Shown here: positions 1 through 64,000 of the stretch, in pieces
Layout of the letters: each line of letters opens with the position of its first letter
Numbering within the stretch: the first letter of the stretch is position 1
NCBI RefSeq assembly: GCF_900343155.1
Contig: NZ_OUNG01000001.1
Span: 124,001 to 188,000 of the forward strand
DNA length: 64,000 nucleotides
Source: Lactimicrobium massiliense
Lineage (GTDB): Bacteria > Bacillota_I > Bacilli_A > Erysipelotrichales > Erysipelotrichaceae
Direction of reading: 5' to 3'
The notes under the pieces: model-generated
The model's input: only the letters and a program-made list of their open reading frames with translations
What the model was told of the DNA's origin: nothing
Database searches by the model: none
Program-made: the position numbers and the translations under genes

Positions 1-901
1 CATGGGACGCATCATAGAAGCGGTAATGCAGCGGTACATCAAACAGTGACATCGTATTGTTGGTGACATCCAGATAATGCAGCAGTCTGCCATCATCACC
101 ATTCCAGTACTCACCTAATGCAAACAGATCTTTCCTGGCATAGCTGCGCATATTGGCAAGCCAGTCACGGAAAAAATCAAAGTGGATGTGTTTGACGGCA
201 TCCAGTCTGACCCCGTCCGGATGGACCAGGTCGTAATACCACCTGCCCCATCGGTTGAGTTCTTCGATGACATTGGGATCTGTCATATCCAGGTCACAGC
301 CCATCAGGTAGTCAAAGTTGCCATCTTCCGTATCTACCTCAGAATCCCACTGCTTGCCAACAAAGCGGAAAATCGAAGAGCGATGGCTCTTTTCATCCCA
401 GTCGGTGCCATTGAAACAGGTATGGTCCCAGATAAACGGATCGTATTTTCCCTGTCTGCCTGGGAAGGTAAACTTTGTCCAGGCAGTGATCATCTCCGTG
501 CCGGAGATATCCTGTTCCCGGTTGCTTGGATTGTCTTCAATGGCTTCTACTTCCTCGGTTTCATCTGCGCCCATTTTCTGGTTGAAAACCACATCTGCCA
601 GCACTTTCATGCCATTTTGGTGCATGGCTTTTACGGCAGCGAGATATTCCTGCTTTGTGCCGTACTTTGTTCTGACGGTCCCCTTCTGGTTGAATTCGCC
701 AAGGTCATACAGATCATAGATACCATAGCCAACATCATGTATGCCTGCCTGTCCTTTGGTGGCTGGCGGCAGCCATACCATCGTGATGCCGAGTGAAGAA
801 AAAGAAGGCGCAAGTGCTGCAGCCTTCTTCCAGAATGACCCATCATCGCTCAGATACCACTCAAAGCACTGCAGAATTGTATCATTGCTCGTTTGTGACA
901 T
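1..901 (-). CDS. Cytoplasmic alpha-amylase, GH13 (3' end cut by window)
   Basis: The left window edge truncates this gene; 300 N-terminal residues are visible. They match a GH13 alpha-amylase of the cytoplasmic type, which cuts internal alpha-1,4 bonds of starch or glycogen. The protein opens with QCFEWYL and has no signal peptide. The nucleophile motif VRLDAVKH (Asp234) and the acid/base motif ALGEYW (Glu264) are present. Region I reads DVVFNQK, so the usual His after Asn is Gln. The ATG lies three bases after the stop of the CarD-like gene, so the two are probably cotranscribed. The C-terminal part of the barrel is outside the window. Confidence 0.85.
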   Translation of the reverse strand, partial: MSQTSNDTILQCFEWYLSDDGSFWKKAAALAPSFSSLGITMVWLPPATKGQAGIHDVGYGIYDLYDLGEFNQKGTVRTKYGTKQEYLAAVKAMHQNGMKVLADVVFNQKMGADETEEVEAIEDNPSNREQDISGTEMITAWTKFTFPGRQGKYDPFIWDHTCFNGTDWDEKSHRSSIFRFVGKQWDSEVDTEDGNFDYLMGCDLDMTDPNVIEELNRWGRWYYDLVHPDGVRLDAVKHIHFDFFRDWLANMRSYARKDLFALGEYWNGDDGRLLHYLDVTNNTMSLFDVPLHYRFYDASH

Positions 902-904
902 CAG

Positions 905-1432
905 TTACTCTTTCTGGGCGGAAGCTTTCTGTACTTCCTTTTCGAAGTATGCTTTTGACTCATCAAAGCTCATACCAAGAGAAGCACCGATTTCATCATA
1001 CAGATAGCGTTCTGCTTTCTGCAGATACTCATCATCAATCGATGCCAGCTTCTTATGATTGGCAATGCGCTCCTCATTGCGGGCATAGGATGTCTTGATG
1101 ATCCTGACAAGATCTTCAATATCATCGCCCTTCATCAATGTCGCATACTGGCTCTTCATGTTGGCAGGCTTACTGACAAGTGTCTCAATCTCCGACGTAT
1201 TGTCAATCAGCTCACGGATCTGCTGACGGGTGACAAGGTCGCGCAGATGCCCTCCCTTGTTGGAAACCGGGACCTGCATCTTCACCGACCCATCCGGTTT
1301 GAGGTAGGGCACAAGAATGTAGCACTGCTCACCTGTAAAGTCACTCTTCGCAATCCGGACAACCCTGCATACATCACGGCGGTATACAACGAGGTCACCC
1401 TTCTTATATCTTTTCTGATCCACGGTTATCAC
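905..1432 (-). CDS. CarD/CdnL-type transcription regulator
   Basis: A 175-residue protein with an N-terminal CarD_CdnL_TRCF-like RNA polymerase interaction domain (about residues 5-60: KKGDLVVYRRDVCRVV and following beta strands) and a helical C-terminal half. CarD family proteins bind the RNA polymerase beta subunit and the upstream edge of promoters and tune open-complex stability. Length fits the family (about 160-180 residues). It is the first gene of a pair with the amylase, behind an extended -10 promoter. The amylase pairing may be incidental to its global role. Confidence 0.8.
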   Translation of the reverse strand: MITVDQKRYKKGDLVVYRRDVCRVVRIAKSDFTGEQCYILVPYLKPDGSVKMQVPVSNKGGHLRDLVTRQQIRELIDNTSEIETLVSKPANMKSQYATLMKGDDIEDLVRIIKTSYARNEERIANHKKLASIDDEYLQKAERYLYDEIGASLGMSFDESKAYFEKEVQKASAQKE

Positions 1433-1449
1433 CCCTTTCGCTAACTGAC

Positions 1450-1458
1450 ATTATAGCA
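1450..1458 (-). promoter_or_regulatory. Extended -10 promoter of the CarD-like gene
   Basis: On the minus strand the sequence TGCTATAAT gives a perfect -10 box with the TGn extension, 18 bases upstream of the CarD-like start codon. No good -35 box is visible at 17 bases, as is common for extended -10 promoters. Confidence 0.6.
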
Positions 1459-1499
1459 TAAAAAGGGCTTTTTTTCCAGGTGACGGGTATGATCGGCCG

Positions 1500-1958
1500 T
1501 CAGCGATGCAGCTCGGTCATGCCATTTACAGATGGCTGACTCAGAACCTTGACAGCTGAAATGATGGATTTGACATACAGAATGATCGGAATCACGACTG
1601 TCCACCCCAGCAAAAGTGTCAATAACAGATACTTCAGGCCGCGGCTGCTGTCACCGGCATAAAAGTGATGCGCACCAAAGATGCCAAACAGAAATGCCAG
1701 CAGTGCATAGACAGCCGCATTGACTGTAACAGTATCACTTTCACGGGCAAAAGCCTCATCGATCGTATCCCGTTCTGAGTGCCCATCATGCAGGACAGCC
1801 ATAACTTTGCCATCCCCTTCATACACATCCACTTGATCACCCTGCATCGGGCTAAAGTTGAAGGCAGACAGGGGCAGTTCCTTCAAAGTATTGTTATGAT
1901 GGCTGCCAAGTGATACCATTCCGCGTTCCTGATTAACTTTCAATACTTTCCAGCTCAT
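1500..1958 (-). CDS. TM2-domain membrane protein
   Basis: A 152-residue protein. Residues 1-60 form a small beta-rich soluble domain of unknown role. Residues 80-140 form a TM2 domain: two hydrophobic segments around the motif FGIFGAHHFYAG. TM2 proteins are widespread and mostly uncharacterised. The start is the ATG at 1958, because a GGAGG ribosome-binding site sits eight bases before it. An upstream ATG at 1973 overlaps this SD and is unlikely to be used. It stands alone between the CarD-like pair and the methyltransferase. Confidence 0.75.
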   Translation of the reverse strand: MSWKVLKVNQERGMVSLGSHHNNTLKELPLSAFNFSPMQGDQVDVYEGDGKVMAVLHDGHSERDTIDEAFARESDTVTVNAAVYALLAFLFGIFGAHHFYAGDSSRGLKYLLLTLLLGWTVVIPIILYVKSIISAVKVLSQPSVNGMTELHR

Positions 1959-2020
1959 ATGGTTTACCTCCATTTAAGTGATCATAGCATATCTGTGATG
2001 TTTTCATTCTTAAGAATAGG

Positions 2021-3238
2021 TTAGATGATCTGAACAAGGAAATATTTGAGATAGTCTGTTTCGGGCACAGATACCAGGACCGGATGGTCCATGGACGCAT
2101 GCCGTTCTTCCACGATGCGTACCTGTACGCCTGCTTCCTTTGCGGCATCTTTGAGCATATCCTTGAATGCTTCGGTTGGCATGAAGTGTGAGCACGAGCA
2201 TGTCGCCAGATAGCCGCCCCTTGGCAATAGTTTCATGGCCATCGCATTGATAGATGTATAGCCGTTGCGGGCATGTCCGTAGGTTTTTCTGCTTTTGGTA
2301 AAGGCTGGTGGATCCAGAATGATCAGATCAAAGAAGGCATGCTTTGTACGAAGCTCTGGCAGCACTTCAAAGACATCTCCCTGTAAGAAGTCCATCTTGT
2401 CTTCGATATGATTGAGCACTGCATTCTTTTCTGCCATGTCCAGTGCTTCCTGTGAGATATCCATGGCCGTCACATGCTTTGCCCCGCCGATCACAGCATT
2501 CATCGCAAAAGAACCTGTATGCGTGCAGCAGTCCAGCACTGTTCTGTCCTTGGCCAGATGGCGCACAGCCAGACGATTGTATTTCTGATCCAGGAAGAAG
2601 CCGGTCTTCTGACCATTTTCTACATCCACTTCATATTCGATGCCGTTTTCATGAATATGCACAATCGGTGATGCTGGATGCTTTTCACCATACCATCCCT
2701 TGTATTGCGGCAGACCTTCCTTTTTGCGCAGTTCACCTTCATTGCGCTCATAGATGCCGTGGATCACTTCTCCTTTTTTCGCAAGCTGGTCAATCAGTTC
2801 CTGATAGATGACGCCTACGACCTGTTCCATGCCATAGCTGGCAACTTCACTGACGAGAATATCTTCATAACGGTCTACCGTCAGCCCTGGCAGTTCATCA
2901 CTTTCGCCATGGATCAGCCGGCATGCCCTGAAATCATCCGCCATGACATCCAGACGGTACTGCAGAGCATATTTCACCCTTCTGGCCCAGAAAGCATGAT
3001 CAAATACGTCATTGGCATTGCGGGACAGCAGCCGGATGCGGATCTTGCTCTGTTCACTGTAGAAACCTGTGCCAAGGTAATTGTCACGGCTGCCAAAGAC
3101 ATCAATCAGACAGCCGTTTGTAATATTTCCTTCCTGTGAAACAATCTCATCTTCATATACCCAGGGATGCCCGTCATGAATGCGGTTAGCCTGTTTTTTG
3201 GTCACAATAGCCCTTGGGTATGTTCTTTCCATCTTCAT
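2021..3238 (-). CDS. RlmI-type class I rRNA (cytosine-C5) methyltransferase
   Basis: 405 residues with an N-terminal PUA domain (about 1-80, AIVTKKQANRIHDGHPWVY) and a C-terminal SAM-dependent methyltransferase fold. The SAM motif is VLDCCTHTGSFAMNA (near 230) and the catalytic-type motif is ILDPPAFTKS (near 300). E. coli RlmI methylates C1962 of 23S rRNA; this protein belongs to the RlmI/RlmK-like family, though the exact target here is inferred. A GGGAG sequence nine to ten bases before the ATG at 3238 supports this start. It is monocistronic, downstream of the permease terminator. Confidence 0.82.
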   Translation of the reverse strand: MKMERTYPRAIVTKKQANRIHDGHPWVYEDEIVSQEGNITNGCLIDVFGSRDNYLGTGFYSEQSKIRIRLLSRNANDVFDHAFWARRVKYALQYRLDVMADDFRACRLIHGESDELPGLTVDRYEDILVSEVASYGMEQVVGVIYQELIDQLAKKGEVIHGIYERNEGELRKKEGLPQYKGWYGEKHPASPIVHIHENGIEYEVDVENGQKTGFFLDQKYNRLAVRHLAKDRTVLDCCTHTGSFAMNAVIGGAKHVTAMDISQEALDMAEKNAVLNHIEDKMDFLQGDVFEVLPELRTKHAFFDLIILDPPAFTKSRKTYGHARNGYTSINAMAMKLLPRGGYLATCSCSHFMPTEAFKDMLKDAAKEAGVQVRIVEERHASMDHPVLVSVPETDYLKYFLVQII

Positions 3239-3276
3239 ATATTTTTACTCCCAGCAAATATCGTAGCATAAGAAAA

Positions 3277-3300
3277 GAGTGTTTCCGCGAAGAAACACTC
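3277..3300 (-). terminator. Terminator of the nucleoside ABC operon
   Basis: A perfect 9-bp stem (GAGTGTTTC at 3277-3285 with GAAACACTC at 3292-3300) with a 6-base loop, followed on the minus strand by TTTTCTTAT. It lies eight bases after the last permease gene. Confidence 0.85.
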
Positions 3301-3307
3301 GATTTGC

Positions 3308-4249
3308 TTATCTGCTTCCCTTGTCGTAAGGAATGCCTTCTGCTTTCGGTGCCGCCGAATTGGCAGACGTGAAGGCAAGCACGACCAGTGAAATGATATA
3401 CGGCATCATGTTGTATACCGTGCTTGGGATATTCAGTGCCCGCATGAACGGGATGCCGGTATAGACATTGGAAAGTGCACGGAAGAAGCCAAACAGCAGT
3501 GCCGCAAAACCAATGCGCCATGGTTTCCACTGACCGAAGATCATGACAGCCAATGCCAGGAAGCCAAAGCCGGCAACACCAACTTCAAATTTCCATTCAG
3601 AGACACCGGCCGTGATATAGGCAATGCCGCCCAGTCCGCCCAGGACGCCTGAGATCAGTACACCCGCCCAGCGCATCTTGTAAACATTGATGCCAACGGA
3701 GTCAGCAGCCTGTGGATTTTCACCGCATGCTCTTAAGCGCAGTCCGAATTTTGTCTTGTAAAGAACAATGAAGGAGATGATCAAGGCTGCTAATGCGATG
3801 ACCATGAACCAGCTGAATTCGAAGCTGCCAAAGTAAATCAGGAATTTTTTCTTCTGATCAACATAGGCCAGGATGGTACTGACATCAGAGGAATTATGTG
3901 CCGTGTTATAGGTTCTGACAATGACAGATGCCACTGCTGTTGCCAGCAGGTTCATGGCAGTGCCGATCAGTGTCTGGTCTGCATTGAAGTTGATGCAGGC
4001 AACGCCAAGCAGGCATGCAAACAGTGCGCCGAACGCTGCTGAAGCAAGACAAACAACCAGAATCATGAAGAATGCTGGTGTAGAAGCCGGCATGACTTTC
4101 ATGGCAAGTGCACCGCCCATGGCGCCCAGTACCATGATGCCTTCCAGACCGAGGTTGATGACGCCGGAATGCTCAGAGAAGCAGCCGCCAAGAGCAACTA
4201 AGCCAAGCACAGAGGCAAAGATTAACATGTACTGTAACAGCAGGATCAT
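3308..4249 (-). CDS. Nucleoside ABC transporter permease 2 (BPD_transp_2 family)
   Basis: 313 residues, strongly hydrophobic with about eight membrane segments. It contains the family signature HSGVINLGLEGIMVLGA near the N-terminus and the cytoplasmic coupling motif GENPQAADSVGI in the middle. It pairs with the upstream permease as the membrane channel of a BMP-type importer (YufQ/NupC-like). Its start codon overlaps the stop of the other permease, and GGAGG precedes the ATG. The substrate is most likely nucleosides, judging from the whole cassette. Confidence 0.88.
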   Translation of the reverse strand: MILLLQYMLIFASVLGLVALGGCFSEHSGVINLGLEGIMVLGAMGGALAMKVMPASTPAFFMILVVCLASAAFGALFACLLGVACINFNADQTLIGTAMNLLATAVASVIVRTYNTAHNSSDVSTILAYVDQKKKFLIYFGSFEFSWFMVIALAALIISFIVLYKTKFGLRLRACGENPQAADSVGINVYKMRWAGVLISGVLGGLGGIAYITAGVSEWKFEVGVAGFGFLALAVMIFGQWKPWRIGFAALLFGFFRALSNVYTGIPFMRALNIPSTVYNMMPYIISLVVLAFTSANSAAPKAEGIPYDKGSR

Positions 4250-5376
4250 TGATCAGCACCTCCCTTCTCAGACTTTGGTTGACCTTTTTCTTTTTTGCCG
4301 ATCTTGTTCAGTACATACTTGAAGAACAAGACAAAGCCGCAGGCATAAATGATAATGCCGGAGATCAGATCTGAGATCTGAGATGCATAGACCATACGGT
4401 CAATCATGGCACCGCCATCCGTGATGCTCTGGATAAAGAATGAAGCAAAGATCGTACCGATCGGATTCAGGCCGCCAAGGAAGGTTGCAGCGATACCGTT
4501 GAAGCCCATAGCCGGAACAGATGCGGTGGTTGTCTCCCACTTGGAGAAACCAGACAGATACATGAAGGCGGCACCAATACCAGCCAGTGCACCGCCGATG
4601 GCAAGTGTCACAACAATGTTCTTCTTTTCCTTCATGCCGGCATATTTGGCGGCATCTTTGTTAAAACCGGTTGCCATGATCTCATAGCCGAACTTTGTCT
4701 TTTTCAGAATGATCCAGATCAGGATGGCAATGATGATCGAAAGCGGGATCGCGATGGTCACGTTGCGGTTGTTGTTAAACAAGGCACTCAGGCCGCCGCT
4801 TGGAATCAGGGAAGATGGTGAAACGGTGTCCAGTGCGACTGTATACGGAGAAGATGGATCCTTGGCACTGCCGGATCCAAGCACTGTGTTGGTGAGATAC
4901 AGCATGATCCAGTTGAGCATGATACCGGAGATGACTTCATTGACGTTACGGTATGCTTTCAAAGCACCGGTAACGACGGCCAGTAAAGCACCGGCTGCAG
5001 CTGCCGCCAGTGTACATACATACCATGGCAGATGCAGGAAGATAGCGCAGCTCAGAGCTGCAACTGCTCCTGCTTCATACTGACCAGCTGCACCAATGTT
5101 GAACAGACCTGCTTTGTAGCAGAAGCAGATGCTCAGCGCACACATTAACAGTGGTGCTGTCTTGATCAGCGTATTGCCCAAGGCTTTGAGTCTTGCCGGA
5201 CCGGAGCTGCGGCTCATGAAGTTGGTCAGGATGATGATGATGGCCTTCCCCGCACCGGAAGGTGAAATGATCAGCAGAACGATATAGCCGATCAAAAGGC
5301 CAATGGCAATACAGATCAAGGAAGCACAGACGGCCTGTACACCAGGCTTTTTCCAGAAACTTGTTGTCTTCTTCAT
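4246..5376 (-). CDS. Nucleoside ABC transporter permease 1 (BPD_transp_2 family)
   Basis: 376 residues with about nine to ten membrane segments and the family signature KAGLFNIGAAGQYEAGA. The motif ATGFNKDAAKYAGM is the predicted coupling helix for the ATPase. It is longer than its partner permease, as in YufP/NupB-like proteins. AGGAGG lies seven bases before the ATG. The start overlaps the ATPase stop by four bases, showing translational coupling within the importer operon. Confidence 0.88.
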   Translation of the reverse strand: MKKTTSFWKKPGVQAVCASLICIAIGLLIGYIVLLIISPSGAGKAIIIILTNFMSRSSGPARLKALGNTLIKTAPLLMCALSICFCYKAGLFNIGAAGQYEAGAVAALSCAIFLHLPWYVCTLAAAAAGALLAVVTGALKAYRNVNEVISGIMLNWIMLYLTNTVLGSGSAKDPSSPYTVALDTVSPSSLIPSGGLSALFNNNRNVTIAIPLSIIIAILIWIILKKTKFGYEIMATGFNKDAAKYAGMKEKKNIVVTLAIGGALAGIGAAFMYLSGFSKWETTTASVPAMGFNGIAATFLGGLNPIGTIFASFFIQSITDGGAMIDRMVYASQISDLISGIIIYACGFVLFFKYVLNKIGKKEKGQPKSEKGGADQ

Positions 5377-6920
5377 GAACGGGCCTCCTGATGATCGCGC
5401 TTGGCACCGGACATATACAGGCCAAGTTCTTCGACAGACGTCTTCTTCGGGTCAACTTCACCAACAATCTCACCTTCATACATGACCAGGATGCGGTCAG
5501 AAAGATTCATGACTTCATCCAGTTCCAGTGAGACAAGCAGGACGGCATCACCGGCATCACGCCGGGCAACGAGCTGTTTATGAATATATTCAATCGCACC
5601 AACATCCAGGCCGCGGGTTGGCTGCACCGCAATCAGCAGCTTATGCTGGCGGTCAAGTTCTCTTGCGACAATGGCTTTCTGCTGGTTGCCGCCGGACATG
5701 GAGCGGGCAATCGTTGCCGCACCCTGACCAGAACGGATATCGTACTGTTTGATCAGCTTGTTGGCATAGCTGCGGATGGCACCGGTTTTCAGGAATCCTG
5801 CTTTATTGGTAAATTCCGGTTCAAAGTAGCGCTGCAGAACAATGTTGTAATCCAGCGGGAAATCCAGTACCAGGCCATGTTTCTGGCGGTCCTCCGGAAT
5901 GTGGGACACGACACGATTGCGCTGACGGATCGTATCATGCGTAATGTCTTTGCCATCTACCGTAATCGTGCCGCCGCTGGTCTGTTCAAGACCTGTCAGG
6001 CCATAGACAAGCTCGGTCTGGCCATTGCCATCAATACCGGCAATACAGACAATCTCACCGGCATGCACATCAAAGGAAACACCCTTGACGGCATTGTTCT
6101 TGTGCTTGCGGGAAGGCACGACCAGATTCTTGACGGAAAGAACGGTTTTCCCGGGTTTTGCCGGTGTTTTATCAACGACAAGCTGAACATCACGGCCGAC
6201 CATCATTCTGGACAGTTCCTGCTCGTTGGTGTCTTTGACATTGACTGTACCGATGCATTTGCCCTTGCGCAAGACAGTGACTCTGTCTGCCACTTCCATG
6301 ATTTCATTCAGCTTATGGCTGATAAACAGAATGGACTTGCCTTCTTTGACAAGATTTTTCATGATGTGCATCAGATCGTCAATTTCCTGCGGTGTCAATA
6401 CAGCCGTTGGCTCATCAAAGATCAGGATGTCGTTGTCACGGTACAGCATCTTGAGGATCTCAGTGCGCTGCTGCATGCCGACAGTAATGTCGGAAATCAA
6501 AGCATCCGGATCAACCTGCATGCCGTACTTTTCACTGAGAGCAAGTACTTTCTTTCTTGCATCATCGGTCTGCAGGATGCCATGTCTGGTATCCTCCACA
6601 CCGAGAATAATGTTCTGCAGTACCGTAAAGCACTGCACAAGTTTGAAGTGCTGATGGACCATGCCGATACCAAGACGATTGGCATCGGTAGGGTCGTGTA
6701 TCTCAACGACCTTTCCATCCTTTTTGATGGTACCCTCTTCAGCCTGATACAGGCCAAACAAAACAGACATCAGGGTTGATTTGCCGGCGCCGTTTTCACC
6801 AAGCAGCGCGTGAATCTCGCCTTTTTTCAGCTGCAGAGTAATATCATCATTGGCGATAATACCCGGGAATTTCTTCGTGATATGCAGCATTTCTACTGCA
6901 TACGGTGTTTCATCCGCCAT
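5373..6920 (-). CDS. Nucleoside ABC transporter ATP-binding protein (tandem ABC)
   Basis: 515 residues with two ABC domains in one chain, as in sugar and BMP-type nucleoside importers. Domain 1 (about 8-245) has Walker [10 protein letters not shown] and Walker B ILIFDEPT. Domain 2 (about 265-500) has the degenerate Walker [10 protein letters not shown] and the signature SGGNQQK. It energises uptake through the two permeases that follow. It is separated from the substrate-binding lipoprotein by a terminator, which should keep transporter levels below binder levels. Confidence 0.9.
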
Positions 6921-6995
6921 GATTATAGATCTCCTTTCTTCTGGTAAATCCTTTTATTCTATTGTAATGCAAATCGAACCCGGCGAACAATGAAA

Positions 6996-7025
6996 AAAGA
7001 CTGCAGATTTCATTCCGCAGTCTTT
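6996..7025 (-). terminator. Intra-operon terminator between binding protein and ATPase
   Basis: A 9-bp perfect stem (AAAGACTGC at 6996-7004, GCAGTCTTT at 7017-7025) with a 12-base loop; on the minus strand it runs into six T. It lies 23 bases after the lipoprotein stop and before the ATPase. Partial readthrough would give a high ratio of binding protein to transporter. Confidence 0.75.
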
Positions 7026-7047
7026 CATCATTCGTAATGATGCAAAA

Positions 7048-8223
7048 TTACTTGAGGCTTCCCTGATAATCAACCTTGACAACGCCGTCGTACTTGGAAA
7101 GATCTACATTGACATCATTATCAACTTTGAGATCTCCGCTATACAGCTTGCTGACAAGTTCCTTGTAATCATCCTCTGTAAAGCCATCGCCCCACTGTGT
7201 GGAATCCGCCAGCTGTACATAGTTCTTTGTCAGATCGGTTCCGGAAACAAGGCCAAGATTATCTGCCTTGCCAGCATACGTGCTGTCCCATTCACCTGCC
7301 TTGATACCATCAAGAACGGCATTGACTGTTGCTGCAAGACCCTTCATAGCAGAAGTCACCGTCATGCCTTCGCCATACTTGCCATCGATTGTAGCAGCCT
7401 GGTCGACATCCACACCGATCAGTTTGCCATTGACCTTGGCAGCAGCTTCTGCTGCAGATGTGTAAATCGAACCGCCAGCCGCAAAGACAAGCTCTGTACC
7501 GCCGGAGAACCATGTATCCATAGCAGCTGTTACATCGGCATTGCCTTGAAATGCACCGCCATAGACATACTTGATTTCAACATCACTCAGACCAAGTTCC
7601 TTAGCTGCTTCATTTGCTCCCTGCACATAGCCATAACCATATCTGACAACAGCCGGGACGGCCATGCCGCCGAGATAGCCAAGCTTCTTATAACCAAGCT
7701 TTACAGCTGCATAGCCAGCCATGTAGCCAGGCATTTCTTCCTGATAGACAGCTGTATATGCATTGTTTTTTGACCAGCCGTCCGTCTTGGAGTTGGTATC
7801 CAGATCATACTGGGAAACATCGATGCCGATGAATTTGACATCCGGATAATTATCTACTTCATCAACAATTGCTTTTGCGAATGCATAGCCCGGCATCACA
7901 ATGATGTTGTAGCCTTCCTCAATCGCCTGTTCAATGGAAGCTTCACGGTCAGCATCATTATCTGTTGCCGGCTTGTAGTAGTTGAACTTGGCACCATTTT
8001 TCTCTGCCCATGCTTTGGATGCCTCATAGGTTGTCTGGTTGAAGGACTGGTCGGTAATGTCACCATAGTCAGTGATCATTGCCACTTTCATGTCTGATGA
8101 ATCGTCAGATCCAGAAGCTGCTGAAGATGATGAGGCTGCTGCAGTACCACTGCTTGATGAGCCGCAGGCCGCAAGAGAAATACTCATTACGCCCGCCAGA
8201 GCTGCTGATAAGAATTTTTTCAT
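7048..8223 (-). CDS. BMP-family nucleoside-binding lipoprotein
   Basis: 391 residues. The signal peptide ends in the lipobox SLAAC with Cys20 as the lipidated residue, followed by a Ser/Ala-rich linker. The rest is a PnrA/BmpA-like periplasmic-binding fold (KVAMITDYGDITDQSFNQ, then VMPGYAFAKA and KFIGIDVSQYD). Such proteins bind purine or other nucleosides outside the membrane and deliver them to the ABC permeases encoded downstream. The start at 8223 is set by AGGAGG six bases upstream; the reading frame stays open further upstream through the promoter region but has no start with an SD there. Confidence 0.9.
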   Translation of the reverse strand: MKKFLSAALAGVMSISLAACGSSSSGTAAASSSSAASGSDDSSDMKVAMITDYGDITDQSFNQTTYEASKAWAEKNGAKFNYYKPATDNDADREASIEQAIEEGYNIIVMPGYAFAKAIVDEVDNYPDVKFIGIDVSQYDLDTNSKTDGWSKNNAYTAVYQEEMPGYMAGYAAVKLGYKKLGYLGGMAVPAVVRYGYGYVQGANEAAKELGLSDVEIKYVYGGAFQGNADVTAAMDTWFSGGTELVFAAGGSIYTSAAEAAAKVNGKLIGVDVDQAATIDGKYGEGMTVTSAMKGLAATVNAVLDGIKAGEWDSTYAGKADNLGLVSGTDLTKNYVQLADSTQWGDGFTEDDYKELVSKLYSGDLKVDNDVNVDLSKYDGVVKVDYQGSLK

Positions 8224-8257
8224 TTCTTTCCTCCTGACGTGTATACACGCTATTAAT

Positions 8258-8286
8258 ATTTTAGGTAAATCTGAAAGCGTTTGCAA
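8258..8286 (-). promoter_or_regulatory. Promoter with overlapping cre site for the nucleoside importer
   Basis: On the minus strand: -35 TTGCAA (8281-8286), a 17-base spacer and -10 TAAAAT (8258-8263). The plus-strand sequence TGAAAGCGTTTGCA at 8272-8285 matches the CcpA operator consensus TGWAARCGYTWNCW at all 14 positions and covers the -35 box and half of the spacer. Bound CcpA would block polymerase, so repression by preferred carbon sources is predicted. Confidence 0.8.
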
Positions 8287-8385
8287 TATGTGCTTTACAT
8301 TCGTAATGTATACTGAACAATATTTGTCTAATAGTGAAACAATTTTCAAAATCTCAAATCTTTCTGCTTCAACTTGGTAATTGTG

Positions 8386-8391
8386 TATAAT
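8386..8391 (+). promoter_or_regulatory. Putative -10 box for the RlmD-type gene
   Basis: A perfect TATAAT lies 28 bases before the chosen start codon at 8420. The -35 region is poor (TCTGCT at 17 bases). The position is right for a short leader. Confidence 0.45.
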
Positions 8392-8419
8392 GTTGCGTGC
8401 ATTTATGAAGGATGAGTAT

Positions 8420-9796
8420 ATGAAACAGATTCGAATCATTAAAACCGGCATCAATGGTGAAGGCATCGGCTATGAACATCATAAGCCTGTCTTTATCAAA
8501 GGTGCTTTGATTGGTGAAACCGTACAGTATGAGATTGATCATGAAGATGCACGCTATGCGATTGGCCATTGTGTGCGTGTCATAGAAAAGAGCCCCTGCC
8601 GGATTGAGCCTGCCTGTTCTGTGTCTGACAGATGCGGCGGCTGTGCCCTGATGGCAATGGATTACCAAGAACAGTGTATGCAGAAAAAAGCGCTGTTAAC
8701 AGAAGCACTCTGGAAGTATGCAGGCATCAGGGATACCGCGGTGCGTGATATGCATGGCAGTGAAGAGATCCTTGGCTATCGCAATCAGGCCAGGATGCCG
8801 CTTGCCATGGTACAGGGAAAACTGATGGCAGGTTTCTATCAAACCGGTTCCAATCGTTTTGTACCGGTTGATCACTGCGTGATCCAGGATCCGGTTCTGG
8901 AAGAGGTACGCTCTCAGGTAATGGCAATCCTGAACAAGTATCATCAGAAAGCCTATGATCCTTCCTCCCGCACCGGCCTGCGGTATCTGATTCTGCGCAC
9001 ACTGCAGAATCAGACACAGATTTCGATCATTACCGGTCAGAACAAGCTGCCTTCTGATCTAGTCAAAGAAATTCTGGCCGTTGACCATGTCAGTTCCCTG
9101 TATCAGTCTGTCAACACAGCCCGCACGGGTGTTGATTTCTTTGGCTCTTCGCCAGTGCTGCTGGGTGGTAAAAAGAATCTTGCGGCAGAGATGAATGGCC
9201 TGCAGCTACAGTTATCTCCCCGCTCCTTCTTTCAGCTCAATACAGCACAGGCTGAAAAGCTGTATGCCATGGCAGTCAGTAAAGTAGATCCATGCAAAAC
9301 ACTTGTGGAAGCATATTGCGGGGTTGGTGCGATGAGTCTGCTTGCCAGTCAGAAGGCCCAGAAAGTGATCGGGATTGAAAGCATTGAGGAAGCGATCATC
9401 AATGCCGGTGCCAATGCGGCTGCCAACCAGATTGACAATTGTGAGTTTATCTGTGGGGATGCTGCACAGACACTGCATCAGATCCTGCAGGAAGGCACTG
9501 TGGATACACTGCTGGCAGATCCGCCCCGGGCAGGCATGGATGATGCCATGATCCGCACAATTCTCTCTTCCTCCATTCCTAAGATTGTCTATATTTCCTG
9601 TAATCCTGCCACCCTTGCAAAGAATCTGAAGGAGCTGAAAAAGGAGTATCAGATTCTGACAATCATTCCGTTTGATCTGTTTCCCAATACGCCGCACGTG
9701 GAAAGCATCACGGTATTGATGCGCAATGGCGTTTCCAGCGGGAAGCAGAACCGCAGAAAGAAAAGAGGCAGAAAGCATGCATTACCAAAGAACTGA
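8420..9796 (+). CDS. 23S rRNA (uracil-C5) methyltransferase, RlmD/RlmCD type
   Basis: 458 residues. An N-terminal TRAM-like domain (1-60) is followed by a cysteine cluster (CRIEPACSVSDRCGGC) that in RumA binds a 4Fe-4S cluster. The C-terminal methyltransferase has the SAM motif AYCGVGAMSLL, DPPRAGMD, and the catalytic Cys in YISCNPATLAKN. The enzyme makes m5U in 23S rRNA. AGGA seven bases before the ATG at 8420 picks this start over the in-frame ATGs at 8390 and 8405. It overlaps the following RluA-type gene by 20 bases. Confidence 0.88.
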   Translation: MKQIRIIKTGINGEGIGYEHHKPVFIKGALIGETVQYEIDHEDARYAIGHCVRVIEKSPCRIEPACSVSDRCGGCALMAMDYQEQCMQKKALLTEALWKYAGIRDTAVRDMHGSEEILGYRNQARMPLAMVQGKLMAGFYQTGSNRFVPVDHCVIQDPVLEEVRSQVMAILNKYHQKAYDPSSRTGLRYLILRTLQNQTQISIITGQNKLPSDLVKEILAVDHVSSLYQSVNTARTGVDFFGSSPVLLGGKKNLAAEMNGLQLQLSPRSFFQLNTAQAEKLYAMAVSKVDPCKTLVEAYCGVGAMSLLASQKAQKVIGIESIEEAIINAGANAAANQIDNCEFICGDAAQTLHQILQEGTVDTLLADPPRAGMDDAMIRTILSSSIPKIVYISCNPATLAKNLKELKKEYQILTIIPFDLFPNTPHVESITVLMRNGVSSGKQNRRKKRGRKHALPKN

Positions 9797-10688
9797 AAAT
9801 GGCTTTGTGATTGAAGCCGGATCAAAGTATTCCCATCAGAAAGTACGCAGGTTTCTGGATGATCTTTCTTTAAGCAGACCAATGCGCTATGCCCTCATAC
9901 AGCAGCGCCATATGCTGGTCAATGACCGACAAGTCAAAAGCGAAGAAGAATTTCTGAATTCAGATGACAGGATTACTCTGGTTGTCCCGCCTGAGCAGAT
10001 TGACTGGCCCTGTGCGGATCATCCCTGTCAGGTTGTGTATGAAAATGACTTTGTCTATGTCGTGCATAAAGATGCTGGAACCATCATTTATGATGATGTC
10101 AGAAGTGCAGACTGCCTGAATGGACAGGCAGCTGCCTGGCTGCAGGAAAAAGGCCACCAGACACCTGTCAGACCTTTGCACCGGCTGGATAAAGATACGT
10201 CTGGTCTTGTTCTGTACAGCAAGGTTCCTCTGTTTCAGGCTGGCCTTGATGAACAGATGGCAAACCACCGCATTTCCCGCCAGTATCTTGCCATCTGTAC
10301 AGGCAAACAGATTCCGGTTGGCACATCCTTTGTGATTGATGACCGGATTGGACGTGACCGTCATCACAGCGGTCAGTACATTGTTTCTGCTTCTGGGAAA
10401 GATGCCCGTACGAGAGTGACATGTCTTGCCAGAAAAGGTAATTATCTGCTGTTTGGGTGTCAGCTGGATACCGGCCGTACCCATCAGATCAGGGTGCATT
10501 TGTCCAGCCATGGCTGGCCGCTTGTCAATGATCCGCTGTATGGACATCGGTCTGCTGATTTTGAGGGGCTTGGTCTCTGGGCCTGCAGCATCACCTTCCA
10601 TGATCCGATCACCAATAAGCGGCATAAGATTCATGATCTTGACAATCCCGCCTTTCATTTCTTTCCGCTGGATGACATCCAGTACTAA
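9777..10688 (+). CDS. RluA-family pseudouridine synthase
   Basis: 303 residues: an S4-like RNA-binding region (about 15-75), then a RluA catalytic domain with HRLDKDTSG, in which the Asp is the conserved catalytic residue, and RTHQIRVHLSSHGWPLVNDPLYG near the C-terminus. Such enzymes isomerise uridines in 23S rRNA or tRNA; the target site cannot be told from sequence. GAGG sits eight bases before the ATG at 9777, inside the end of the preceding methyltransferase gene, so the two RNA-modification genes are translationally coupled. Confidence 0.88.
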   Translation: MHYQRTENGFVIEAGSKYSHQKVRRFLDDLSLSRPMRYALIQQRHMLVNDRQVKSEEEFLNSDDRITLVVPPEQIDWPCADHPCQVVYENDFVYVVHKDAGTIIYDDVRSADCLNGQAAAWLQEKGHQTPVRPLHRLDKDTSGLVLYSKVPLFQAGLDEQMANHRISRQYLAICTGKQIPVGTSFVIDDRIGRDRHHSGQYIVSASGKDARTRVTCLARKGNYLLFGCQLDTGRTHQIRVHLSSHGWPLVNDPLYGHRSADFEGLGLWACSITFHDPITNKRHKIHDLDNPAFHFFPLDDIQY

Positions 10689-10750
10689 TTGTTCATGACA
10701 AAGCATGGATAAATTCTTATACTTTGAAAAAGCAATAAGGAGGAATCGTT

Positions 10751-11473
10751 ATGTTTCTGCTGATGGGTCCAATTACGAACATCCTGCTGCTGTATGTTCT
10801 GGCAGCGGTGCTGCCGGCCATCTTTCTGATGCTGTATGTATACAATCAGTCAAGGATGCACCGACAGCCTACCGGTCTGCTGGTAAGGCTTGTATGGGAT
10901 GGCGTACTGGCCGCGCTTGCAGCAACGGTGCTGGAGCTGATTGGTGAAAGCCTGCTGAACAGTTCATCATTGGCCAATTCACCAAATTATCTTGCCTTTC
11001 TGGCATTCCTGATTGTCGGTGTCGTCGAAGAAGGAACAAAGTTCTTCTTCATGCGCAAAGACACCTGGCACAACCCCTACTTTGAAACAAGATTTGACGG
11101 TATTGTCTACTGCGTCTTTGCTTCCCTTGGCTTTGCGGCATTTGAGAATATCAAGTATGTGTTCTCCTATGGCCTGGGCGTTGCCCCAAGCCGTGCCCTG
11201 CTTGCCATCCCTGGCCATATGTCATTCGCCGTGTTGATGGGTTACTTCTATGGCCGTGCCAAACTGAAGGAAGACTGCGGTCATCATGGCGAAGCTGTTC
11301 TGATGCAGGCCATCGGTTATCTTGCCGCAGTCGGTCTGCATGGTGCTTATGACTATTGTGCCATGCTTGGTTCGGATACTTCGACGATTGTCTTCTTCAT
11401 CATCATTATCGTGATCTATCTCATCGTGTTCCGTCTGGTCAAGCATGAAGCTGCCAATGATCGGATCGTTTGA
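10751..11473 (+). CDS. PrsW-family intramembrane metalloprotease
   Basis: 240 residues with about seven membrane segments. It carries the PrsW motifs: VVEEGTKF (EExxK) in the middle, AAFENIKY (ExN), and two late His motifs, PGHMSFAVLMGY and GLHGAYDY, that would complete the metal site. B. subtilis PrsW cleaves the anti-sigma factor RsiW; no sigma/anti-sigma pair lies nearby, so the substrate here is unknown. GGAGG precedes the ATG by seven bases. A strong terminator follows directly. Confidence 0.8.
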   Translation: MFLLMGPITNILLLYVLAAVLPAIFLMLYVYNQSRMHRQPTGLLVRLVWDGVLAALAATVLELIGESLLNSSSLANSPNYLAFLAFLIVGVVEEGTKFFFMRKDTWHNPYFETRFDGIVYCVFASLGFAAFENIKYVFSYGLGVAPSRALLAIPGHMSFAVLMGYFYGRAKLKEDCGHHGEAVLMQAIGYLAAVGLHGAYDYCAMLGSDTSTIVFFIIIIVIYLIVFRLVKHEAANDRIV

Positions 11474-11475
11474 TG

Positions 11476-11502
11476 GAAATGCAGAAATGCATTTCTTTTT
11501 TT
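11476..11502 (+). terminator. Terminator of the PrsW-like gene
   Basis: An 8-bp perfect stem (GAAATGCA at 11476-11483, TGCATTTC at 11488-11495) with a GAAA tetraloop and seven T. It starts three bases after the stop codon. Confidence 0.9.
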
Positions 11503-11511
11503 AACGCATGA

Positions 11512-11537
11512 CGCTATTTTCAAAGATTTAGTTGATG
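11512..11537 (+). repeat. Left terminal inverted repeat of the IS
   Basis: Reads CGCTATTTTCAAA, then GATT, then TAGTTGATG. The right repeat in reverse complement differs only at three of the four middle bases (TAAA). Confidence 0.88.
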
Positions 11538-11557
11538 AGGCTGTAAACACCAAAATA

Positions 11558-12610
11558 TCATGAGCTATATGCCTCATAGAGGTTAATTGGCATTTTAAGC
11601 TTTGGGATCTCCGCACAGGTAAATGGAATCTGTTCAAACATTGTTTCCATGTATGCTTCTGATTTCCATTTGCGCATGTCCAGCCTGTACTTTAAATATT
11701 TCTTCATGACGATCCAATTCAAATAACCCTGGAGATGTCTTGTGCTGATACCATGTTTCTGCCTGATCATGTTTTTTAGCTCAGAGTGAAGCTCGTTTAC
11801 TTCAGATACTGTATTGCCCTTTGGTGTTAAATAACCGTTAGATGGAATAATGTCACTGTTGAAGTGATTATCGCCCACGAAAGTTTGAATGCTATGGCTG
11901 TCATCACTGATAATTGTTGAATGCGCTGCGAAGTGAGAGCTGTATTGATTCAGAATTTCTGCACTCTCTCTGCCTAATCCTCCAATTTTAAAGAGAATAT
12001 TGTCATGCTCATCAATAGCTGTTACCAGGCAGATCTTGTGATGGCTGGTGCCAGGTAAAGCACGCTTGGTTGAATGACGGCGATGCTTTCCACGCTGTTT
12101 GCTGAATCTTGGCATTTTATCCTTCCTGGTCCCTTTCAGGTTGATTTTGGTATAAGTAGGATCCAATTCAACATTTCCACTTAAGACCACATTATTCTGA
12201 ATCTTTGCTGCAGCCTGATATAACTTGTGACGCATGTTGAAGCAGGTAGTAACTGATAAGCCTGTAGCTACACTCTGCTGAGTCAGAGTCATTCCGTTAA
12301 GCTCGCCAGAGATAAAAGTAGTCCAGATATCAAAGCTTGTTCTGGAATGAGTAAACATCGTACCTGTTGTTGCCATAAAAACAGATTTGCATTTTTTACA
12401 TCTGTATTTCTGACGATTATGTGGGTTAAAGCCATTCTTAACAAAGTGAGTTGAACCACAATGAGGACATTTCTCAACATGCAAAGAGAGATTCTCGTAA
12501 TTTGTTGTCGTACAGTTTACTTTCTCTCTGAATAGCTTTTCTAAACCAACACGAATGAATTCAATTTCGACAGGAGATAAAGAATTCAGGAAATTCTGAT
12601 TAACGAGCAT
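11558..12610 (-). CDS. IS1595-family-like transposase
   Basis: 350 residues. The N-terminus has a zinc ribbon (CPHCG near 49 and CKKCKSVF near 77) typical of IS1595/ISXO2-like transposases. A DDE-type nuclease region follows, with a first acidic motif NVELDPTY and a second in IISDDSHS; HSELKNM and the family-like segment STRHLQGYLNWIVMKKY come near the end. The reading frame is intact and ends 46 bases inside the left element end, so the copy may be active. Family assignment rests on motifs and layout; the exact IS name cannot be given. Confidence 0.85.
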   Translation of the reverse strand: MLVNQNFLNSLSPVEIEFIRVGLEKLFREKVNCTTTNYENLSLHVEKCPHCGSTHFVKNGFNPHNRQKYRCKKCKSVFMATTGTMFTHSRTSFDIWTTFISGELNGMTLTQQSVATGLSVTTCFNMRHKLYQAAAKIQNNVVLSGNVELDPTYTKINLKGTRKDKMPRFSKQRGKHRRHSTKRALPGTSHHKICLVTAIDEHDNILFKIGGLGRESAEILNQYSSHFAAHSTIISDDSHSIQTFVGDNHFNSDIIPSNGYLTPKGNTVSEVNELHSELKNMIRQKHGISTRHLQGYLNWIVMKKYLKYRLDMRKWKSEAYMETMFEQIPFTCAEIPKLKMPINLYEAYSS

Positions 12611-12653
12611 ATCATCACCTCAACTGAAGTCATGATAAGTTATAGATATTAAC

Positions 12654-12679
12654 TTGATGTACTTGTTCGGGTACATCAA
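12654..12679. other. Hairpin at the right end of the IS
   Basis: A perfect 9-bp inverted repeat (TTGATGTAC at 12654-12662, GTACATCAA at 12671-12679) with an 8-base loop. It overlaps the right terminal repeat, upstream of the transposase start. Such end hairpins can protect a transposase start from read-through transcription. Confidence 0.6.
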
Positions 12680-12699
12680 CTATTTATTTGAAAATAGCG
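12674..12699 (-). repeat. Right terminal inverted repeat of the IS
   Basis: Mate of the repeat at 11512-11537. Its outer end directly touches the A tract that begins at 12700. Confidence 0.88.
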
Positions 12700-12750
<51 letters not shown>

Positions 12751-12759
12751 CCTGAAAAC

Positions 12760-13371
12760 TCAGAAGTATCCCCGCAGGCAATCACCCGCCATAAACGGAT
12801 TGGTATCTGCTTCCTGGCCAATGGTCGTAGCAGGTCCATGACCGGGATAGACTTTCAGATCTCTTGGCAGCTGTTTCAGAAAGCGCAGAGAAGCGGACAT
12901 TTCCTCCTGACTGCCGCCAAAAAGATCGGTGCGCCCGCAGCTGCCGGCAAACAGCGTATCACCGCTGAACAGGACATTGCGGTACTGGATACAGCAGCTG
13001 CCCTCTGTGTGGCCCGGCGTATGATAAATAATCAGATGGAATGTTCCAACATCCATTTCTTTCTGCATTGGCAGAATCTTACTATACACGGGTGAACAAT
13101 ATCCTGCCCTGGAAGCAGGATCTACCAGAGCAAGATCTCGTTGATCCATGAATACCGGACAGTGGTAAATATCCACAAGGTCGTCGACAGCACCCGTATG
13201 GTCTTCATGGCCATGTGTCAGCACAATGCCATCTGTCACTTCATCATCCCCGATTTCGGCCTGAATGCGTCTGGCATAGGCTCCGGGATCAATCAAAAGC
13301 ACATGGCCATGATCATGCAGCACATAACTGTTTTCACCATACAGTCCGATTGGAAGTGTTGTAATCTTCAT
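12760..13371 (-). CDS. MBL-fold hydrolase, glyoxalase II-like
   Basis: 203 residues of the small metallo-beta-lactamase-fold hydrolase group. The metal-binding motif is LTHGHEDHTG (near 53), followed by HTPGHTEGS, SGDTLFAGSCGRTD and VYPGHGP. These are all of the ligands of a dinuclear zinc or iron site. Family members hydrolyse thioesters such as S-lactoylglutathione; in an organism without clear glutathione metabolism the substrate is uncertain. It ends in the terminator whose U tail is next to the IS. Confidence 0.85.
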   Translation of the reverse strand: MKITTLPIGLYGENSYVLHDHGHVLLIDPGAYARRIQAEIGDDEVTDGIVLTHGHEDHTGAVDDLVDIYHCPVFMDQRDLALVDPASRAGYCSPVYSKILPMQKEMDVGTFHLIIYHTPGHTEGSCCIQYRNVLFSGDTLFAGSCGRTDLFGGSQEEMSASLRFLKQLPRDLKVYPGHGPATTIGQEADTNPFMAGDCLRGYF

Positions 13372-13380
13372 ACATTACCT

Positions 13381-13407
13381 AATAAAAATAACCTGATACC
13401 AGGTTAT
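13381..13407 (-). terminator. Terminator of rpmG
   Basis: An 8-bp perfect stem (ATAACCTG at 13388-13395, CAGGTTAT at 13400-13407) with a 4-base loop. On the minus strand it runs into a T-rich tail (TTTTATT). It separates rpmG from the hydrolase gene. Confidence 0.8.
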
Positions 13408-13408
13408 C

Positions 13409-13561
13409 TTATTTCTTCTCCTTGTGCAGAGTCATCTTGTTGCAGCGCGGGCAGTATTTTTTGATTTCCATTTTTTCTGTATGCTTACGCTTGTTTCTGG
13501 TTCCGATATAATTCTCTTCCCCACAGACTGAGCACTTGAAAGAAATATTCTCTCTTGCCAT
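13409..13561 (-). CDS. rpmG: 50S ribosomal protein L33
   Basis: A 50-residue protein beginning MARENISFKCSVCGEENY and containing the second pair CPRCNK. The two CxxC pairs make this the zinc-binding (C+) form of L33. It is a structural protein of the large ribosomal subunit near the E site. AGGAGG lies just before the ATG, and a promoter and a terminator flank it, so it is a single-gene unit. Some genomes also carry zinc-free copies; none is in this window. Confidence 0.93.
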   Translation of the reverse strand: MARENISFKCSVCGEENYIGTRNKRKHTEKMEIKKYCPRCNKMTLHKEKK

Positions 13562-13591
13562 GGTTACCTCCTGATGTCTATTTGCGTTGGT

Positions 13592-13620
13592 ATTATACCA
13601 GAATCATCATTCTTTTCCAA
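13592..13620 (-). promoter_or_regulatory. Promoter of rpmG
   Basis: Minus strand: -35 TTGGAA (13615-13620), 17-base spacer, perfect -10 TATAAT (13592-13597), about 30 bases upstream of the start codon. Confidence 0.8.
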
Positions 13621-13653
13621 CAATTTATGCAATAATGGGAGATGGAGGAAGCT

Positions 13654-14730
13654 ATGAAGAGAACTGAAACAAGAAAAATCATGGTTGGCAATGTCCAGGT
13701 TGGTGGTCAGAACCGCTGCATCCTGCAGTCCATGACCAATGTGCCGGCCAAGGATATTGACGCAACAATCGCCCAGATCAATGAACTGGAAGACCACGGC
13801 TGTGAAATCATCCGGATCGCCGTATTGGATGAAGACGATGCAAAGGCAATTCCGGCAATCAAGAAAGGCATTCACATTCCGCTGGTCGCAGATATTCATT
13901 TCAACTACCTGCTAGCTCTGGCTGCCCTGGATGGCGGTGTCGATGCAATCCGCATCAATCCTGGCAATATCGGCTCCCGTGAGCATACAGAAGCTGTAGT
14001 CAGAAAATGCAAGGAAAAGCATGTGCCGATCCGCATTGGCATCAATGGCGGTTCTCTGGAAAAACAGTTTCTGGAGAAATATGGCCTGTCTGCCGAGGCA
14101 ATGATTGCCTCTGCTGACCGCCATGTCAAAATTCTGGAAGACATGGATTTCCATGACATCTGCCTGTCCTTTAAATCGAGCAATGTCGAACTGACCATTG
14201 CTGCCTATGAGCTTGCCGCAAAGCATTATCCATATCCTTTGCATCTTGGCGTGACCGAAGCCGGCGGTTTTACAGAAAGTGCAGTGAAATCTTCTGCCGC
14301 CCTGGGTACCCTGCTGCATGAAGGCATTGGCGACACCATCCGTGTATCTGTTTCGGCACCGCCGAAGGATGAGTTGATCATTGGCAAACAGCTGCTCAAA
14401 TGCTTTGGCCTGATCAAGAATGTACCAGACCTGATTGCCTGCCCTACCTGTGGCAGAATCCAGTACGATATGCTGCCACTGGTGAAAGAGATGGAAGACT
14501 ATCTTGGCACCATCCATGAAGACATCACCGTTGCGATCATGGGCTGCCCGGTCAATGGCATTCAGGAAGCCGGCCGTGCGGATATCGGCATCGCCGGTTC
14601 CTATAACTCAGGCATCCTGTTCCGCAATGGTGAAATCATCAGAACGGTTCCGCAGGATAAGATCAAAGAAGCACTGATTGAAGAAATCCAGCGTTTCATT
14701 GCCGAGAAGAAACAGAAAAAGCAATCATAA
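13654..14730 (+). CDS. ispG: 4-hydroxy-3-methylbut-2-enyl diphosphate synthase (flavodoxin)
   Basis: 358 residues, the full bacterial two-domain length. IspG is the 4Fe-4S enzyme that converts MEcPP into HMBPP in the non-mevalonate isoprenoid pathway. The TIM-barrel half has ADIHFNY and AIRINPGNIG. The C-terminal half has the cluster ligands in ACPTCGR and MGCPVNG, and the conserved Glu-rich segment NGIQEAGRADIGIAG. GGAGG overlaps the upstream in-frame ATG at 13642 and correctly precedes the ATG at 13654. The next pathway enzyme, IspH, is encoded at 26.3 kb. Confidence 0.95.
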   Translation: MKRTETRKIMVGNVQVGGQNRCILQSMTNVPAKDIDATIAQINELEDHGCEIIRIAVLDEDDAKAIPAIKKGIHIPLVADIHFNYLLALAALDGGVDAIRINPGNIGSREHTEAVVRKCKEKHVPIRIGINGGSLEKQFLEKYGLSAEAMIASADRHVKILEDMDFHDICLSFKSSNVELTIAAYELAAKHYPYPLHLGVTEAGGFTESAVKSSAALGTLLHEGIGDTIRVSVSAPPKDELIIGKQLLKCFGLIKNVPDLIACPTCGRIQYDMLPLVKEMEDYLGTIHEDITVAIMGCPVNGIQEAGRADIGIAGSYNSGILFRNGEIIRTVPQDKIKEALIEEIQRFIAEKKQKKQS

Positions 14731-14752
14731 TCCATAACAGCCGGAGTATTCG

Positions 14753-14780
14753 AAAAGGTGCCTGTAACTGGCACCTTTTC
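14753..14780. terminator. Bidirectional terminator between ispG and the envelope operon
   Basis: A 10-bp perfect stem (AAAAGGTGCC at 14753-14762, GGCACCTTTT at 14770-14779) with a 7-base loop. A-rich and T-rich arms give U tails in both directions, so it can serve ispG and the operon that converges on it. Confidence 0.85.
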
Positions 14781-14800
14781 TGTATAGAAATTACATCAGA

Positions 14801-16033
14801 TCAATAATTATAGCTGATCGTGTAGCCGCTACTTGGATTTGTATAGGAATACGAATATAACTGATCATCTGTCCAAAGAAATCTTTCTGCACCCCAGCCA
14901 GTTGTTGCATCCCAGTTAAGCCATTGTCCATTGTATAGAACCTTTACCCAGAAATGGCCATCGTTCGGAAGCTTACATTCCTGCGTTTCAAATCCAGCTC
15001 TGCACAAGAGTGCTCTTCCCACTGCATAATAATTGTAACAATCACCTGTGTAATAGGTCAGTCCATAAATAGCTGCTTCGCGCCAGTCAGAACTGTCTGG
15101 AGTCGCCTTGTAACGGATATTATTTTCCGTCCACTGATAAATCGCATAGCATCTTTGATAATCATCCATGGAATCATTGATAATGCCTGAAAGGATGCTG
15201 TCAGCGATTGAATTCAGATTTTCGTTTCCGGTATCACCAGCCGTCATTGCTGTGTTGGCACCTGTATCTGACACAGACTGTGAAGATGCCTGCTGTACTG
15301 TCTGCACTGTTTCCACCACCGAAACTACAGCAGAGGCATCCGCATCATTGCCGTTTTTATCTACTGCATGTACCGTAACAGTATATTCTCCAGGCTGCGT
15401 TGCATCGACATTGCCAGAAATTGTGTACCATCCGCTATCATAGAATCCCTTTTCGTTCTTTGCAGGTTCCGTATCAACTTTTATCAGATCACCATCAACT
15501 GGATCTTTGACGGAACTGATCAAAGATGCAGGATCAAAATCCTGATCTTTTTCAATGGAAACAGATTCAGATGACATGGTTATGACCGGCAGCTGCGTAT
15601 CTTTGACTGTAATGATAAGAGGAAAATCTTTGCTGACTTTATTTCCTTTTGCGTCAACATCATGCAGTGTATAGATCACTTCTGTCTCAGAAGGTACCGA
15701 AAGATCAATCGTATCCGGTTCGGCGGTCACTGAAAAGTCTGAGTTTCCTGAAATAGTTTGATCTTGCTCATATTGGTAGGTATATTTGCCATTGCCTGCT
15801 TCTACCAAAGACAACACATTCAGTGTTGTATCAGGCGCATACTCCTGCACTTCACTGCCTGCTTTCAAAGCACAGGTAAAGGAGGCAGCAGTTTCGGCAG
15901 CTGCTTTTTCCTCTGCCAGTACGTTATTGCGATGTATCTTGAATCCAATACCGCATGAAGCACAGACAACTGCTGCAGGAAGAATAACTTTCCAGACTTT
16001 TCTCAGTTTTCTCATATTCCTGTTGTAAATCAT
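14801..16033 (-). CDS. Membrane-anchored transglutaminase-like protein with Ig-like domains
   Basis: About 410 residues. A basic N-terminus and one hydrophobic segment (about 14-30) anchor it outside the membrane. Two Ig-like/DUF5011-type beta domains follow (about 100-240, with DTQLPVITM and GEYTVTVHAVDKNG), then a low-complexity linker. The C-terminal domain is a transglutaminase/protease fold with Cys332 in TGDCYNYY, His360 in DGHFWV and Asp375 in NWDAT. The start at 16033 follows the lipoprotein stop by four bases; an ATG at 16015 is equally possible and neither SD is strong. It is the last gene of the Dlt-like operon. The crosslinking or protease role is inferred. Confidence 0.78.
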   Translation of the reverse strand: MIYNRNMRKLRKVWKVILPAAVVCASCGIGFKIHRNNVLAEEKAAAETAASFTCALKAGSEVQEYAPDTTLNVLSLVEAGNGKYTYQYEQDQTISGNSDFSVTAEPDTIDLSVPSETEVIYTLHDVDAKGNKVSKDFPLIITVKDTQLPVITMSSESVSIEKDQDFDPASLISSVKDPVDGDLIKVDTEPAKNEKGFYDSGWYTISGNVDATQPGEYTVTVHAVDKNGNDADASAVVSVVETVQTVQQASSQSVSDTGANTAMTAGDTGNENLNSIADSILSGIINDSMDDYQRCYAIYQWTENNIRYKATPDSSDWREAAIYGLTYYTGDCYNYYAVGRALLCRAGFETQECKLPNDGHFWVKVLYNGQWLNWDATTGWGAERFLWTDDQLYSYSYTNPSSGYTISYNY

Positions 16034-16037
16034 TCTA

Positions 16038-16595
16038 TTACGCAAATGCATCAACTGATGAATATTCAATCTGCTGGATGGAATTATCATCATTGAAGAA
16101 GAATGTCAGGCGTGAATTGCCTTTCGTATATTCAAGGCTGGCTCCGCGTTCTTCATAATCACTCCCATATGTTTTGATGACATCATCTTTAGAGCTGGAC
16201 AAGTCAATACCCTCAGGAGTAGCCACATTATCTGTCTTCAGATCAACATAGCAGATCAGATCCTTGCCATCTTTCTCATAAGTGGTGATTTCATAATCTG
16301 AATACGTATAGATTTTTGACAAACCACCCTGTCCGGCACAGCTTGCTTCTTCATAATAGCTGTTTTCTTTGCCGAGAAGATTCAGAGCATCTTCCATGTT
16401 TTCATCCATTTTGAGTGTACCGCCATTGACATCAAAGACATATTCACTGGTTGTTTCAGATTGGCTGGATGATGCTGTTTCGCTCGCAGCAGATGGTGCA
16501 ACACTTGCATTTTCTGATGCTGTCTCATCAACCTTTGTGACACAGCCGGCAAGCAAGGCAGCAGTGACAATCGCCATAAAGATTTTCTTTTTCAT
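16038..16595 (-). CDS. Small lipoprotein between two transglutaminase-like genes
   Basis: 185 residues: a lipoprotein signal with lipobox LLAGC, a Ser/Glu/Ala-rich linker, then a compact domain with an acidic GKENSYYEEASCAGQGG stretch and several beta strands. I do not recognise the family. GGGAG five bases upstream fixes the start at 16595, rather than the in-frame ATG at 16613. It sits four bases before the second transglutaminase-like gene and 15 after the first, so it likely works with them at the outer membrane face, perhaps as partner or inhibitor. That role is inferred only from position. Confidence 0.7.
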   Translation of the reverse strand: MKKKIFMAIVTAALLAGCVTKVDETASENASVAPSAASETASSSQSETTSEYVFDVNGGTLKMDENMEDALNLLGKENSYYEEASCAGQGGLSKIYTYSDYEITTYEKDGKDLICYVDLKTDNVATPEGIDLSSSKDDVIKTYGSDYEERGASLEYTKGNSRLTFFFNDDNSIQQIEYSSVDAFA

Positions 16596-16609
16596 ATTTT
16601 CTCCCTTTG

Positions 16610-17629
16610 TCAATCCGTAATATCCGGATATAGTGATGGATCAAACTGGTAGTAACCAGGATGTGTCTGATCATAAACTGCCAGAGTAGAAGTCGGAACA
16701 TAGATGAAGATTGTTCCGTCTGGTCTTCCACGCATACAATCCAAATGATACCATCCATCTCCAATGTTCACGATCAGCCACAGATGCGGACCAAGGCCAT
16801 ACGTATCTAGGCGATGAACTACCATATTCTCAATTCCTGCACGATTCAGAAGTTCCTGTGCTGTATAGCATGCGACATAACAGTCACCCACACGGTAGTA
16901 CAGGCCAAGATATACCTCACTAACAGGTGGATTGGTTTCAACATGCTTCTCTGCATACCGAATATTATAATAAACCCAGTTGCCAATCGCAGTGATCTTC
17001 TCACGGTCCGACATGGAACTGATATCAAGCTCTGTCAGGATATCATCTGCCATGGCATCGTTGATTTCCTGAGGTGTGGTTGGAATTTTCTTATCAACAG
17101 TGAGCTGCAAAGTAATTGAGGATGTATTGCCAGAAGAATCCGCCGCGGTATAGATAATCGGATATGTGCCAGGTGTATCAATATCAACAGCGCTTGAATC
17201 TACCTGTATATCTACATCATCTCCTGAATTATCCGTTACCGTAACCTGTTTTTTGTAAGATATGGTGTCTCCGGCAGTACATTCAAAATTATTGCCAGTA
17301 ATGACCGGAGGCGTTGTATCTGTAATCTTTAATACTGTCGGATACAAATAGTTTCCTGACTCAATCTTTACATGATAAGTACCCGGTGTTTTGGTATTGT
17401 ATTCATCCCCTTCATCACTCACAAATCCTTGATATCCATCTTTCATAAACATGGATGGATCCAACTGACTGCCAGCTTCGATTGTTACTTCTGGCTTGAC
17501 ACGATTAAAATAGCGCAGACGGATATACGTTGGAACACCTTTTCTAATCAGAATCGTTATCAGTACCAGAACACCCCCAATAACCGCCACTGCAATCGTA
17601 GATTTTCTTCTTGAATATTGCTTCCCCAT
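16610..17629 (-). CDS. Membrane-anchored transglutaminase-like protein
   Basis: 339 residues. Residues 11-29 form an N-terminal membrane anchor. Two short Ig-like domains follow (45-103 and 104-180, the second with TTPPVITGNNF and GTYPIIYTAADSSGN). The C-terminal transglutaminase-like domain has the triad Cys250 in VGDCYVACY, His282 in GPHLWL and Asp297 in YHLDCM. It is a paralogue in layout of the protein encoded two genes downstream, but the two differ clearly in sequence. Position right after the asparagine synthase gene suggests a shared envelope function. Crosslinking, hydrolysis or a non-catalytic role are all possible. Confidence 0.78.
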   Translation of the reverse strand: MGKQYSRRKSTIAVAVIGGVLVLITILIRKGVPTYIRLRYFNRVKPEVTIEAGSQLDPSMFMKDGYQGFVSDEGDEYNTKTPGTYHVKIESGNYLYPTVLKITDTTPPVITGNNFECTAGDTISYKKQVTVTDNSGDDVDIQVDSSAVDIDTPGTYPIIYTAADSSGNTSSITLQLTVDKKIPTTPQEINDAMADDILTELDISSMSDREKITAIGNWVYYNIRYAEKHVETNPPVSEVYLGLYYRVGDCYVACYTAQELLNRAGIENMVVHRLDTYGLGPHLWLIVNIGDGWYHLDCMRGRPDGTIFIYVPTSTLAVYDQTHPGYYQFDPSLYPDITD

Positions 17630-17643
17630 ATATCTGTACCACC

Positions 17644-19488
17644 TTAGATTTCAATCTTCATCTGATAGGTTTCACAGAGCATTGTTACGGTAAGAACAAT
17701 CATCAGATAGTCAATCTTATAAGCACCCATAAGTTTGAAATCATCCGAAGCATATACTTCCTTCATATGGCTGACATATTCGGGATCAAAGATGCCATAT
17801 TTGCGGATCAGAGCATCATCAAGATAATTGTTCTCTGATGGATGCTTGATCATAGAAGACATACCCGGTGCCTGGAATGGAAACTTCTTTCGCTTCAGAA
17901 TTGGGTCAGGTACAATACCGATCCCAGCTTTTTTCAGGATGTATTTTTCATTTGTACCATGCAGTTTGTATTTATCGGGAATAGTCATTACAAAAGAGAC
18001 TAACTCTGGATCAAGGAACGGATGGCGGCCTTCAACACTGTGAGCAAAAGTCATGTGATCGCCATGTTCGATCAGCAGGTGATCCTGTAAGCGAAGATGG
18101 AAGTCTATGTAACTGCGGCGCTGCTGGGTCGTCACATTTTTTACTGCATCCAGATTAATCGGACTTTCCTGCAATGCAGAGAACTGAGGCAAATTTGCAA
18201 CAATATCCTGAGAATAGATCTTCGTCTGAATTTCTCTTTCAGCCAGATGATCTCTCTCAAACCTGAAATTCGGATCCCCCCACAGACGTGCATTTAATTC
18301 CTGTTCATCAGGAGAAATGGCCTCCTTGTTCATATTGCGGAATTTATCAATCAGATAGCCAATATACCCACAGAACAATTCATCGCTGCCCTGTCCAGTA
18401 AGAACCGCCTTTGCTGGCGAAGCCTGTACCAGACTGGAAAGCATATATGCAGCCGTATCGTAAGATTCCTTCACTGCTGTTTCGGTATGGTATATCACAT
18501 CAGGAAGACACTTCCAGATGACCTCATCATTGATCACCGTACTATAATGCTTTGATTTGACACACTCCTTTACCATCGCCTGGAAATTGCTCTCATCCAG
18601 GTCTCCCTCACCAATTTCTGCAGAGAAAGAATAATAGGAATTCAGCAGGAATTTACCGATATAGCATGCAACAATCGAACTGTCCAGACCTCCTGATACA
18701 TAAAAGCCAATTGGAACATCTGCAATCAACCTTCTGGAAATTGCCTTCACCAGCAGTTCCTTCAGATGAGAAACATAGTAATCCAGACCAAGATCTTCCG
18801 TTACCGGATGATACAGCATTTCATAGTATGTCTTCTTTTCAGGTTCCTTTCCTGCCTGAAAGATCATCATCTTACCGGCTTCCAAAGCATTGATTCCCTT
18901 GAAGAAAGTAACCGGTGCAACGATACCAGGAAAATTCATCAGCTGATCAACAGCTTTCATGTTGAGAATGCGGGGCATGCCAGGATATTCCAGAATTGCC
19001 TTGATTTCCGAGCCAAAAATAATCCGTCCATCTTTTATCGTATAGAAGAGAGGACAAATGCCAAACTGATCACGGATCAATACGAGCATGTTCTTCTTTG
19101 CATCATACAGTGCGATGGCAAATTGTCCATTGATATGGATGGGAAAATCCAAGCCATATTCTTCATAGAGATGGGCAACGACCTCTGTATCAGTCTTTGT
19201 GCGAAAGGAATGCCCTTTCCTGATCAGATCAGCTTTCAGTTCCTGGTAATTGAAAATCTCACCGTTTACAATTGTTGCAATGGAGCAATCCTCGTTAAAC
19301 AGCGGCTGCATACCACCCTTTAAATCAATGAAGCTCAGCCTGGTAAAGCCAAGAGAAATCCTGCGGTCATGCCAGCTGTTCTGCCCATCAGGGCCGCGAT
19401 GTTTGAGCTTTGCCAGCATATGATCGATAATACCCGGATCAAATGCTTTATCATTTTCAAAATTATAAATACCACATATGCCACACAT
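17644..19488 (-). CDS. asnB: Glutamine-hydrolysing asparagine synthase family protein
   Basis: 614 residues, a complete class II amidotransferase plus synthetase. The mature N-terminus would start with Cys2 (MCGICGIYNF), the glutaminase nucleophile; KHRGPDGQ and VNGEIFNY line that site. The synthetase half has the PP-loop YVSGGLDSS and the GQGSDELF motif. The reaction is ATP-dependent transfer of ammonia from glutamine to a carboxylate, usually aspartate. Relatives such as C. glutamicum LtsA and B. subtilis AsnB act on peptidoglycan precursors. Being inside the adenylation/ACP/MBOAT operon, 15 bases from its neighbours, it more likely amidates an envelope substrate than makes free asparagine; this is inference. 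Confidence 0.88.
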   Translation of the reverse strand: MCGICGIYNFENDKAFDPGIIDHMLAKLKHRGPDGQNSWHDRRISLGFTRLSFIDLKGGMQPLFNEDCSIATIVNGEIFNYQELKADLIRKGHSFRTKTDTEVVAHLYEEYGLDFPIHINGQFAIALYDAKKNMLVLIRDQFGICPLFYTIKDGRIIFGSEIKAILEYPGMPRILNMKAVDQLMNFPGIVAPVTFFKGINALEAGKMMIFQAGKEPEKKTYYEMLYHPVTEDLGLDYYVSHLKELLVKAISRRLIADVPIGFYVSGGLDSSIVACYIGKFLLNSYYSFSAEIGEGDLDESNFQAMVKECVKSKHYSTVINDEVIWKCLPDVIYHTETAVKESYDTAAYMLSSLVQASPAKAVLTGQGSDELFCGYIGYLIDKFRNMNKEAISPDEQELNARLWGDPNFRFERDHLAEREIQTKIYSQDIVANLPQFSALQESPINLDAVKNVTTQQRRSYIDFHLRLQDHLLIEHGDHMTFAHSVEGRHPFLDPELVSFVMTIPDKYKLHGTNEKYILKKAGIGIVPDPILKRKKFPFQAPGMSSMIKHPSENNYLDDALIRKYGIFDPEYVSHMKEVYASDDFKLMGAYKIDYLMIVLTVTMLCETYQMKIEI

Positions 19489-19503
19489 AAACTTTCCCCC
19501 TGC

Positions 19504-20547
19504 TTAATTCAGATTGTATTTCTTTTTCTGATTCTCAATCTCGGCATTCTGTGCATCGGCAACCTTCTGCCAAGAAGATGCAAGTGCTGTCTCATTCCGC
19601 CGATCTGGAACACCATATTGATCAACCAGAATCTGTCCAAAATAATCCGACATCTTATCAGCACCAGACAGATTAAGGTGCAGACCCGCATCATAAGTAT
19701 CCGTGGAATAGTCCAGCCCGATATCATCCTTATACTCCAGCCAGTTATAATATGGGAGCCCATACTGATCGGCATACTCCTTTACCTGCTGGTTGTACTC
19801 GTCATACCAGTGCGGCCATAGCGATGGTGCTTTTACAAGAATCAGCTGAATACCGTTTTCTTCACACAATTTTCTTATTTTATCCATGTATTCCCAGGCT
19901 TTATCACCAAATGTATAGTCTGTTAATGGACGCGGATCCGGCACATTATCTGCCGGCAAAATATCAACACGCATGTAATAGCCATTAAAACAATGATGCG
20001 CATGTTTGAACATGTAAGTAAAATCTGTCTCTTTCAGATCGGACCAGCGGGAATGATAACGCAGGAATGGAAAGACATAGTCAATAAAGTGTTCATTCTC
20101 TTTCATTGATGCATTGATGGCATCTACTTTTTCACGTGACCATTTCATGCCATCAAGAGCCATGCGGTTATATGCTTCATTCTGCGATTCATTGAATTGC
20201 AGTGATTGCGCATTAAATACAACCACTTTTGGAATATGATAATGCAAAGATTCCTTTAACATGTAATAGGACTGCCAGATATACTGTTCTGCATTGCCGC
20301 GGATATAGCTGTTGATCCCATACTTCTGCCAGAGTTCGACTGGATTATATGTTTCATAAACTTCACAATCTCCAATGAACATTACATCAAAATCTTTATT
20401 TTCTTCATCGTAATATTCCTGCGTCATGGTTCCTTCCAGCACATCATCTACATATTTTGGCATGAATAAGCGCTGCAGCAACCAGAGAACAACAGCCGTA
20501 GAAAGGATGCTGCACAGAAATAACGCAATATTTCTTTTCTTATGCAT
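19504..20547 (-). CDS. SGNH-like extracytoplasmic protein with Cys at the nucleophile position
   Basis: 347 residues: an N-terminal membrane anchor (about 7-28) and an SGNH/GDSL-like domain outside the cell. Block I reads MFIGDCEVYE, so Cys61 stands where DltD/AlgX-like proteins have Ser. Block V is DAGLHLNLSGADKM, giving Asp286 and His290 in the usual DxxxH spacing. Such proteins act after an MBOAT protein, moving an acyl or aminoacyl group to the final polymer, as DltD is proposed to do. The MBOAT gene lies 14 bases upstream. A Cys-based intermediate is a prediction. Confidence 0.78.
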   Translation of the reverse strand: MHKKRNIALFLCSILSTAVVLWLLQRLFMPKYVDDVLEGTMTQEYYDEENKDFDVMFIGDCEVYETYNPVELWQKYGINSYIRGNAEQYIWQSYYMLKESLHYHIPKVVVFNAQSLQFNESQNEAYNRMALDGMKWSREKVDAINASMKENEHFIDYVFPFLRYHSRWSDLKETDFTYMFKHAHHCFNGYYMRVDILPADNVPDPRPLTDYTFGDKAWEYMDKIRKLCEENGIQLILVKAPSLWPHWYDEYNQQVKEYADQYGLPYYNWLEYKDDIGLDYSTDTYDAGLHLNLSGADKMSDYFGQILVDQYGVPDRRNETALASSWQKVADAQNAEIENQKKKYNLN

Positions 20548-20561
20548 GGATTTTTCTCCTT

Positions 20562-22145
20562 TCAGAAGCGGTTATAGATAAACTGGCTGGCATCATAACC
20601 AATGCCATAAGCACCAAAGACGGCAATCACAAGGAACAAACTGCACCAGATCAGTAATTGTACAGCAACAGGTTTTACAGCGATCTGATCGCGTACCGGC
20701 TGGCGGCGCTGTTTCATACTGACCATAAACATTAACAGACATCCAAGTGCAACAACCAGCAGATCTACAGCGCTCAATCCTGCTGTAAAGAAACTTCCAT
20801 CTGCAAGAATGCAATAATTCTTTCCGCTGAAGATAGAGAAAAAGGAATGAACTGTATCTCTCACTGATGCATAGCAGTCAAACATATTCATGATTGCGAT
20901 CAATAAGACGGTACGGATGATTTCAAATCCTTCATACGCACGGGTAACCGGAACCTTTTGATGAAATTTATCATAGAGCGGTTCGAGTTCCTCGGAAATC
21001 ATCAGAACCAGGAAATTCAGAACACCCCAGAGTATAAAGTTCCAGCTGGCACCATGCCAGATACCGGTTGCCAGCCATACAATGAAAGAAGATAAATAGA
21101 CTGGCAGTTTTCTACCAATATTTTCCCCTACGTGTTTACGCAGCCAGCGTGAGAAATGCTGCATCTTACGGCTCATGGAAATTGGATAAAACATATAGTC
21201 TCTGAACCAGGAAGACATTGAGATGTGCCACCTGCGCCAGTATTCCTTAAGCGAGCGTGAAAAATAAGGACGAATAAAGTTTTCCTGCAGCTTAACGCCA
21301 AATAACTGAGCAGTACCGATTGTGATATCAATACCACCAGTAAAATCAGCATACAATTCAATGGTGTAGAGAATCATTCCAGCAAGTGCCCAGCCGCCTG
21401 TGTATGTAGATGGATCACCTGTAACAGTTGCAACAAAGCCTGCAAGTCTGTCTGCAATAACCATCTTTTTAAAGAATCCCCACAGCATTCTCTCAACGCC
21501 GTAGGTAACTTCTTTTACAGAAAAATCATGTTGAGAAAACATGGATTCGCTGACATCGCCAAAGCGGTTGATGGGGCCCTGTACGATCGCAGGAAAGAAA
21601 GACAGGAAAAGCAGCAGTTTTAAAGGATTTTTCACAGCTTTGAACTTATCCTTTTTGACATCAACCAGGTAGCCGATTGCCATGAACATATAGAAAGATA
21701 TTCCCATAGGCTGGGCAAGTGAAATGAATGTCAGACGGTATCCAGCATGGGCATTGGCAAGCAGATGATTAATGTTATCCAGCGCAAAGCTGCTGTACTT
21801 TACGACGGCAAGAACCACAATGTTCAGAACAATACAAAGAGTCATCCACCTGACTCGGTTAGATGACATTTTATTCTTATATTGGTTTTTTTCTTTGCGG
21901 TCAGCTTGTGCATGATGACGCAGCCACTTTTTCTGTCTCACCCAGCTGTTGGTAATCTGAATGGAAGAAAACCACGTTGTAAAGGAAGTGACCAGAAGGT
22001 AAATAATATACTTCGGGCCGCCCCACATGTAGAACGCCAGGCTTCCTGCCAGCAGAATCAGCCACTGACACTTCTTTGGCAGCGCATAGTAAAGCAGGAA
22101 TAGTACGCAGACAAAGCCAATGAATGTAAATGATGTAAACAGCAT
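20562..22145 (-). CDS. MBOAT-family O-acyltransferase (DltB/AlgI-like)
   Basis: 527 residues with about twelve hydrophobic segments and the MBOAT hallmark: the motif GIWHGASWNF with the catalytic His, and the earlier EYWRRWHISMSSWFRDYMFYPI stretch. Members move an acyl group, or D-alanine from a carrier protein in DltB, across the membrane to an extracytoplasmic acceptor. Its gene follows the carrier protein gene by four bases, which points to the carrier as donor. It is longer than typical DltB (about 400 residues) and nearer to AlgI-like proteins, so the acceptor need not be teichoic acid. Confidence 0.88.
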   Translation of the reverse strand: MLFTSFTFIGFVCVLFLLYYALPKKCQWLILLAGSLAFYMWGGPKYIIYLLVTSFTTWFSSIQITNSWVRQKKWLRHHAQADRKEKNQYKNKMSSNRVRWMTLCIVLNIVVLAVVKYSSFALDNINHLLANAHAGYRLTFISLAQPMGISFYMFMAIGYLVDVKKDKFKAVKNPLKLLLFLSFFPAIVQGPINRFGDVSESMFSQHDFSVKEVTYGVERMLWGFFKKMVIADRLAGFVATVTGDPSTYTGGWALAGMILYTIELYADFTGGIDITIGTAQLFGVKLQENFIRPYFSRSLKEYWRRWHISMSSWFRDYMFYPISMSRKMQHFSRWLRKHVGENIGRKLPVYLSSFIVWLATGIWHGASWNFILWGVLNFLVLMISEELEPLYDKFHQKVPVTRAYEGFEIIRTVLLIAIMNMFDCYASVRDTVHSFFSIFSGKNYCILADGSFFTAGLSAVDLLVVALGCLLMFMVSMKQRRQPVRDQIAVKPVAVQLLIWCSLFLVIAVFGAYGIGYDASQFIYNRF

Positions 22146-22149
22146 ATAT

Positions 22150-22389
22150 TCAATCGAGTTTGGAATCGATTAAAGCAGCCATTGCATCAACACTGTTAAA
22201 GTTTTCAGGAATCAGATCATCCGAATCAATATCCACATCAAATTCTTCACCAAGATCTGTTACCAGAGTCACGATATCAAATGAATCCAGCACCTTGTTG
22301 GTGATAAGTTTATCTTCAGACTCAAAATCGATGTTAGGATGAAGATTCTTCAGAATTTCCAGTAATGTTTCTCTTGTGTTTGCAGACAT
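22150..22389 (-). CDS. Acyl/aminoacyl carrier protein (DltC-like)
   Basis: 79 residues, acidic and helical, with the phosphopantetheine attachment site at Ser36 in VLDSFDIV. The usual DSL is DSF here. Length matches DltC (78-80). The GGGGG-containing SD eight bases upstream selects the ATG at 22389; an in-frame ATG at 22407 overlaps the adenylation gene stop. It would receive the activated amino acid from the enzyme encoded directly upstream and present it to the MBOAT protein encoded directly downstream. Confidence 0.88.
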   Translation of the reverse strand: MSANTRETLLEILKNLHPNIDFESEDKLITNKVLDSFDIVTLVTDLGEEFDVDIDSDDLIPENFNSVDAMAALIDSKLD

Positions 22390-22403
22390 GTGATTTTCCC
22401 CCT

Positions 22404-23903
22404 TCATTGCATATTTTCCAATGCTTTCCGATCAATTTTACCATTTGCGGTAAAAGGAATTTCTGTCAGATGCACCGTACGGTTTGGCATCATATATCGC
22501 GGTAACAATGTATTCAACCGGTCCGTCAGCTCAGCAGGTTCAATATCGCCTGTATAAAACAGCTTGATCAGACTGCGCTTGTGATCATAGACACAGCCGC
22601 ACATTTTTACCTCTTCAATCTTATTGACATCAGCTTCAATCTCGCCTAACTCAATTCGATGTCCCATATGCTTGATCTGATAGTCGCGGCGGGAACCAAA
22701 CATCAGATTTCCATCTTCAGTCCGCTTTCCCATATCTCCTGTGCGATAAATAATCTCCGGATAGACATGATTCAGAGGATTTTGAACATACACTTCTCTC
22801 GTCTTTTCAGGATTGTTATAATAACCAAGCGTCACACAAGTTCCTCGCAGGCAGATTTCCCCTTCTTCACCAGGTTCGGCAAGCGTATTGTCATCTTTTA
22901 ACAGCAGAACCTCTGTATTTTTAAACGGAACACCAATCGGAATCGAATCTCCATTGAAATTCTTAGGCACATGATAGTAGCAACTCATGCCAGTGCCTTC
23001 TGTCGGACCATAAAGATTTGTAAAGTCGGCATCAGGTAATGCGTCCTGCCATCTGCGGAACTGTCTGATCGGGAAAACCTCGCTGCCAAAAGCAATTGTT
23101 TTCAGATATTCTGGTTTAATGGACTTGAATGTATTGAACGCAGAGATCATCGTCAGTGCAGAAACAACCCAACAGATTGTATTAATCTTTTTCTCATTGA
23201 GGAACTGAACAAGATACTTTGGGGTTGAAAACAATTCCTTCGGAATCAGCCATGTTGTAGCTCCAAACATGATCGTCGGATAGATTTCCTTCAAGCATGC
23301 ATCAAAATACAGAGGTGTCTGATTTCCAAATATGGTGTCACGGTTAAAATGCAGAGTTTCAGATAACTGATTAACATAATCCAGCACAGATCGATGACAG
23401 GCAGTAACACCCTTTGGCACACCGGTCGAGCCGGAAGTAAAGACAATGTATATTGGGTCAACATCCAGCGCATGTGCTTCAATTGCTTTCAACGCTTCTG
23501 CATCAACAATCGTGTTCTTCAACTTGGAGAATGAATAACGCTTTCCCTCAAAAGGCAACCGATCAGCAGAATCTTTTGTATCTTCATCGTAAATCATGGC
23601 CCGTGGATGACAATTCTGTATGATCAGCTCAATTCTGGAAGCAGGCATTTCTGCATCAATAGGCACATAAAAACAGCCGCTCCTGATCACGCCAAAAAAA
23701 GCAGCAATCGTGTCGGCTGATTTTTCCATGTAAATAAGCACCGGCTCACGATAATATCCTTCCTGATGAAGAGCCGTGCCAATACTGTTTACATTCTGAT
23801 AAAGCTGTGAAAAAGTTAATGAATGATGGACATCTGCAAAAGCCGTTTTTTCCGGTACTTCTTTTACAATTCTGTCAAGATATGTAAGCACATTTGTAAT
23901 CAT
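22404..23903 (-). CDS. Amino-acid adenylation enzyme (DltA-like)
   Basis: 499 residues, a stand-alone ANL-family adenylation enzyme. It has the P-loop core FTSGSTGVPKGV (about 156-167), TNLYGPTEGTG, YRTGDMG, the hinge FGSRRDYQIKHMGHRIE and the C-terminal catalytic Lys in NGKIDRKAL. Asp201 in LYFDACL matches the residue that binds the alpha-amino group in amino-acid-activating enzymes. The pocket segment WVVSALTMI differs from the usual DltA pattern, so D-alanine cannot be assumed. It would charge the carrier protein, whose gene begins at once downstream. The ATG at 23903 has no SD, and a promoter -10 box ends seven bases before it. Confidence 0.85.
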   Translation of the reverse strand: MITNVLTYLDRIVKEVPEKTAFADVHHSLTFSQLYQNVNSIGTALHQEGYYREPVLIYMEKSADTIAAFFGVIRSGCFYVPIDAEMPASRIELIIQNCHPRAMIYDEDTKDSADRLPFEGKRYSFSKLKNTIVDAEALKAIEAHALDVDPIYIVFTSGSTGVPKGVTACHRSVLDYVNQLSETLHFNRDTIFGNQTPLYFDACLKEIYPTIMFGATTWLIPKELFSTPKYLVQFLNEKKINTICWVVSALTMISAFNTFKSIKPEYLKTIAFGSEVFPIRQFRRWQDALPDADFTNLYGPTEGTGMSCYYHVPKNFNGDSIPIGVPFKNTEVLLLKDDNTLAEPGEEGEICLRGTCVTLGYYNNPEKTREVYVQNPLNHVYPEIIYRTGDMGKRTEDGNLMFGSRRDYQIKHMGHRIELGEIEADVNKIEEVKMCGCVYDHKRSLIKLFYTGDIEPAELTDRLNTLLPRYMMPNRTVHLTEIPFTANGKIDRKALENMQ

Positions 23904-23910
23904 GTAATCG

Positions 23911-23939
23911 ATGTTACCGTGTAAGCGCTTTATCGTCAA
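23911..23939 (-). promoter_or_regulatory. Promoter of the Dlt-like operon with a cre-like site in the spacer
   Basis: Minus strand: -35 TTGACG (23934-23939), exactly 17 bases, -10 TAACAT (23911-23916). Only seven bases separate the -10 box from the start codon, so transcription would begin at or next to the ATG. The plus-strand sequence TGTAAGCGCTTTAT (23920-23933) fits the cre consensus at 13 of 14 positions and fills the spacer. Confidence 0.68.
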
Positions 23940-23971
23940 GAATGATTCTGAATGATTGCGGTTGAAATCAT

Positions 23972-23993
23972 TGACAGTAAGTAACCACTGTCA
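23972..23993. promoter_or_regulatory. Inverted repeat upstream of the Dlt-like operon
   Basis: TGACAGT (23972-23978) and ACTGTCA (23987-23993) form a perfect 7-bp inverted repeat with an 8-base gap, about 35 bases upstream of the -35 box and 24 bases beyond the end of the endonuclease IV gene. There is no T tail, so an operator is more likely than a terminator. The regulator is unknown. Confidence 0.45.
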
Positions 23994-24017
23994 TAAATGT
24001 TTTGATAAAATTATCCA

Positions 24018-24899
24018 TTACTTCGCAGAATCTGCGTGCTGGGATGCAATCGGTTTAAACTTTCCGCTTCGCAGCATGGCAATTTCCTGCTTATATGGAG
24101 GTTTCTTGTCAATGTAGGGTGTTTCCAGAATCTTGGCTATGTGTTCCGTTCTTTTGTTTTCAGTCACTTTGTGCAAAGCCTCAAATCCGATTTCGCCCAT
24201 ACCGATATTGGCATGGCGGTCTTTTCTTGCACCCTGCACATTCTTGGAATCATTGAGATGAATCACATGCAGTCTTTCAAGACCAATCACATGATCAAAG
24301 GTGTCCAGAACATCATCAAAGTAGTTTACATCATAGCCTGCATCCCATATGTGGCAGGTATCCAAACAGATACCGAAATGTTCAGGATGGCGCAGTTTTG
24401 ACAGGATTTCTGCCAGCTGTTCAAACCGGAATCCAACTTCACTGCCCTTGCCTGCCATTGTTTCAAGACAGACAATCACATCGTACGGATCATATTCAAT
24501 CGCATTGAGCTGCCGGACAATTGTTGCAATGCCTGTTTCCAGATCCGTAGTTGTATAAGACCCTGGATGCAGAACAAGATACTTTGCCCCGATTGCCGCG
24601 GTGCGTTCCAGTTCCAGCTGCAGAAACTGCCTGGCAAGTTCTGCCACTTCCGGCTTGACACTGTTGGCTGGATTGATGATATACGGCGCATGAATGATCA
24701 GCCTCTCCATAGGCAGATGATGTTCTTTCATCAGTTCCTGTGCCTGGGCAATATGAAGCGTATCAATATCTTTGCGTACCGTATTCTGCGGCGCACCGGT
24801 ATAGACCATCATGGCATCACAGCCGTAACTCAGTCCTTCTTTGACACTGCCTTCCAGATACAGCGGTGCCTTCATCTGCACATGGCATCCAAGAATCAT
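24018..24899 (-). CDS. nfo: Endonuclease IV (AP endonuclease)
   Basis: 293 residues, a TIM-barrel Xylose-isomerase-like AP endonuclease. It cuts 5' of abasic sites in base excision repair using a three-zinc centre. Metal-site motifs are visible: LIIHAPYIIN, YLVLHPGSY, CLETMAGKG, GICLDTCHIWDAGYD, HLNDSKN and DRHANIGMGEIG. Length is that of typical Nfo. Its start overlaps the end of the upstream helicase gene by four bases, so the two are coupled. Confidence 0.93.
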   Translation of the reverse strand: MILGCHVQMKAPLYLEGSVKEGLSYGCDAMMVYTGAPQNTVRKDIDTLHIAQAQELMKEHHLPMERLIIHAPYIINPANSVKPEVAELARQFLQLELERTAAIGAKYLVLHPGSYTTTDLETGIATIVRQLNAIEYDPYDVIVCLETMAGKGSEVGFRFEQLAEILSKLRHPEHFGICLDTCHIWDAGYDVNYFDDVLDTFDHVIGLERLHVIHLNDSKNVQGARKDRHANIGMGEIGFEALHKVTENKRTEHIAKILETPYIDKKPPYKQEIAMLRSGKFKPIASQHADSAK

Positions 24900-26263
24900 G
24901 CTTTCTCCTTGTTTTTGGCAATCTGCCGTTCTTTATACATTGCCTTCTTTTCCTCACGGATCTTTGCCCGGATCAGATCTCTCTTCTGGTGGCGGTGAAT
25001 CATCTCAATCTTCTTTGCCCGCTTCTTCTTATAGCCAGGTTTAACCTTCTGGCTCTTGCGGGTATAGATCATGGCAATCTTCTTTTCAAGCTCATCATCT
25101 GGCTTCATGCGGCGCTGTCCATATGGATGCAGCTGCTGCCAGCTGTCCTTATGCCAGCGCATATGATCAAAGTGAATGCCCATCTTCATCAAAGACCGGA
25201 TTGCGGCATCATCACTTTCATGATACAGCGTATAGCATGTACCGCTGCTACCGGCTCTGCCGGTTCTGCCGGCCCGGTGCACATAGTATTCCAGATCCTG
25301 CGGCAGACCACAGGAAATGACATGGCTGACCATGTCGATATCAATGCCTCTGGCCGCAAGATCCGTGCAAACAACATACTTGTGCATGCCAAGTTCCAGA
25401 CTCTTCATGGCCTGTTTGCGCTTGCGGCTGGTCATATCGCCATGCAGTTCACCAACATCTACACCCGCATTCCGCAGACTCTCCGCAATCTGGGCTGCTT
25501 CCTGCCTTGTGTTGCAGAAAATCAGACATACATAAGGCTGAAAGCCCGGCAGAATGCTCAGAATCGTTTCCGCATAGGTATGATGATAGCATGGCACCAG
25601 GACGTGTTTGACGTTCGGGTTGTAGCGCACATGATCACCGATCTCGATCGTCAGCGGATGATGCATATATTTACGGATAAACGGTTTGAGCTGATCCGGC
25701 ATCGTTGCCGAAAATGCCAGCATCTGCAGATGTTCTCCCATCCTGCCGGCAAAGGCATCCACATCATCCAGGAAACCATACTCCAGTGTCATATCAGCTT
25801 CATCCACAATCAGAATGCCCGCCTGGTCCAGACGCAGACTGCCGCCATTGAGAAACAGATCACGTATACGGCCCGGTGTTCCAATCACGATATGCGGCTG
25901 TTCTTTTGCCAGCATGGCTTCATCCTTGGAGCGTTCACGGCCGCCGATCAGCAGCTTGATGCGCAGAGACGGATCAACTTCACTCATGACCTTTGCCTTC
26001 TCAAAAATCTGTGCCGCAAGTTCACGGGTTGGCGCAGTGATCACTGCCTGGGGATGGTCAATCGATGGATCGACCATTTCCATCAGCGGAATCAGATAGG
26101 CGTGTGTCTTGCCGGTGCCGGTCTTGGACAGACCGATGACATCCTTTCCCCGCAGCATATTGCCTATGACTTCCGCCTGGATCGGCGTTGGCTCTGTAAA
26201 GCCATTGCGCCGGATAAATGCTTTTGTTTTTTCCTTCAGGTTATATTCCTCAAATTTTTTCAT
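24896..26263 (-). CDS. DEAD-box RNA helicase (CshB-like)
   Basis: 455 residues with a complete DEAD-box core: Q-motif FTEPTPIQ, Walker A SKTGTGKT, PTRELA, DEAD box VDEADM, SAT motif FSATMP, and HRAGRTGR in RecA domain 2. A Lys/Arg-rich tail (about 400-455) resembles the RNA-binding tails of CshB-type helicases, which act in ribosome assembly and cold adaptation. It is the first gene of a pair with nfo. CshB is the closest assignment by length and tail; other CshA/DeaD types are longer. Confidence 0.85.
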   Translation of the reverse strand: MKKFEEYNLKEKTKAFIRRNGFTEPTPIQAEVIGNMLRGKDVIGLSKTGTGKTHAYLIPLMEMVDPSIDHPQAVITAPTRELAAQIFEKAKVMSEVDPSLRIKLLIGGRERSKDEAMLAKEQPHIVIGTPGRIRDLFLNGGSLRLDQAGILIVDEADMTLEYGFLDDVDAFAGRMGEHLQMLAFSATMPDQLKPFIRKYMHHPLTIEIGDHVRYNPNVKHVLVPCYHHTYAETILSILPGFQPYVCLIFCNTRQEAAQIAESLRNAGVDVGELHGDMTSRKRKQAMKSLELGMHKYVVCTDLAARGIDIDMVSHVISCGLPQDLEYYVHRAGRTGRAGSSGTCYTLYHESDDAAIRSLMKMGIHFDHMRWHKDSWQQLHPYGQRRMKPDDELEKKIAMIYTRKSQKVKPGYKKKRAKKIEMIHRHQKRDLIRAKIREEKKAMYKERQIAKNKEKA

Positions 26264-26272
26264 ATTCTCACC

Positions 26273-26294
26273 TATAATTGCATATGGAATTATA
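26273..26294. promoter_or_regulatory. Palindrome holding divergent -10 boxes (helicase / ispH)
   Basis: A 22-bp near-perfect palindrome with one mismatched pair. It reads TATAAT at its left end on the plus strand and TATAAT at its right end on the minus strand. It lies midway between the divergent helicase and ispH starts. The -35 regions on both sides are weak. Confidence 0.45.
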
Positions 26295-26316
26295 ACGAAA
26301 AAGGTAGGAATGTCGA

Positions 26317-27219
26317 ATGGAAATCATCAGTGTTGTCCCGCGCGGATACTGCCAGGGGGTTGTCAGGGCGATCATGCTGGCAAAAGAAACCGTCAAAAAG
26401 TATCCTGACAAGAAAGTAACGATGCTTGGCATGATCGTGCATAATCAGTTTGTTGTGGATGCATGCCGGAAAGCAGGAATTCATTTTATTGAGGATCCGC
26501 TGAAAACAAGAGAGCAGCTGCTGGATGAAATTGATGATGGTGTGGTGATCTTCACTGCCCACGGCATCAGTGATGCCGTGCGTGAAAAAGCAGAAAGAAA
26601 AGGTCTGATCTGCGTGGATGCGACCTGTCCGGATGTGCGGAAGACGCATACTCTTGTCAAGGAACATGTCCAGGACGGTGATGTGATTTACATTGGCAAA
26701 AAGCATCATCCGGAGGCGGAAGGAACCGTATCGCTTTCCCCGCGCATTCATCTTGTCACGTGCATGGATGATGTGGCTGCCCTGCCAGAGCTGCACAATG
26801 TGCTGATCACAAACCAGACGACTCTTTCTCTGCTGGATGCACAGCAGATCATTGCCGCATGCAAAAAGCGCTTCCCGGATGCTGTTGTGGCCGAGGAAAT
26901 CTGCAATGCGACCAGAATCCGCCAGGAAGCGGTCATGGCATTGAAAGATGTAGATCTGCTCATTGTGGTTGGAGATCCCCGTTCCAACAATTCCCGTATG
27001 CTGGCAGAAACAGGAAAGAAAGCTGGCATTCCGGATGCATTGCTGCTTTCCAGTGCCAGCCAGCTCAAAGAAGACATGATTCATCATAAAAAGCGCATTG
27101 CGGTAACAAGCGGTTCATCCACCCCCAATGCGCTGACCAAACAGGTCATTGACTGCCTGCAGACATATGCCAATACCGGCATTCTGCCCCATGTTAGTCC
27201 TGATCCTGAAGTCCTCTGA
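26317..27219 (+). CDS. ispH: 4-hydroxy-3-methylbut-2-enyl diphosphate reductase
   Basis: 300 residues. IspH is the last enzyme of the non-mevalonate pathway, reducing HMBPP to IPP and DMAPP with a 4Fe-4S cluster. The three cluster Cys lie in PRGYCQGV (Tyr replacing the common Phe), DATCPDV and EICNATRIRQ. Substrate-binding motifs VHNQFVV, TAHGIS, TNQTTLS and SGSSTPN are present. The protein is the short bacterial form without S1 repeats. Its last 26 bases overlap the convergent pseudouridine synthase gene. Confidence 0.94.
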   Translation: MEIISVVPRGYCQGVVRAIMLAKETVKKYPDKKVTMLGMIVHNQFVVDACRKAGIHFIEDPLKTREQLLDEIDDGVVIFTAHGISDAVREKAERKGLICVDATCPDVRKTHTLVKEHVQDGDVIYIGKKHHPEAEGTVSLSPRIHLVTCMDDVAALPELHNVLITNQTTLSLLDAQQIIAACKKRFPDAVVAEEICNATRIRQEAVMALKDVDLLIVVGDPRSNNSRMLAETGKKAGIPDALLLSSASQLKEDMIHHKKRIAVTSGSSTPNALTKQVIDCLQTYANTGILPHVSPDPEVL

Positions 27220-27886
27220 TCTCTTCTTTGGTTAAAGGACGATATTCTCCTTCTTTCAGATCCGGATCCAGAACGAGATTCTTCATTCTCACTCTCTGCA
27301 GATACAGCACTTCATTATCCAGGGCAAGAAAGATCCGCTTCACTTCATGAAACTTTCCTTCCTGGAGAATGATATGTCCGCTTGTTTCATCAAGCGGATG
27401 ATAGACGGCGGGCAGAAAGAGGTCCTCTCCTTCTTTGATCCCCGCCTTCATTTTCTCAATATCCTGTTCACTGACAGGATTTTTTACTTTGACATAGTAC
27501 TCTTTTTCGACATGATGCTTTGGTGACAGCAATTGATGTCCTAACGGCCCGTCATTAGTCAAAAGCAGCAGACCGGCTGTATCTTTATCAAGCCGGCCAA
27601 CCGGATAAACGCCATGTACCTGCTGATCAATCAGGTCCATGACAACCGGTTCCCTGCCTTCGGTTGCCGTAATATAGCCTGCTGGTTTATTCAGCATCCA
27701 GTACACATATTTCTGGTATACAACCGGCCTGCCATCCAGCACAATCTCACTGTCTTCCGCAATCTTTGTATCTGGATTGCGGATGATGACGCCATTGACC
27801 TGTACCAGACCCGCCTTGATCATCTGCTTTACCTGCGTGCGGGTGCCTTCTCCCATTGAGGCAAGTGCTTTATCCAGCCGGATCAT
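27194..27886 (-). CDS. RsuA-family pseudouridine synthase
   Basis: 230 residues: an N-terminal S4 domain (MIRLDKALASMGEGTRTQVKQMI) and a catalytic domain with GRLDKDTAGLLLLTN, where the Asp is catalytic. Family members modify 16S U516 (RsuA) or 23S sites (RluB/E/F). Length and the simple S4 layout favour an RsuA-like enzyme, but the target is not provable. Its start overlaps the flippase stop by four bases. Confidence 0.86.
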   Translation of the reverse strand: MIRLDKALASMGEGTRTQVKQMIKAGLVQVNGVIIRNPDTKIAEDSEIVLDGRPVVYQKYVYWMLNKPAGYITATEGREPVVMDLIDQQVHGVYPVGRLDKDTAGLLLLTNDGPLGHQLLSPKHHVEKEYYVKVKNPVSEQDIEKMKAGIKEGEDLFLPAVYHPLDETSGHIILQEGKFHEVKRIFLALDNEVLYLQRVRMKNLVLDPDLKEGEYRPLTKEEIRGLQDQD

Positions 27887-29442
27887 TGCCGCTTCCTTCT
27901 TTTCGGGAACAGCCGCAGCACATCCCCTGTCATATAATAGGCTGCTGCACCGGCAGCCATCATCAGGATGAACTGCTTGAGAATACCGCTGTCTGCTGCA
28001 CCGGCATCAATACCGGCTAATGACAGCAGATACATGGCACCATGCATGGAAAGACATCCGGCCAGTGCTTTCAGCAGGACAATGCCGGTTCTGCCATATT
28101 CTACCAGTGCCCTTGTACGGATTCTTGCCAGCGAGAGAAATACCAAGGCCGCAAAATAGAGAATTGAAGAAAGCAGGATTCCCTTCATGCCCCATTTCTT
28201 TACCAACGGGAACAGGAGCGCTGCTTTGATCACAAAGGCGATCAGCTGATAGGTGCCAAGCTGCTTGTGCAGCTGCAGTGCAGACAGCAGATACATGCAC
28301 AGAATACCCATGCCAAACAGAATTGCTAACGGTCCGGTCCATCTGAATACAGACGCTGTATAGGCAGAATAGATCGATGGGAATAATGCTTTAACAATGG
28401 CATCGCTGTGCAGGAATGCAAATGTTCCCAGGGGCATTGCTACGATCAGGAAGGATGCAAAGGCACGGTTGACATGCTGTTCAATCCGGTCTCCATCTCC
28501 ATTGGCAAACGCTTCTTCAATCTGAGGAAGGCGCGTGAAGCAGTCAACGCAGGATAGCAGCAGCGGCAATGCACACAGTGCGTATCCCTGTACAAAGATG
28601 ATGCCCTGTGCAGATTTGATGTCTGCGGCAGCAATACCATAATGGATGCCTGCATATCCAGATACAAACAGATCAAACAAGATCCACAGACTGCTGAGAA
28701 CAGCCTGTATAAGATATGGCCGGCTGGCATGCAGGATCTGTTTCTGAATTCTGCTTTCGTCCACTGCATTTGTGCGCATGCCAAGGCCATGTGACTGATG
28801 GATGTAGTAGGCAAGTACGGCTGCAGAGGCTAATACGCCGGCAAGCGTGCACATCATGATGGCAGAGGATGATGCTTTCTGCAGCTTTCTGACACACAGC
28901 CATGCAAGCAGAATGGTCAGCACCAGACGCAGTCCCTGCTCCGCCAGGACGCCGCGCATATAGTCATGATGCCGTCTCATGCCCTGATCTACACTGCGGA
29001 ATCCTGCCAGCATGCCTTCACTGACGGCAAACAATGCAAAGCAACGCAATACTGCTGTCATGGCTGCAATATCACTGGTATCTGCGCTTCTGCCAAGAAT
29101 CCAGGCAGAAAGCGGTGCAGCCAGGATCATTAGTAGAGAAGCCAGGATGGCGCCGATGACAAAGCCGGCAATGGCAGTATCATGAAAAACTGCCATGACA
29201 TTCTTGTATTTCTTACGGCGGCTGTAATGGGAAATGATAACAGCGATGCCAAAAGGCACCCCTGCACAGGCTGCCTCAAAGACAATCTGATACAGCACCA
29301 TCACTGGTGCAAGCAGGGCACTGTCTGCCCCTGCCAGCATCGTCAGCGGGATGATGACGATCATTTCTATCAAACGTTCCACCAGGCGGCACACGGCGCC
29401 GCCGGCAGAAAAACCCGGTATTTGTTCCTTTCGTTCACTCAT
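27883..29442 (-). CDS. MOP-superfamily flippase (SpoVB/MurJ-like)
   Basis: 519 residues with about fourteen membrane segments, the size and pattern of polysaccharide or lipid II flippases of the MOP/MviN superfamily. Landmarks are the N-terminal GGAVCRLVERLIEMIVIIPLT (a GxxxxRxxG-like cap seen in the SpoVB group) and many small-residue helices. It probably flips a lipid-linked wall precursor. Position between a lipoprotein gene and the pseudouridine synthase gene, with 4-base overlaps, says little more; murC is 0.6 kb away on the other strand. Confidence 0.75.
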   Translation of the reverse strand: MSERKEQIPGFSAGGAVCRLVERLIEMIVIIPLTMLAGADSALLAPVMVLYQIVFEAACAGVPFGIAVIISHYSRRKKYKNVMAVFHDTAIAGFVIGAILASLLMILAAPLSAWILGRSADTSDIAAMTAVLRCFALFAVSEGMLAGFRSVDQGMRRHHDYMRGVLAEQGLRLVLTILLAWLCVRKLQKASSSAIMMCTLAGVLASAAVLAYYIHQSHGLGMRTNAVDESRIQKQILHASRPYLIQAVLSSLWILFDLFVSGYAGIHYGIAAADIKSAQGIIFVQGYALCALPLLLSCVDCFTRLPQIEEAFANGDGDRIEQHVNRAFASFLIVAMPLGTFAFLHSDAIVKALFPSIYSAYTASVFRWTGPLAILFGMGILCMYLLSALQLHKQLGTYQLIAFVIKAALLFPLVKKWGMKGILLSSILYFAALVFLSLARIRTRALVEYGRTGIVLLKALAGCLSMHGAMYLLSLAGIDAGAADSGILKQFILMMAAGAAAYYMTGDVLRLFPKRRKRQ

Positions 29443-29445
29443 TGT

Positions 29446-29964
29446 TTATGACTCCACATACTGCATTCCACTCTGATTCAGCGTGATCTGATGATATTCC
29501 CGCTGAATATTCTCTCCGTTTTTATCCTGCCATTCGACAAGCATTTTCAGTGACACTTCATCCGTATCACTGCTGCCGCTGATGACCATTCCCTTGACAA
29601 AACCATCATCTGAATTGACCTGGTTGGGAATCAGAGAATATGGTCCGTCAAAAATACCGATGCTCGGCATCATAGTGGTGGCATCCTGCAGCTGAGTATC
29701 GTTGGCCACTGCAATCATGACCACATTGTACATGGCGATTTTTGGTTCATCGAGCACAATGTAGTAGCTGTAGGTACCTTCACTGACTTCTTCCATCTCT
29801 GCACTGAGCGTATAGAAGCGTGATTCTGCCGTAAAATGGATCTGATCCATGACGGCCTGGTAATAGGTCTGGTAGTTTTTCAGCTTTGTTGAGGGCGTGC
29901 TGCTGCCGCATCCTGCAAGCAGAATCACAGCGGCGAGCACCCGGTTTAAGTTGCTTTTTCTCAT
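29446..29964 (-). CDS. Lipoprotein of unknown function
   Basis: 172 residues with a short signal peptide and lipobox VILLAGC, then a mixed alpha/beta domain of about 145 residues without a recognised family. Weak AGG precedes the ATG by six bases. It ends three bases before the flippase start, so it is the first gene of a three-gene unit with the flippase and pseudouridine synthase. A role with the flippase at the membrane surface is possible but not shown. Confidence 0.65.
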   Translation of the reverse strand: MRKSNLNRVLAAVILLAGCGSSTPSTKLKNYQTYYQAVMDQIHFTAESRFYTLSAEMEEVSEGTYSYYIVLDEPKIAMYNVVMIAVANDTQLQDATTMMPSIGIFDGPYSLIPNQVNSDDGFVKGMVISGSSDTDEVSLKMLVEWQDKNGENIQREYHQITLNQSGMQYVES

Positions 29965-30060
29965 AGCGTACCTGTCAGCTTCTTCATTATACCAATTATG
30001 ATGGCTTCTGCATCAGTGGAAGCCGGATGTTGGTTCTCTGCATTTTGGGATCAATTCCGC

Positions 30061-30066
30061 TATAAT
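30061..30066 (+). promoter_or_regulatory. Putative -10 box of murC
   Basis: A perfect TATAAT 28 bases before the murC ATG; no convincing -35 box at 16-18 bases. Confidence 0.45.
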
Positions 30067-30094
30067 AGCACCGTACAAAGAAAGAAGGACCCAT

Positions 30095-31513
30095 ATGTAT
30101 CAGATCGATTTCAAGCATCCTGCAGCAAAACTTTACTTCTGCGGCGTCGGCGGTTCGTCCATGAGCGGTCTTGCTGGCATGATGAAACAAATAGGCTTTG
30201 ATGTCTGGGGCAGCGACATTGCCAAGTCCCCTGCCCTGATTCAGGCAGAAAAAGACGGTGTTCATGTCATCATCGGCCAGAAAGCTGAGAATATTACAAA
30301 AGATATTGACTGTGCCATCTTTACAGCAGCCATTGCGAAAACAAATCCGGAATATCAGGCTGTGCTGAACCTTGGCATTCCGCATCTGACCAGAGCCGAG
30401 CTGCTTGGCCAGATTATGGCACAGTTCCCGATGTCTATCGGCATTGCCGGCACCCATGGCAAGACAACCACAACTTCCTTCATTTCAGAGATTCTGCTGC
30501 GTGACGGCAAGGATCCTTCCATGCAGATCGGCGGTGTGCTCAACAGTGTGCATACTTCTTACCGGCTTGGCAAATCAGATGAATTTGTTGCGGAGGCATG
30601 TGAATATACCAACAGTTTTCTGTCTTTGAAGCCGCGGATTGGCATCATTACCAATATCGAGGCTGATCATCTTGATTTCTTCAAGGATCTGGCAGATGTA
30701 CGCCACAGCTTCCGTCTGTTTGCCGAAAACATTCCGGCAGATGGCTGGCTGATCATCAATACTGAAATTCCAGACCTTGATGAGATCACAAATGGTCTTA
30801 AATGCAAAGTCATCTACTTTGGCGATAATCATGAAAAGGCTGACTATTATGCCACGGATATCAAGTACAATGAACTTGCTGAAGCAAGCTATACACTTGT
30901 GCGCCGGCATGGCCAGAGCCAGAAAATTGTGCTGGAAGTGCCGGGCAAGCAGTTTATCTGGGATTCTCTGGCAGCAGCGGCTGCCTGTGATCTGTGCGGT
31001 GTCAGGCCGGAAAGCATTACGGACGCCCTGCGTGCGTATAAGGGTGCCGGCAGACGTTTCCAGTTCAAGGGCAAGATCAATGGCTGCCAGATTGTAGACG
31101 ACTATGCCCATCATCCGACTGAAGTTGCTGTCACGCTGGATGCAGCATCCAAGATTCCTCACCGCAGACTGATTGCCTGCTATCAGCCGCATACGTATTC
31201 CCGTACCAAGGCATTGATGGATGACATCGCCAAGGCACTGCATGAGGCGGATCTTGTTGTACTGACTGAGATCTTCCCGGCAAGGGAAACAGATAACCTT
31301 GGCATTTCTTCACAGGATCTTGCAAAGAAGGTTGAGGCACTTGGCACACCGTGCCATGTCTTCCATACGTTTGAGGAAATTGAAGACTGGGCAAGAAAGA
31401 ACTGTGGTGAAAATGATCTGTTTGTCACCATGGGCGGTGGTGATGTTTACAAGATTGCGGACAATCTCACGAATTTCCATTATGAATATCCGCAGGATGA
31501 GAAAAAAGCCTGA
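30095..31513 (+). CDS. murC: UDP-N-acetylmuramate--L-alanine ligase
   Basis: 472 residues. MurC adds the first amino acid, L-alanine, to UDP-MurNAc in peptidoglycan synthesis. Motifs are an N-terminal Rossmann-like FCGVGGSSMSGLAGMM, the ATP loop GTHGKTTTTSF (about 120), NIEADHLDF, and the ligase C-domain start DDYAHHPTEV. AAGGA lies before the ATG. The gene is monocistronic, closed by a strong hairpin that it shares with convergent tyrS. Confidence 0.94.
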   Translation: MYQIDFKHPAAKLYFCGVGGSSMSGLAGMMKQIGFDVWGSDIAKSPALIQAEKDGVHVIIGQKAENITKDIDCAIFTAAIAKTNPEYQAVLNLGIPHLTRAELLGQIMAQFPMSIGIAGTHGKTTTTSFISEILLRDGKDPSMQIGGVLNSVHTSYRLGKSDEFVAEACEYTNSFLSLKPRIGIITNIEADHLDFFKDLADVRHSFRLFAENIPADGWLIINTEIPDLDEITNGLKCKVIYFGDNHEKADYYATDIKYNELAEASYTLVRRHGQSQKIVLEVPGKQFIWDSLAAAAACDLCGVRPESITDALRAYKGAGRRFQFKGKINGCQIVDDYAHHPTEVAVTLDAASKIPHRRLIACYQPHTYSRTKALMDDIAKALHEADLVVLTEIFPARETDNLGISSQDLAKKVEALGTPCHVFHTFEEIEDWARKNCGENDLFVTMGGGDVYKIADNLTNFHYEYPQDEKKA

Positions 31514-31536
31514 GTTATTACCAATCTGTGTATATT

Positions 31537-31575
31537 AAAAGCCATACCTGCCGTGAAGCGGATATGGCTTTTTTG
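31537..31575. terminator. Shared terminator between murC and tyrS
   Basis: An 8-bp stem (AAGCCATA at 31539-31546, TATGGCTT at 31563-31570), 16-base interior, with TTTTTT on the plus strand and an A-rich left arm that gives a short U tail on the minus strand. It lies between the two convergent stop codons. Confidence 0.85.
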
Positions 31576-31579
31576 TTGT

Positions 31580-32827
31580 TCAGAATTCCAGAACGAAGTA
31601 GTTCTTCTTGCCTTTGCGGATGATGGAGAAGGAACCATCATATGCACAGTCACGGCACATTGCATAGGCTGTGTCAGTGATCTTGTCGCCATTAACCTGA
31701 ATGGAGCCCTGCTGAATCAGGGTTCTGGCATCGCGCTTGGACTTGGAAATGCCGCTGGAGACAAGGGCATCCACCAGCAGCTGTCCGTCTTCGATATGGG
31801 CTTTTGGTGCATCTGCGAGTCCTTCCCGCAGTTCTGATGCCGACAGGTCCTTGATTGAGCCATGGAAGAATGTCTCCGTGATTTTTTCTGCCTTGGCAAG
31901 TCCTTCTTTGCCATGCACAATCTCGGTCAGCTCCTGGGCCAGTGCTTTCTGGCAGGCACGCTTTTCCGGCTCGCTCTTGAGACTCTCTGCAAGAGCTTCA
32001 ATCTCTTCTGGTGTGCGCATGGACAGACGCTTGAGGTAATCCACAATATCTGCATCCGGTGTATTCAGCCAGAACTGGTAGAATTCATAGGCATTTGTCT
32101 TGGCAGGATCCAGCCAGATATTCTTTCCTTCTGACTTGCCGAACTTTGTGCCATCGCTCTTGGTAATCAATGGTGAGGTGATGCCAAATACCTTTTCATC
32201 ATCACCGAGCACCTTGCGGATCAGTTCAATGCCGCTGGTCAGATTGCCCCACTGGTCAGAACCGCCGATCTGCACATCGCAATGATACAGCTTGTGCAGG
32301 TTCAGAAAGTCAATTGCCTGCAGGATCGTGTATGTGAATTCGGTGTAGGACAGGCCGCTGTCGAGTCTCTTTTTAATGGTATCCTTCTGCAGCATGTAGG
32401 CAACATTGAACAGCTTGCCATAGTCACGCAGGAAGTCGAGCAGGCTGAGACTGCCAAGCCAGTGGTTATTGTTTTCCATGATGGCCGCATTGTCACCTTC
32501 AAAGTCCAGAAATTTTGCCAGCTGGGTGCGGATGCATTCCGCATTGTGCAGCACTTCTTCGTGGCTCAGAAGTTTTCTTTCTGTTGTAGGTCTTGGATCA
32601 CCGATCATGCCGGTAAATCCGCCGCAGAGGGCAATCGGTGTATGGCCTGCTTTCTGCCATCTGCGCAGCAGCAGGATCTGCTGCAGATGTCCGACATGCA
32701 GAGAGTCTGCAGTTGGATCAAAGCCGCAGTAAATTGTGGCCGGGCTTTCCAGACGTTTGACAAGTCCTTCCATGTCTGTGCAGTCTTTGACAAGACCACG
32801 CCATTTCAGTTCTTCAATAAAGTTCAT
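31580..32827 (-). CDS. tyrS: Tyrosyl-tRNA synthetase
   Basis: 415 residues, the usual size of bacterial TyrS. The class I signatures are LHVGHL (HIGH-like) near residue 45 and KFGKSEG (KMSKS-like) near 230. The tyrosine-binding motif SYTEFTYTILQAID and GGSDQW are present, and an S4 domain closes the protein. GGAG seven bases before the ATG at 32827 sets the start. The frame stays open upstream through the T-box leader, but that part is not coding. Expression is controlled by the leader. Confidence 0.95.
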   Translation of the reverse strand: MNFIEELKWRGLVKDCTDMEGLVKRLESPATIYCGFDPTADSLHVGHLQQILLLRRWQKAGHTPIALCGGFTGMIGDPRPTTERKLLSHEEVLHNAECIRTQLAKFLDFEGDNAAIMENNNHWLGSLSLLDFLRDYGKLFNVAYMLQKDTIKKRLDSGLSYTEFTYTILQAIDFLNLHKLYHCDVQIGGSDQWGNLTSGIELIRKVLGDDEKVFGITSPLITKSDGTKFGKSEGKNIWLDPAKTNAYEFYQFWLNTPDADIVDYLKRLSMRTPEEIEALAESLKSEPEKRACQKALAQELTEIVHGKEGLAKAEKITETFFHGSIKDLSASELREGLADAPKAHIEDGQLLVDALVSSGISKSKRDARTLIQQGSIQVNGDKITDTAYAMCRDCAYDGSFSIIRKGKKNYFVLEF

Positions 32828-32851
32828 ATATTCTCCTCTTCTCTTGATGCA

Positions 32852-33075
32852 AATAAAAAAGGCATCCTCATATCTAAGGACGCCTTCTGCGCGGTACCAC
32901 CTTAGTTCACTTGCGTGCACTCTAGCCGCTAACGCCGGCATACGTCCGCATAAGCGGAGTGCTCCCGGGATGTAATTCACATCTGTTTCTGCATTCCTTG
33001 CACCATCCGGAATGTCTCTGATATCAGTCTGACAGATGCCAGTAAGCCCGATCCATGCATGCCTACTGTAACACA
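32852..33075 (-). ncRNA. Tyrosine T-box riboswitch leader of tyrS
   Basis: On the minus strand the leader contains the T-box core AGGTGGTACCGCG (complement of 32890-32902), then a terminator stem GGCGTCCTTAGATATGAGGATGCC with TTTTTT (down to about 32855). Upstream are stem I elements: an AGTA-like motif, AGAGA and the internal loop GTGAATTACATC, whose TAC is a tyrosine specifier codon. Uncharged tRNA-Tyr would pair with both sites and favour antitermination. The outer boundary is approximate. Confidence 0.92.
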
Positions 33076-33089
33076 GCAGGTTTTTGAAT

Positions 33090-34082
33090 TCAATCCTTGG
33101 TTGTCTGACGCGGCGTAAACAGATAGCTCAGTTCCATTGCCTTATCCGATTCATCTCCGCTCTGCAGCATCTTGGTCATGACCCGCATGGAGACTGCACC
33201 AAGATCGTAGCTTGGAATCGAGAAGGATGAAATGGCCGGCCGCATCATGGCATTGTACTTGGTATCAATGACACAGACAATTTCCATGTCATCCGGTACA
33301 GAAATACCATTCTCACGGGCAGCGTTCAGTGCTGCCATTGCCTGGGAATCACGGTTGCCAATGACCAGATCATATTTATGATCCTTGAACCAGTCGGACA
33401 GGAAGGCATAGCTTGTACGGCTTTCCGGCGGAATCTTCAGGAAGTTGTCAAACTTTCTGCCCTTTGCTTCAAAGGCACGCTGGGCACCCTTGACCATCTG
33501 TGCACATGTATACGGATTCTTGCGGTCCTCAATGATGGCAATATCTTCCTTGCCCTCTTCCAGATACTTGGCAGTAAGTTCATAGATAGCTTTCTCAATG
33601 TCAACATAGACCGAAGCAACATTTTCACCTTTGACCTTATTGCCGATGATGACAATCGGAATATTGTACTTGGACAGCTCTTCCATCTCATCCATCTGCA
33701 GCTTGGCATTATAGACAATTACGCCATCCACACGGGACTTGATGATATCCTCAATGACGTCATTGATATCGGTAATGCCTGCTGTAATTGTATGCAGCAT
33801 GATGTTGTAATTATAGATTTTGGCAACATCCAGAAGGCCGTTGATAATCTGGCCGGTATACGTGAAGGATGCCTCCGGAATGACAAGACCGATGACGGTT
33901 GTCTTCTGCAGAGCCAGCCCCTGGGCAATGGCATTCGGCTTATAGCCGAGTTTGTCAATAGCTGCCTGGACACGCTCTTTGGTAGGTTCCTTGACAACGT
34001 TGGAACCATTGATCACACGGGAAACCGTCGCAAGGGAAACGCCTGCTTCCTTGGCTACATCATAGATTGTGACCCGCTTCAT
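33090..34082 (-). CDS. ccpA: CcpA-like LacI-family catabolite regulator
   Basis: 330 residues: a LacI-type helix-turn-helix (TIYDVAKEAGVSLATVSRVING, then VVKEPTKERV) that follows the CcpA pattern closely, and a periplasmic-binding-like effector and HPr-Ser-P domain. CcpA binds cre sites and represses or activates carbon-metabolism genes. cre-like sites occur in this window at 8272, 23920, 35196 and 61107. It is the third gene of an operon with two membrane-associated proteins, overlapping the second by four bases; upstream of that operon is a cre-like site, suggesting autoregulation. Confidence 0.82.
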   Translation of the reverse strand: MKRVTIYDVAKEAGVSLATVSRVINGSNVVKEPTKERVQAAIDKLGYKPNAIAQGLALQKTTVIGLVIPEASFTYTGQIINGLLDVAKIYNYNIMLHTITAGITDINDVIEDIIKSRVDGVIVYNAKLQMDEMEELSKYNIPIVIIGNKVKGENVASVYVDIEKAIYELTAKYLEEGKEDIAIIEDRKNPYTCAQMVKGAQRAFEAKGRKFDNFLKIPPESRTSYAFLSDWFKDHKYDLVIGNRDSQAMAALNAARENGISVPDDMEIVCVIDTKYNAMMRPAISSFSIPSYDLGAVSMRVMTKMLQSGDESDKAMELSYLFTPRQTTKD

Positions 34083-34768
34083 CTGTCGTCGCCTCCATCC
34101 TTATGATCAAACAGTCCGCGGAGTGCTTCGGCACCTTTCTGTGCAGCATCAGCACTCTTGCGGCCGAACTCCTGTACCTGCGGATTGTTCCTGAAATCTT
34201 CTACTGCTTTGGATACATGTTCTTTGGTCTCATTCAGCGCAGCTCCGACCTTGTCTCCGGCATCTTTCAGCTGTGCCTTCTGATCATCACTCAGCCTGTT
34301 ATCCAGATAGTTCTTTGTATTGCCTGCTGCCTGTTTCATTGCATCAGATGCCTTGGACAGTGCATCAGCAGCAGCTTCTTTTGCCCCCTCGACATTCTGG
34401 CGGACCTTAGGATCATTCTTCAATGCGTCCATTTTGTCCTGGGCAGCATCAACAACCTTCCGTGCATTTTCACGGATATAGGCAAGTGTCTTCTTCAGAT
34501 CTTCCTGCGAATTCTTTTCCGCAGCCGCATTCTTCGCTTCCTCAATGCTCTTATTGACCGATTTCACTGCATTATCCCGAATCTCGGCAATCTTCTTCTT
34601 TGCCTCGGCAAACTGCGGAATGCTGGCTTCAGGTTCCTCGTTTTCCTCATTTTCTTCGGAAGAAATCTCCATAATCTTCTTTTTCAGATCTTCGACGGTC
34701 TTTTCAATGTCTTCAATCGGCTCACGGCTCTCATCCCGCTTCGTGCCATTATCCTTTTCTTCACTCAT
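34079..34768 (-). CDS. Amphipathic helical (apolipoprotein/LEA-like) protein
   Basis: 229 residues, highly charged, predicted almost all helix. From about residue 55 to 215 it repeats 11-residue-like amphipathic patterns (AEAKKKIAEIRDNAVKSV, AAADALSKASDAMKQAA, DAGDKVGAALNETKEHV), like LEA or apolipoprotein-type membrane-surface proteins. There is no signal peptide or membrane segment. It lies between a small membrane-anchored protein gene and ccpA with overlaps of 8 and 4 bases. A surface-lining or stress role is plausible; the family name is not certain. Confidence 0.65.
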   Translation of the reverse strand: MSEEKDNGTKRDESREPIEDIEKTVEDLKKKIMEISSEENEENEEPEASIPQFAEAKKKIAEIRDNAVKSVNKSIEEAKNAAAEKNSQEDLKKTLAYIRENARKVVDAAQDKMDALKNDPKVRQNVEGAKEAAADALSKASDAMKQAAGNTKNYLDNRLSDDQKAQLKDAGDKVGAALNETKEHVSKAVEDFRNNPQVQEFGRKSADAAQKGAEALRGLFDHKDGGDDR

Positions 34769-35135
34769 CGCTCTTCACCTGTTCTGTGCCTTCCTGTTCA
34801 TTCTCTTCCTTTTTTCTGGCAGCAAAATCCTTTAAATTATTGAGGCTGTCAGTTGTAAAATCTGTCATTTTTCCAAAGGCCTGTTCAGCTTTATCCTGTA
34901 CTTTATCTACGGAATGAGAAAGCTTGACGGCAGTATCCAGAGGTGCCTGGATCTTTTCCATGCTGAGGTCCGCTTTATCAAGCGTAGATGAAAGCTGTTT
35001 TAACCTCTCATTTCCGGTATCCACCATCTGCCACAGTTTCTTGATGAAAATGCAGAGAAAGACAAGTGCCACCGCACCAAGGATCGGCAGCAGCTGTGTG
35101 CAGACATTCTGCAGGTCCGTTAACAATGCGTCCAT
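34761..35135 (-). CDS. Small membrane-anchored coiled-coil protein (DUF948-like)
   Basis: 124 residues: one N-terminal membrane helix (about 15-35), then a helical coiled-coil of about 80 residues and a charged tail. It resembles the DUF948 group of general stress-type membrane proteins. GAGAGG eight bases before the ATG at 35135 sets the start (a TTG at 35141 is in frame but not needed). First gene of the operon ending with ccpA. Confidence 0.68.
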   Translation of the reverse strand: MDALLTDLQNVCTQLLPILGAVALVFLCIFIKKLWQMVDTGNERLKQLSSTLDKADLSMEKIQAPLDTAVKLSHSVDKVQDKAEQAFGKMTDFTTDSLNNLKDFAARKKEENEQEGTEQVKSDE

Positions 35136-35160
35136 ATACAATTCCTCTCTTCTTCGTTTG

Positions 35161-35189
35161 ATTATAAAACATAATGAAAAGTTTTACAA
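35161..35189 (-). promoter_or_regulatory. Promoter of the ccpA operon
   Basis: Minus strand: -35 TTGTAA (35184-35189), 17-base spacer, perfect -10 TATAAT (35161-35166). The start codon of the first gene is 25 bases further on. Confidence 0.75.
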
Positions 35190-35195
35190 TGTGGA

Positions 35196-35209
35196 TGATA
35201 GCGCTTTAC
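35196..35209. promoter_or_regulatory. cre-like site upstream of the ccpA operon promoter
   Basis: TGATAGCGCTTTAC on the plus strand; its complement GTAAAGCGCTATCA matches the cre consensus at 12 of 14 positions. It lies six bases upstream of the -35 box, a position more often linked to activation than to repression. A TTGACA on the minus strand lies just upstream of it but lacks a good -10 box. Confidence 0.55.
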
Positions 35210-35257
35210 TCCTGTCAAAACAAGGGATTTTATCAAAGTCAGGACAAACAGCAGCGT

Positions 35258-35285
35258 AAAAAAACCTGCAGAAACGATCTGCAGG
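35258..35285 (-). terminator. Terminator of the disordered acidic protein gene
   Basis: A 7-bp perfect stem (CCTGCAG at 35265-35271, CTGCAGG at 35279-35285) with seven T on the minus strand, 28 bases after the stop codon at 35314. Confidence 0.85.
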
Positions 35286-35313
35286 TCAATTGACATAAAT
35301 CTTCCGGAATTGC

Positions 35314-36207
35314 TTACTTGGTCAGCGGCTTCTTCAGGATCATGGTCTGATCCGGTTCTTCTTCCGGTTTTGCAGGCTTTGCGTCCGGAACCGGATCATC
35401 CGGGAAGTTCAGATCCGGGAACAGCGGTGCTGTATCAGACAGTGAATCATCATGATCATCGTACTGTTCATCACGTACCTTGAGAATATCATCCAGTGAG
35501 AAATCAGGGATCTCCTCATCGGCTGTCGGATTGGCCGTTGCCACAGGCTCTTCTTTGCGGGCAGGTGCAGCCTTTGCATGTGTTTCAGCTTTCTTGGCAG
35601 CAAGCGGCTCTGTAGAGCCATAAATCGGTGAAATCACCGGTGTGATATTGCCATCGTCCTCATCGTTTTCAGCCATAGCCTCTGCTGCTTTCTTCGCTGT
35701 ATTTTTCAGTGCCGTCATATCCTTCTCATCCACACCAAAGATCGGCGAGATGACCGGCTGGAACTGATAGGCAGGCTTAGAAGGCTTCTTCGGCTTCTGT
35801 GTCTTGGGAACAGCCGGCTTGACCGTTCTCTGACGGACAGGCTGATGGTAATCTGTATCATCTGCCGTTATGCCAAGCCCGGAAGGCTTCTTCTCCTCGC
35901 GCGGCGGCATCTGCGGAAATACCGGCTGTGCAGGCTTGCTGTTCTGTACCGGGATATCCTGTGTCACATCAATCCGGCTGACCCGCGGTGCTGTATGAAC
36001 AGGCTGTTCCACAGCGGGCTGTACGGAGGGCGCTTCCCTTCTTTCCTGAACCGGCTTTCCAGAATCAACTCTTCTGGGCTGCGCTGCCACCGGTTTCACT
36101 GCGGAAGGTTTGACAGGCGCCGCACTGACCGTTTCTTCCTCATCCTCATCATCGAGATAATCGTCATCATCATCTTCGAATAAGAGATTCTGCAGTTTCT
36201 TAAGCAT
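35314..36207 (-). CDS. Acidic, largely disordered protein with PVISPI repeats
   Basis: 297 residues, not recognised. It opens with an amphipathic helix, MLKKLQNLLFE, then DDDDDYLDDEDEE, and is rich in Pro, Glu, Asp, Lys and Ala with no membrane segment. The motif PVISPIFG (about 150) recurs as PVISPIYG (about 187), each followed by an acidic or polar stretch. A later segment, FSLDDILKVRDEQ, looks like another short linear motif. Such a design fits a scaffold that presents short peptides to partner proteins, perhaps in cell division or envelope assembly, but no function can be named. It is monocistronic with its own terminator. Confidence 0.65.
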   Translation of the reverse strand: MLKKLQNLLFEDDDDDYLDDEDEEETVSAAPVKPSAVKPVAAQPRRVDSGKPVQERREAPSVQPAVEQPVHTAPRVSRIDVTQDIPVQNSKPAQPVFPQMPPREEKKPSGLGITADDTDYHQPVRQRTVKPAVPKTQKPKKPSKPAYQFQPVISPIFGVDEKDMTALKNTAKKAAEAMAENDEDDGNITPVISPIYGSTEPLAAKKAETHAKAAPARKEEPVATANPTADEEIPDFSLDDILKVRDEQYDDHDDSLSDTAPLFPDLNFPDDPVPDAKPAKPEEEPDQTMILKKPLTK

Positions 36208-36289
36208 AACTTCATCCTTTCTTACATACGTTACTATTCTATGCTATTTTTTGAATCTTGTTAAGATTCCTTGCATATTTACGTTGTTC

Positions 36290-36988
36290 TCACTCCGATG
36301 GAGCGACACTTGCCTGGGCATCCGCATTGGTCTGCCCGCCCTTTTTCAACAGATCGGCAACCGTGCCATTCACTGGTGCAAGGTTTTCAAACAGAGCTGT
36401 CTTTTCGGCGCGGTATACCGTATCACTGCGGTTGGCAAAGGCATCAATCACATGGCTTTCTTTGATACTGACACTGCGTCCGATCCGCAGCATGGCATTG
36501 CTCACATTGATGGCTGCAGACAGATCACTGATGGCAGTAAAGATCATATGTCCGACTGTCACCCGGGTCAGATACATGGAATCCACCTGATAAATGCGGA
36601 TGGCATACGTGTATTCTCCTGATGCAGCATTGGCACAGATACCATCATCCTTCAGCACAGGTGTCAAAGATGCCAGCGGGTCTGCATCCGTCTGGTCATC
36701 CTGCTGATAATAGAGATCCTGCAGAATGCCGGATGTGTCCAGATTCATGATGAATCTGGTTCCTTCATAGTCAAACAGCACTGACAGATCATCTGCCTGC
36801 AAGCTTCCGACACTGCGCGGCAGCTGATAGCTGTAATAGTATTTGATACAGGTATCCGTGGATGTCAGCGGCACAGCCAGAGCATCCGCAATCCGTTCAT
36901 TCAGAAGATTCTGATATGACTGCTCTTTGCTGCAGCCGCTCATAAGCACTGTGCACAGGCATAAGATACAGCCAATTTGCTTCTTCAT
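36290..36988 (-). CDS. Lipoprotein of unknown function
   Basis: 232 residues with signal peptide and lipobox VLMSGC (Cys19), then a domain of about 200 residues with alternating beta strands (YSYQLPRS, TRFIMNLD, YTYAIRIYQVD) and a helix-rich end. I do not recognise the family. GGAGG lies before the ATG at 36988. It sits downstream of trmB with a 15-base gap, so the two may share a transcript. Confidence 0.65.
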   Translation of the reverse strand: MKKQIGCILCLCTVLMSGCSKEQSYQNLLNERIADALAVPLTSTDTCIKYYYSYQLPRSVGSLQADDLSVLFDYEGTRFIMNLDTSGILQDLYYQQDDQTDADPLASLTPVLKDDGICANAASGEYTYAIRIYQVDSMYLTRVTVGHMIFTAISDLSAAINVSNAMLRIGRSVSIKESHVIDAFANRSDTVYRAEKTALFENLAPVNGTVADLLKKGGQTNADAQASVAPSE

Positions 36989-37003
36989 GAACTGCCTCCG
37001 TCA

Positions 37004-37669
37004 CTATTTTAGCATATCGCCTGCCGGCTTGCATGGCCGTGCTGTCAGTTGATAAATCGGCTGCCCGAGATCCATGAACTTCTGCTCATATTCGGTAATG
37101 GCATCCTCCGGATGAGGATTGCGGCGGAAATCCACGGAGAAATCCATGAATACATAGCCTGCATTGACAAAGCAGATCACGCTGTCTTCAAACAGATCCT
37201 TGTTATCGGTCTTCATGGCAATATATCCGTCTTTTGCAAGCAGTTTGCGATAGCTATCCAGAAAGGCAGGTGCGGACAGACGGCGCTTATGCGTGCGCTT
37301 GCGGGGCCAGGGATCCGAAAAGTTCAGATGGATGACATCGATTTCTCCGGGTGCAAACCACTTTTCAAGATCTTCGGCTTCCCCGACGATCATGCAGCGG
37401 TTGCCCGGCTGCTGCTCATCTTCCAGCTGTTTGCGCACAGCCACGGCAGCCGCATTGCGGTCCTTTTCAATGCCAACCCAGGCATCAGCCGGATTGGCAT
37501 TGCTCATAGCAAGCAGATATCCGCCTTTGCCTGAGCCGATCTCGACATGCAGTTTCTGTCCATGCAGCACTTCTCTCCATTTTCCTTTGTTTTCTTCCGG
37601 ATTGTCCAGGGCGTAGTCAGTATGGGCCTGCAGGTATGGCTCAGCCCACTTTTTCTTTCTCATTCTCAT
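37004..37669 (-). CDS. trmB: tRNA (guanine-N7)-methyltransferase
   Basis: 221 residues. TrmB makes m7G46 in the variable loop of tRNAs. The protein has the SAM motif HVEIGSGKGGYLL, the acidic loop GIEKDRNAA, and the family signature LNFSDPWPRKRTHKRRL. Length fits the family. The chosen ATG (37669) is preceded by GAGG at a rather long spacing; an ATG two codons later would also do. The gene follows pnp, separated by a terminator. Confidence 0.92.
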   Translation of the reverse strand: MRMRKKKWAEPYLQAHTDYALDNPEENKGKWREVLHGQKLHVEIGSGKGGYLLAMSNANPADAWVGIEKDRNAAAVAVRKQLEDEQQPGNRCMIVGEAEDLEKWFAPGEIDVIHLNFSDPWPRKRTHKRRLSAPAFLDSYRKLLAKDGYIAMKTDNKDLFEDSVICFVNAGYVFMDFSVDFRRNPHPEDAITEYEQKFMDLGQPIYQLTARPCKPAGDMLK

Positions 37670-37691
37670 TGTGTCTGTTTCCTCGTCTTCC

Positions 37692-37717
37692 AAAAAAGAA
37701 GGCAGGTGCCTTCTTTT
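37692..37717 (-). terminator. Terminator of pnp
   Basis: A stem AAAAGAAGGC/GCCTTCTTTT (37694-37703 with 37708-37717) around a 4-base loop, running into TT on the minus strand, six bases after the pnp stop. The A and T arms make it nearly symmetrical. Confidence 0.8.
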
Positions 37718-37722
37718 CTGGA

Positions 37723-39954
37723 TTATTCACTCTTTCTGCGGAAGACACGCTTTTCCACGTTGCCGCCTTCATGATCGCGGTCATGATGACGGTCACGGTC
37801 ACCGCGGGCACCATGCTGCGGACGCAGCGGTTTCTTCTCCACATAGCCTTCCGGCTTTTCCAGCAATTCACGGGCAGATACCTTGACCTTGCCGGCATCA
37901 TCGATCGAGATCACCTTGACCTTGATCGTATCACCGACATGCAGTGCCTGCTGAATATCATCGGTTCTTGTCCAGCTGAGCTCAGATACATGCAGCAAGG
38001 CATCTGTGCCAGGGAACAGTGTTACAAAGGCAAAGCTTGGTCTGACTTCCGCAACTGTCGCATCATAAACTTCACCAACATGTGCCTCACGGATCAGATC
38101 ACGGATCATATTCATGGCCTTGTCGATCATCTCCTGAGATGTATGATACAGCACGACATTGCCGTCATCATCGATATCAATCTTGATATCGTCACATGCG
38201 GCGATGATCTTGTCGATCTGCTCACCGCCCTTGCCAATGACAATGCGGATCTTATCGGTCGGAATCGTCATTCTGCCAAACTTCGGTGCATACTTGGAAA
38301 CATGATCACGCGGTGCAGAGATGGTCGCTTCCATGTTATCGAGGATCTGCATTCTGCCCTTGTGTGCCTGAGCCAGTGCCTCGGCAAGGATCTTTTCGGA
38401 AATGCCTGTTACCTTGATATCCATCTGCAGAGCTGTAATACCTTTGCGGGTGCCGGCAACCTTGAAGTCCATGTCACCGTAATGATCTTCCATACCCTGA
38501 ATATCTGTCAGAATGGAATAGGTATCGCCAACGGTAATCAGACCCATGGCAACACCGGCTACCATTGCCTTGATCGGTACACCAGCAGCCATCAGGGACA
38601 TCGTACCTGCACAGATGGATGCCTGGGAAGAGGAACCATTGGATTCCAGTACTTCGGCACATGTACGGATTGCATACGGGAATTCTTCTACTGACGGCAG
38701 TACCTGGCGCAGCGCTCTTTCACCAAGAGCACCATGGCCGATTTCACGTCTGCCCGGTGAACCCATGCGGCCAACCTCGCCAACAGAGAACGGCGGGAAG
38801 TTATACTGGTGCATGAATCTCTTTTCTTTGACTGGTGTCAGATCTTCAATGGTCTGGGCATCAGACAGCGGGCCAAGGGTTGTGATGGACATGACCTGCG
38901 TCTCACCACGTGTGAACATGGCAGAGCCATGGGCACGCGGCAGCAGATCCACCTGAGAATCCAGCGGCCGCAGTTCATCAAGAGCACGGCCATCCGGTCT
39001 GATCTTGTCTTCAGAAATCAGACGGCGCACTTCCTGAGCCTCTACTTCAACACCATATTCATGAGCCTGCTTGACAGCTTTGTCACAGGCTTTTTCATCC
39101 GGCCATTCCATATTGCCGATGTCATCTGCCATCTCATCGATGATTTCATCGATCGTATGATAGCGTTCCAGCTTGCTCTTGATGGAAACAGCCTCACGAA
39201 TGCGCTGGGCACCATGGGCATCAATATAATCTTTGACAACCGGATCAATCTGGTACAGAACAACTTCCATCTTTTCCTTGGCACAGGCAGCGATGACTTC
39301 TTCCTCAATCGCACACAGTTCCTTGATTGCCTCGTGTCCGACCATCAAAGCCTTGAGCATATCCTCTTCGGATACTTCTTTGGCACCGGCTTCAACCATG
39401 TTGATGGCCTGCTTTGTACCGGCAACGGTCAGGTCAATTTCAGCCTGTTCCATCTGCTCCACACTCGGGTTGATGATGTAGTCATCACCGATCTTGGCTA
39501 CCTTGACACCGGCTACCGGTCCATTGAACGGGATATCGGAAACACACAGAGCCAGGGAGGATCCAAACAGGCTGGCCATTTCATTGGAGCAGTCCGGATC
39601 ATTGGAGAGAACAGTATTGACGATCTGTACTTCATTGCGGAATCCTTCTGCAAACAGCGGACGGATCGGACGGTCAATGAGTCTTGCGGTCAGTGTGCCA
39701 TGTTCTGTCGGTCTTCCCTCACGGCGCAGGAAGCCGCCTGGGATTTCACCATTGGCATACATCTTTTCCTGATAGACAACGGTCAGCGGAAAAAAGTCCG
39801 TGTCTTTGGCCTGGGAGGAAGCAGTAGCTGTTGACAGAACAACCGTATCCCCATAGCGGATCAAGACGGAGCCGCCTGCCTGTTTGGCAATTTCTCCGTT
39901 TTCCACAGTCAGCGTATGGCCATGGAAGTCCCAACTTCTTTTGTACTTTTCCAT
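37723..39954 (-). CDS. pnp: Polyribonucleotide nucleotidyltransferase (PNPase)
   Basis: 743 residues with the standard order: RNase PH domain 1, an all-helical linker, RNase PH domain 2, a KH domain (RIVIGKGGEQIDKI near 560) and an S1 domain (VGEVYDATVAEVRPSFAFV). It degrades RNA 3' to 5' using phosphate and helps in RNA turnover. The tail is rich in His, Arg and Asp (GARGDRDRHHDRDHE), a common but variable feature. A leader of about 100 bases lies upstream; no strong SD is close to the ATG. Confidence 0.95.
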   Translation of the reverse strand: MEKYKRSWDFHGHTLTVENGEIAKQAGGSVLIRYGDTVVLSTATASSQAKDTDFFPLTVVYQEKMYANGEIPGGFLRREGRPTEHGTLTARLIDRPIRPLFAEGFRNEVQIVNTVLSNDPDCSNEMASLFGSSLALCVSDIPFNGPVAGVKVAKIGDDYIINPSVEQMEQAEIDLTVAGTKQAINMVEAGAKEVSEEDMLKALMVGHEAIKELCAIEEEVIAACAKEKMEVVLYQIDPVVKDYIDAHGAQRIREAVSIKSKLERYHTIDEIIDEMADDIGNMEWPDEKACDKAVKQAHEYGVEVEAQEVRRLISEDKIRPDGRALDELRPLDSQVDLLPRAHGSAMFTRGETQVMSITTLGPLSDAQTIEDLTPVKEKRFMHQYNFPPFSVGEVGRMGSPGRREIGHGALGERALRQVLPSVEEFPYAIRTCAEVLESNGSSSQASICAGTMSLMAAGVPIKAMVAGVAMGLITVGDTYSILTDIQGMEDHYGDMDFKVAGTRKGITALQMDIKVTGISEKILAEALAQAHKGRMQILDNMEATISAPRDHVSKYAPKFGRMTIPTDKIRIVIGKGGEQIDKIIAACDDIKIDIDDDGNVVLYHTSQEMIDKAMNMIRDLIREAHVGEVYDATVAEVRPSFAFVTLFPGTDALLHVSELSWTRTDDIQQALHVGDTIKVKVISIDDAGKVKVSARELLEKPEGYVEKKPLRPQHGARGDRDRHHDRDHEGGNVEKRVFRRKSE

Positions 39955-40065
39955 TTTGAATGCAATCTTCTCTTTCTTTTAACAATCTCTTTAATTTATC
40001 AACTGTTTTATCATAGCACATGGAAAAATGATGGGAAACTGCAAAATGGGCAGGCAGCACATACG

Positions 40066-40087
40066 AAAAAAGCCCCGCAGGGCTTTT
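40066..40087 (-). terminator. Terminator of the superoxide reductase gene
   Basis: An 8-bp perfect stem (AAAAGCCC at 40068-40075, GGGCTTTT at 40080-40087) with a CGCA loop; on the minus strand the T run totals six. It lies 21 bases after the stop. Confidence 0.85.
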
Positions 40088-40108
40088 GTTCGCATCTTTT
40101 GACTGAAA

Positions 40109-40486
40109 TCAGATTTCTGTCTTCCAAAGTCCGTGCAGATTGCAGAACTCATAGACGGCCTTGACCGGCTCATCTGCATACAGTTCTGTACGCGGCTTTT
40201 CACCCGGGTTGAGCTTGACAACACGGAAACCATTCTCACTCTGCAGAACAATGAACTCGATGTAGTGTTCCGGCAGCATCGGATGGTCAACAGAGCCGAC
40301 GTTGACAATGACCTTGCCATCTTCGCGAACAACAACCGGTACATGCTTTTCAGCAGCACCATCTGTTGTGTTGGCCTTCAGCAGCTCCATCTCTTCGCCG
40401 CAGCATACCGGCACACAGCCGGATGCATGTGTTTCAATGACAATCTTTCCGCACTTGCGGCAGCGGTAAATCTTCAGTTCTTCCAT
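40109..40486 (-). CDS. Desulfoferrodoxin / superoxide reductase (internal start)
   Basis: 125 residues, the normal family length. Superoxide reductase detoxifies superoxide without making oxygen, typical of anaerobes. The N-terminal desulforedoxin centre has Cys9, Cys12, Cys28 and Cys29. The catalytic iron site has His residues in EKHVPVV and DHPMLPEHYIE, and Cys and His in EFCNLHGLW. A strong SD, AAAGGAG, lies nine to ten bases before the ATG at 40486, arguing that this start is used although the frame continues upstream through the GIY-YIG domain. Confidence 0.9.
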   Translation of the reverse strand: MEELKIYRCRKCGKIVIETHASGCVPVCCGEEMELLKANTTDGAAEKHVPVVVREDGKVIVNVGSVDHPMLPEHYIEFIVLQSENGFRVVKLNPGEKPRTELYADEPVKAVYEFCNLHGLWKTEI

Positions 40487-40762
40487 GATCTTTTCTCCTT
40501 TGTTTTCAGCCTCATATGCAGCAATGAGATTCTTCTTCTCTGCATGGCTCAATTGTTTCAAATGCCACTCCTGACTCATTGCCTCTCTACGAGAATCATA
40601 GCATTTTGCATATGCAATTGCCAGAGGATGATGGCTGTGAGTATATTTTGCACCTTTTCCCTGGCAATGTCGCTGATAACGCCCCGTAAGATCATTGGTC
40701 CATCCTGTGTAATAGCTGCCATCTTCACAAAGCAGGATGTATACCCAGTTCTTCTCACCCAT
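40109..40762 (-). CDS. GIY-YIG domain protein reading in frame into superoxide reductase
   Basis: One open frame of 217 codons with no stop. Residues 1-92 form a UPF0213/YhbQ-like GIY-YIG nuclease domain: WVYILLCEDGSYYTG (GIY and YIG positions), the Arg in DLTGRYQRH, and Glu in MSQEWHLK. Residues 93-217 are a complete desulfoferrodoxin. The start MGEKNW lies directly behind the U tail of the rpsO terminator and has no SD, so translation of the first part may be low. Whether the cell makes a fusion, a separate reductase from the internal start, or both is unclear. Confidence 0.6.
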   Translation of the reverse strand: MGEKNWVYILLCEDGSYYTGWTNDLTGRYQRHCQGKGAKYTHSHHPLAIAYAKCYDSRREAMSQEWHLKQLSHAEKKNLIAAYEAENKGEKIMEELKIYRCRKCGKIVIETHASGCVPVCCGEEMELLKANTTDGAAEKHVPVVVREDGKVIVNVGSVDHPMLPEHYIEFIVLQSENGFRVVKLNPGEKPRTELYADEPVKAVYEFCNLHGLWKTEI

Positions 40763-40765
40763 AAA

Positions 40766-40795
40766 TGAAAAACTGACAGGATGTCCTGCCAGTTT
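40766..40795 (-). terminator. Terminator of rpsO
   Basis: An 11-bp stem with one mismatch (AAACTGACAGG at 40770-40780, CCTGCCAGTTT at 40785-40795), 4-base loop, then TTTTTC on the minus strand. It lies 14 bases after the rpsO stop and four bases before the GIY-YIG start codon. Confidence 0.85.
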
Positions 40796-40808
40796 GTATG
40801 ACTTGCAA

Positions 40809-41075
40809 TTACTTACGCAGACCCAGCTTCTTGACGAGTTCTCTGTAACGGTTGACATCCGTTCTCTTGAGATACTCAAGCATGTTTCTTCTGCGGCCAA
40901 CCATCTTCATCAGACCACGGTTGGAAGCATAGTCCTTCTTGTTGGCCTTCATGTGCTCAGTCAGACGCTTGATCTGCTCTGTCAGCAGGGCAACCTGCAC
41001 TTCAGCAGAACCTGTATCGCCTTCCTTGCGGCCATACTCTTTGACAATCTGTGCTACAACTTCTTTTTCCAGCAT
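40809..41075 (-). CDS. rpsO: 30S ribosomal protein S15
   Basis: 88 residues. S15 binds the central domain of 16S rRNA and bridges to the large subunit. Sequence landmarks are [17 protein letters not shown]-like [14 protein letters not shown], the loop [15 protein letters not shown], and [18 protein letters not shown] precedes the ATG at 41075, which gives the standard length; an in-frame ATG at 41102 has no SD and would lengthen the protein by nine residues. Order rpsO then pnp, with the reductase between them, follows the common rpsO-pnp linkage. Confidence 0.95.
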
Positions 41076-41184
41076 TTTATTCTTCCTCTTTCTTTCTGTC
41101 ATTCCAGTCCAGCTCTCCGTTGAGGATACGGTGGATCCAGCCTGAAATCTTTTTTATGTTAACACATCAAAGCCTTCCAAGCAA

Positions 41185-41586
41185 TCAGTTTGACATCGAC
41201 TTGACCATATTATAGAAGCCAACGCGGACAGTTGGCGAAAAGATCATCACGATCTGGAAAATGATCCAGGCAATATTCAGGATGATGCAGATGAGCGGAA
41301 TAATGATACCCCGCCAGCCATAGTCTTTGTTTTTCTTCAAGCCGATCCAGCACAGTATGATGGCTGGAATGGACAGAAGTCCATACATTCCCAGCAGTAA
41401 GGAGACTAAGGTCAGCAGACCGCCGATTGATGACATCATTGCCGACTTGAAAGTCTCTTTGGTTTCATTCCTTCTTGCCAGGGCTGCCTGTCTCTTCTTT
41501 TCTTCCTCAGCCTTTTCTCTCTGCTGTTCCAGAGCACGCTCACTGACCTTGTGCACCTTGTTGTTTTTCTTCATTCCATTTGCCAT
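41185..41586 (-). CDS. Small membrane protein with charged N-terminal helix
   Basis: 133 residues. Residues 1-50 are a Lys/Glu/Arg-rich helix, probably a coiled coil. Three hydrophobic segments follow (about 52-72, 76-86 and 94-118), with a DUF4190-like CWIGLKKNKDYGWRG turn between them. The function is unknown. GGAGGG lies before the ATG. It begins one base after hemW ends, so it belongs to the fmt-lepA-hemW transcript. Confidence 0.62.
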   Translation of the reverse strand: MANGMKKNNKVHKVSERALEQQREKAEEEKKRQAALARRNETKETFKSAMMSSIGGLLTLVSLLLGMYGLLSIPAIILCWIGLKKNKDYGWRGIIIPLICIILNIAWIIFQIVMIFSPTVRVGFYNMVKSMSN

Positions 41587-41587
41587 C

Positions 41588-42688
41588 TTATTCTCCCTCC
41601 GGCATCAATTCTTCCAGTACCGTATTGCATATTTCATAGCCTTGATCACTGCAGCGCACATAGCCATCACTTTCTTCCAGCCATCCCCTTTTGATCAATG
41701 CCTCTGTTTTTGAACCATAGTCTTCTTCATAGGCATGATGGAAGCGGTGCTGATAAGCAGAAAGATCCAGTCCCATTTTCAGCCGCAGCGACATCATGAT
41801 CATCTCAAACTGAGCGTCCTGCCGGTCCAGATGAATCTCATTCCTTGCCATGGGATTCTGCAGATATCGCATCAGATTCTTCTCATTGTCATAGCGCAGC
41901 AGTCCTTCTTTCCCGCTTGCCCCGCACGAGACACCATAAAAGTCATCATAGTGCCAGTAGGCAAGATTATGCCTGGATTCATAACCATCCAGACAGAAAT
42001 TGGAAATCTCATACTGCCGGTAGCCATGGCGGGGAAGCTCGCGGCATATATATTCATACATGTCTGCTTCGGTATCATCATCCAATGGCTGGATGCCCTT
42101 TCTGCCAAATACCGTATTCTTTTCAACGGTCAAAGAGTACAGGGACAGATGCGTCGGTTCCAGGGCGATTGCCCCGGCAATGGAATCCTGCAGATCCTTC
42201 ATTGTCTGGTGCGGCAGTGAATACATCAGATCCAGTGAGATGTTATGGATGCCTGCCTGTTTTAACAAAGATACAGCACGGCATGTATCCGCAAAGGTAT
42301 GATGGCGGCCGATGGATGCCAGCAGCCTGTCATCTGCACTCTGCATGCCAAGGGATACACGGTTGACGCCATGTTTTGCCAACAAGGCAGCCTTTTCCAG
42401 CGTCAGGGATTCAGGATTGCATTCTACCGTATATTCCTGCACTTCATGGCAATAGGGATCCAGCATCTGCAGCAGTGCTGCAAGCTCATCATCATGCAGG
42501 CATCCCGGTGTACCGCCGCCCACATAGATGGTTTTCAGCTGGTGGTTGATCTTCATGTGTGATAACTGCGCAGAAAGCGCATGGAGCCATTGCTGCACCA
42601 GATTTTTCTGATATACCACATGGGCAAAGTCACAATAGAAGCAGATTGAAGTACAGAATGGCACATGCACGTAAAGTGATTCAGCCAT
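41588..42688 (-). CDS. hemW: HemW-like radical SAM protein
   Basis: 366 residues. The radical SAM cluster motif is CTSICFYC near residue 12, preceded by YVHVPF, and GGGTP follows near 60. Family motifs [15 protein letters not shown] and [11 protein letters not shown] are present. HemW proteins are haem chaperones related to coproporphyrinogen dehydrogenase; the third Cys pattern CxxxCxxC without the extra HemN Cys favours HemW. The start overlaps the lepA stop by eight bases, in line with the common lepA-hemW pairing. Confidence 0.88.
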
Positions 42689-44504
42689 TGCGCTTTCCAT
42701 TTTCATCATCTACTGACAGGACTGCCATAAAGGCTTCCTGCGGAATGACAACCGAACCAACGGCCTTCATTCTCTTCTTGCCCTCTTTCTGCTTTTCCAG
42801 CAGCTTTTTCTTACGGGAGATATCACCGCCATAGCACTTGGCTAACACATTTTTGCGCAATGACTTGATGTTGGTGCGGGCAATGATCTTGCCGCCGATG
42901 GCTGCCTGCACCGGGATCTCAAACTGCTGCTTGGGAATCAGGTCCTTCAGTTTTCTGGTAATCAGAGATCCGCGGCTGTAGGCATCATCACGATGGACGA
43001 TGACACTGAGGGCATCGACCATTTCTCCATTGAGCAGAATGTCCATACGGACGAGATCCTCTCTGCGGTAGCCGATGATTTCATAATCCAGGGATGCATA
43101 GCCTCTGGAACAGGATTTGAGCCGGTCAAAGAAATCAAAGATGATTTCAGACAGCGGCAGTTCATAAATCAATGTGTTGCGGCCTTCATCAATGACATCC
43201 ATGCTTTTATAGATGCCGCGCTTATGCTGGCACAGATCCATGACACCGCCGATGTAGGCATCCGGCACCATGATCTCTGCCCTGACAAAGGGTTCCTCAA
43301 TATGGTCAATCCGGGTGGCATCCGGCATTCTTGCCGGGTTATCCACTTCCACCACGGTGCCATCAGACAGATAGCAGTGATAGATTACGGATGGGGCTGT
43401 GGCAATCAGAGCCAGATTGTATTCTCTTTCCAGGCGTTCCTGGACAACATCCATGTGCAGCAGGCCGAGGAAGCCAACCCGGAAACCAAAGCCAAGGGCC
43501 TGGGATGTTTCGGGTTCATACTGCAGGGATGCATCATTGAGCTGCAGTTTGTCCAGTGCTTCATGCAGGTCTTCGTACTTGGCCGCATCACTTGGATACA
43601 GGCCGCAGTAGACCATTGGATTCATTTTCTTGTATCCTGCCAATGGTTTATCAGCAGGATGATTGACATCCGTAACGGTGTCGCCGACACGGACATCGTG
43701 AATATCCTTGATGCTTGCCGCAAACCAGCCGACATCACCGCAGACAAGCGTATGTACCTGTACTTCCTTTGGATTGCGGATACCTGCTTCCACAACCTCA
43801 TATTCCCCGCCGGTTGCCATGAAGCGGATATGATCGCCAACGGAAAGCTGTCCTTCCCTGATTCTGACTAAGGCAATCACGCCGCGGTAAGGATCATAGA
43901 AAGAGTCAAAGACAAGTGCCTGCAGAGGTTTGTCCGGTGATCCGGATGGTGCTGGAATCTTTGCGACGATCTGTTCCAGAACATCTTGTACATGCAGACC
44001 GGTTCTGGCTGAAATCTCAGGGGCATCCGAGCAGTCCAGGCCGATGATATTTTCGATTTCACGCTTTGTTTCTTCGGGTCTGGCATTATTCATGTCTACC
44101 TTGTTAATGACAGGAATCACTTCCAGGTCATTGTCCAAAGCAAGATACGTATTGGCAAGGGTCTGTGCCTGTACGCCCTGGGTAGCATCCACGACCAGGA
44201 CAGCGCCCTCACAGGCAGCCAGGGAGCGTGATACTTCATAGCTGAAATCGACATGACCTGGCGTATCAATCAGATTAAACAGATACGTTTCATGGTTTTT
44301 TGCTGTATAGGAAAGCTGCACGGCATTGAGCTTGATGGTAATGCCGCGCTCTCTTTCCAGATCCATGTCATCCAGGATCTGTGCTTTCATGTCGCGTTCC
44401 TTGACCGTATCTGTCATTTCCAGAATGCGGTCAGCAAGTGTACTTTTGCCATGGTCAATATGGGCAATAATACAGAAATTTCTGATATGTGACTGATCAA
44501 TCAT
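42681..44504 (-). CDS. lepA: Elongation factor 4 (LepA), ribosome GTPase
   Basis: 607 residues. A GTPase with G1 [13 protein letters not shown]3 DTPGHVDF and G4 NKVDM, and the LepA-specific C-terminal domain ([22 protein letters not shown]). LepA acts on stalled or mistranslocated ribosomes and in initiation. Length is typical. Its ATG overlaps the fmt stop by three bases. Confidence 0.96.
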
Positions 44505-45442
44505 GCATCAAATCTCTTTCCTGTCAATTCGCGCGCATAGCCATTGGCAAAGGCATCTGCGCTCATCCGTTTGCGGCCTTCCATCTGCAGTTCATAGATG
44601 CGGATGATGCCGCCATTGGCTGCCACCAGCATGGCATGATCCGCAAAGCCAAGTACGGTGCCCGGTTCTGCAGACACTTCCTTTTTCTCTTTGCCAGCCG
44701 CAAAGATTCTGACCCGTCTGCCTTCAATGCGGCCATATGGGATCGGCCAGTCAATCAGTGCACGGATGTGATTGTATAAAGCATCAATGGGTTCAGTGCG
44801 GAAATGAACTTCTTCCATTTCCGGCGGAATATTGGAACAATATGTTGCCTTGCTGTCATCCTGGGGTGTACCCGGCAGCTTTCCTTCCAGATAGGCAGGC
44901 AGATCATCCTTTACCATCTGAATCGAAGTCTCAAGCAGTTTCTTTTCCAGCTGCGCTTCGGTTTCATCCGGGCCGATCGGAACCCGCACCTGGGCATAAA
45001 CTCTGCCGGCATCCATAGCTTTGACCATTTCCATCAAAGAGACACCGGTTTCTGTATCACCATTAAAAATAGGAAAATGCATTGGTGCACCGCCTCTGTA
45101 TTTTGGCAGAAGCGATGGGTGAATATTCAGGCAGCCAAGCCGCGGTGCCTTCAGAACCGCCTCTGGAACCATCTGCCCATAGGAACATGTCAGGATGAGG
45201 TCCGGATTTGTATCGAGTACCTGCTGAAATTCTTTGCGCAAAGACTGTGGCTGCAGGCAGCAGATGCCATGGGCATCACAAAAGGCATGAACCGGCGTAG
45301 GCTTCAGGACATGATGGCGTCCGGAAGGACGGTCCGGCTGAGAAACAGCAGCCACAACATTGTATGATTCGTTTACAAGTGTTTCCAGAATGCCGCGTGA
45401 AAATTCAGATGTACCGAAGAACACAATTCTTTCGTTAAACAT
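44501..45442 (-). CDS. fmt: Methionyl-tRNA formyltransferase
   Basis: 313 residues. Fmt formylates initiator Met-tRNA with 10-formyl-THF. The formyltransferase motif [20 protein letters not shown] and the Asn, His, Asp catalytic set (with [11 protein letters not shown]) are present, followed by the C-terminal OB-like tRNA-binding domain. GGAGG sits eight bases before the ATG at 45442. The frame is open further upstream to 45532, but those codons have no SD and lie in the promoter region. First gene of fmt-lepA-hemW. Confidence 0.93.
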
Positions 45443-45531
45443 GAGGATGTCCTCCTTTGTCCCGCCAATTATACTAAATTTGCCATTAAAGCACATCTTA
45501 TTCACAAAATACAGCATGGCTGCTGTTTTCA

Positions 45532-45560
45532 TTGCAATTTGAAAACCGCTTTGTTATAAT
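45532..45560 (+). promoter_or_regulatory. Promoter of rpsT
   Basis: -35 TTGCAA (45532-45537), 17-base spacer, perfect -10 TATAAT (45555-45560) with a TGT extension just before it. The start codon is 32 bases downstream. Confidence 0.85.
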
Positions 45561-45592
45561 TCCATCTGCTTGAAGAAACGGAGGTGTTATAA

Positions 45593-45856
45593 ATGGCAAA
45601 TATTAAGTCGCAGAAAAAGCGTGCACTCACAAATCTGAAGAGACAGAATGCCCTCGCTGGTGAAAAGAGTGCTCTGAAAACAGCAATCAAGGCAGTCAAG
45701 ACTGCAGCTGCTGCAAATGACAAGGATGCAGCCGTGACAGCTATGAACCAGGCAAATAAACTTCTTGATAAGGCAATCGTCAGTGGTTTCAAGAAGAAGA
45801 ATTATGTTGCCCGTCAGAAATCCAGACTGCAGAAAGCTGTTAATAACATCGCCTGA
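45593..45856 (+). CDS. rpsT: 30S ribosomal protein S20
   Basis: 87 residues, basic and helical: MANIKSQKKRALTNLKRQNA at the N-terminus, then KSALKTAIKAVK and the C-terminal KKNYVARQKSRLQKAV. S20 binds 16S rRNA at the foot of the small subunit. GGAGG lies nine bases before the ATG. It is a single-gene unit with its own promoter and terminator. Confidence 0.96.
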   Translation: MANIKSQKKRALTNLKRQNALAGEKSALKTAIKAVKTAAAANDKDAAVTAMNQANKLLDKAIVSGFKKKNYVARQKSRLQKAVNNIA

Positions 45857-45861
45857 TAATT

Positions 45862-45885
45862 AAGAAGACTGCGGTCTTCTTTTTT
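45862..45885 (+). terminator. Terminator of rpsT
   Basis: An 8-bp perfect stem (AAGAAGAC at 45862-45869, GTCTTCTT at 45874-45881) with a TGCG loop and further T, six bases after the stop codon. The intron 3' end lies three bases beyond the T tail. Confidence 0.9.
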
Positions 45886-45929
45886 GTAATAGGGTAGAGT
45901 GAGCCGCGTTAGCGGCTCGACCCTCCCGT

Positions 45930-45963
45930 TGCACCGTACGTACGGTTTTCCGTATACGGCGCT
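45930..45963 (-). ncRNA. Group II intron domain V
   Basis: A 34-base hairpin on the minus strand with the AGC catalytic triad at its 5' side (AGCGCCGTATACGG), a GAAA-type tip and the 3' arm CCGTACGTACGGTGCA. Domain VI follows at about 45894-45928. Confidence 0.85.
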
Positions 45964-45973
45964 ACGTTTGTAT

Positions 45974-47281
45974 TTACTTACGATTATTGAGGTAGTATTC
46001 CAACGGGTTGACCAGTCCTGGTCGACCTGTTTTCCTACTTGGCAGGGCCAGTACTTTCGGGCTGAGAGCGTAATTTACCACATCCATTCCACTCCTCCGA
46101 TACCATCCTAGGCGTGAGTTGGCTACCTTGTATGTATCTTCATCGGTGAAATTACAATGGAACATAGCGTTAAGCCTTTGGAGATTTGTGTCTATACGCT
46201 TCGGTTTCTTCCATTGCTTGATGATGATGACTCTGACTTTGTGCCGCATCCACTGTCCATATTCATCGAGGAAAGCCTTCATATCTCCGATGATGAAATA
46301 ATTGATCCATCCTCTGACGATCTGATTCAGTTTTGTGAATGTGACGGCCAGAGGTCTGGATATTGCTTCCTTGCGTTGCAGGACAGCCTTGGTTTTCGCC
46401 ATCAGCCGTTTCTTTCTGTCATCACTCGGTTTGCAGTGCCATCCGTCTTTTGCCTTCCAGTACGTAAAGCCTAGGAACTCGCTGTGTGTTGGCCTGACCA
46501 CCTTTGTCTTGGTTGGACTGACCTTCAGAAACAGCTTTCGTTCCAGCCATGAGGCTACCGACTTCATCACTCTGTCTGCCGCCATTTCGCTCTTCACGAA
46601 GATGTCGCAGTCATCTGCGTACCGCACAAAATGCAGTCCTCTGCTCTCCAGTTCTTTGTCAAATTTATCGAGATAAATAAGGCTAAGTATCGGACTGAGG
46701 GGTCCGCCTTGCGGAACGCCTAGTTCAGTTGGTGATACGAGTCCGTTCACCATGACGCCAGCCTTCAGAAAGGACCGGATCAGGTGTAACGTTCTCTTGT
46801 CGTTTACCTTTTCTCTCAAAATGGAGATTAATTTGTCATGATTCACCGTATCGAAATACTTTTCGATGTCGAGATCAATCACCCAGTCGTATCCGCTGTT
46901 CAGATTATTCAGGACATCCTTCATCGCATCATGTGCGCTTCTGTTTGGCCTGAATCCATAACTATGGTCACTGAATGTGCTGTCGTAGATGCCGCTGAGT
47001 ACCTGGGCTGCTGCCTGCTGTACCACCCGGTCTGCGACTGACGGAATACCTAATGGCCTTTGCTTGCCATTGGGCTTGGGTATATAGACCCTGCGGACTG
47101 GTTTCGGTCTGTACTGCATGTTCCGGATCTGCTGTTTGATTATTTCTTTATGTTTAGAGAAATACTCATCCAGCTCACTGGTTTTCATGCCGTCCACGCC
47201 GGCCGCGCCACGGTTTCTCTTAACCCTTCTGATCGCTTCTTCCAAGTTTTCGTCACTCAGAATCACTTCAATTAATTCCAT
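45974..47281 (-). CDS. Group II intron reverse transcriptase/maturase
   Basis: 435 residues, intact. The reverse transcriptase domain (about 15-290) begins NRGAAGVDGM and has YGFRPNRSAHDA, GVPQGGPLSP and the catalytic YADD. A maturase/X domain (about 300-400, with GWINYF) follows. There is no HNH endonuclease, as expected for class C introns, which use single-stranded or hairpin DNA targets. It promotes splicing and retrohoming of its host intron. The stop lies only ten bases from domain V. Confidence 0.93.
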   Translation of the reverse strand: MELIEVILSDENLEEAIRRVKRNRGAAGVDGMKTSELDEYFSKHKEIIKQQIRNMQYRPKPVRRVYIPKPNGKQRPLGIPSVADRVVQQAAAQVLSGIYDSTFSDHSYGFRPNRSAHDAMKDVLNNLNSGYDWVIDLDIEKYFDTVNHDKLISILREKVNDKRTLHLIRSFLKAGVMVNGLVSPTELGVPQGGPLSPILSLIYLDKFDKELESRGLHFVRYADDCDIFVKSEMAADRVMKSVASWLERKLFLKVSPTKTKVVRPTHSEFLGFTYWKAKDGWHCKPSDDRKKRLMAKTKAVLQRKEAISRPLAVTFTKLNQIVRGWINYFIIGDMKAFLDEYGQWMRHKVRVIIIKQWKKPKRIDTNLQRLNAMFHCNFTDEDTYKVANSRLGWYRRSGMDVVNYALSPKVLALPSRKTGRPGLVNPLEYYLNNRK

Positions 47282-47847
47282 ACCGCTGTGCCATTCCTTT
47301 CTATCTGTAGATTATTCAGAATCATCCCGGGGCCCTTTGCCGTCAGAGGTTACGATCCTCTGCTGTAGGCTTATCCTCCCTTTCGGACTATCCGAACATT
47401 GCGTATAGTGGGGCACACTATACAAACATTAGGTCCTTCGCTCCACTTCCGTTACAGAAGCTTCATCACTACTATGACCTCAGCTGACTTCCTGCGATAG
47501 ACCTTTATCCGACCAGATGATAACGATAGCTGTTTAAAAGCGTCTCGGTTTCCCTGTGTTTAGGTTCATCTGTCCGCAGGATCTCTCGGGGTAAGACACA
47601 CATCTGTAATTTCCATAGCTTCCTGATTTACCGGTCGGCTTTACGTTTGTCTTTTGGACTTCAGCTTGCATAGCAGCCTTATCCGCCTTATGGCCTCAAT
47701 CAGGTTTCTGTACGTAAGCTCAGAAATATGCTAGCTACTGCTTTCGCTCTGGGTTATTCACCCTCGGCTGGTAGTTCACTTCGCTTGGCGACAAATACCC
47801 GCGGCCTGCCTCTATTGCAGGCTAGATGTGTGCCATGCCCGACACAC
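47282..47847 (-). ncRNA. Group II intron ribozyme, domains I to III and start of IV
   Basis: A 566-base non-coding stretch forming the 5' part of the intron RNA. It is GC-richer and full of short complementary segments, such as the opening GTGTGTCGGGCATGGCACAC hairpin and the GCCTGCAATAGAGGCAGGC hairpin close behind. It holds no gene. I did not resolve the exon-binding sequences. Confidence 0.8.
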
Positions 47848-47852
47848 TATGA

Positions 47853-47884
47853 AACGGCTGAGGAATAACCCCCAGCCGTTTTTT
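47853..47884 (-). terminator. Terminator of trmK; target of the intron
   Basis: An 8-bp perfect stem (AACGGCTG at 47853-47860, CAGCCGTT at 47873-47880) with a 12-base loop, next to the trmK stop. Reading on the minus strand, the hairpin is followed by TCATA and then the intron, which has replaced whatever U-rich tail followed. On the plus strand it ends in TTTTTT. Confidence 0.8.
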
Positions 47885-48561
47885 CATATAATGTCTGCAT
47901 CCTGCAGGAAGGCATCCATGATCGATGCTTCTGCGCGCAGCTTTTTTGTATCGCTGCTTTCATCTTTGCGCAATGACAGGATGTAATGCAGCTTCTGTGT
48001 ACGCCGTTTGAGAAAGCTGATATAGCCTTCTTCCGGATGCTGTGACAGGATGGGGCCAAGAATCAGATCTTCTTCTGTATATGGCACATCTGTCTTCTTT
48101 GGCACAAAAGCAATGGCTGTATAGTCATGCCTGTTTTCACTGAGCACCCGTTCATCCGTGATTTTGTATTGCTTTGCAGCAATCCACCTGCGCATGGTGA
48201 TGGGATCATCATTGGCTTCTGTGATAATCATGGCAAACTGTGCTGTCCTGTCTGCGTCTGCATCCAAAATGGAAATGATCGTATGCACACCCATGCCGGC
48301 AATGACCGCACATTGTGCATCCTGCGGCACGTTGGCAAACCCATTGCTCAAAACCAGCGTGATTTCTTTCTCCATGTGGTTTGCGACAATGTTGGCAGCC
48401 GCCTGATGCAGGGGGCCCTTGCGCACATCACATGCATAGACACGTGCGGCTTTGTGCTGTTCGACAAGCATAACAGGCAGCCAGGCATGATCTGTGCCAA
48501 TATCGGCAGTGACCAGCCCGGAAGGCACCATATCTGTCAGTACCTGCAGGCGCTTCATCAT
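47884..48561 (-). CDS. trmK: tRNA (adenine22-N1)-methyltransferase
   Basis: 225 residues. TrmK makes m1A22 in tRNAs and is common in Gram-positive bacteria. The SAM motif is [12 protein letters not shown], followed by ACDVRKGPL and the family signature [15 protein letters not shown] helical coiled-coil tail ([12 protein letters not shown]) ends the protein. It overlaps the rpoD stop by four bases, matching the common rpoD-trmK order. The group II intron lies just downstream and leaves the gene intact. Confidence 0.93.
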
Positions 48562-49847
48562 TCCATGAAGTCCTTAAGTTTGCGGGAACGGTTCGGATGC
48601 TTCAGTTTGCGCAGTGCCTTTGCTTCAATCTGGCGGATTCTCTCCCTTGTCACATTGAATTCCTTGCCAACTTCTTCCAGTGTTCTTGGCTTGCCGTCAT
48701 ACAGGCCGAACCGCATCCGCAGCACTTTCTCTTCACGGTCAGTCAGGCCCGAAAGGACATTGTCGATCTCATCTTTCAACAGCTGATTGTTGGCATATTC
48801 ATCCGGGCTCATGGCATCCTTGTCTTCGATGAAATCACCAAGGTGGCTGTCATCCTCCTCACCGATTGGTGTTTCCAGCGAAACAGGTTCCAGAGCGATC
48901 TTCTGGATTTCCCGGACTTTGGCTGGTGAGATGCCGTCCATCTTGGCAGAGATTTCTTCAGCAGTTGGCTCTCGGCCCAGTTCCTGCACGAGCTGTCTCT
49001 GCACTCTGGTCAGCTTATTGATGGTTTCTACCATATGGACAGGAATACGGATGGTTCTGGCCTGATCCGCAATGGCACGGGTGATTGCCTGCCGGATCCA
49101 CCAGGTAGCATATGTTGAAAACTTGAAGCCTTTGCGGTAGTCAAACTTTTCTACTGCCTTGACCAGTCCCATGTTGCCTTCCTGGATCAGATCCAGAAAC
49201 AGCATGCCTCTGCCAACATACTTTTTTGCAATGGAAACAACAAGGCGCAGGTTGCTGGAGATCAGAATATTGCGTGCTTCTTCATCGCCTTCTTCCACAC
49301 GCCTGGCAATTTCGCGCTCATCTTCCGGCTTCAGCAGCGGCACTCTGCCGATTTCTTTCAGATACATTTTGACAGGATCATTCAGCTGCGTTGCCGCACT
49401 GGCATTGACGAGCTCTTCCGGAGCATATTTCTTTTTCAGAAGTTCCCCGATCTGATCGCGGTCCTCAACATCTCCTTCTTCCTCATCATCGCCAAGAGAG
49501 TCAGGCGCATCTTCCTCTTCTTCAGCAAGTTCATCGCCAATATCATCGTCTTCAGCGACATCAATGTCATTGTCCGCAAACCATGTCCACAGGCTGTCAA
49601 TCTCATCATCGTCCAGATCCAGATTTTCCAAAGAGGCCATGACATCTTTCTGATACAGCACGCCGTCATGCTGGTAGACTGCGGCATAATCCTGCTTCAG
49701 TTCATCAAGTGTTTTGATCCGGCTGCCGCCTGCTTCATGCACATAGGGATCAATGACGCCGCTCTTCTTTGCAGAAGATGCCCCTCCATAAGCAGCGCCA
49801 TGGCGGGCTGCACTGTCCGTTTTTTTCTCACTGCTTGTTTTCTTCAT
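48558..49847 (-). CDS. rpoD: RNA polymerase primary sigma factor
   Basis: 429 residues, a housekeeping sigma-70. An acidic variable region (residues 75-125, rich in Asp and Glu) follows region 1.1. Region 1.2 starts [16 protein letters not shown], 2.3-2.4 contain [18 protein letters not shown], region 3 [14 protein letters not shown], and region 4.2 [25 protein letters not shown]. The promoters seen in this window (TTGACA/TATAAT) fit this sigma. It overlaps the end of dnaG by 20 bases, forming the classic dnaG-rpoD pair. Confidence 0.96.
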
Positions 49848-51594
49848 CCAGGTACCTCCTTAGTTGGCTGACACATTCTGTATACTGCTTCATCAGCAGC
49901 GCTCTGCTCTGCGGATTCAGATCCGTCAGCAGCTGCTGTTTATAGGCATCTGCTTCATTCTGCAGATAGGTAATTTTCACGCGGCGGATCGCGCCTGACA
50001 ACATGCTTGCATCAAAGTCCATCTCATAGGCCTCGCTGCACACAAGCGCGCTGATCAGATCACGAATCTGCTGATCCTGGGTGCGATCCATCAATACCTG
50101 CGGATCGGCTTTGCCCTGCTGGTGCACCATTTCCAGAATCATCACAGCCAGGGTCTGGCGCTGCGGATTGAGCAGATAGCCAAGTTCATCTTCAAAGATT
50201 CTGGATGCCCCGGGATATTTGAGCATCATCATCAGAATCTGCTCCTCAGCCTTGTCGTTGCCTGCGGCCGGCGCCACATGGGAAACATGAAGCTGCGATG
50301 ATGTCATCGGTACGCTGATCTCTTCCTGCCTGGGGGTATAGACCGCCTGGATTCCGGTGATTCTGGATGCCTGATCCAGCAGATATTTCCGGTCCATTTC
50401 ATCGGTGATGGTTTCCGCAATCTGGCTGGCCTGGGTAATGAATTCTTTTTTCTCCAGATAGGAATTCAGATTGGTGCGCTTTTCCATGTAGGAAAGATAG
50501 AAGTCCATCCAGGAAATTTCCTTCGCAGCCAGATTCTGCAGTGCTTCTTTCCCGTCCTGCCGCAGGATTTCATCCGGATCCTTGCCGGTGCGGTTGTCGA
50601 TGACCGCAACCTCACAGTTTTCTTTTCTGGCCATCTGGACAGCGCGCCAGGTCGCATTCTGGCCTGCCTGATCGCCATCATAGCAGAACACAAGGAGCGG
50701 TGCCAGATGGCGGATCAGACGGATCTGTTCCTGGGTACAGGCAGTGCCCAGTGTACAGACTGCATTGGCAATGCCTGCTCTGTCAAAGGCAATGACATCT
50801 GTCACGCCTTCACAGATATAGATTCTGCCTGCCCGGCGTGCTTCTTCCTTTGCCTGATGGGCATTGTAGACAAGCTGGCCTTTGACATAGATCTCGGTCT
50901 GCGTCGTATTGATATATTTGGCTGGATTGTCAGGGTCCATCGTACGTGCACTGAAGCCAACCGGATTGCCATAGGCATCGTGTATGGGAAAGGTGATACG
51001 GCTTGCAAAGACATCCTGCATGCCCTGTGAAGTAATCCGTGAGACATTGACTGCCGTCAGCGTCTGATCTTCATAGTGCTTGGCATGCAGAAAACGGGTC
51101 AGGGAATCCCCTTCCGGATTCCAGCCGATCTGAAACCGCTCCAGTGTATGGTCATCCATGCCGCGGCCTTTCAGATAGCTACGGGCAGCAGCACCATCGG
51201 TGCTGTTGAGTTCATACATCGTGTAGTTGATGGTTTCCTGCAGGGCATCATACAGCTTCTGACGATGAGGATCAACCTCCCTTTTTTTCTTTACCGGTGA
51301 TGAAGACAGTGGGAAGCCGATCATGTCGGCCACTTTTCCAACAGCTTCTGGAAAGGAGACATGCTCATAGCGCTGTACAAAGGAGAAGACATTGCCGCCG
51401 GCGCCGCAGACAAAGCATTTATAGATCTGCATGTCAGGATTGATGTTCAGGGAAGGATCATGATCATCATGAAAAGGGCAGACTGCTTTATACATCCTGC
51501 CCTGTTTGTGTACCTGCAGATAATGGGAAATGACATCTACGATATCTGCTTTGGCGCGAACAGCATTGATTTCATCTTCAGAAAGATATGCCAT
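49828..51594 (-). CDS. dnaG: DNA primase
   Basis: 588 residues. The N-terminal CHC2 zinc domain has [10 protein letters not shown] and [10 protein letters not shown]. The Toprim catalytic core follows with EGVTDVIAF and FCYDGDQAG. The C-terminal DnaB-binding region (about 440-588) is helical. The enzyme makes RNA primers for replication. Length is normal. A GGGG-containing SD precedes the ATG at 51594. Confidence 0.95.
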
Positions 51595-51616
51595 GGGCCC
51601 CCTTTGTTAATCAGTA

Positions 51617-52999
51617 TCAGAAACGAATGGCCTTGTTGATGCGGGAACGGACCTCCTCTACGCTCAGTCTTTCCTGTGCCATGGTATCACGGTCACGGAT
51701 GGTTACCGTACCGTCTTCCATCGTCTGATCATCCACCGTGATGCAGTAAGGCGTTCCTACTTCATCCATACGGCGGTAGCGTTTGCCGATTGAACCAGCA
51801 TCATCATATGCAACAGCAAAATCATAGGACAAAGAGCGGTAAATCTCCTGTGCCTTCTCACTGTGTGCTTTCTTCTTCAGCGGCAGAATAGCTGCCTTGA
51901 CCGGTGCCAGAACCGGATGGAAATGCATGACGATTCTGGTATCGCCATTTTCCAGCTTTTCTTCATCATATGCATCAGTGAAGAACATGAAGAACAGTCT
52001 TTCCACACCGACAGCCGGTTCCACGACATACGGCAAAAACTTCTCATTGGTGGTCGGATCAAGATAGGTCAGATCCTTGCCGGAAGCTTCCTGATGGCGT
52101 CCCAGATCGTAATCTGTACGGTCAGCGATGCCCCAAAGCTCGCCCCAGCCCCACGGGAACTTATACTCAATATCGGTTGTGGCCTTGGAATAGAAGCTCA
52201 GCTCTTCCTTGGCATGATCACGGAACCGCAGCATTTCCTTCGTTCCGCCCAGAGACAGGATCCAGTCCATGCAGAACTGCCGCCAGTAAGGGAACCACTT
52301 GTCATCCTCTCCCGGATAGCAGAAGAATTCCATTTCCATCTGTTCAAATTCACGGGTACGGAAAATAAAGTTGCCAGGTGTAATCTCATTGCGGAAAGAC
52401 TTGCCGATCTGGCCGATGCCAAACGGCAGCTTCTTGCGGTAGGCACGCTGTACGTTCTTGAAATCAACAAACATGCCCTGGGCTGTTTCCGGACGCAGAT
52501 AAACGGTGCTCTTGGCATCTTCGACAGTGCCCTGGAATGTCTTGAACATCAGATTGAACTGACGGATCGGTGTGAAATTATGCTTGCCGCAGTCAGGGCA
52601 CGGAATCTTGTTGTCTTCAATGAACTTTTCCATCTGTTCATTGGTCCAGCCTTCACAGCTGACCTTGCCATTGGACCATTCTTCAATCAGCTGGTCGGCG
52701 CGGTGTCTTGTATGGCACTCGCGGCAGTCCATCAGCGGATCAGAGAATCCCTTGAGATGGCCGGATGCTTCCCAGACCTTCGGATTCATCAGAATCGCTG
52801 CCTGAATCTCAACATTGTTGGGATCTTCCTGAATAAACTTCTTCTGCCATGCGCGCTTGATATTATCCTTGAGCATGACGCCATAGGGGCCAAAGTCCCA
52901 TGTGTTGCTCAGACCGCCGTAGATCTCGGATCCCTGAAATACAAATCCTGTATTTTTTGCATGTGAGACAATGAGATCAAACGTTTTTTCCTTTTCCAT
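51617..52999 (-). CDS. glyQS: Glycyl-tRNA synthetase, dimeric eukaryotic-like type
   Basis: 460 residues, a class II synthetase of the single-chain alpha2 type. Motif 2 FRNEITPGNFIFRTREFEQMEME and motif 3 VGVERLFFMF are present, along with a small zinc-like knuckle (CRECHTRHRADQ ... CPDCGKHN). It charges tRNA-Gly. No T-box lies upstream. A 21-bp inverted repeat lies in the short gap behind recO. Confidence 0.94.
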   Translation of the reverse strand: MEKEKTFDLIVSHAKNTGFVFQGSEIYGGLSNTWDFGPYGVMLKDNIKRAWQKKFIQEDPNNVEIQAAILMNPKVWEASGHLKGFSDPLMDCRECHTRHRADQLIEEWSNGKVSCEGWTNEQMEKFIEDNKIPCPDCGKHNFTPIRQFNLMFKTFQGTVEDAKSTVYLRPETAQGMFVDFKNVQRAYRKKLPFGIGQIGKSFRNEITPGNFIFRTREFEQMEMEFFCYPGEDDKWFPYWRQFCMDWILSLGGTKEMLRFRDHAKEELSFYSKATTDIEYKFPWGWGELWGIADRTDYDLGRHQEASGKDLTYLDPTTNEKFLPYVVEPAVGVERLFFMFFTDAYDEEKLENGDTRIVMHFHPVLAPVKAAILPLKKKAHSEKAQEIYRSLSYDFAVAYDDAGSIGKRYRRMDEVGTPYCITVDDQTMEDGTVTIRDRDTMAQERLSVEEVRSRINKAIRF

Positions 53000-53017
53000 G
53001 CTATCCTCCTGAAATTT

Positions 53018-53040
53018 TGTTAAACGCTAACAGTTTAACA
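53018..53040. promoter_or_regulatory. Inverted repeat between recO and glyQS
   Basis: TGTTAAAC (53018-53025) and GTTTAACA (53033-53040) are perfectly complementary with a 7-base gap. On the minus strand only AAAATTT follows, so it is a weak terminator at best and may be an operator or 5' UTR hairpin of glyQS. Confidence 0.45.
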
Positions 53041-53056
53041 CTTCCCTCTTTACCTT

Positions 53057-53803
53057 TCAATGTGCATAAAGCTCCTGCAGGAATGCAAAAGAGCGCAGCG
53101 TGATGCCGCCGTACTGGTGCAGAAAGTCCACCAGGGTGGTGACATCATCCCAGCTGGCACCCCCTGCCTGCATTACGGCATCATAGTGATGCAGACCAGC
53201 TTTGCAGATGAGGCGGAAACGCTTTAAATCAGCGGCTGGAGAAAGCGGCACGCCAAGCCTGGCGGCATCATCGCGGCATAAAAAGCCCCCTGCCTGCACG
53301 GACAGGGCACTGACTTCTTTCTTTGCGCATACCGTGCATTCATCGACGTCCGGTGCCATGCCGGAAATGCGCAGCACATCAGCCAGATATAAAGCAAGCA
53401 CAGCCGTCATGTCATCACCGTGATCCAGCATGTCCAGGCTTTGTTTCAGCAGATCATACATCTGTGAAGAAAGGCTCTGCTCGCCTGGCAGCAGTAAGGC
53501 ATCCGCACATTCACACAGCACGGCAGCCCCTGCTGAAGCATCCAGGTCTTCATGCAAATGGCGGCGCAGGGCAATGGTTTCCGCTGTGCGCAGCCGGAAC
53601 ATGGTCCTGCCGGGATGGTAGTCAAAAAGAAAGCTGGCAGAGGTATATGGCAGCAGTGAAGCACCGTTGCGGCTGGTGATTTTCCGGGCACCGGGCGCCG
53701 AAAAACTGATCTTGCCATATTCTCTGCTCAGCACGCTGAGAAGCACATCTTTTTCCCGGTAATCACTCTGTTTGAGAATGATGACGTCCAAACGGTCATT
53801 CAT
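53057..53803 (-). CDS. recO: DNA repair protein RecO
   Basis: 248 residues: an N-terminal OB domain (VIILKQSDYREKDVLLSVLSREYGKISFSAPGARK) and a helical C-terminal half with a zinc-like Cys set (CTVCAKK and later GGFLC). RecO loads RecA with RecR and anneals SSB-coated DNA. The start at 53803 overlaps the era stop by eight bases (the era gene end supplies the ATG); an in-frame ATG at 53821 lies inside era. The era-recO order is widespread. Confidence 0.88.
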   Translation of the reverse strand: MNDRLDVIILKQSDYREKDVLLSVLSREYGKISFSAPGARKITSRNGASLLPYTSASFLFDYHPGRTMFRLRTAETIALRRHLHEDLDASAGAAVLCECADALLLPGEQSLSSQMYDLLKQSLDMLDHGDDMTAVLALYLADVLRISGMAPDVDECTVCAKKEVSALSVQAGGFLCRDDAARLGVPLSPAADLKRFRLICKAGLHHYDAVMQAGGASWDDVTTLVDFLHQYGGITLRSFAFLQELYAH

Positions 53804-54689
53804 CGCGGAAGGCACCGCCATAGCCGTATTCAGAAATACGGGCGTCCTTGGAGCGCCACTCGCTTTCTACTCTGACAAACAGTGTCAGATAGACATGGAC
53901 ACCCAGCAGCTTCTCCAGATCCACTCTGGCCATGGAGCCGATCTTTTTGAGCATCGATCCGCCCTTGCCGATCATGATGCCCTTCTGGCCTTCTCTTTCC
54001 ACCAGGATCATAGCCTGAATCTCACAGCCTTTTTTTGTGAATTTCTTGCTTTCAACAATGACAGCAGAGGCATGCGGGACTTCTTTTTCCGTGCATTCCA
54101 GCACCTTCTCACGGATGATTTCCGCAATGCGGAAGTTCTCAGGTTCATCCGTGACTTCTTTGGCATCATACAGCAGACCGCCCTCAGGCAGATAGGATGC
54201 CGTTGTCTTGATCAGATCCTCAAAGGAGGAAGAAAATTTCGCACTGAGTGGAAAATACTGGGCAAAGTCATAGCGCTGCTGCCATTGGCCAAGAATCTGC
54301 AGTATCTGTTCCTTTGACATCATATCTACCTTATTCAGGATCAGAAAGACAGGTACGCCTGCCTGCTTTACCATGTTGAGAACATAGGCATCTCCGGAAG
54401 AGAATGGTGCACTGCCATCCACGACCAGATAAATCAGGTCGACGCCCTGGATGACATCGGCGGATTCGCGGTTCATTCTGGCGCCAAGTCTGTCCTTGGC
54501 CTTATGAATACCGGGTGTATCCGTGAAAACAATCTGACAGTCAGAGTCTGTATAGATGCCTCTGATCTCAGAGCGTGTTGTCTGTGCCTTGGGTGAAACA
54601 ATCGCTACTTTTTCTTTGACCAGGGCATTGATCAAAGTACTTTTGCCGGCATTCGGCCTGCCAGCCAGGGCAACAAATCCACTTCTCAT
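53796..54689 (-). CDS. era: GTPase Era
   Basis: 297 residues. G1 GRPNAGKST, switch region SPKAQTTRSEIRGI, G3 DTPGIHK, G4 NKVD, and a C-terminal KH domain with GKGGSMLKKIG. Era binds the 3' end of 16S rRNA and supports 30S maturation. It overlaps the upstream kinase gene by four bases in the ybeY-dgk-era-recO run. Confidence 0.96.
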   Translation of the reverse strand: MRSGFVALAGRPNAGKSTLINALVKEKVAIVSPKAQTTRSEIRGIYTDSDCQIVFTDTPGIHKAKDRLGARMNRESADVIQGVDLIYLVVDGSAPFSSGDAYVLNMVKQAGVPVFLILNKVDMMSKEQILQILGQWQQRYDFAQYFPLSAKFSSSFEDLIKTTASYLPEGGLLYDAKEVTDEPENFRIAEIIREKVLECTEKEVPHASAVIVESKKFTKKGCEIQAMILVEREGQKGIMIGKGGSMLKKIGSMARVDLEKLLGVHVYLTLFVRVESEWRSKDARISEYGYGGAFRDE

Positions 54690-55030
54690 ATGTTTCCTTT
54701 CAAATGTACTGCCAGAATGACCATCGCCGTCACAAGGGCTGCCGCAGATGCCGCAAGCACAGCACCTGCCGCAATATCTTTAATTACCTTGATGCGTGCA
54801 TCAATTTCCGTGCTGTACATATCGCAGATTTTTTCGATGCATGTGTTGAGCATTTCAGCTGTGATCACCATGCCGATACAGATGATGACAGCCACCCATT
54901 CCCCGGCAGTCAGTTTCATGATGCAGCCTGCCGCAAGTGCACATGCCGCAAGTTCATACTGGATACGGACAGAACGGTGGCCAAGGCCGTCTGCGATACC
55001 GGCAAAAGCAGCTTTAAACTTATTGATCAT
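54686..55030 (-). CDS. dgkA: Diacylglycerol kinase-like undecaprenol kinase
   Basis: 114 residues with three membrane helices. The DagK signature AEMLNTCIEKICD carries the conserved Glu and Asn of the active site. Gram-positive DgkA proteins phosphorylate undecaprenol, returning it to the wall lipid carrier pool. The start at 55030 lies within the end of ybeY (11-base overlap) and gives the normal family length; the frame is open further upstream inside ybeY. Confidence 0.88.
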   Translation of the reverse strand: MINKFKAAFAGIADGLGHRSVRIQYELAACALAAGCIMKLTAGEWVAVIICIGMVITAEMLNTCIEKICDMYSTEIDARIKVIKDIAAGAVLAASAAALVTAMVILAVHLKGNI

Positions 55031-55475
55031 CGCGCGGCACAATCGGATCCAGAATCTTTTCCTGCAGGGCAAACATGACCTTTTCATCTTCCGGCTTCAT
55101 GTGGTCATAGCCAAGGCAGTGCAGCAGGCCATGTGTGAACAGGAAACAGACTTCCCGCTTCAGGCTGTGGCCGTATTCCTTTTCCTGGCGGCGGGCATAG
55201 TTGATATTGATGAACAGATCGCCCAGATCTTTTTCACCATCATCAATCAGATCCGGACTGTCATTGATGGCAAAGCTGATGACATCTGTCGGCCTGTCAA
55301 TGCCGCGGTAATCCCGGTTGATCTTATGAATCGCGGCAGAGCGTACAAAAGTCACACTGATCTCGCATGTCTGGGACAGATGAAGCTGTTTCTCAGCTGC
55401 TGCACCAATCTTTTCAAACAGTGCCTGGTATCCCTGCACATCCTCATTGGTACGGTTATAAATCGTAATTTCCAT
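55020..55475 (-). CDS. ybeY: rRNA maturation endoribonuclease YbeY
   Basis: 151 residues. The zinc-binding motif HGLLHCLGYDH (HxxxHxxxxDH) identifies the family, together with INRDYRGIDRPTDVISF. YbeY takes part in 16S rRNA 3'-end processing and ribosome quality control. GAGGG before the ATG at 55475 sets the start. It leads into dgkA and era, a common cluster. Confidence 0.94.
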   Translation of the reverse strand: MEITIYNRTNEDVQGYQALFEKIGAAAEKQLHLSQTCEISVTFVRSAAIHKINRDYRGIDRPTDVISFAINDSPDLIDDGEKDLGDLFININYARRQEKEYGHSLKREVCFLFTHGLLHCLGYDHMKPEDEKVMFALQEKILDPIVPRDDQ

Positions 55476-55492
55476 GATTTTTCCCTCTATGC

Positions 55493-55741
55493 TTACAAAC
55501 GGGAATATGCTGCTTTGACGGTAATGCCGCTGAGATTGCCCAGTCTGCCGCACAGTGCAGAAATGACATCACCCGGCGCATCCATGGCAATTGAGATCAG
55601 TGAAATATTCCGTTTGGGATAAGGCAGTCCCATCCGGCCGATAATATACTGACTGTATTCATGCAGGATTTCATTCAGGCTGCTGACCTGGTTGGTGTCT
55701 TCTACGACAATGGCAAGCATTGCAATTCTGCTCTCTTCCAT
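55493..55741 (-). CDS. TM1266-family putative iron-only hydrogenase regulator
   Basis: 82 residues with a ferredoxin/ACT-like beta-alpha-beta pattern: RIAMLAIVVED, LNEILHEYSQYIIGRMGLP, KRNISLISIAMDAPGDVISALCGRLGNLSGI. This closely follows the small TM1266-like family often found beside [FeFe]-hydrogenase maturation genes. None of those genes is visible here. AAGGAG lies before the ATG, and the gene leads the ybeY operon. Confidence 0.8.
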   Translation of the reverse strand: MEESRIAMLAIVVEDTNQVSSLNEILHEYSQYIIGRMGLPYPKRNISLISIAMDAPGDVISALCGRLGNLSGITVKAAYSRL

Positions 55742-55847
55742 ATTCTCTCCTTCTTCCCATGCAGATATCTGCTTTTCTTAATGATAGCACAGCTGCCTGT
55801 TTCCTTCCTGCGCACTGTTGCCCATCAACCCGGATGCAAAACAGGAT

Positions 55848-56285
55848 TTATTGATTTTTCGTATGCACATCCAGCATCTGCAGCGGCACATGTTTTTCTT
55901 CCAGCAGATCCACAATTTCCGGATGTTTGTCCAGACGGGCACCGAAAACGGCTGCCCGCCTGCCGCTGGCATCATAGATCATGAACATCTTTTTTCTGGC
56001 AATCACTTCACTGACATCAGAATATGCCCAGTAGTGATTTTTGCCAAATGCCTGTACCAGGCGGATCCCATCCTCTTCAAAGATCATGCCGGATTTATAA
56101 TGATCATAAATCAGTCCCCAGCCGATGAGCGCAACAGTCAGTACCAGCCAGATCATGGCGCCTGCTGCCTCTTTGGTTTCCTTTGAGCTGAACAGGTACA
56201 TGACCAAAATAACCGTAAAAATACCGGCGGTCAGTACGCCGACTGCCATGGAGCTGTCTTCTTCTTTGAGTTCAATCTTGTGCAT
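55848..56285 (-). CDS. Small membrane protein with two TM helices and a PH-like tail
   Basis: 145 residues. Two hydrophobic helices (about 12-35 and 42-62) are followed by an 80-residue soluble tail, GMIFEEDGIRLVQAFGKNHYWAYSDVSEV, that looks like a bacterial PH-type fold. The function is unknown. AAGGAG nine bases before the ATG at 56285 sets the start; the longer frame to 56531 runs through the divergent promoter region and is not coding. Confidence 0.65.
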   Translation of the reverse strand: MHKIELKEEDSSMAVGVLTAGIFTVILVMYLFSSKETKEAAGAMIWLVLTVALIGWGLIYDHYKSGMIFEEDGIRLVQAFGKNHYWAYSDVSEVIARKKMFMIYDASGRRAAVFGARLDKHPEIVDLLEEKHVPLQMLDVHTKNQ

Positions 56286-56342
56286 ACACTGCTCTCCTTT
56301 GCATGTATGGTATGCTTTCCTGATGTGCGGTGCAAGCATGCC

Positions 56343-56370
56343 TTGACACACCAGCTTCATTTTGTATAAT
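56343..56370 (+). promoter_or_regulatory. Strong promoter of the MATE gene
   Basis: Perfect -35 TTGACA (56343-56348), 16-base spacer, perfect -10 TATAAT (56365-56370). It is the best consensus promoter in the window and produces a leader of about 95 bases. Confidence 0.88.
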
Positions 56371-56376
56371 ACAGCC

Positions 56377-56469
56377 GAAAAAACACGAGTGGATTTTTCC
56401 GGATGAACAATCACCTTTTCGCCACACGACATCAGGCCATGTGGATTTTTTTTGGCCAAAAGGAGGGAT
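56377..56469 (+). promoter_or_regulatory. Structured leader of the MATE gene (possible riboswitch or attenuator)
   Basis: The leader can form mutually exclusive structures. A hairpin CCACA (56422-56426)/TGTGG (56440-56444) followed by ATTTTTTTT looks like a terminator. CCTTTTCGCC (56414-56423) is complementary at nine of ten positions to GGCCAAAAGG (56454-56463), which contains the start of the SD. A first stem, CCGAAAAA/TTTTTCCGG, lies upstream. It fits no riboswitch family I can name. Confidence 0.6.
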
Positions 56470-56472
56470 ATG

Positions 56473-57834
56473 ATGCAGGGAAATACAATGAAAGAGCGGC
56501 CTTTGGTACCGCTGATACTGACCATGACCATTCCGATGATGCTGTCAATGCTGGTTAACAGTCTTTATAACATTGTCGACAGTTTTTTTGTGGCGAAGAT
56601 GGGTGAGGATGCAATGAGCGCATTATCACTGGTATATCCCATCCAGAACCTGATCGGGGCTGCTGCGATTGGCTATGGTGTCGGCATCAATGCCATCATT
56701 TCGTTTTATCTTGGTGCCGGAAAGCAGAAAAAGGCAGATCAGGCTGCTTCACTTGGCATGCGGCTTTCGGTTGTGCACGGCCTTGTACTTGGCATACTGG
56801 GAACTCTTGTCATGCCAGGGTTTCTGGCCATGTTTACAGACAATGCGCAGATTATTTCTTATGGTGTGCGCTATGCCGTTGTGGCGTTTGCTTTCAGCTT
56901 TGTCAGTAACAGCGGCATTGCCTTTGAAAAAGTGTTCCAGGCTGTGGGACAGATGAATGTGACAGTGGTATCCCTGGCAGCAGGATGTCTGTTTAATATC
57001 GTCATGGATCCTGTCCTGATCTTTGGCATTGGCTTCTTTCCCAGAATGGGCATGGAAGGTGCAGCTCTGGCAACCGGTCTTGGCCAGATGGTAAGCCTGC
57101 TGATCTACATCATCCGCAATCACCGCCGCCCGCTGCCTGTACATGTTGGCATGCACCGCTGCAAAGACGATGCAAAGATGGCCGGAAGAATCTATGCTGT
57201 GGGTATTCCGGCCACGTTGAATCTGGCGCTTCCATCCCTTCTGATCACGTGCCTCAATGGCATTCTTGCCCGGTTTGCGCCGGTCTATATTCTGGTGCTT
57301 GGCATTTATTACAAACTGCAGACATTCCTCTATCTGCCTTCCTCCGGCATCATTCAGGGTATGCGGCCCCTGCTTGGCTTTAACTATGGTGCCCAAGAAT
57401 ATGACCGTGTGAAGAAGATCATCTCGATTGTGCTGGTCATGATATTGATTCTGATGGGTGCCGGCACGTTCCTTTTCATGGCATATCCTGACTGGCTGAT
57501 GGGCCTGTTTACATCCAATACAGAAACCATCCGGGCTGGCAGCCAGGCATTGCGCATCATTGCTGCAGGCTTCATTGTATCGGCTGTTTCCGTGACCGCC
57601 TCTGGTGCTCTGGAAGGTTTATCCAAGGGCACCCAGTCATTGTGGATTTCTTTATTCCGGTATGTGATTCTGATTGTGCCGCTCGCCTTCCTTCTGTCAC
57701 ATCTGTTTGGCGCGGCAGGTGTCTTCCATGCCTTCTGGGTGAGTGAAGCACTCAGTGCTGTCATTTCCTGGCTCATCATGAAAAAAGCAGTGCCCGGCGG
57801 ATCCGCTGAAAGCACTGCTGTTATCGAACAGTAA
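56473..57834 (+). CDS. MATE-family efflux transporter
   Basis: 453 residues with twelve membrane segments in two related halves. It shows the MATE N-terminal pattern MTIPMMLSMLVNSLYNIVDSFFV and repeated motifs such as GFNYGAQEYDRVKK. These proteins export drugs or metabolites using sodium or proton gradients. AGGAGG lies six bases before the ATG at 56473; the ATG at 56470 is also possible. Strong promoter and structured leader suggest induction by a ligand. The stop is directly adjacent to the end of the convergent HAD gene. Confidence 0.9.
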   Translation: MQGNTMKERPLVPLILTMTIPMMLSMLVNSLYNIVDSFFVAKMGEDAMSALSLVYPIQNLIGAAAIGYGVGINAIISFYLGAGKQKKADQAASLGMRLSVVHGLVLGILGTLVMPGFLAMFTDNAQIISYGVRYAVVAFAFSFVSNSGIAFEKVFQAVGQMNVTVVSLAAGCLFNIVMDPVLIFGIGFFPRMGMEGAALATGLGQMVSLLIYIIRNHRRPLPVHVGMHRCKDDAKMAGRIYAVGIPATLNLALPSLLITCLNGILARFAPVYILVLGIYYKLQTFLYLPSSGIIQGMRPLLGFNYGAQEYDRVKKIISIVLVMILILMGAGTFLFMAYPDWLMGLFTSNTETIRAGSQALRIIAAGFIVSAVSVTASGALEGLSKGTQSLWISLFRYVILIVPLAFLLSHLFGAAGVFHAFWVSEALSAVISWLIMKKAVPGGSAESTAVIEQ

Positions 57835-58671
57835 TCACTGTTCTGATTTTTCTGTTTCAAGAATTCTGATATCGGCTGCCGTTTTCACCATGGGCACTGT
57901 ACCTGTCATCTGCCCCAGAAGACTGCGCAGCTTTTTTTCATCCTCATGAGAGCCATGAAGCAGGACAGTATCCATGCCTTCTGACAGGGCACAGCGGATA
58001 TCCGTATCCACTTCATTGCCGATCAGCAGCGTATTGGCAGTCTCAAGTTCCTGTTCTTTGACCAGCTGCTGCAGGAAGGAAGCTGCTGGTTTGCGCAGGC
58101 CATAGTCAGATGAGATATAAATGGCGTCAAAATAGCGCTTCAGGCCGGAGGCATCGATCTCAGGCATTGTAAACAAAGACTGGGCATTGGTAAACAGGAT
58201 GACTCTGGCTCCACGCCGTTTCAGATTGCGCAATACGGCAGATGTATGGGGATATACGCGCAGATGTTTGCGTGAAAGGATGCGGAAGAAGTTGCCGACC
58301 GCAATGGCCCACTCGCTGCCTGCAATTTCATCAATCGTTTCTGAGTGTGCCCGGCGGCGCAGATCATAGACGTTTCTGCCGCAGACAGACAGCGATACGT
58401 AATGATTGAACGGGGATTCCAGCAGCAGTCTTGCAAAAACGCGGCCAAGATTGATCTCGACATCATTGCACTGTTTCTTTCTGCGCAGGATGTTTTCTTC
58501 ATCATGAACCATCATCAGATATTCTTCATGCAGGATCTTTGGCTTGTAGTCAGCGCCATAGCAGCTGTAGAATTCAGCCATGCGCCGCCACAGGTCCTGG
58601 CTCTCTTCATCTGTCAGGATATCCACCAGGGTGCCGTAGAAATCAAAAATATAATTGTCGTACTGCCGCAT
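57835..58671 (-). CDS. HAD-superfamily hydrolase
   Basis: 278 residues. HAD motif I is IFDFYGTLVD (DxxGT form with Tyr), motif II is ILFTNAQS, a Lys lies in LRKPAASF, and motif IV is LLIGNEVDTDIRCA. A helical cap of about 120 residues separates motifs I and II. Phosphatase activity is likely, but the substrate is unknown. It is alone between the convergent MATE gene and the divergent ABC ATPase unit. Confidence 0.82.
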   Translation of the reverse strand: MRQYDNYIFDFYGTLVDILTDEESQDLWRRMAEFYSCYGADYKPKILHEEYLMMVHDEENILRRKKQCNDVEINLGRVFARLLLESPFNHYVSLSVCGRNVYDLRRRAHSETIDEIAGSEWAIAVGNFFRILSRKHLRVYPHTSAVLRNLKRRGARVILFTNAQSLFTMPEIDASGLKRYFDAIYISSDYGLRKPAASFLQQLVKEQELETANTLLIGNEVDTDIRCALSEGMDTVLLHGSHEDEKKLRSLLGQMTGTVPMVKTAADIRILETEKSEQ

Positions 58672-58688
58672 AAAACACCTCTTGTTTG

Positions 58689-58717
58689 AAAAGGGAGCAC
58701 GCCATCAACGTGCTCCC
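58689..58717 (-). terminator. Terminator of the sugar-ABC ATPase gene
   Basis: A 9-bp perfect stem (GGGAGCACG at 58693-58701, CGTGCTCCC at 58709-58717) with a 7-base loop and TTTTC on the minus strand, 28 bases after the stop. Confidence 0.85.
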
Positions 58718-58745
58718 TGACTTTGTGATTGTCAGTATAGTGCTT

Positions 58746-59924
58746 TCAGTCAGCGAATTCCAGATTCAGTCCGGATTCTTTGCCAAAGACATGGACAACG
58801 TTGCCGGAGAATGTAAAGGCAACGGTATCGCCAAGCTGATAGTGTCTGCCATCGAGATCAAGAGTCGGCACAATGATGATGCTGTCATGGCCCTCCGCAT
58901 TGATATGCAGATGGTAAGCAGAGCCCATCATTTCCGAAACATCTACCTTGCCTTCAATCATGGCACCCGGTACATTCTCAAGAGAGATATGATCCGGTCT
59001 GACACCGACGGTGACATCCTGTTCTGCCACATTGTGAGCAGCCAGGTTCTTCTGCTTGTCTTCAGAAAGAACAACCTTGGCAGCACCAACCGTTACAGCA
59101 TATTTGCCATTGGCATCCTTGACAAGACGGCCATCATAGAAGTTCATCTGCGGCATGCCGATGAAGCCTGCAACGAACAGGTTGCGCGGATGATCATAGA
59201 CTTCCTGCGGTGTGCCAACCTGCTGGATGCGGCCATCCTTCATGACGACGATACGGTCGCCGAGGGTCATGGCTTCGGTCTGGTCATGGGTGACATACAT
59301 GAAGGTGGAATCGATTCTCTGACGCAGCTTGATGATCTCAGCACGCATCTGGTTTCTCAGTTTGGCGTCGAGGTTGGACAGCGGCTCATCCATCAGCAGT
59401 ACTTTCGGATCACGGACAATCGCACGTCCGATGGCAACTCTCTGTCTCTGGCCGCCGGACAAAGCCTTTGGCTTTCTGTCCAGATACTGGGTGATGCCCA
59501 GCGTTTCAGCAGCCTGATTGACTTTCTTATCAATTTCATCCTTCGGCAGTTTGCGCAGTTTCAGCGGGAATTCCAGATTCTGACGCACCGTCATATGCGG
59601 ATACAGTGCGTAGTTCTGGAAGACCATGGCGATATCACGGTCCTTAGGCTGAACATCATTCATTCTCTTGCCGTCAATCAGAAGATCACCCTTGGTGATT
59701 TCCTCAAGGCCGGCAACCATACGCAGGGTTGTGGACTTGCCGCATCCGGAAGGACCGACCAGAACAATGAACTCATGATCCGCGATCGAAAGGTTGAAGT
59801 CTTCAACGGCAACAACGCCTTCTTCTGTCACCTTGAGATTTGTCTTCTTCTCATGATGATGTTTCTTCTTGCCTTCGGTGTTTGGATAGATTTTTTCGAT
59901 GTGCTTTAACTCTACTGTTGACAT
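58746..59924 (-). CDS. MsmK/UgpC-type carbohydrate ABC transporter ATPase
   Basis: 392 residues. A single ABC domain with Walker A GPSGCGKST, signature LSGGQRQRVAIGRA and Walker B LLMDEPLSNLDAKLR, followed by a TOBE/MalK-like regulatory domain with GVRPDHISL. Such ATPases serve several carbohydrate importers at once. No permease or binding protein is nearby, in agreement with a shared subunit. An unusual His/Lys-rich insertion (about residues 17-30, KKKHHHEKK) interrupts the first strands. A LacI-family gene lies just upstream on the same strand. Confidence 0.92.
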   Translation of the reverse strand: MSTVELKHIEKIYPNTEGKKKHHHEKKTNLKVTEEGVVAVEDFNLSIADHEFIVLVGPSGCGKSTTLRMVAGLEEITKGDLLIDGKRMNDVQPKDRDIAMVFQNYALYPHMTVRQNLEFPLKLRKLPKDEIDKKVNQAAETLGITQYLDRKPKALSGGQRQRVAIGRAIVRDPKVLLMDEPLSNLDAKLRNQMRAEIIKLRQRIDSTFMYVTHDQTEAMTLGDRIVVMKDGRIQQVGTPQEVYDHPRNLFVAGFIGMPQMNFYDGRLVKDANGKYAVTVGAAKVVLSEDKQKNLAAHNVAEQDVTVGVRPDHISLENVPGAMIEGKVDVSEMMGSAYHLHINAEGHDSIIIVPTLDLDGRHYQLGDTVAFTFSGNVVHVFGKESGLNLEFAD

Positions 59925-60018
59925 GTTTTTTTGCCCCTTTCAAACAGTGAAAGAATTTTGAAACGGTCCGCGACAAATGCCCTGCTTTCCGTTTGCTGGC
60001 AGAGGGTTCTTCCTTCCC

Positions 60019-61047
60019 TCAGTAAGCCTTTTTCAATGGCTTGACTGTCTCACCGGCGATGACCCTGAACCCAACCGTTTCATGAACAGGTCTGCGGTCG
60101 TAATTGATTCTCAGCAGCAGGTCTTCCACGCCCCTGCGGGCAATGTTCTGCGCATCCTGGCGAATGGTCGAAAGACGCGGAATGGAATACCTGGCATAGG
60201 AAATGCCATCATAGCCGATCAGTGACAGATCATCCGGTATGCGCCGGCCGCTGTCAACAGCAGCCCGCATGGCACCAAGGGCAATAATATCGCCCATGGC
60301 AAAGATTGCCGTCAAAGACGGATCACGGTGCAGAAGAATATCAGCAGCCTCATAGCCGTCGCGCAGAGAGAATCTGCATGGCTGATACTGCAGTGCAGGA
60401 TCAAACGGGATCTTGTGGCGGGCAAAGATTTTTTCACAGCCTGCCAGTCTCTGGAAGTCGATGTGGCCTTCATCTGTTTCATTGGCGGAACCACCGATGA
60501 TGCCGATCCGTGTATGTCCTGCCCGGATCAGATAATCGATGGCTTCCTGAGAAGCTGCCGTATCATCCGTTGTGAAGGATGAAAGGTTATCGAAGCCAAG
60601 ACCTGCCGCACTGTTAGTCAGCAGTACCGACGGCACCTCAATCTTGCCAAAATCATGGCGAAAATACTCGATGTTGCCGCCAAGGAAGATCAGCCCTTTC
60701 GGCCTTCTTTCCAGACAGATCTGCACTGCCGCAAGCACTTCGTTGGCAAAGTCATCAATGTACTCCACCACTGCTTCTTCGCCATTCTCTCTCAGCAGTG
60801 TCTGAATGTTTTCAACAATGGATCCAAAGAAGACATTCATGCGTCCTTTGACCAGAATCGTAATACTGGAATACGTTCTCTGCTTGAGCAGCTTGGCATT
60901 GCTGTTGGGCTGATAGCCTTCGCGTTCAATGACCTCCTGTACCTTTTTACGTGTTTCTTCCGATACATCAGGATGATTGTTCAGCACTCTTGAGATTGTC
61001 CCGATACTGTACCCGGAAAGCCTTGCAATATCCTTGATTGTTGTCAT
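60019..61047 (-). CDS. LacI-family transcription regulator
   Basis: 342 residues: an N-terminal helix-turn-helix (TIKDIARLSGYSIGTISRVLNNHPDVS) and a sugar-binding effector domain. It differs clearly from the CcpA-like protein at 33-34 kb. AGGAGG five bases before the ATG at 61047 sets the start. The ATPase gene follows after 95 bases with no terminator between, so it may control a shared transporter ATPase. Two cre-like operators in its own promoter suggest autoregulation or CcpA control. Confidence 0.88.
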   Translation of the reverse strand: MTTIKDIARLSGYSIGTISRVLNNHPDVSEETRKKVQEVIEREGYQPNSNAKLLKQRTYSSITILVKGRMNVFFGSIVENIQTLLRENGEEAVVEYIDDFANEVLAAVQICLERRPKGLIFLGGNIEYFRHDFGKIEVPSVLLTNSAAGLGFDNLSSFTTDDTAASQEAIDYLIRAGHTRIGIIGGSANETDEGHIDFQRLAGCEKIFARHKIPFDPALQYQPCRFSLRDGYEAADILLHRDPSLTAIFAMGDIIALGAMRAAVDSGRRIPDDLSLIGYDGISYARYSIPRLSTIRQDAQNIARRGVEDLLLRINYDRRPVHETVGFRVIAGETVKPLKKAY

Positions 61048-61080
61048 CCGGGCCTCCTGTCTAACCGTTGTAAACATTAC

Positions 61081-61094
61081 CGGAAACGTTTACA
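61081..61094. promoter_or_regulatory. LacI-type operator downstream of the promoter
   Basis: On the minus strand TGTAAACGTTTCCG matches the cre/LacI consensus at 13 of 14 positions. It overlaps the expected transcription start. Confidence 0.7.
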
Positions 61095-61100
61095 GTTATT

Positions 61101-61129
61101 ATTCTATGAAAGCGCTGCCAGATTGTCAA
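61101..61129 (-). promoter_or_regulatory. Promoter of the LacI-family gene with an operator in the spacer
   Basis: Minus strand: perfect -35 TTGACA (61124-61129), 17-base spacer, -10 TAGAAT (61101-61106). TGAAAGCGCTGCCA (61107-61120, plus strand) fits the cre consensus at 13 of 14 positions and lies within the spacer. Confidence 0.82.
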
Positions 61130-61187
61130 TCACTTTTGACATGGCAGCGTATCAATTTCTGGTATAAAGCTGTTTTCCTCAGATGCT

Positions 61188-62531
61188 TCAATGCGGCTTC
61201 TGGTGCTGGTTATTCCGCATCTCCATGCGAAGACGGTCAAGTTCCTGCTTGCGTGCCTGCACACGCTTTTCAAGTCCCTGGTCTGTCGGAACATAATAGT
61301 GGATCCCCTCCAGAGAATCCGGCAGACACTGCAGACCGGTAATATGTTCCTTGTAGTCATGGGCATACTGGTAATCACGCCCATAGCCAAGATTCTTCAT
61401 CAGATTTGTTTCGGCATTGCGCAAAGCCAGAGGAACCGGTTCTGCTTCCATGTGTCTGGCATCCTGGGCAGCTTTTGTATACGCAAGGTATAAAGCATTT
61501 GATTTGGGGGCAATGGCACAATACACCACAGCATGGGTCAGATGGACAGAGCATTCCGGCATGCCAAGAAACTGACAGGCATGATAGGCATTGATCGCAA
61601 CGGTGAGTGCTCCCGAATCTGCCATGCCGATGTCTTCTGAGGCAAAGCGGACAACACGCCTGGCAATATACTGTGGATCTTCTCCCGCTTCCAGCATTCT
61701 TGCCAGCCAGTAGACAGCTGCATCCGCATCCGAATTCCGCATGGATTTATGAAGTGCAGAAATCAGATTATAGTGTTCCTCGCCATTGCGGTCATACAGC
61801 AGTGTCTTTTCCTGAATGCACTGATCGACAATCTCTTTAGTCACAACGGACTCTCTGCCTGAACCGGCACCGTTCATGACCGAAAGCTCCAGGGTATTCA
61901 AAGCGGTTCTGGCATCTCCGTTTGCATAAGAGGCAATCAATTCAAGCAGGCTGTCATCGATCGTCACCTGCCATGTGCCAAATCCCCTTTCATCCGTCAG
62001 GGCATGCTTTTCAATCTGCACCAGACTTTCTTTTGACAATGGTTCCAGCACAAATACCCTGCAGCGGGACAGCAGAGCGTTATTCAGCTCAAAAGAAGGA
62101 TTTTCCGTGGTAGCTCCGATCAGAATGACAGAACCGCGCTCTACATAGGGAAGAAACGCATCCTGCTGGGCCTTGTTGAAACGATGAATCTCATCTACAA
62201 ACAGGATGGTCTTTCTGCCCATTTTCCTGCTTTGCTCTGCCTTGTCCATCACCTGGCGGATTTCCTTAATACCGGAAGTAACAGCAGAAAAATTGATAAA
62301 ATCTGATCGGGTGGAATGGGCAATAATGCGGGCAAGCGTTGTTTTGCCAGTGCCGGGAGGTCCCCAGAAAATCATGGACTGAACCTCGTCAGTCTCAATC
62401 ATCCTGCGCAGGATTTTTCCTTTGCCAAGCAGCTGCTGCTGGCCTATATATTCTGATAAATCCGATGGCCGCATACGGTCGGCAAGCGGTCTGGAGGAAC
62501 TCGTATCATCAAAGAGAGACTGCTGTTCCAT
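61188..62531 (-). CDS. rarA: Replication-associated recombination protein A (RarA/MgsA)
   Basis: 447 residues. AAA+ ATPase of the RarA/MgsA/WRNIP1 group: N-terminal QQSLFDD and PLADRMRPSDLSEYIGQ, Walker A GPPGTGKTT, Walker B LFVDEIHRFNKAQQD, sensor 1 GATTENPSF, then the C-terminal tetramerisation domain. It acts at stalled replication forks. The ATG at 62531 is preferred because the family starts this way; the ATG at 62540 lies too close to its AAGGAG. Confidence 0.9.
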   Translation of the reverse strand: MEQQSLFDDTSSSRPLADRMRPSDLSEYIGQQQLLGKGKILRRMIETDEVQSMIFWGPPGTGKTTLARIIAHSTRSDFINFSAVTSGIKEIRQVMDKAEQSRKMGRKTILFVDEIHRFNKAQQDAFLPYVERGSVILIGATTENPSFELNNALLSRCRVFVLEPLSKESLVQIEKHALTDERGFGTWQVTIDDSLLELIASYANGDARTALNTLELSVMNGAGSGRESVVTKEIVDQCIQEKTLLYDRNGEEHYNLISALHKSMRNSDADAAVYWLARMLEAGEDPQYIARRVVRFASEDIGMADSGALTVAINAYHACQFLGMPECSVHLTHAVVYCAIAPKSNALYLAYTKAAQDARHMEAEPVPLALRNAETNLMKNLGYGRDYQYAHDYKEHITGLQCLPDSLEGIHYYVPTDQGLEKRVQARKQELDRLRMEMRNNQHQKPH

Positions 62532-62651
62532 AGAATTCATAACTCCTTCAGCGATGCAATCACGCAGGCAGATACATGACACCGTGCATCTTTCATCGCT
62601 TTTTCTTCTTCATTGTAGTCAATCTGGCTCAAAGCGTGTAACTTCTCCAAA

Positions 62652-62692
62652 AGAAAACAGGAAGGTACAGGATCACGCCCGCATCCTTCCTG
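62652..62692 (-). terminator. Terminator of the ABC ATPase gene
   Basis: An 8-bp stem (CAGGAAGG at 62658-62665, CCTTCCTG at 62685-62692) with a 19-base interior, followed by TTTTCTTTT on the minus strand, directly after the stop codon. Confidence 0.75.
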
Positions 62693-62695
62693 CAT

Positions 62696-63355
62696 TCAGT
62701 CCTGACCAGAAGTATCCTTGTCTGCTTTGGTTACCCTTCCTTCCACGACATTGTAGATCTCATCCGACAATGACAGTAAAGACTGGCCATCATGGCAGGC
62801 AAGGACAATCAATGCACCCCTTTCCTTATGCCTGATCATGATTTTCTTGATTTTCTCAACACTTTCCTCATCCAGGGCATTAAACGGTTCATCCAGCAGG
62901 ATGATATCCGGTTTCTCCATGAAGCAGCACGCCAGACCGAGCTTCTGCTTCATGCCAAGTGAATACTTTTTGTATGTTCTTGCATCATGAGGATCAAGCC
63001 CTGTCTCTGCCAAAGCCTCTTCAATGTCCTGTCGGGAAGCAATTTCCTTGAGAGAGGCAATCATTTCCAGATTTTTATATCCGGTAAAGTTGTCAAGAAA
63101 AGCAGGTGATTCAATCAGGGCACCTACAGACCGCGGGAAAGAGATATTTTTCCTCAGCTTTTCGCCATCCACTTCCACATAGCCGCTGGTTGGATAGATC
63201 AGCCCGCAAAGTGCTCTCAGCAGCATCGTCTTGCCGCTGCCATTTACTCCCTTCAGGCCATAGATTCTGCCGCTTTCCAGAGATAAATTTACATCTTCCA
63301 GAATGACTCTGCCTTTGATGATTTTGCTATAGTTTACTACATTGATCCGCGTCAT
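62696..63355 (-). CDS. ABC transporter ATP-binding protein
   Basis: 219 residues, a single ABC domain: Walker A GVNGSGKTM, signature YSLGMKQKL and Walker B IILLDEPFNALDEES. The size and the partner gene identify an ABC-2 type exporter ATPase, as used for drugs, lantibiotics or lipids. The start at 63355 follows the permease stop by five bases, with the purine-rich AGAGAG as SD. The substrate is unknown. Confidence 0.87.
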   Translation of the reverse strand: MTRINVVNYSKIIKGRVILEDVNLSLESGRIYGLKGVNGSGKTMLLRALCGLIYPTSGYVEVDGEKLRKNISFPRSVGALIESPAFLDNFTGYKNLEMIASLKEIASRQDIEEALAETGLDPHDARTYKKYSLGMKQKLGLACCFMEKPDIILLDEPFNALDEESVEKIKKIMIRHKERGALIVLACHDGQSLLSLSDEIYNVVEGRVTKADKDTSGQD

Positions 63356-63360
63356 CTCTC

Positions 63361-64000
63361 TCACTCTCTTTCCAGATAGTCGTATTTCTTCAGAATAAAC
63401 TTCCCGACAGCCCAGAAAACTGCTATACACAATAGTTCAATCCATATGCCGGCAGCCGGATCCACGCTATCCATTGTCATACCGTCAAAGGTATTTTCCT
63501 GCACATTTCTTACAATCATGGAATAGTTCCCGATCAGAAATTTGGACATATAGAAATCCGAGCAAAGGATATATAACAGTGATGCCAGAAATGCATAGGC
63601 GGGCCGGATTAACAGCTGCAGGAAGATATATGCCTGTCCCATCGTTTCCGCCGTCAGCCACGGCATCACAAAGACGCTCCGGTACAGATCCAAAGCTGTA
63701 TGTCTTTCCAGATGGATATTGGAGCACATCCGCACAAGCTCAGGATGTGCTGTAAATACTTCTTTTGATATCGGAACTGTCAGTAAAAACGCGATGACAA
63801 GAATTTCCAGATAAAATAAACCGATAGAAACAAGGCCGTAAATCATCTTCGCCAGATACCAGCTTGTCGAATGGGTGCACCGCAGAAGATACTGCTGTCC
63901 CAGCCTGGTTCTGTCATCGCTTGGATAGCTGCCAATGATATACAGGGCATACATCTGTGTCGTCAGCCACATGATCGGTATTTCATACTTTACATGTGGA
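63361..64000 (-). CDS. ABC-2-like permease, 5' end outside the window
   Basis: At least 213 residues are encoded and the frame is open to the window edge, so the start is missing. At least four hydrophobic segments are seen, among them YGLVSIGLFYLEILVIAFLL, PAYAFLASLLYILC and a final WIELLCIAVFWAVGKFIL. Between them lies an extracytoplasmic-looking loop (residues around EVFTAHPELVRMCSN). It is the likely membrane partner of the ATPase encoded next. The family within ABC-2 exporters is not clear. Confidence 0.7.
   Translation of the reverse strand, partial: PHVKYEIPIMWLTTQMYALYIIGSYPSDDRTRLGQQYLLRCTHSTSWYLAKMIYGLVSIGLFYLEILVIAFLLTVPISKEVFTAHPELVRMCSNIHLERHTALDLYRSVFVMPWLTAETMGQAYIFLQLLIRPAYAFLASLLYILCSDFYMSKFLIGNYSMIVRNVQENTFDGMTMDSVDPAAGIWIELLCIAVFWAVGKFILKKYDYLERE

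Follow-up and report, generated by a model that had tools for sequence, protein, structure and literature searches.

The window analysed here, a stretch of 64,000 nucleotides from Lactimicrobium massiliense, contains a block of eight minus-strand genes running from 23903 to 14801 in the order A, C, B, D, asnB, T1, L and T2 (Table 1). ORF and Pfam evidence bears out the eight-gene operon proposed in the initial annotation, with a single direction (minus), the order given there and tight packing. Most junctions measure 4-15 bases, in agreement with its claim of no gap over 16 bases, but this limit is slightly wrong because about 22 bases precede T2. Starts were chosen by ribosome-binding site and ATG for A (23903), C (22389), L (16595) and T2 (about 16015); a TTG at 23939 was discarded as the start of A on the same grounds. 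Ribosome-binding sites of good quality are found ahead of C, D, asnB, T1 and L. Judged by this anatomy (same strand, short gaps) the genes would form one transcription unit, as had been supposed. The neighbours are nfo, upstream on the same strand, and the convergent ispG, separated from the operon by a palindrome. At 42.1%, the G+C content of the operon is lower than that of the window (47.8%) and of the flanking genes (47-51%). Horizontal acquisition of the operon is likely.

Table 1. Genes and sequence features of the operon in window coordinates
Feature	Position	Strand	Evidence
A, stand-alone amino-acid adenylation enzyme, 499 aa	22404..23903	minus	TIGR01733 333 bits (cut-off 317); pocket code DAKCIFLGMK inferred by alignment
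C, carrier protein, phosphopantetheine site LDSFD	22150..22389	minus	PF00550 22.9 bits (cut-off 20.8)
B, MBOAT membrane acyltransferase	20562..22145	minus	PF03062 65.6 bits
FIYNRF acyl-shuttle hexapeptide (FxYxxF), C-terminus of the MBOAT, replaces dltX	20565..20582	minus	Sequence; motif per PMC12148441
D, SGNH-type extracytoplasmic transferase, N-terminal membrane anchor	19504..20547	minus	Sub-threshold GDSL match; homologous to SGNH partners of related loci
Cys61 of D, motif GDC, SGNH nucleophile position	20365..20367	minus	Cys in 5/5 clade members, those in which D is visible; Ser in 33/33 other relatives
AsnB-like glutamine-dependent amidotransferase	17644..19488	minus	TIGR01536 430 bits (cut-off 267); Cys2 and SGGLDSS intact
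T1, membrane-anchored transglutaminase-like, Ig-like domain	16610..17629	minus	PF01841 27.3 bits (cut-off 23); PF16403 35.2; Cys-His-Asp triad
L, lipoprotein, also conserved after D in related loci	16038..16595	minus	Lipobox LLAGC; 35-45% identical in L086 and L087, 29% in L126
T2, second transglutaminase-like, Ig-like domain	14801..16015 (ORF open to 16093)	minus	PF01841 28.3 bits (cut-off 23); triad
Palindrome GAAAAGGTGCC-AGTTACA-GGCACCTTTTC	14752..14780		Read by eye, absent from the program scan; between convergent operon and ispG; possible terminator

The export relay

The adenylation enzyme A scores 225 bits with Pfam AMP-binding and aligns over its full length with DltA models (308 and 299 bits; 221 bits with the DltA chain 3dhv of the PDB). 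The Dlt equivalog cut-offs are widely missed, with 299.4 bits against 559.85 for A (TIGR01734), 23.7 against 68 for C (NF003464) and 154.7 against 375 for B (TIGR04091), and D has no NCBIfam match. A search of the genome found no gene reaching the DltA cut-off, so A could fill this role, and the operon would then be an ordinary D-alanylation system whose ligase is divergent and in which asnB and the transglutaminase-like genes are bystanders. We consider this unlikely, given the margin by which the cut-offs are missed and two properties of the related loci described below: the racemase next to A is of the Asp/Glu type and not an alanine racemase, and transglutaminase-like and lipoprotein genes are recurrent. 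The binding pocket, whose residues were placed by aligning A without gaps against LgrA and GrsA, differs from that of DltA, as had already been observed. The reading as a Dlt-type export system with a non-DltA pocket is supported.

The MBOAT protein has both the conserved catalytic His motif (GIWHG) and a terminal FIYNRF, which fits FxYxxF exactly. The FxYxxF acyl-shuttle motif is carried by DltX, and by PatA at its own C-terminus (PMC12148441). The initial annotation was correct in that dltX is missing (no separate microprotein was found in the operon, where gaps of at most 22 bases leave no room for one), but this is no loss; the gene is missing because the shuttle motif ends the MBOAT itself, as in PatA. 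A C-terminal motif of the same kind was found in all 39 related MBOATs, 19 of them with the strict FxYxxF; the others deviate at the first position, by Pro or a different hydrophobic residue, or end in Tyr.

The match of D to GDSL (28.9 bits) is under the cut-off of 32.9. In D the GDS of SGNH enzymes is replaced by GDC, with the Asp/His block YDAGLH intact, so that D lacks a Ser-His-Asp triad, the nucleophile position being occupied by a Cys that is a conserved feature of its clade. A sequencing error was ruled out, since the Cys is kept in five separate loci of widely differing base composition. Speculatively, this residue could alter the chemistry by forming a thioester, possibly open to aminolysis, and such a thioester would favour amide formation. 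AlphaFold models obtained from single sequences of L and D had a mean pLDDT of about 40 and were set aside.

Related loci and companion enzymes

A search with A retrieved a clade of loci with A proteins 51-59% identical to that of the window, nine including the window itself: G604 (L085), G278 (L086), G279 (L087), G280 (L105), G274 (L101), G271 (L106 and L107) and MT837917.1 (L126), a contig from human faeces that is filed as phage. Of 196 genomes sampled from the family, 27 contain relatives of A at E<=1e-60, and among these only the A of the window falls in this racemase clade. Scanning viral contigs with the A and AsnB alignments gave nothing relevant. L086, L087 and L126 share the order racemase-A-C-B-D-L, with an additional transglutaminase-like gene ahead of the racemase in L086, and L105 has racemase-A-C-B-D near the contig end. 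The contigs of L085, L106 and L107 end after transglutaminase-racemase-A (with two transglutaminase-like genes in L085), and that of L101 after transglutaminase-A-C, with no adjacent racemase and the pocket DAKTIFLGVK. The three racemases tested score above the Pfam Asp_Glu_race and TIGR00035 cut-offs, and the two catalytic Cys motifs (PCxTAH and LGCTE) are retained in them.

The eight genes do not hold as a conserved system: as far as searched, the full set is found only in this genome, and asnB is absent from the other loci of the clade. The core, however, recurs in the nine-locus clade. The grouping is more than chance, because several neighbouring families co-occur again in other genomes. 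The envelope-side accessory proteins are genuine companions, with transglutaminase-like genes in the cluster in six of the nine loci (the window and five relatives) and the lipoprotein in three relatives, that is, in 4/4 loci with sequence reaching well beyond D when the window is counted. Both T1 and T2 belong to the transglutaminase superfamily, and in each a hydrophobic segment at the N-terminus is combined with Ig-like domains and the full Cys-His-Asp triad. A search of the genome for PF01841 retrieved three genes, T2 among them (T1 was missed there, though it passes as a protein), and because such genes are so few, two of them in one operon are not background. T1 and T2 may act by crosslinking, hydrolysis or transfer, activities that their sequences do not separate. 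L belongs to no family, and the lipobox alone marks it as a lipoprotein.

The AsnB of the window is an asparagine synthase superfamily member (MCGICG and SGGLDSS, TIGR01536 passed, 225 bits with Pfam Asn_synthase), and active-site comparison found its glutaminase Cys and ATP site intact. It reaches 298 bits with the AsnB equivalog NF006949, under the cut-off of 499, whereas a canonical asnB elsewhere in the genome reaches 576 bits. The operon gene is thus dispensable for asparagine supply, and the idea that it is the only asparagine synthase of the cell was rejected. The nearest named relatives (36-41% identical) come from NRPS clusters of Streptomyces and Kitasatospora, share with it the motifs ETxVKE(-like) and HGDxM, and are accompanied by an Asp/Glu-type racemase in two of the three clusters. 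We found no comparable asnB in other genomes of the order (316, E<=1e-100) or in a phylum sample (392), and none at any other locus of the racemase clade. In the operon asnB follows D, which is not the place where the racemase sits in relatives. The operon itself has no racemase, and the sole family member found in the genome (37% identical) is on contig C6, next to an asnB-like gene and a weak ATP-grasp match, an arrangement resembling the RacD/AslA/AsnH set.

In a maximum-likelihood tree the A of the window was grouped with the racemase loci (support 98/95), and all 28 loci with a PLP decarboxylase, of the DAP-decarboxylase type, formed one sister clade (100/99). The pocket was DAKC[VI]FLGMK in loci with racemase or asnB (the window and the racemase loci differing at most by I/V), DVKx[VI]FLCNK in 28/28 decarboxylase loci, and SMxYVFLDIK or a near variant in those with neither companion. 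Because the pocket type tracks the companion enzyme, the companions probably supply or trim the substrate of A.

Substrate and proposed mechanism

The initial annotation had left the substrate open. Its premise of a pocket unlike that of DltA stands, but the choice can now be narrowed, since the Asp/Glu-type racemase adjoining A in seven of the nine clade loci suggests an acidic (aspartate- or glutamate-like) cargo. Aspartate comes first, in view of the racemase family and the precedent in peptidoglycan, with glutamate and cysteate as further candidates; it is not proven because TIGR00035 and PF01177 span racemases of several acids, and several of the clade racemases come close to or exceed the cut-off of NF052483, a cysteate-racemase model. 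The position equivalent to GrsA 239 is Lys in all racemase-type and decarboxylase-type loci, which we take to be a mark of Glu-activating NRPS domains, and Arg in two actinomycete A proteins, those lying nearest to asnB and a racemase. A literature search on the Glu pocket-code string found no paper, and the pocket code alone, placed by alignment, would be weak evidence for the substrate.

In the pathway that we propose, A would adenylate an acidic amino acid and load it on C; aspartate is the most likely one, as its D form in relatives. AsnB would use glutamine to place an amide on the second carboxylate, removing its charge. The MBOAT would then move the residue off C and onto the Tyr within its own terminal FIYNRF, D would accept it on Cys61 and deliver it to an extracellular polymer, and L and the two transglutaminase-like proteins would process the product outside. 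The anatomy gives good support to the export relay, whereas the substrate, the amidation step, the polymer and the role of the transglutaminase-like proteins are inferred. Taken as a whole, a Dlt-like variant of carrier-dependent MBOAT-SGNH aminoacylation exporting an acidic residue amidated by AsnB has, in our judgement, about an even chance of being right. The earlier interpretation is kept in outline and refined in that the shuttle forms part of the MBOAT, the cargo is probably acidic and amidation would be a local addition.

The target of AsnB might lie elsewhere; it could for example modify a residue of peptidoglycan, or a uronic acid in the acceptor polysaccharide, before export, while the core exports its acidic amino acid as in relatives. 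AsnB-like amidotransferases do occur in exopolysaccharide loci (TIGR03108 gives 349 bits here, below its cut-off of 817), cell walls are amidated by AsnB1 (mDAP) and AsnH (D-Asp) (PMC4155827), and asnB is placed after D, amid envelope-acting genes. However, the named relatives that come closest and share the active-site motifs belong to NRPS clusters and not to polysaccharide loci, and the operon has no glycosyltransferase or sugar gene, so that we regard a separate target as rather unlikely. Alternatively, A might activate asparagine made by AsnB (or glutamine), the exported residue being Asn from the outset; this would give asnB a plain role in the racemase's stead, within the same pocket class. 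Yet the pocket is almost identical to that of racemase loci without asnB, and the canonical asnB already provides asparagine, which makes such a route improbable.

Returning to the acidic residue amidated on its way out, the window system would probably export an aspartate-like residue capped by an amide, and in racemase-only loci the second carboxylate may stay free. The common theme would be an acidic amino acid that is activated and then has its second carboxylate removed (decarboxylase) or capped (AsnB). A more specific version, tentative and somewhat doubtful, is an undescribed class in which D-aspartate (here as D-isoasparagine) is exported via the carrier-MBOAT-Tyr relay, transferred as a thioester by the Cys-type SGNH protein and then processed at the surface by transglutaminase-like proteins, with sister clades exporting decarboxylated residues likewise. 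In the literature searched, which covered few subscription journals, no paper was found to describe an Asp-type racemase or asnB within a Dlt-like operon.

These loci suggest that Dlt-type export is a modular platform rather than a single D-alanine pathway, with a constant relay of carrier, MBOAT and SGNH protein and with racemase, amidotransferase or decarboxylase companions setting which amino acid reaches the surface. If so, unknown aminoacyl groups are predicted on the envelopes of these bacteria. Amidation or decarboxylation of the second carboxylate would leave a net positive group, following the same charge logic as D-alanylation, and the Cys-type SGNH transferase offers a chemistry open to direct testing.

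Comparison with known systems

The exosortase A-associated set (TIGR03098, TIGR03099, TIGR03108) resembles this group of loci in its AMP ligase, PLP decarboxylase and AsnB-like families, but all matches are far under the cut-offs and the genomic setting is different. BtrK, from the same clade as the DAP-decarboxylase type, decarboxylates carrier-bound glutamate (PMC7857480), and the BtrI/BtrK pair of butirosin, with a PLP fold-III decarboxylase acting on a carrier-bound acidic residue, could be a model for the sister clade; the window, however, has no decarboxylase, and butirosin is a small molecule.

In Lactococcus lactis RacD makes, AslA attaches and AsnH amidates the D-Asp of peptidoglycan, which is thought to lower the negative charge (PMC4155827). 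Both systems combine an Asp-type racemase (in the relatives) and an AsnB-like amidotransferase (in the window) that would serve one wall-bound amino acid. They differ in that the ATP-grasp ligase acts intracellularly on peptidoglycan precursors, without carrier or MBOAT, and the window operon contains neither racemase nor ATP-grasp ligase, which places it outside this set.

The Dlt pathway (DltA, DltC, DltB, DltX and DltD) likewise unites an adenylation enzyme, a separate carrier, an MBOAT and an SGNH protein in a single operon. Unlike it, the window system misses the NCBIfam Dlt cut-offs, has another pocket and a Cys for the SGNH Ser, carries the shuttle motif on the MBOAT with no dltX gene, and adds a racemase or asnB, a lipoprotein and transglutaminase-like genes. 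PatA/PatB-type acyltransferases share the FxYxxF at the MBOAT C-terminus and a separate SGNH partner, but PatA uses acetyl from acetyl-CoA, whereas the window system has a dedicated carrier and adenylation enzyme. MBOAT/SGNH pathways other than Dlt are stated to be without carrier protein (PMC12148441); as read from its genes, the group of the window unites a carrier protein with a shuttle fused to the MBOAT.

Variants of the adenylation enzyme and of gene order

Among related adenylation enzymes there is a third group (L046, L047, L088, L089, L092, L094 and L097) in which Ser replaces the conserved Asp235, with the pocket code SMxYVFLDIK or a close variant. None of these loci has a companion enzyme and, together with the Ser replacement, this suggests a substrate without an alpha-amino group. 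A doubled MBOAT-SGNH arrangement was found at one locus, L037 of genome G018, where a GNAT acetyltransferase gene sits between those for the adenylation enzyme and the carrier.

Mobile elements and a record filed as phage

The IS1595-type transposase lies ~2 kb past the downstream end of the operon. An operon coding for racemase, adenylation enzyme, carrier, MBOAT, SGNH protein and lipoprotein, in this order, was found in a public record titled Bacteriophage sp. (MT837917.1, L126). No phage genes are visible in it and it is probably a wrongly labelled bacterial contig.

Features located in the window and in other loci
Feature	Coordinates	Strand	Detail
Group II intron	window 45974-47765	minus	reverse transcriptase ORF 45974-47281; two Rfam group II domain hits 47433-47765
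IS1595-type transposase	window 11558-12610		PF12762
Second Dlt-like locus	G000:C7:428600-434069 (L035:13601-19070)
asnB-like gene, weak ATP-grasp match, Asp/Glu-type racemase	G000:C6:381252-385161 (L104:9253-13162)		consecutive
Two MBOAT-SGNH pairs	L037:393-9057		after a single adenylation enzyme

Related loci in the same genome

The second Dlt-like locus of the window's genome (G000, contig C7) encodes an MBOAT, a Ser-type SGNH protein, an adenylation enzyme (38% identity to that of the window), a PLP fold-III decarboxylase and a carrier. On contig C6, beyond the row that starts with the asnB-like gene, there are two NlpC/P60 genes on the opposite strand. This row resembles the lactococcal AsnH/AslA/RacD set for D-Asp bridges, its ATP-grasp match being weak.

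Follow-up and report, generated by a model that had tools for sequence, protein, structure and literature searches.

A structured leader ahead of a MATE transporter gene in Lactimicrobium massiliense belongs to a widespread, apparently uncatalogued RNA family

The leader in the window

The window, i.e. the whole stretch of 64,000 nucleotides from Lactimicrobium massiliense that was analysed, contains a gene for a MATE family efflux transporter preceded by a compact leader (Table 1). A sequence-only reading of this DNA had placed a near-consensus promoter before the leader, and the promoter is indeed there, with TTGACA (56343-56348) and TATAAT (56365-56370) on either side of a 16-nt spacer and every consensus position matched. 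The predicted transcript start should lie immediately 5' of the A-tract. The 5' arm of stem P1 consists of GUGG (56389-56392) lengthened by CG (56386-56387) past an A-A mismatch, and the CCACA strand at 56422-56426 serves both as the 3' arm of P1 and as the 5' arm of the terminator. Because of this shared arm, P1, as the proposed antiterminator, and the terminator are mutually exclusive. Elsewhere in the window, two group II intron models of Rfam (D1D4-3 and D1D4-1) matched the minus strand at 47433-47765.

Table 1. Parts of the leader and the gene downstream of it, in window coordinates.
Feature	Position	Strand	Basis or comment
Sigma-70-type promoter	56343..56370	+	12/12 consensus positions
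Conserved A-tract, RNA 5' end	56378..56383	+	proposed pseudoknot or U-A-U triplex strand
P1 5' arm	56386..56392	+	covariation in family; fold of window copy
First U-tract	56394..56398	+	YUUUU in family
P2 hairpin GG-A-UGA / UCACC	56401..56415	+	P2 segments fold better than shuffles
Second U-tract and conserved YG (UUUUCG)	56416..56421	+	leader comparison
P1 3' arm: CCAC 56422-56425 and CG 56427-56428	56422..56428	+	
Intrinsic terminator CCACA / UGUGG 56440-56444, U8 56446-56453	56422..56453	+	weak copy
Shine-Dalgarno GGAGGG	56462..56467	+	precedes start codons 56470/56473
MATE family efflux transporter	56473..57834	+	TIGR00797 above cut-off; PF01554

The three overlapping pairings described in the sequence-only reading were all found in the window sequence, and they fared differently in comparison. 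The CCACA/TGTGG stem followed by eight T is present as described. In the proposed early stem, the A-tract can join the first U-tract, but a conserved A-tract, possibly docking on the U-rich strands, is the better reading of this part. The pairing thought to hide the Shine-Dalgarno sequence also exists, since CCTTTTCGCC (56414-56423) can pair with GGCCAAAAGG (56454-56463) at 9 of 10 positions with one C-C mismatch, but it is no conserved element: the contiguous pairs between the second U-tract segment and the Shine-Dalgarno region range from 4 to 9 across 76 family members without any pattern, as a plain count with no shuffled control. As the family shows no pattern in it, this pairing was left out of Table 1, and the functional switch of the leader is better read as P1 versus the terminator.

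The putative aptamer of the window copy folds at -8.0 kcal/mol, with a P1 of GUGG/CCAC and two further pairs beyond the A-A mismatch, whereas its terminator has 5 bp and reaches -5.0 (MFE) or -4.3 (centroid) kcal/mol, compared with -19.6 and -22.8 kcal/mol for the terminators of two homologues. The weakness of the terminator next to a P1 region that folds at -8 suggests that the window copy may be leaky or partly decayed. As a single sequence, the window leader folded no better than chance (z -0.18; 76 of 200 shuffles folded equally well or better). The claim that the leader is unlike the recognised classes agrees with the covariance search of Rfam 15, in which no family reached its gathering threshold at the leader, either in the window or in a permissive scan of 13 other members. 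Among the highest sub-threshold scores over a leader were those of the trpB motif (23.9 bits, cut-off 59) and IMPDH (27.6 bits, cut-off 95.4); the trpB motif (RF04312), like one named in a 2024 survey, is already included in Rfam 15. With the lone fold uninformative and no Rfam match, the question was decided by comparison.

Leaders of related MATE genes

A search for related loci with the MATE protein gave no relative, and the matches of a DNA similarity search of relatives lay mostly inside the MATE gene. When 120 related genomes were screened with this protein, matches of 50-58% identity were obtained at five loci (L019-L023). Since one of these (L023) begins at a contig end, four orthologues with upstream DNA were available, and together with the window they make five genes of the subfamily that we label MATE-I (this label and MATE-II were coined in this analysis). 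The leader was common to all five of these genes, which belong to the order of the window. Its parts follow each other in the orthologous leaders as A-tract, GUGG, AUUUUU, small hairpin, UUUUCG, CCAC, second partner GUGG and U-run. In the leader of genome G034, GUGG/CCAC/UGUGG is altered to GUGA/UCAC/UGUGA, i.e. all three strands carry the matching change. The leader of another orthologue (genome G070; L022/L075) has an aptamer with AUGG/CCAU, and its terminator is absent.

A model of the leader (R2) run over the same 120 genomes found strong copies in eight, among which were all six genomes with a MATE-I orthologue. In the remaining two, the copy lies ahead of a GNAT gene (G002) and of an EamA gene (G041). 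In G100 the copy precedes a nitroreductase gene, with the MATE-I gene located where a contig begins. The match in G012 looks like chance.

Nine more distant MATE loci (37-42% identity) gave no significant match to the leader, and most of them bear another one. In a second conserved leader (L024-L043, e.g. L033), which stands ahead of MATE genes only 37-42% identical to that of the window, AGCUAUAGAUUUCUCUAUUUCUGAUUAUAAAUAGACAUCUAUAGCU followed by U7 makes up a terminator hairpin whose interior (UUUCUGA..UAUAAA) is strongly conserved. The one example scanned had no significant Rfam match, and this leader is possibly another uncatalogued regulatory RNA. Two further loci (L044 and L046) have a third leader in common, CCGGTGACCCATACCGG ... 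CTTTGCATAAAACAT ... GAAACTATC ... terminator, roughly 50-150 nt before the MATE gene, and it had no Rfam match at E 1.

Extent of the family

A model (R1) built from five leaders and holding P1 only was run over 392 genomes, where it marked 26 places. We judged 13 of them genuine: eight before MATE genes (including the window and G034), one before an EamA gene (L088) and four before nitroreductase genes. The other 13 were taken as chance, judged by their context. A pattern scan of the order returned mostly chance matches, among which six genuine leaders were recognised. The pattern scan with one genome per species (84,980 species) gave at least 119 stretches; 80 loci from it were listed, and 73 of these were judged genuine. 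The remaining seven (L117, L118, L135, L139, L147, L149 and L152) were dropped as chance before the later counts. An automatic terminator test was passed by 67 of the 80 listed loci.

According to the record titles, the loci judged genuine come from Bacillus, Neobacillus, Brevibacillus, Paenibacillus, Clostridium, Lachnospiraceae, Faecalibacterium and Megasphaera, and also from Acholeplasmatales, Olsenella, Thermophilibacter, Collinsella and others. Among the matches listed, the core is kept across Bacilli, Clostridia and Coriobacteriia, and its carriers include many bacteria of gut and soil. In 28 whole genomes from listed loci, R1 gave 31 copies at E 0.01 or better, usually one copy per genome, which indicates that the signal is specific. 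The leader in the window belongs to a widespread, apparently uncatalogued RNA family.

Searches by gene homology, in which no RNA pattern was used, recovered the same association. The EamA protein had 23 matches in 60 relatives of a Bacillus, and 20 of them carried the leader; the three misses were two homologues at 40-46% identity and one broken gene. In the latter (L275), which has three stop codons, the aptamer is gone and a terminator remnant is left upstream, i.e. gene and leader have decayed together. The nitroreductase had 21 matches in 121 genomes of one Coriobacteriia family. The leader was found at 13 of them, namely at every full-length close relative (13/13), and the matches that lacked it were two shorter tandem copies and six distant homologues. 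A second leader copy pointing in the opposite direction occurred at 10 of the 13 nitroreductase loci. At a similar locus, L134 (1057-1253), two motif copies stand back to back, with the nitroreductase (P1 GCGG/CCGC) and an EamA transporter downstream.

For MATE-I, a further search covered 242 genomes from the order that includes Merdimonas (by our reading, Lachnospirales). Among the five matches, two had the leader directly upstream and two had it before a preceding MATE-II gene. The fifth (L290) lies near a contig edge; a leader is found in its genome at another contig end, followed there by the same repeat, so that this gene and leader are likely linked. The leader scan of this set is a lower bound, in which 23 first-look candidates were scored per genome, and four rows with E 5e-4 or worse were left out of its count.

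Structure and covariation

Two alignments were evaluated, A3 with 57 members and A4 with 35 distinct members that all came from the gene-homology sets. In both, four of the five pairs of P1 showed changes on both sides. The covariation score of P1 was 0.111 in A3 and 0.258 in A4, against 0.069 and 0.119 for shuffled alignments, and none of 500 shuffles reached the observed score; both alignments had been fitted to the P1 model, which biases the test in favour of P1. Slid controls scored lower than P1 in A4. In A3 the +2 control had a higher covariation (0.137 vs 0.111), yet it paired only 69% of the cells, compared with 92% for P1. Over 84 distinct members, P1 was GUGG/CCAC in 71, GCGG/CCGC in 6 and AUGG/CCAU in 3, with GUGG/CCGC (2), GUGA/UCAC (1) and GUGG/CCAU (1) as rarer forms. 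In 12 of the 13 members that depart from GUGG/CCAC, the 3' arm of the terminator still fits the 3' arm of P1 (11 matches found by script and that of G034 by eye). P1 is short, with 4-6 bp.

The P2 segments of the 84 members folded at a mean of -2.26 kcal/mol, whereas the shuffled mean was -0.43 kcal/mol and none of 300 shuffles was as low. Terminators with 5 bp or more, beginning in the 3' arm of P1 and running into a T-rich tail, were found in 74 of 83 members (shuffled mean 7.4, maximum 15), and those with 9 bp or more in 69 of 83 (shuffled 0.5). Thus, in 74 of 83 members the expression platform shares a strand with the putative aptamer.

The conserved letters of the core are the A-tract, GUGGAYUUUU and UUUUYGCCAC. 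AAAA was present in the A-tract of 83 of the 84 distinct members, a figure that is partly fixed by the search pattern and is seen in the gene-homology leaders as well. The first U-tract read [AC]YUUUU in all 84, by construction in the pattern-found ones. At the Y positions beside the two U-tracts we observed the combinations U/C (52), C/C (21) and C/U (11), and U/U never; this bias may reflect a tertiary contact or mere descent. The A-tract and the U-tracts are nearly invariant, so that A/U pairing offers no covariation to score. An A-tract and two U-tracts around a short stem would fit an H-type pseudoknot with U-A-U triples. A -10-like box lies no more than 22 nt upstream of the A-tract in 66 of 83 members, and 56 of these 66 have a -35 box with at least 4 of 6 positions, against 9 of 82 at a control position.

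At the level of sequence, comparison confirms that the window leader is real and structured, as shown by the orthologous leaders, the covariation of P1, P2 and the terminators. The idea of a structured leader of ligand-sensing type ahead of a MATE gene gains support from this conservation and covariation. The sequence-only reading had named the lack of covariation or conservation among related leaders as the result that would speak against it, and the opposite was found.

Genes downstream of the leader

The first gene was classified at 91 places among the matches listed (73 listed pattern loci and 18 others, with near-identical copies counted): MATE-I 44, EamA 26, nitroreductase 11, MATE-II 2, GNAT 1 and other 7. 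Five of the seven other places end within 242 nt, before a gene can be read. Pfam assigned one example of each family to MatE, EamA, Nitroreductase and GNAT. Operons join these families, as in nitroreductase-MATE-II-MATE-I (L122), in MATE-II-GNAT-MATE-I (L132) and also at L168. The leader is therefore associated with several unrelated gene families of one theme, detoxification. Such a group of unrelated proteins sharing one theme is the classical mark of a riboswitch and argues against a gene-specific attenuator.

At L116, an intact-looking copy with a terminator is followed, some 75-90 nt past the aptamer, by a glycoside hydrolase gene. No other gene of this type occurred among the matches listed; it is either a rearrangement or a new regulon member. 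The gene downstream at L137 encodes a YitT-like protein. Both genes, as identified by our reading, are at odds with the detoxification theme.

Proposed mechanism and its alternatives

We consider it likely that the leader represents an uncatalogued family of riboswitches acting by transcription attenuation and would be switched ON by a toxic small molecule. The A-tract would form the start of the RNA. With ligand bound, it would combine with P1, both U-tracts and P2 into a compact aptamer, probably a pseudoknot of the H type containing U-A-U triples, in which P1 keeps the CCAC strand and the polymerase could continue into the MATE gene. Without ligand, CCACA would pair with the downstream UGUGG, forming an intrinsic terminator before U8, and transcription would stop. 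The candidate ligand is a toxic small molecule that may be exported (MATE, EamA) or modified (a nitroreductase-like flavoenzyme, a GNAT acetyltransferase), and its accumulation would turn the switch ON. This polarity is suggested by the position of the antiterminator and the induction logic of pumps. The weak terminator of the window copy, the orthologue without a terminator and the shortness of P1 speak against this explanation.

The main rival, which we regard as improbable, is antitermination by a conserved RNA-binding protein that stabilises P1, the RNA itself binding no small molecule. BglG-type proteins stabilise antiterminators at their own sites, and a shared-strand architecture of antiterminator and terminator would look identical under such control. 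However, Bacilli, Clostridia and Coriobacteriia all keep the core, which stands ahead of unrelated genes, and no regulator gene was seen downstream in the translated stretches of selected loci. Still smaller is the chance that a ribosome stalled on a leader peptide changes the folding, as happens in leaders inducible by antibiotics. In its favour, MATE proteins pump drugs, and the window does hold an open frame (MNNHLFATRHQAMWIFF..., ATG at 56403). Across the family, though, an ATG occurs in 32 of 83 aptamers and is missing from 51, only 30 of 83 have a frame of at least 5 codons, and the aptamer lies near the predicted transcript start, where there is little space for a ribosome site. The stalled-ribosome option left open by the sequence-only reading thus appears unlikely.

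That the leader is a divergent guanidine-IV or Gd4v riboswitch is highly unlikely: although MATE and GNAT genes and terminator-based control are common to both in the consulted parts of PMC7736828 and PMC9788692, the conserved core here is upstream of the terminator and shares its 5' arm, the terminator loops vary in sequence and length, and sugE and transaminase genes were absent from the first genes classified (five places ended before a readable gene). We give the least credence to a constitutive leaky terminator that is kept by descent and senses nothing. The weak terminator of the window copy would suit it, but the identical core ahead of non-homologous genes and the way in which P1 and the third strand have changed in compensation argue against it.

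Returning to the riboswitch, we lean, with less assurance than for the switch as such, towards an undescribed class in Bacillota and Coriobacteriia whose compact A-tract/two-U-tract aptamer would sense a toxic, perhaps gut-relevant compound and switch on an export-and-modification regulon (MATE, EamA, nitroreductase, GNAT). If this is right, an abundant riboswitch class is added, and a common substrate is suggested for pumps and enzymes that so far go merely by the names MATE, EamA, nitroreductase or GNAT. The guanidine precedent illustrates that orphan switches can bring to light a whole part of bacterial chemistry that had escaped notice. Ligand screening can proceed directly from the alignments and coordinates.

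Comparison with known systems

No description of the leader family was found in the 5.39 million open-access papers searched, nor in the consulted parts of PMC9788692, PMC7736828, PMC11611296, PMC11109978, PMC8632094 and PMC7266159. An earlier description elsewhere is possible, because subscription papers, preprints and supplements were outside the scope of this search.

In guanidine-IV and Gd4v, according to the consulted parts of PMC7736828 and PMC9788692, the loop of the terminator hairpin holds the conserved nucleotides of the binding site, and a pseudoknot connects it to a hairpin further upstream; guanidine-IV acts as an ON switch, and the most frequent genes are sugE (guanidine-IV) and transaminase (Gd4v). 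Like guanidine-IV (GGAM-1) and Gd4v as described there, our family has a short leader, an intrinsic terminator and MATE and GNAT genes. Their pocket, however, is formed by two pseudoknotted hairpins, the second of which is the terminator, whereas in our family the aptamer lies ahead of the terminator and the two have the terminator's 5' arm in common. The distinction was drawn by reading those descriptions. GGAM-2 to GGAM-6, like the motifs from the surveys of 26 and 50 genomes, are also candidate riboswitches or structured RNAs that precede genes for transporters or metabolism. In the parts consulted, the taxa given for GGAM-2 to GGAM-6 differ from those of the leader family. A term search of the main texts of the two surveys found no EamA, efflux, multidrug or nitroreductase.

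SAM-II and preQ1-II are pseudoknot/triplex aptamers. Rfam shows no sequence relation between them and the leader, and the triplex proposed here is putative, but a short stem surrounded by A-rich and U-rich strands could adopt a fold of that type. The yjdF (azaaromatic) riboswitch differs, in the parts of its description consulted, in having a tRNA-like aptamer, translational control and a position almost exclusively before yjdF, and its Rfam model had no match at the leader in the window or in 13 other members. As a sensor of diverse nitrogen-containing aromatic compounds, it is nevertheless the probable analogue of this leader in role.
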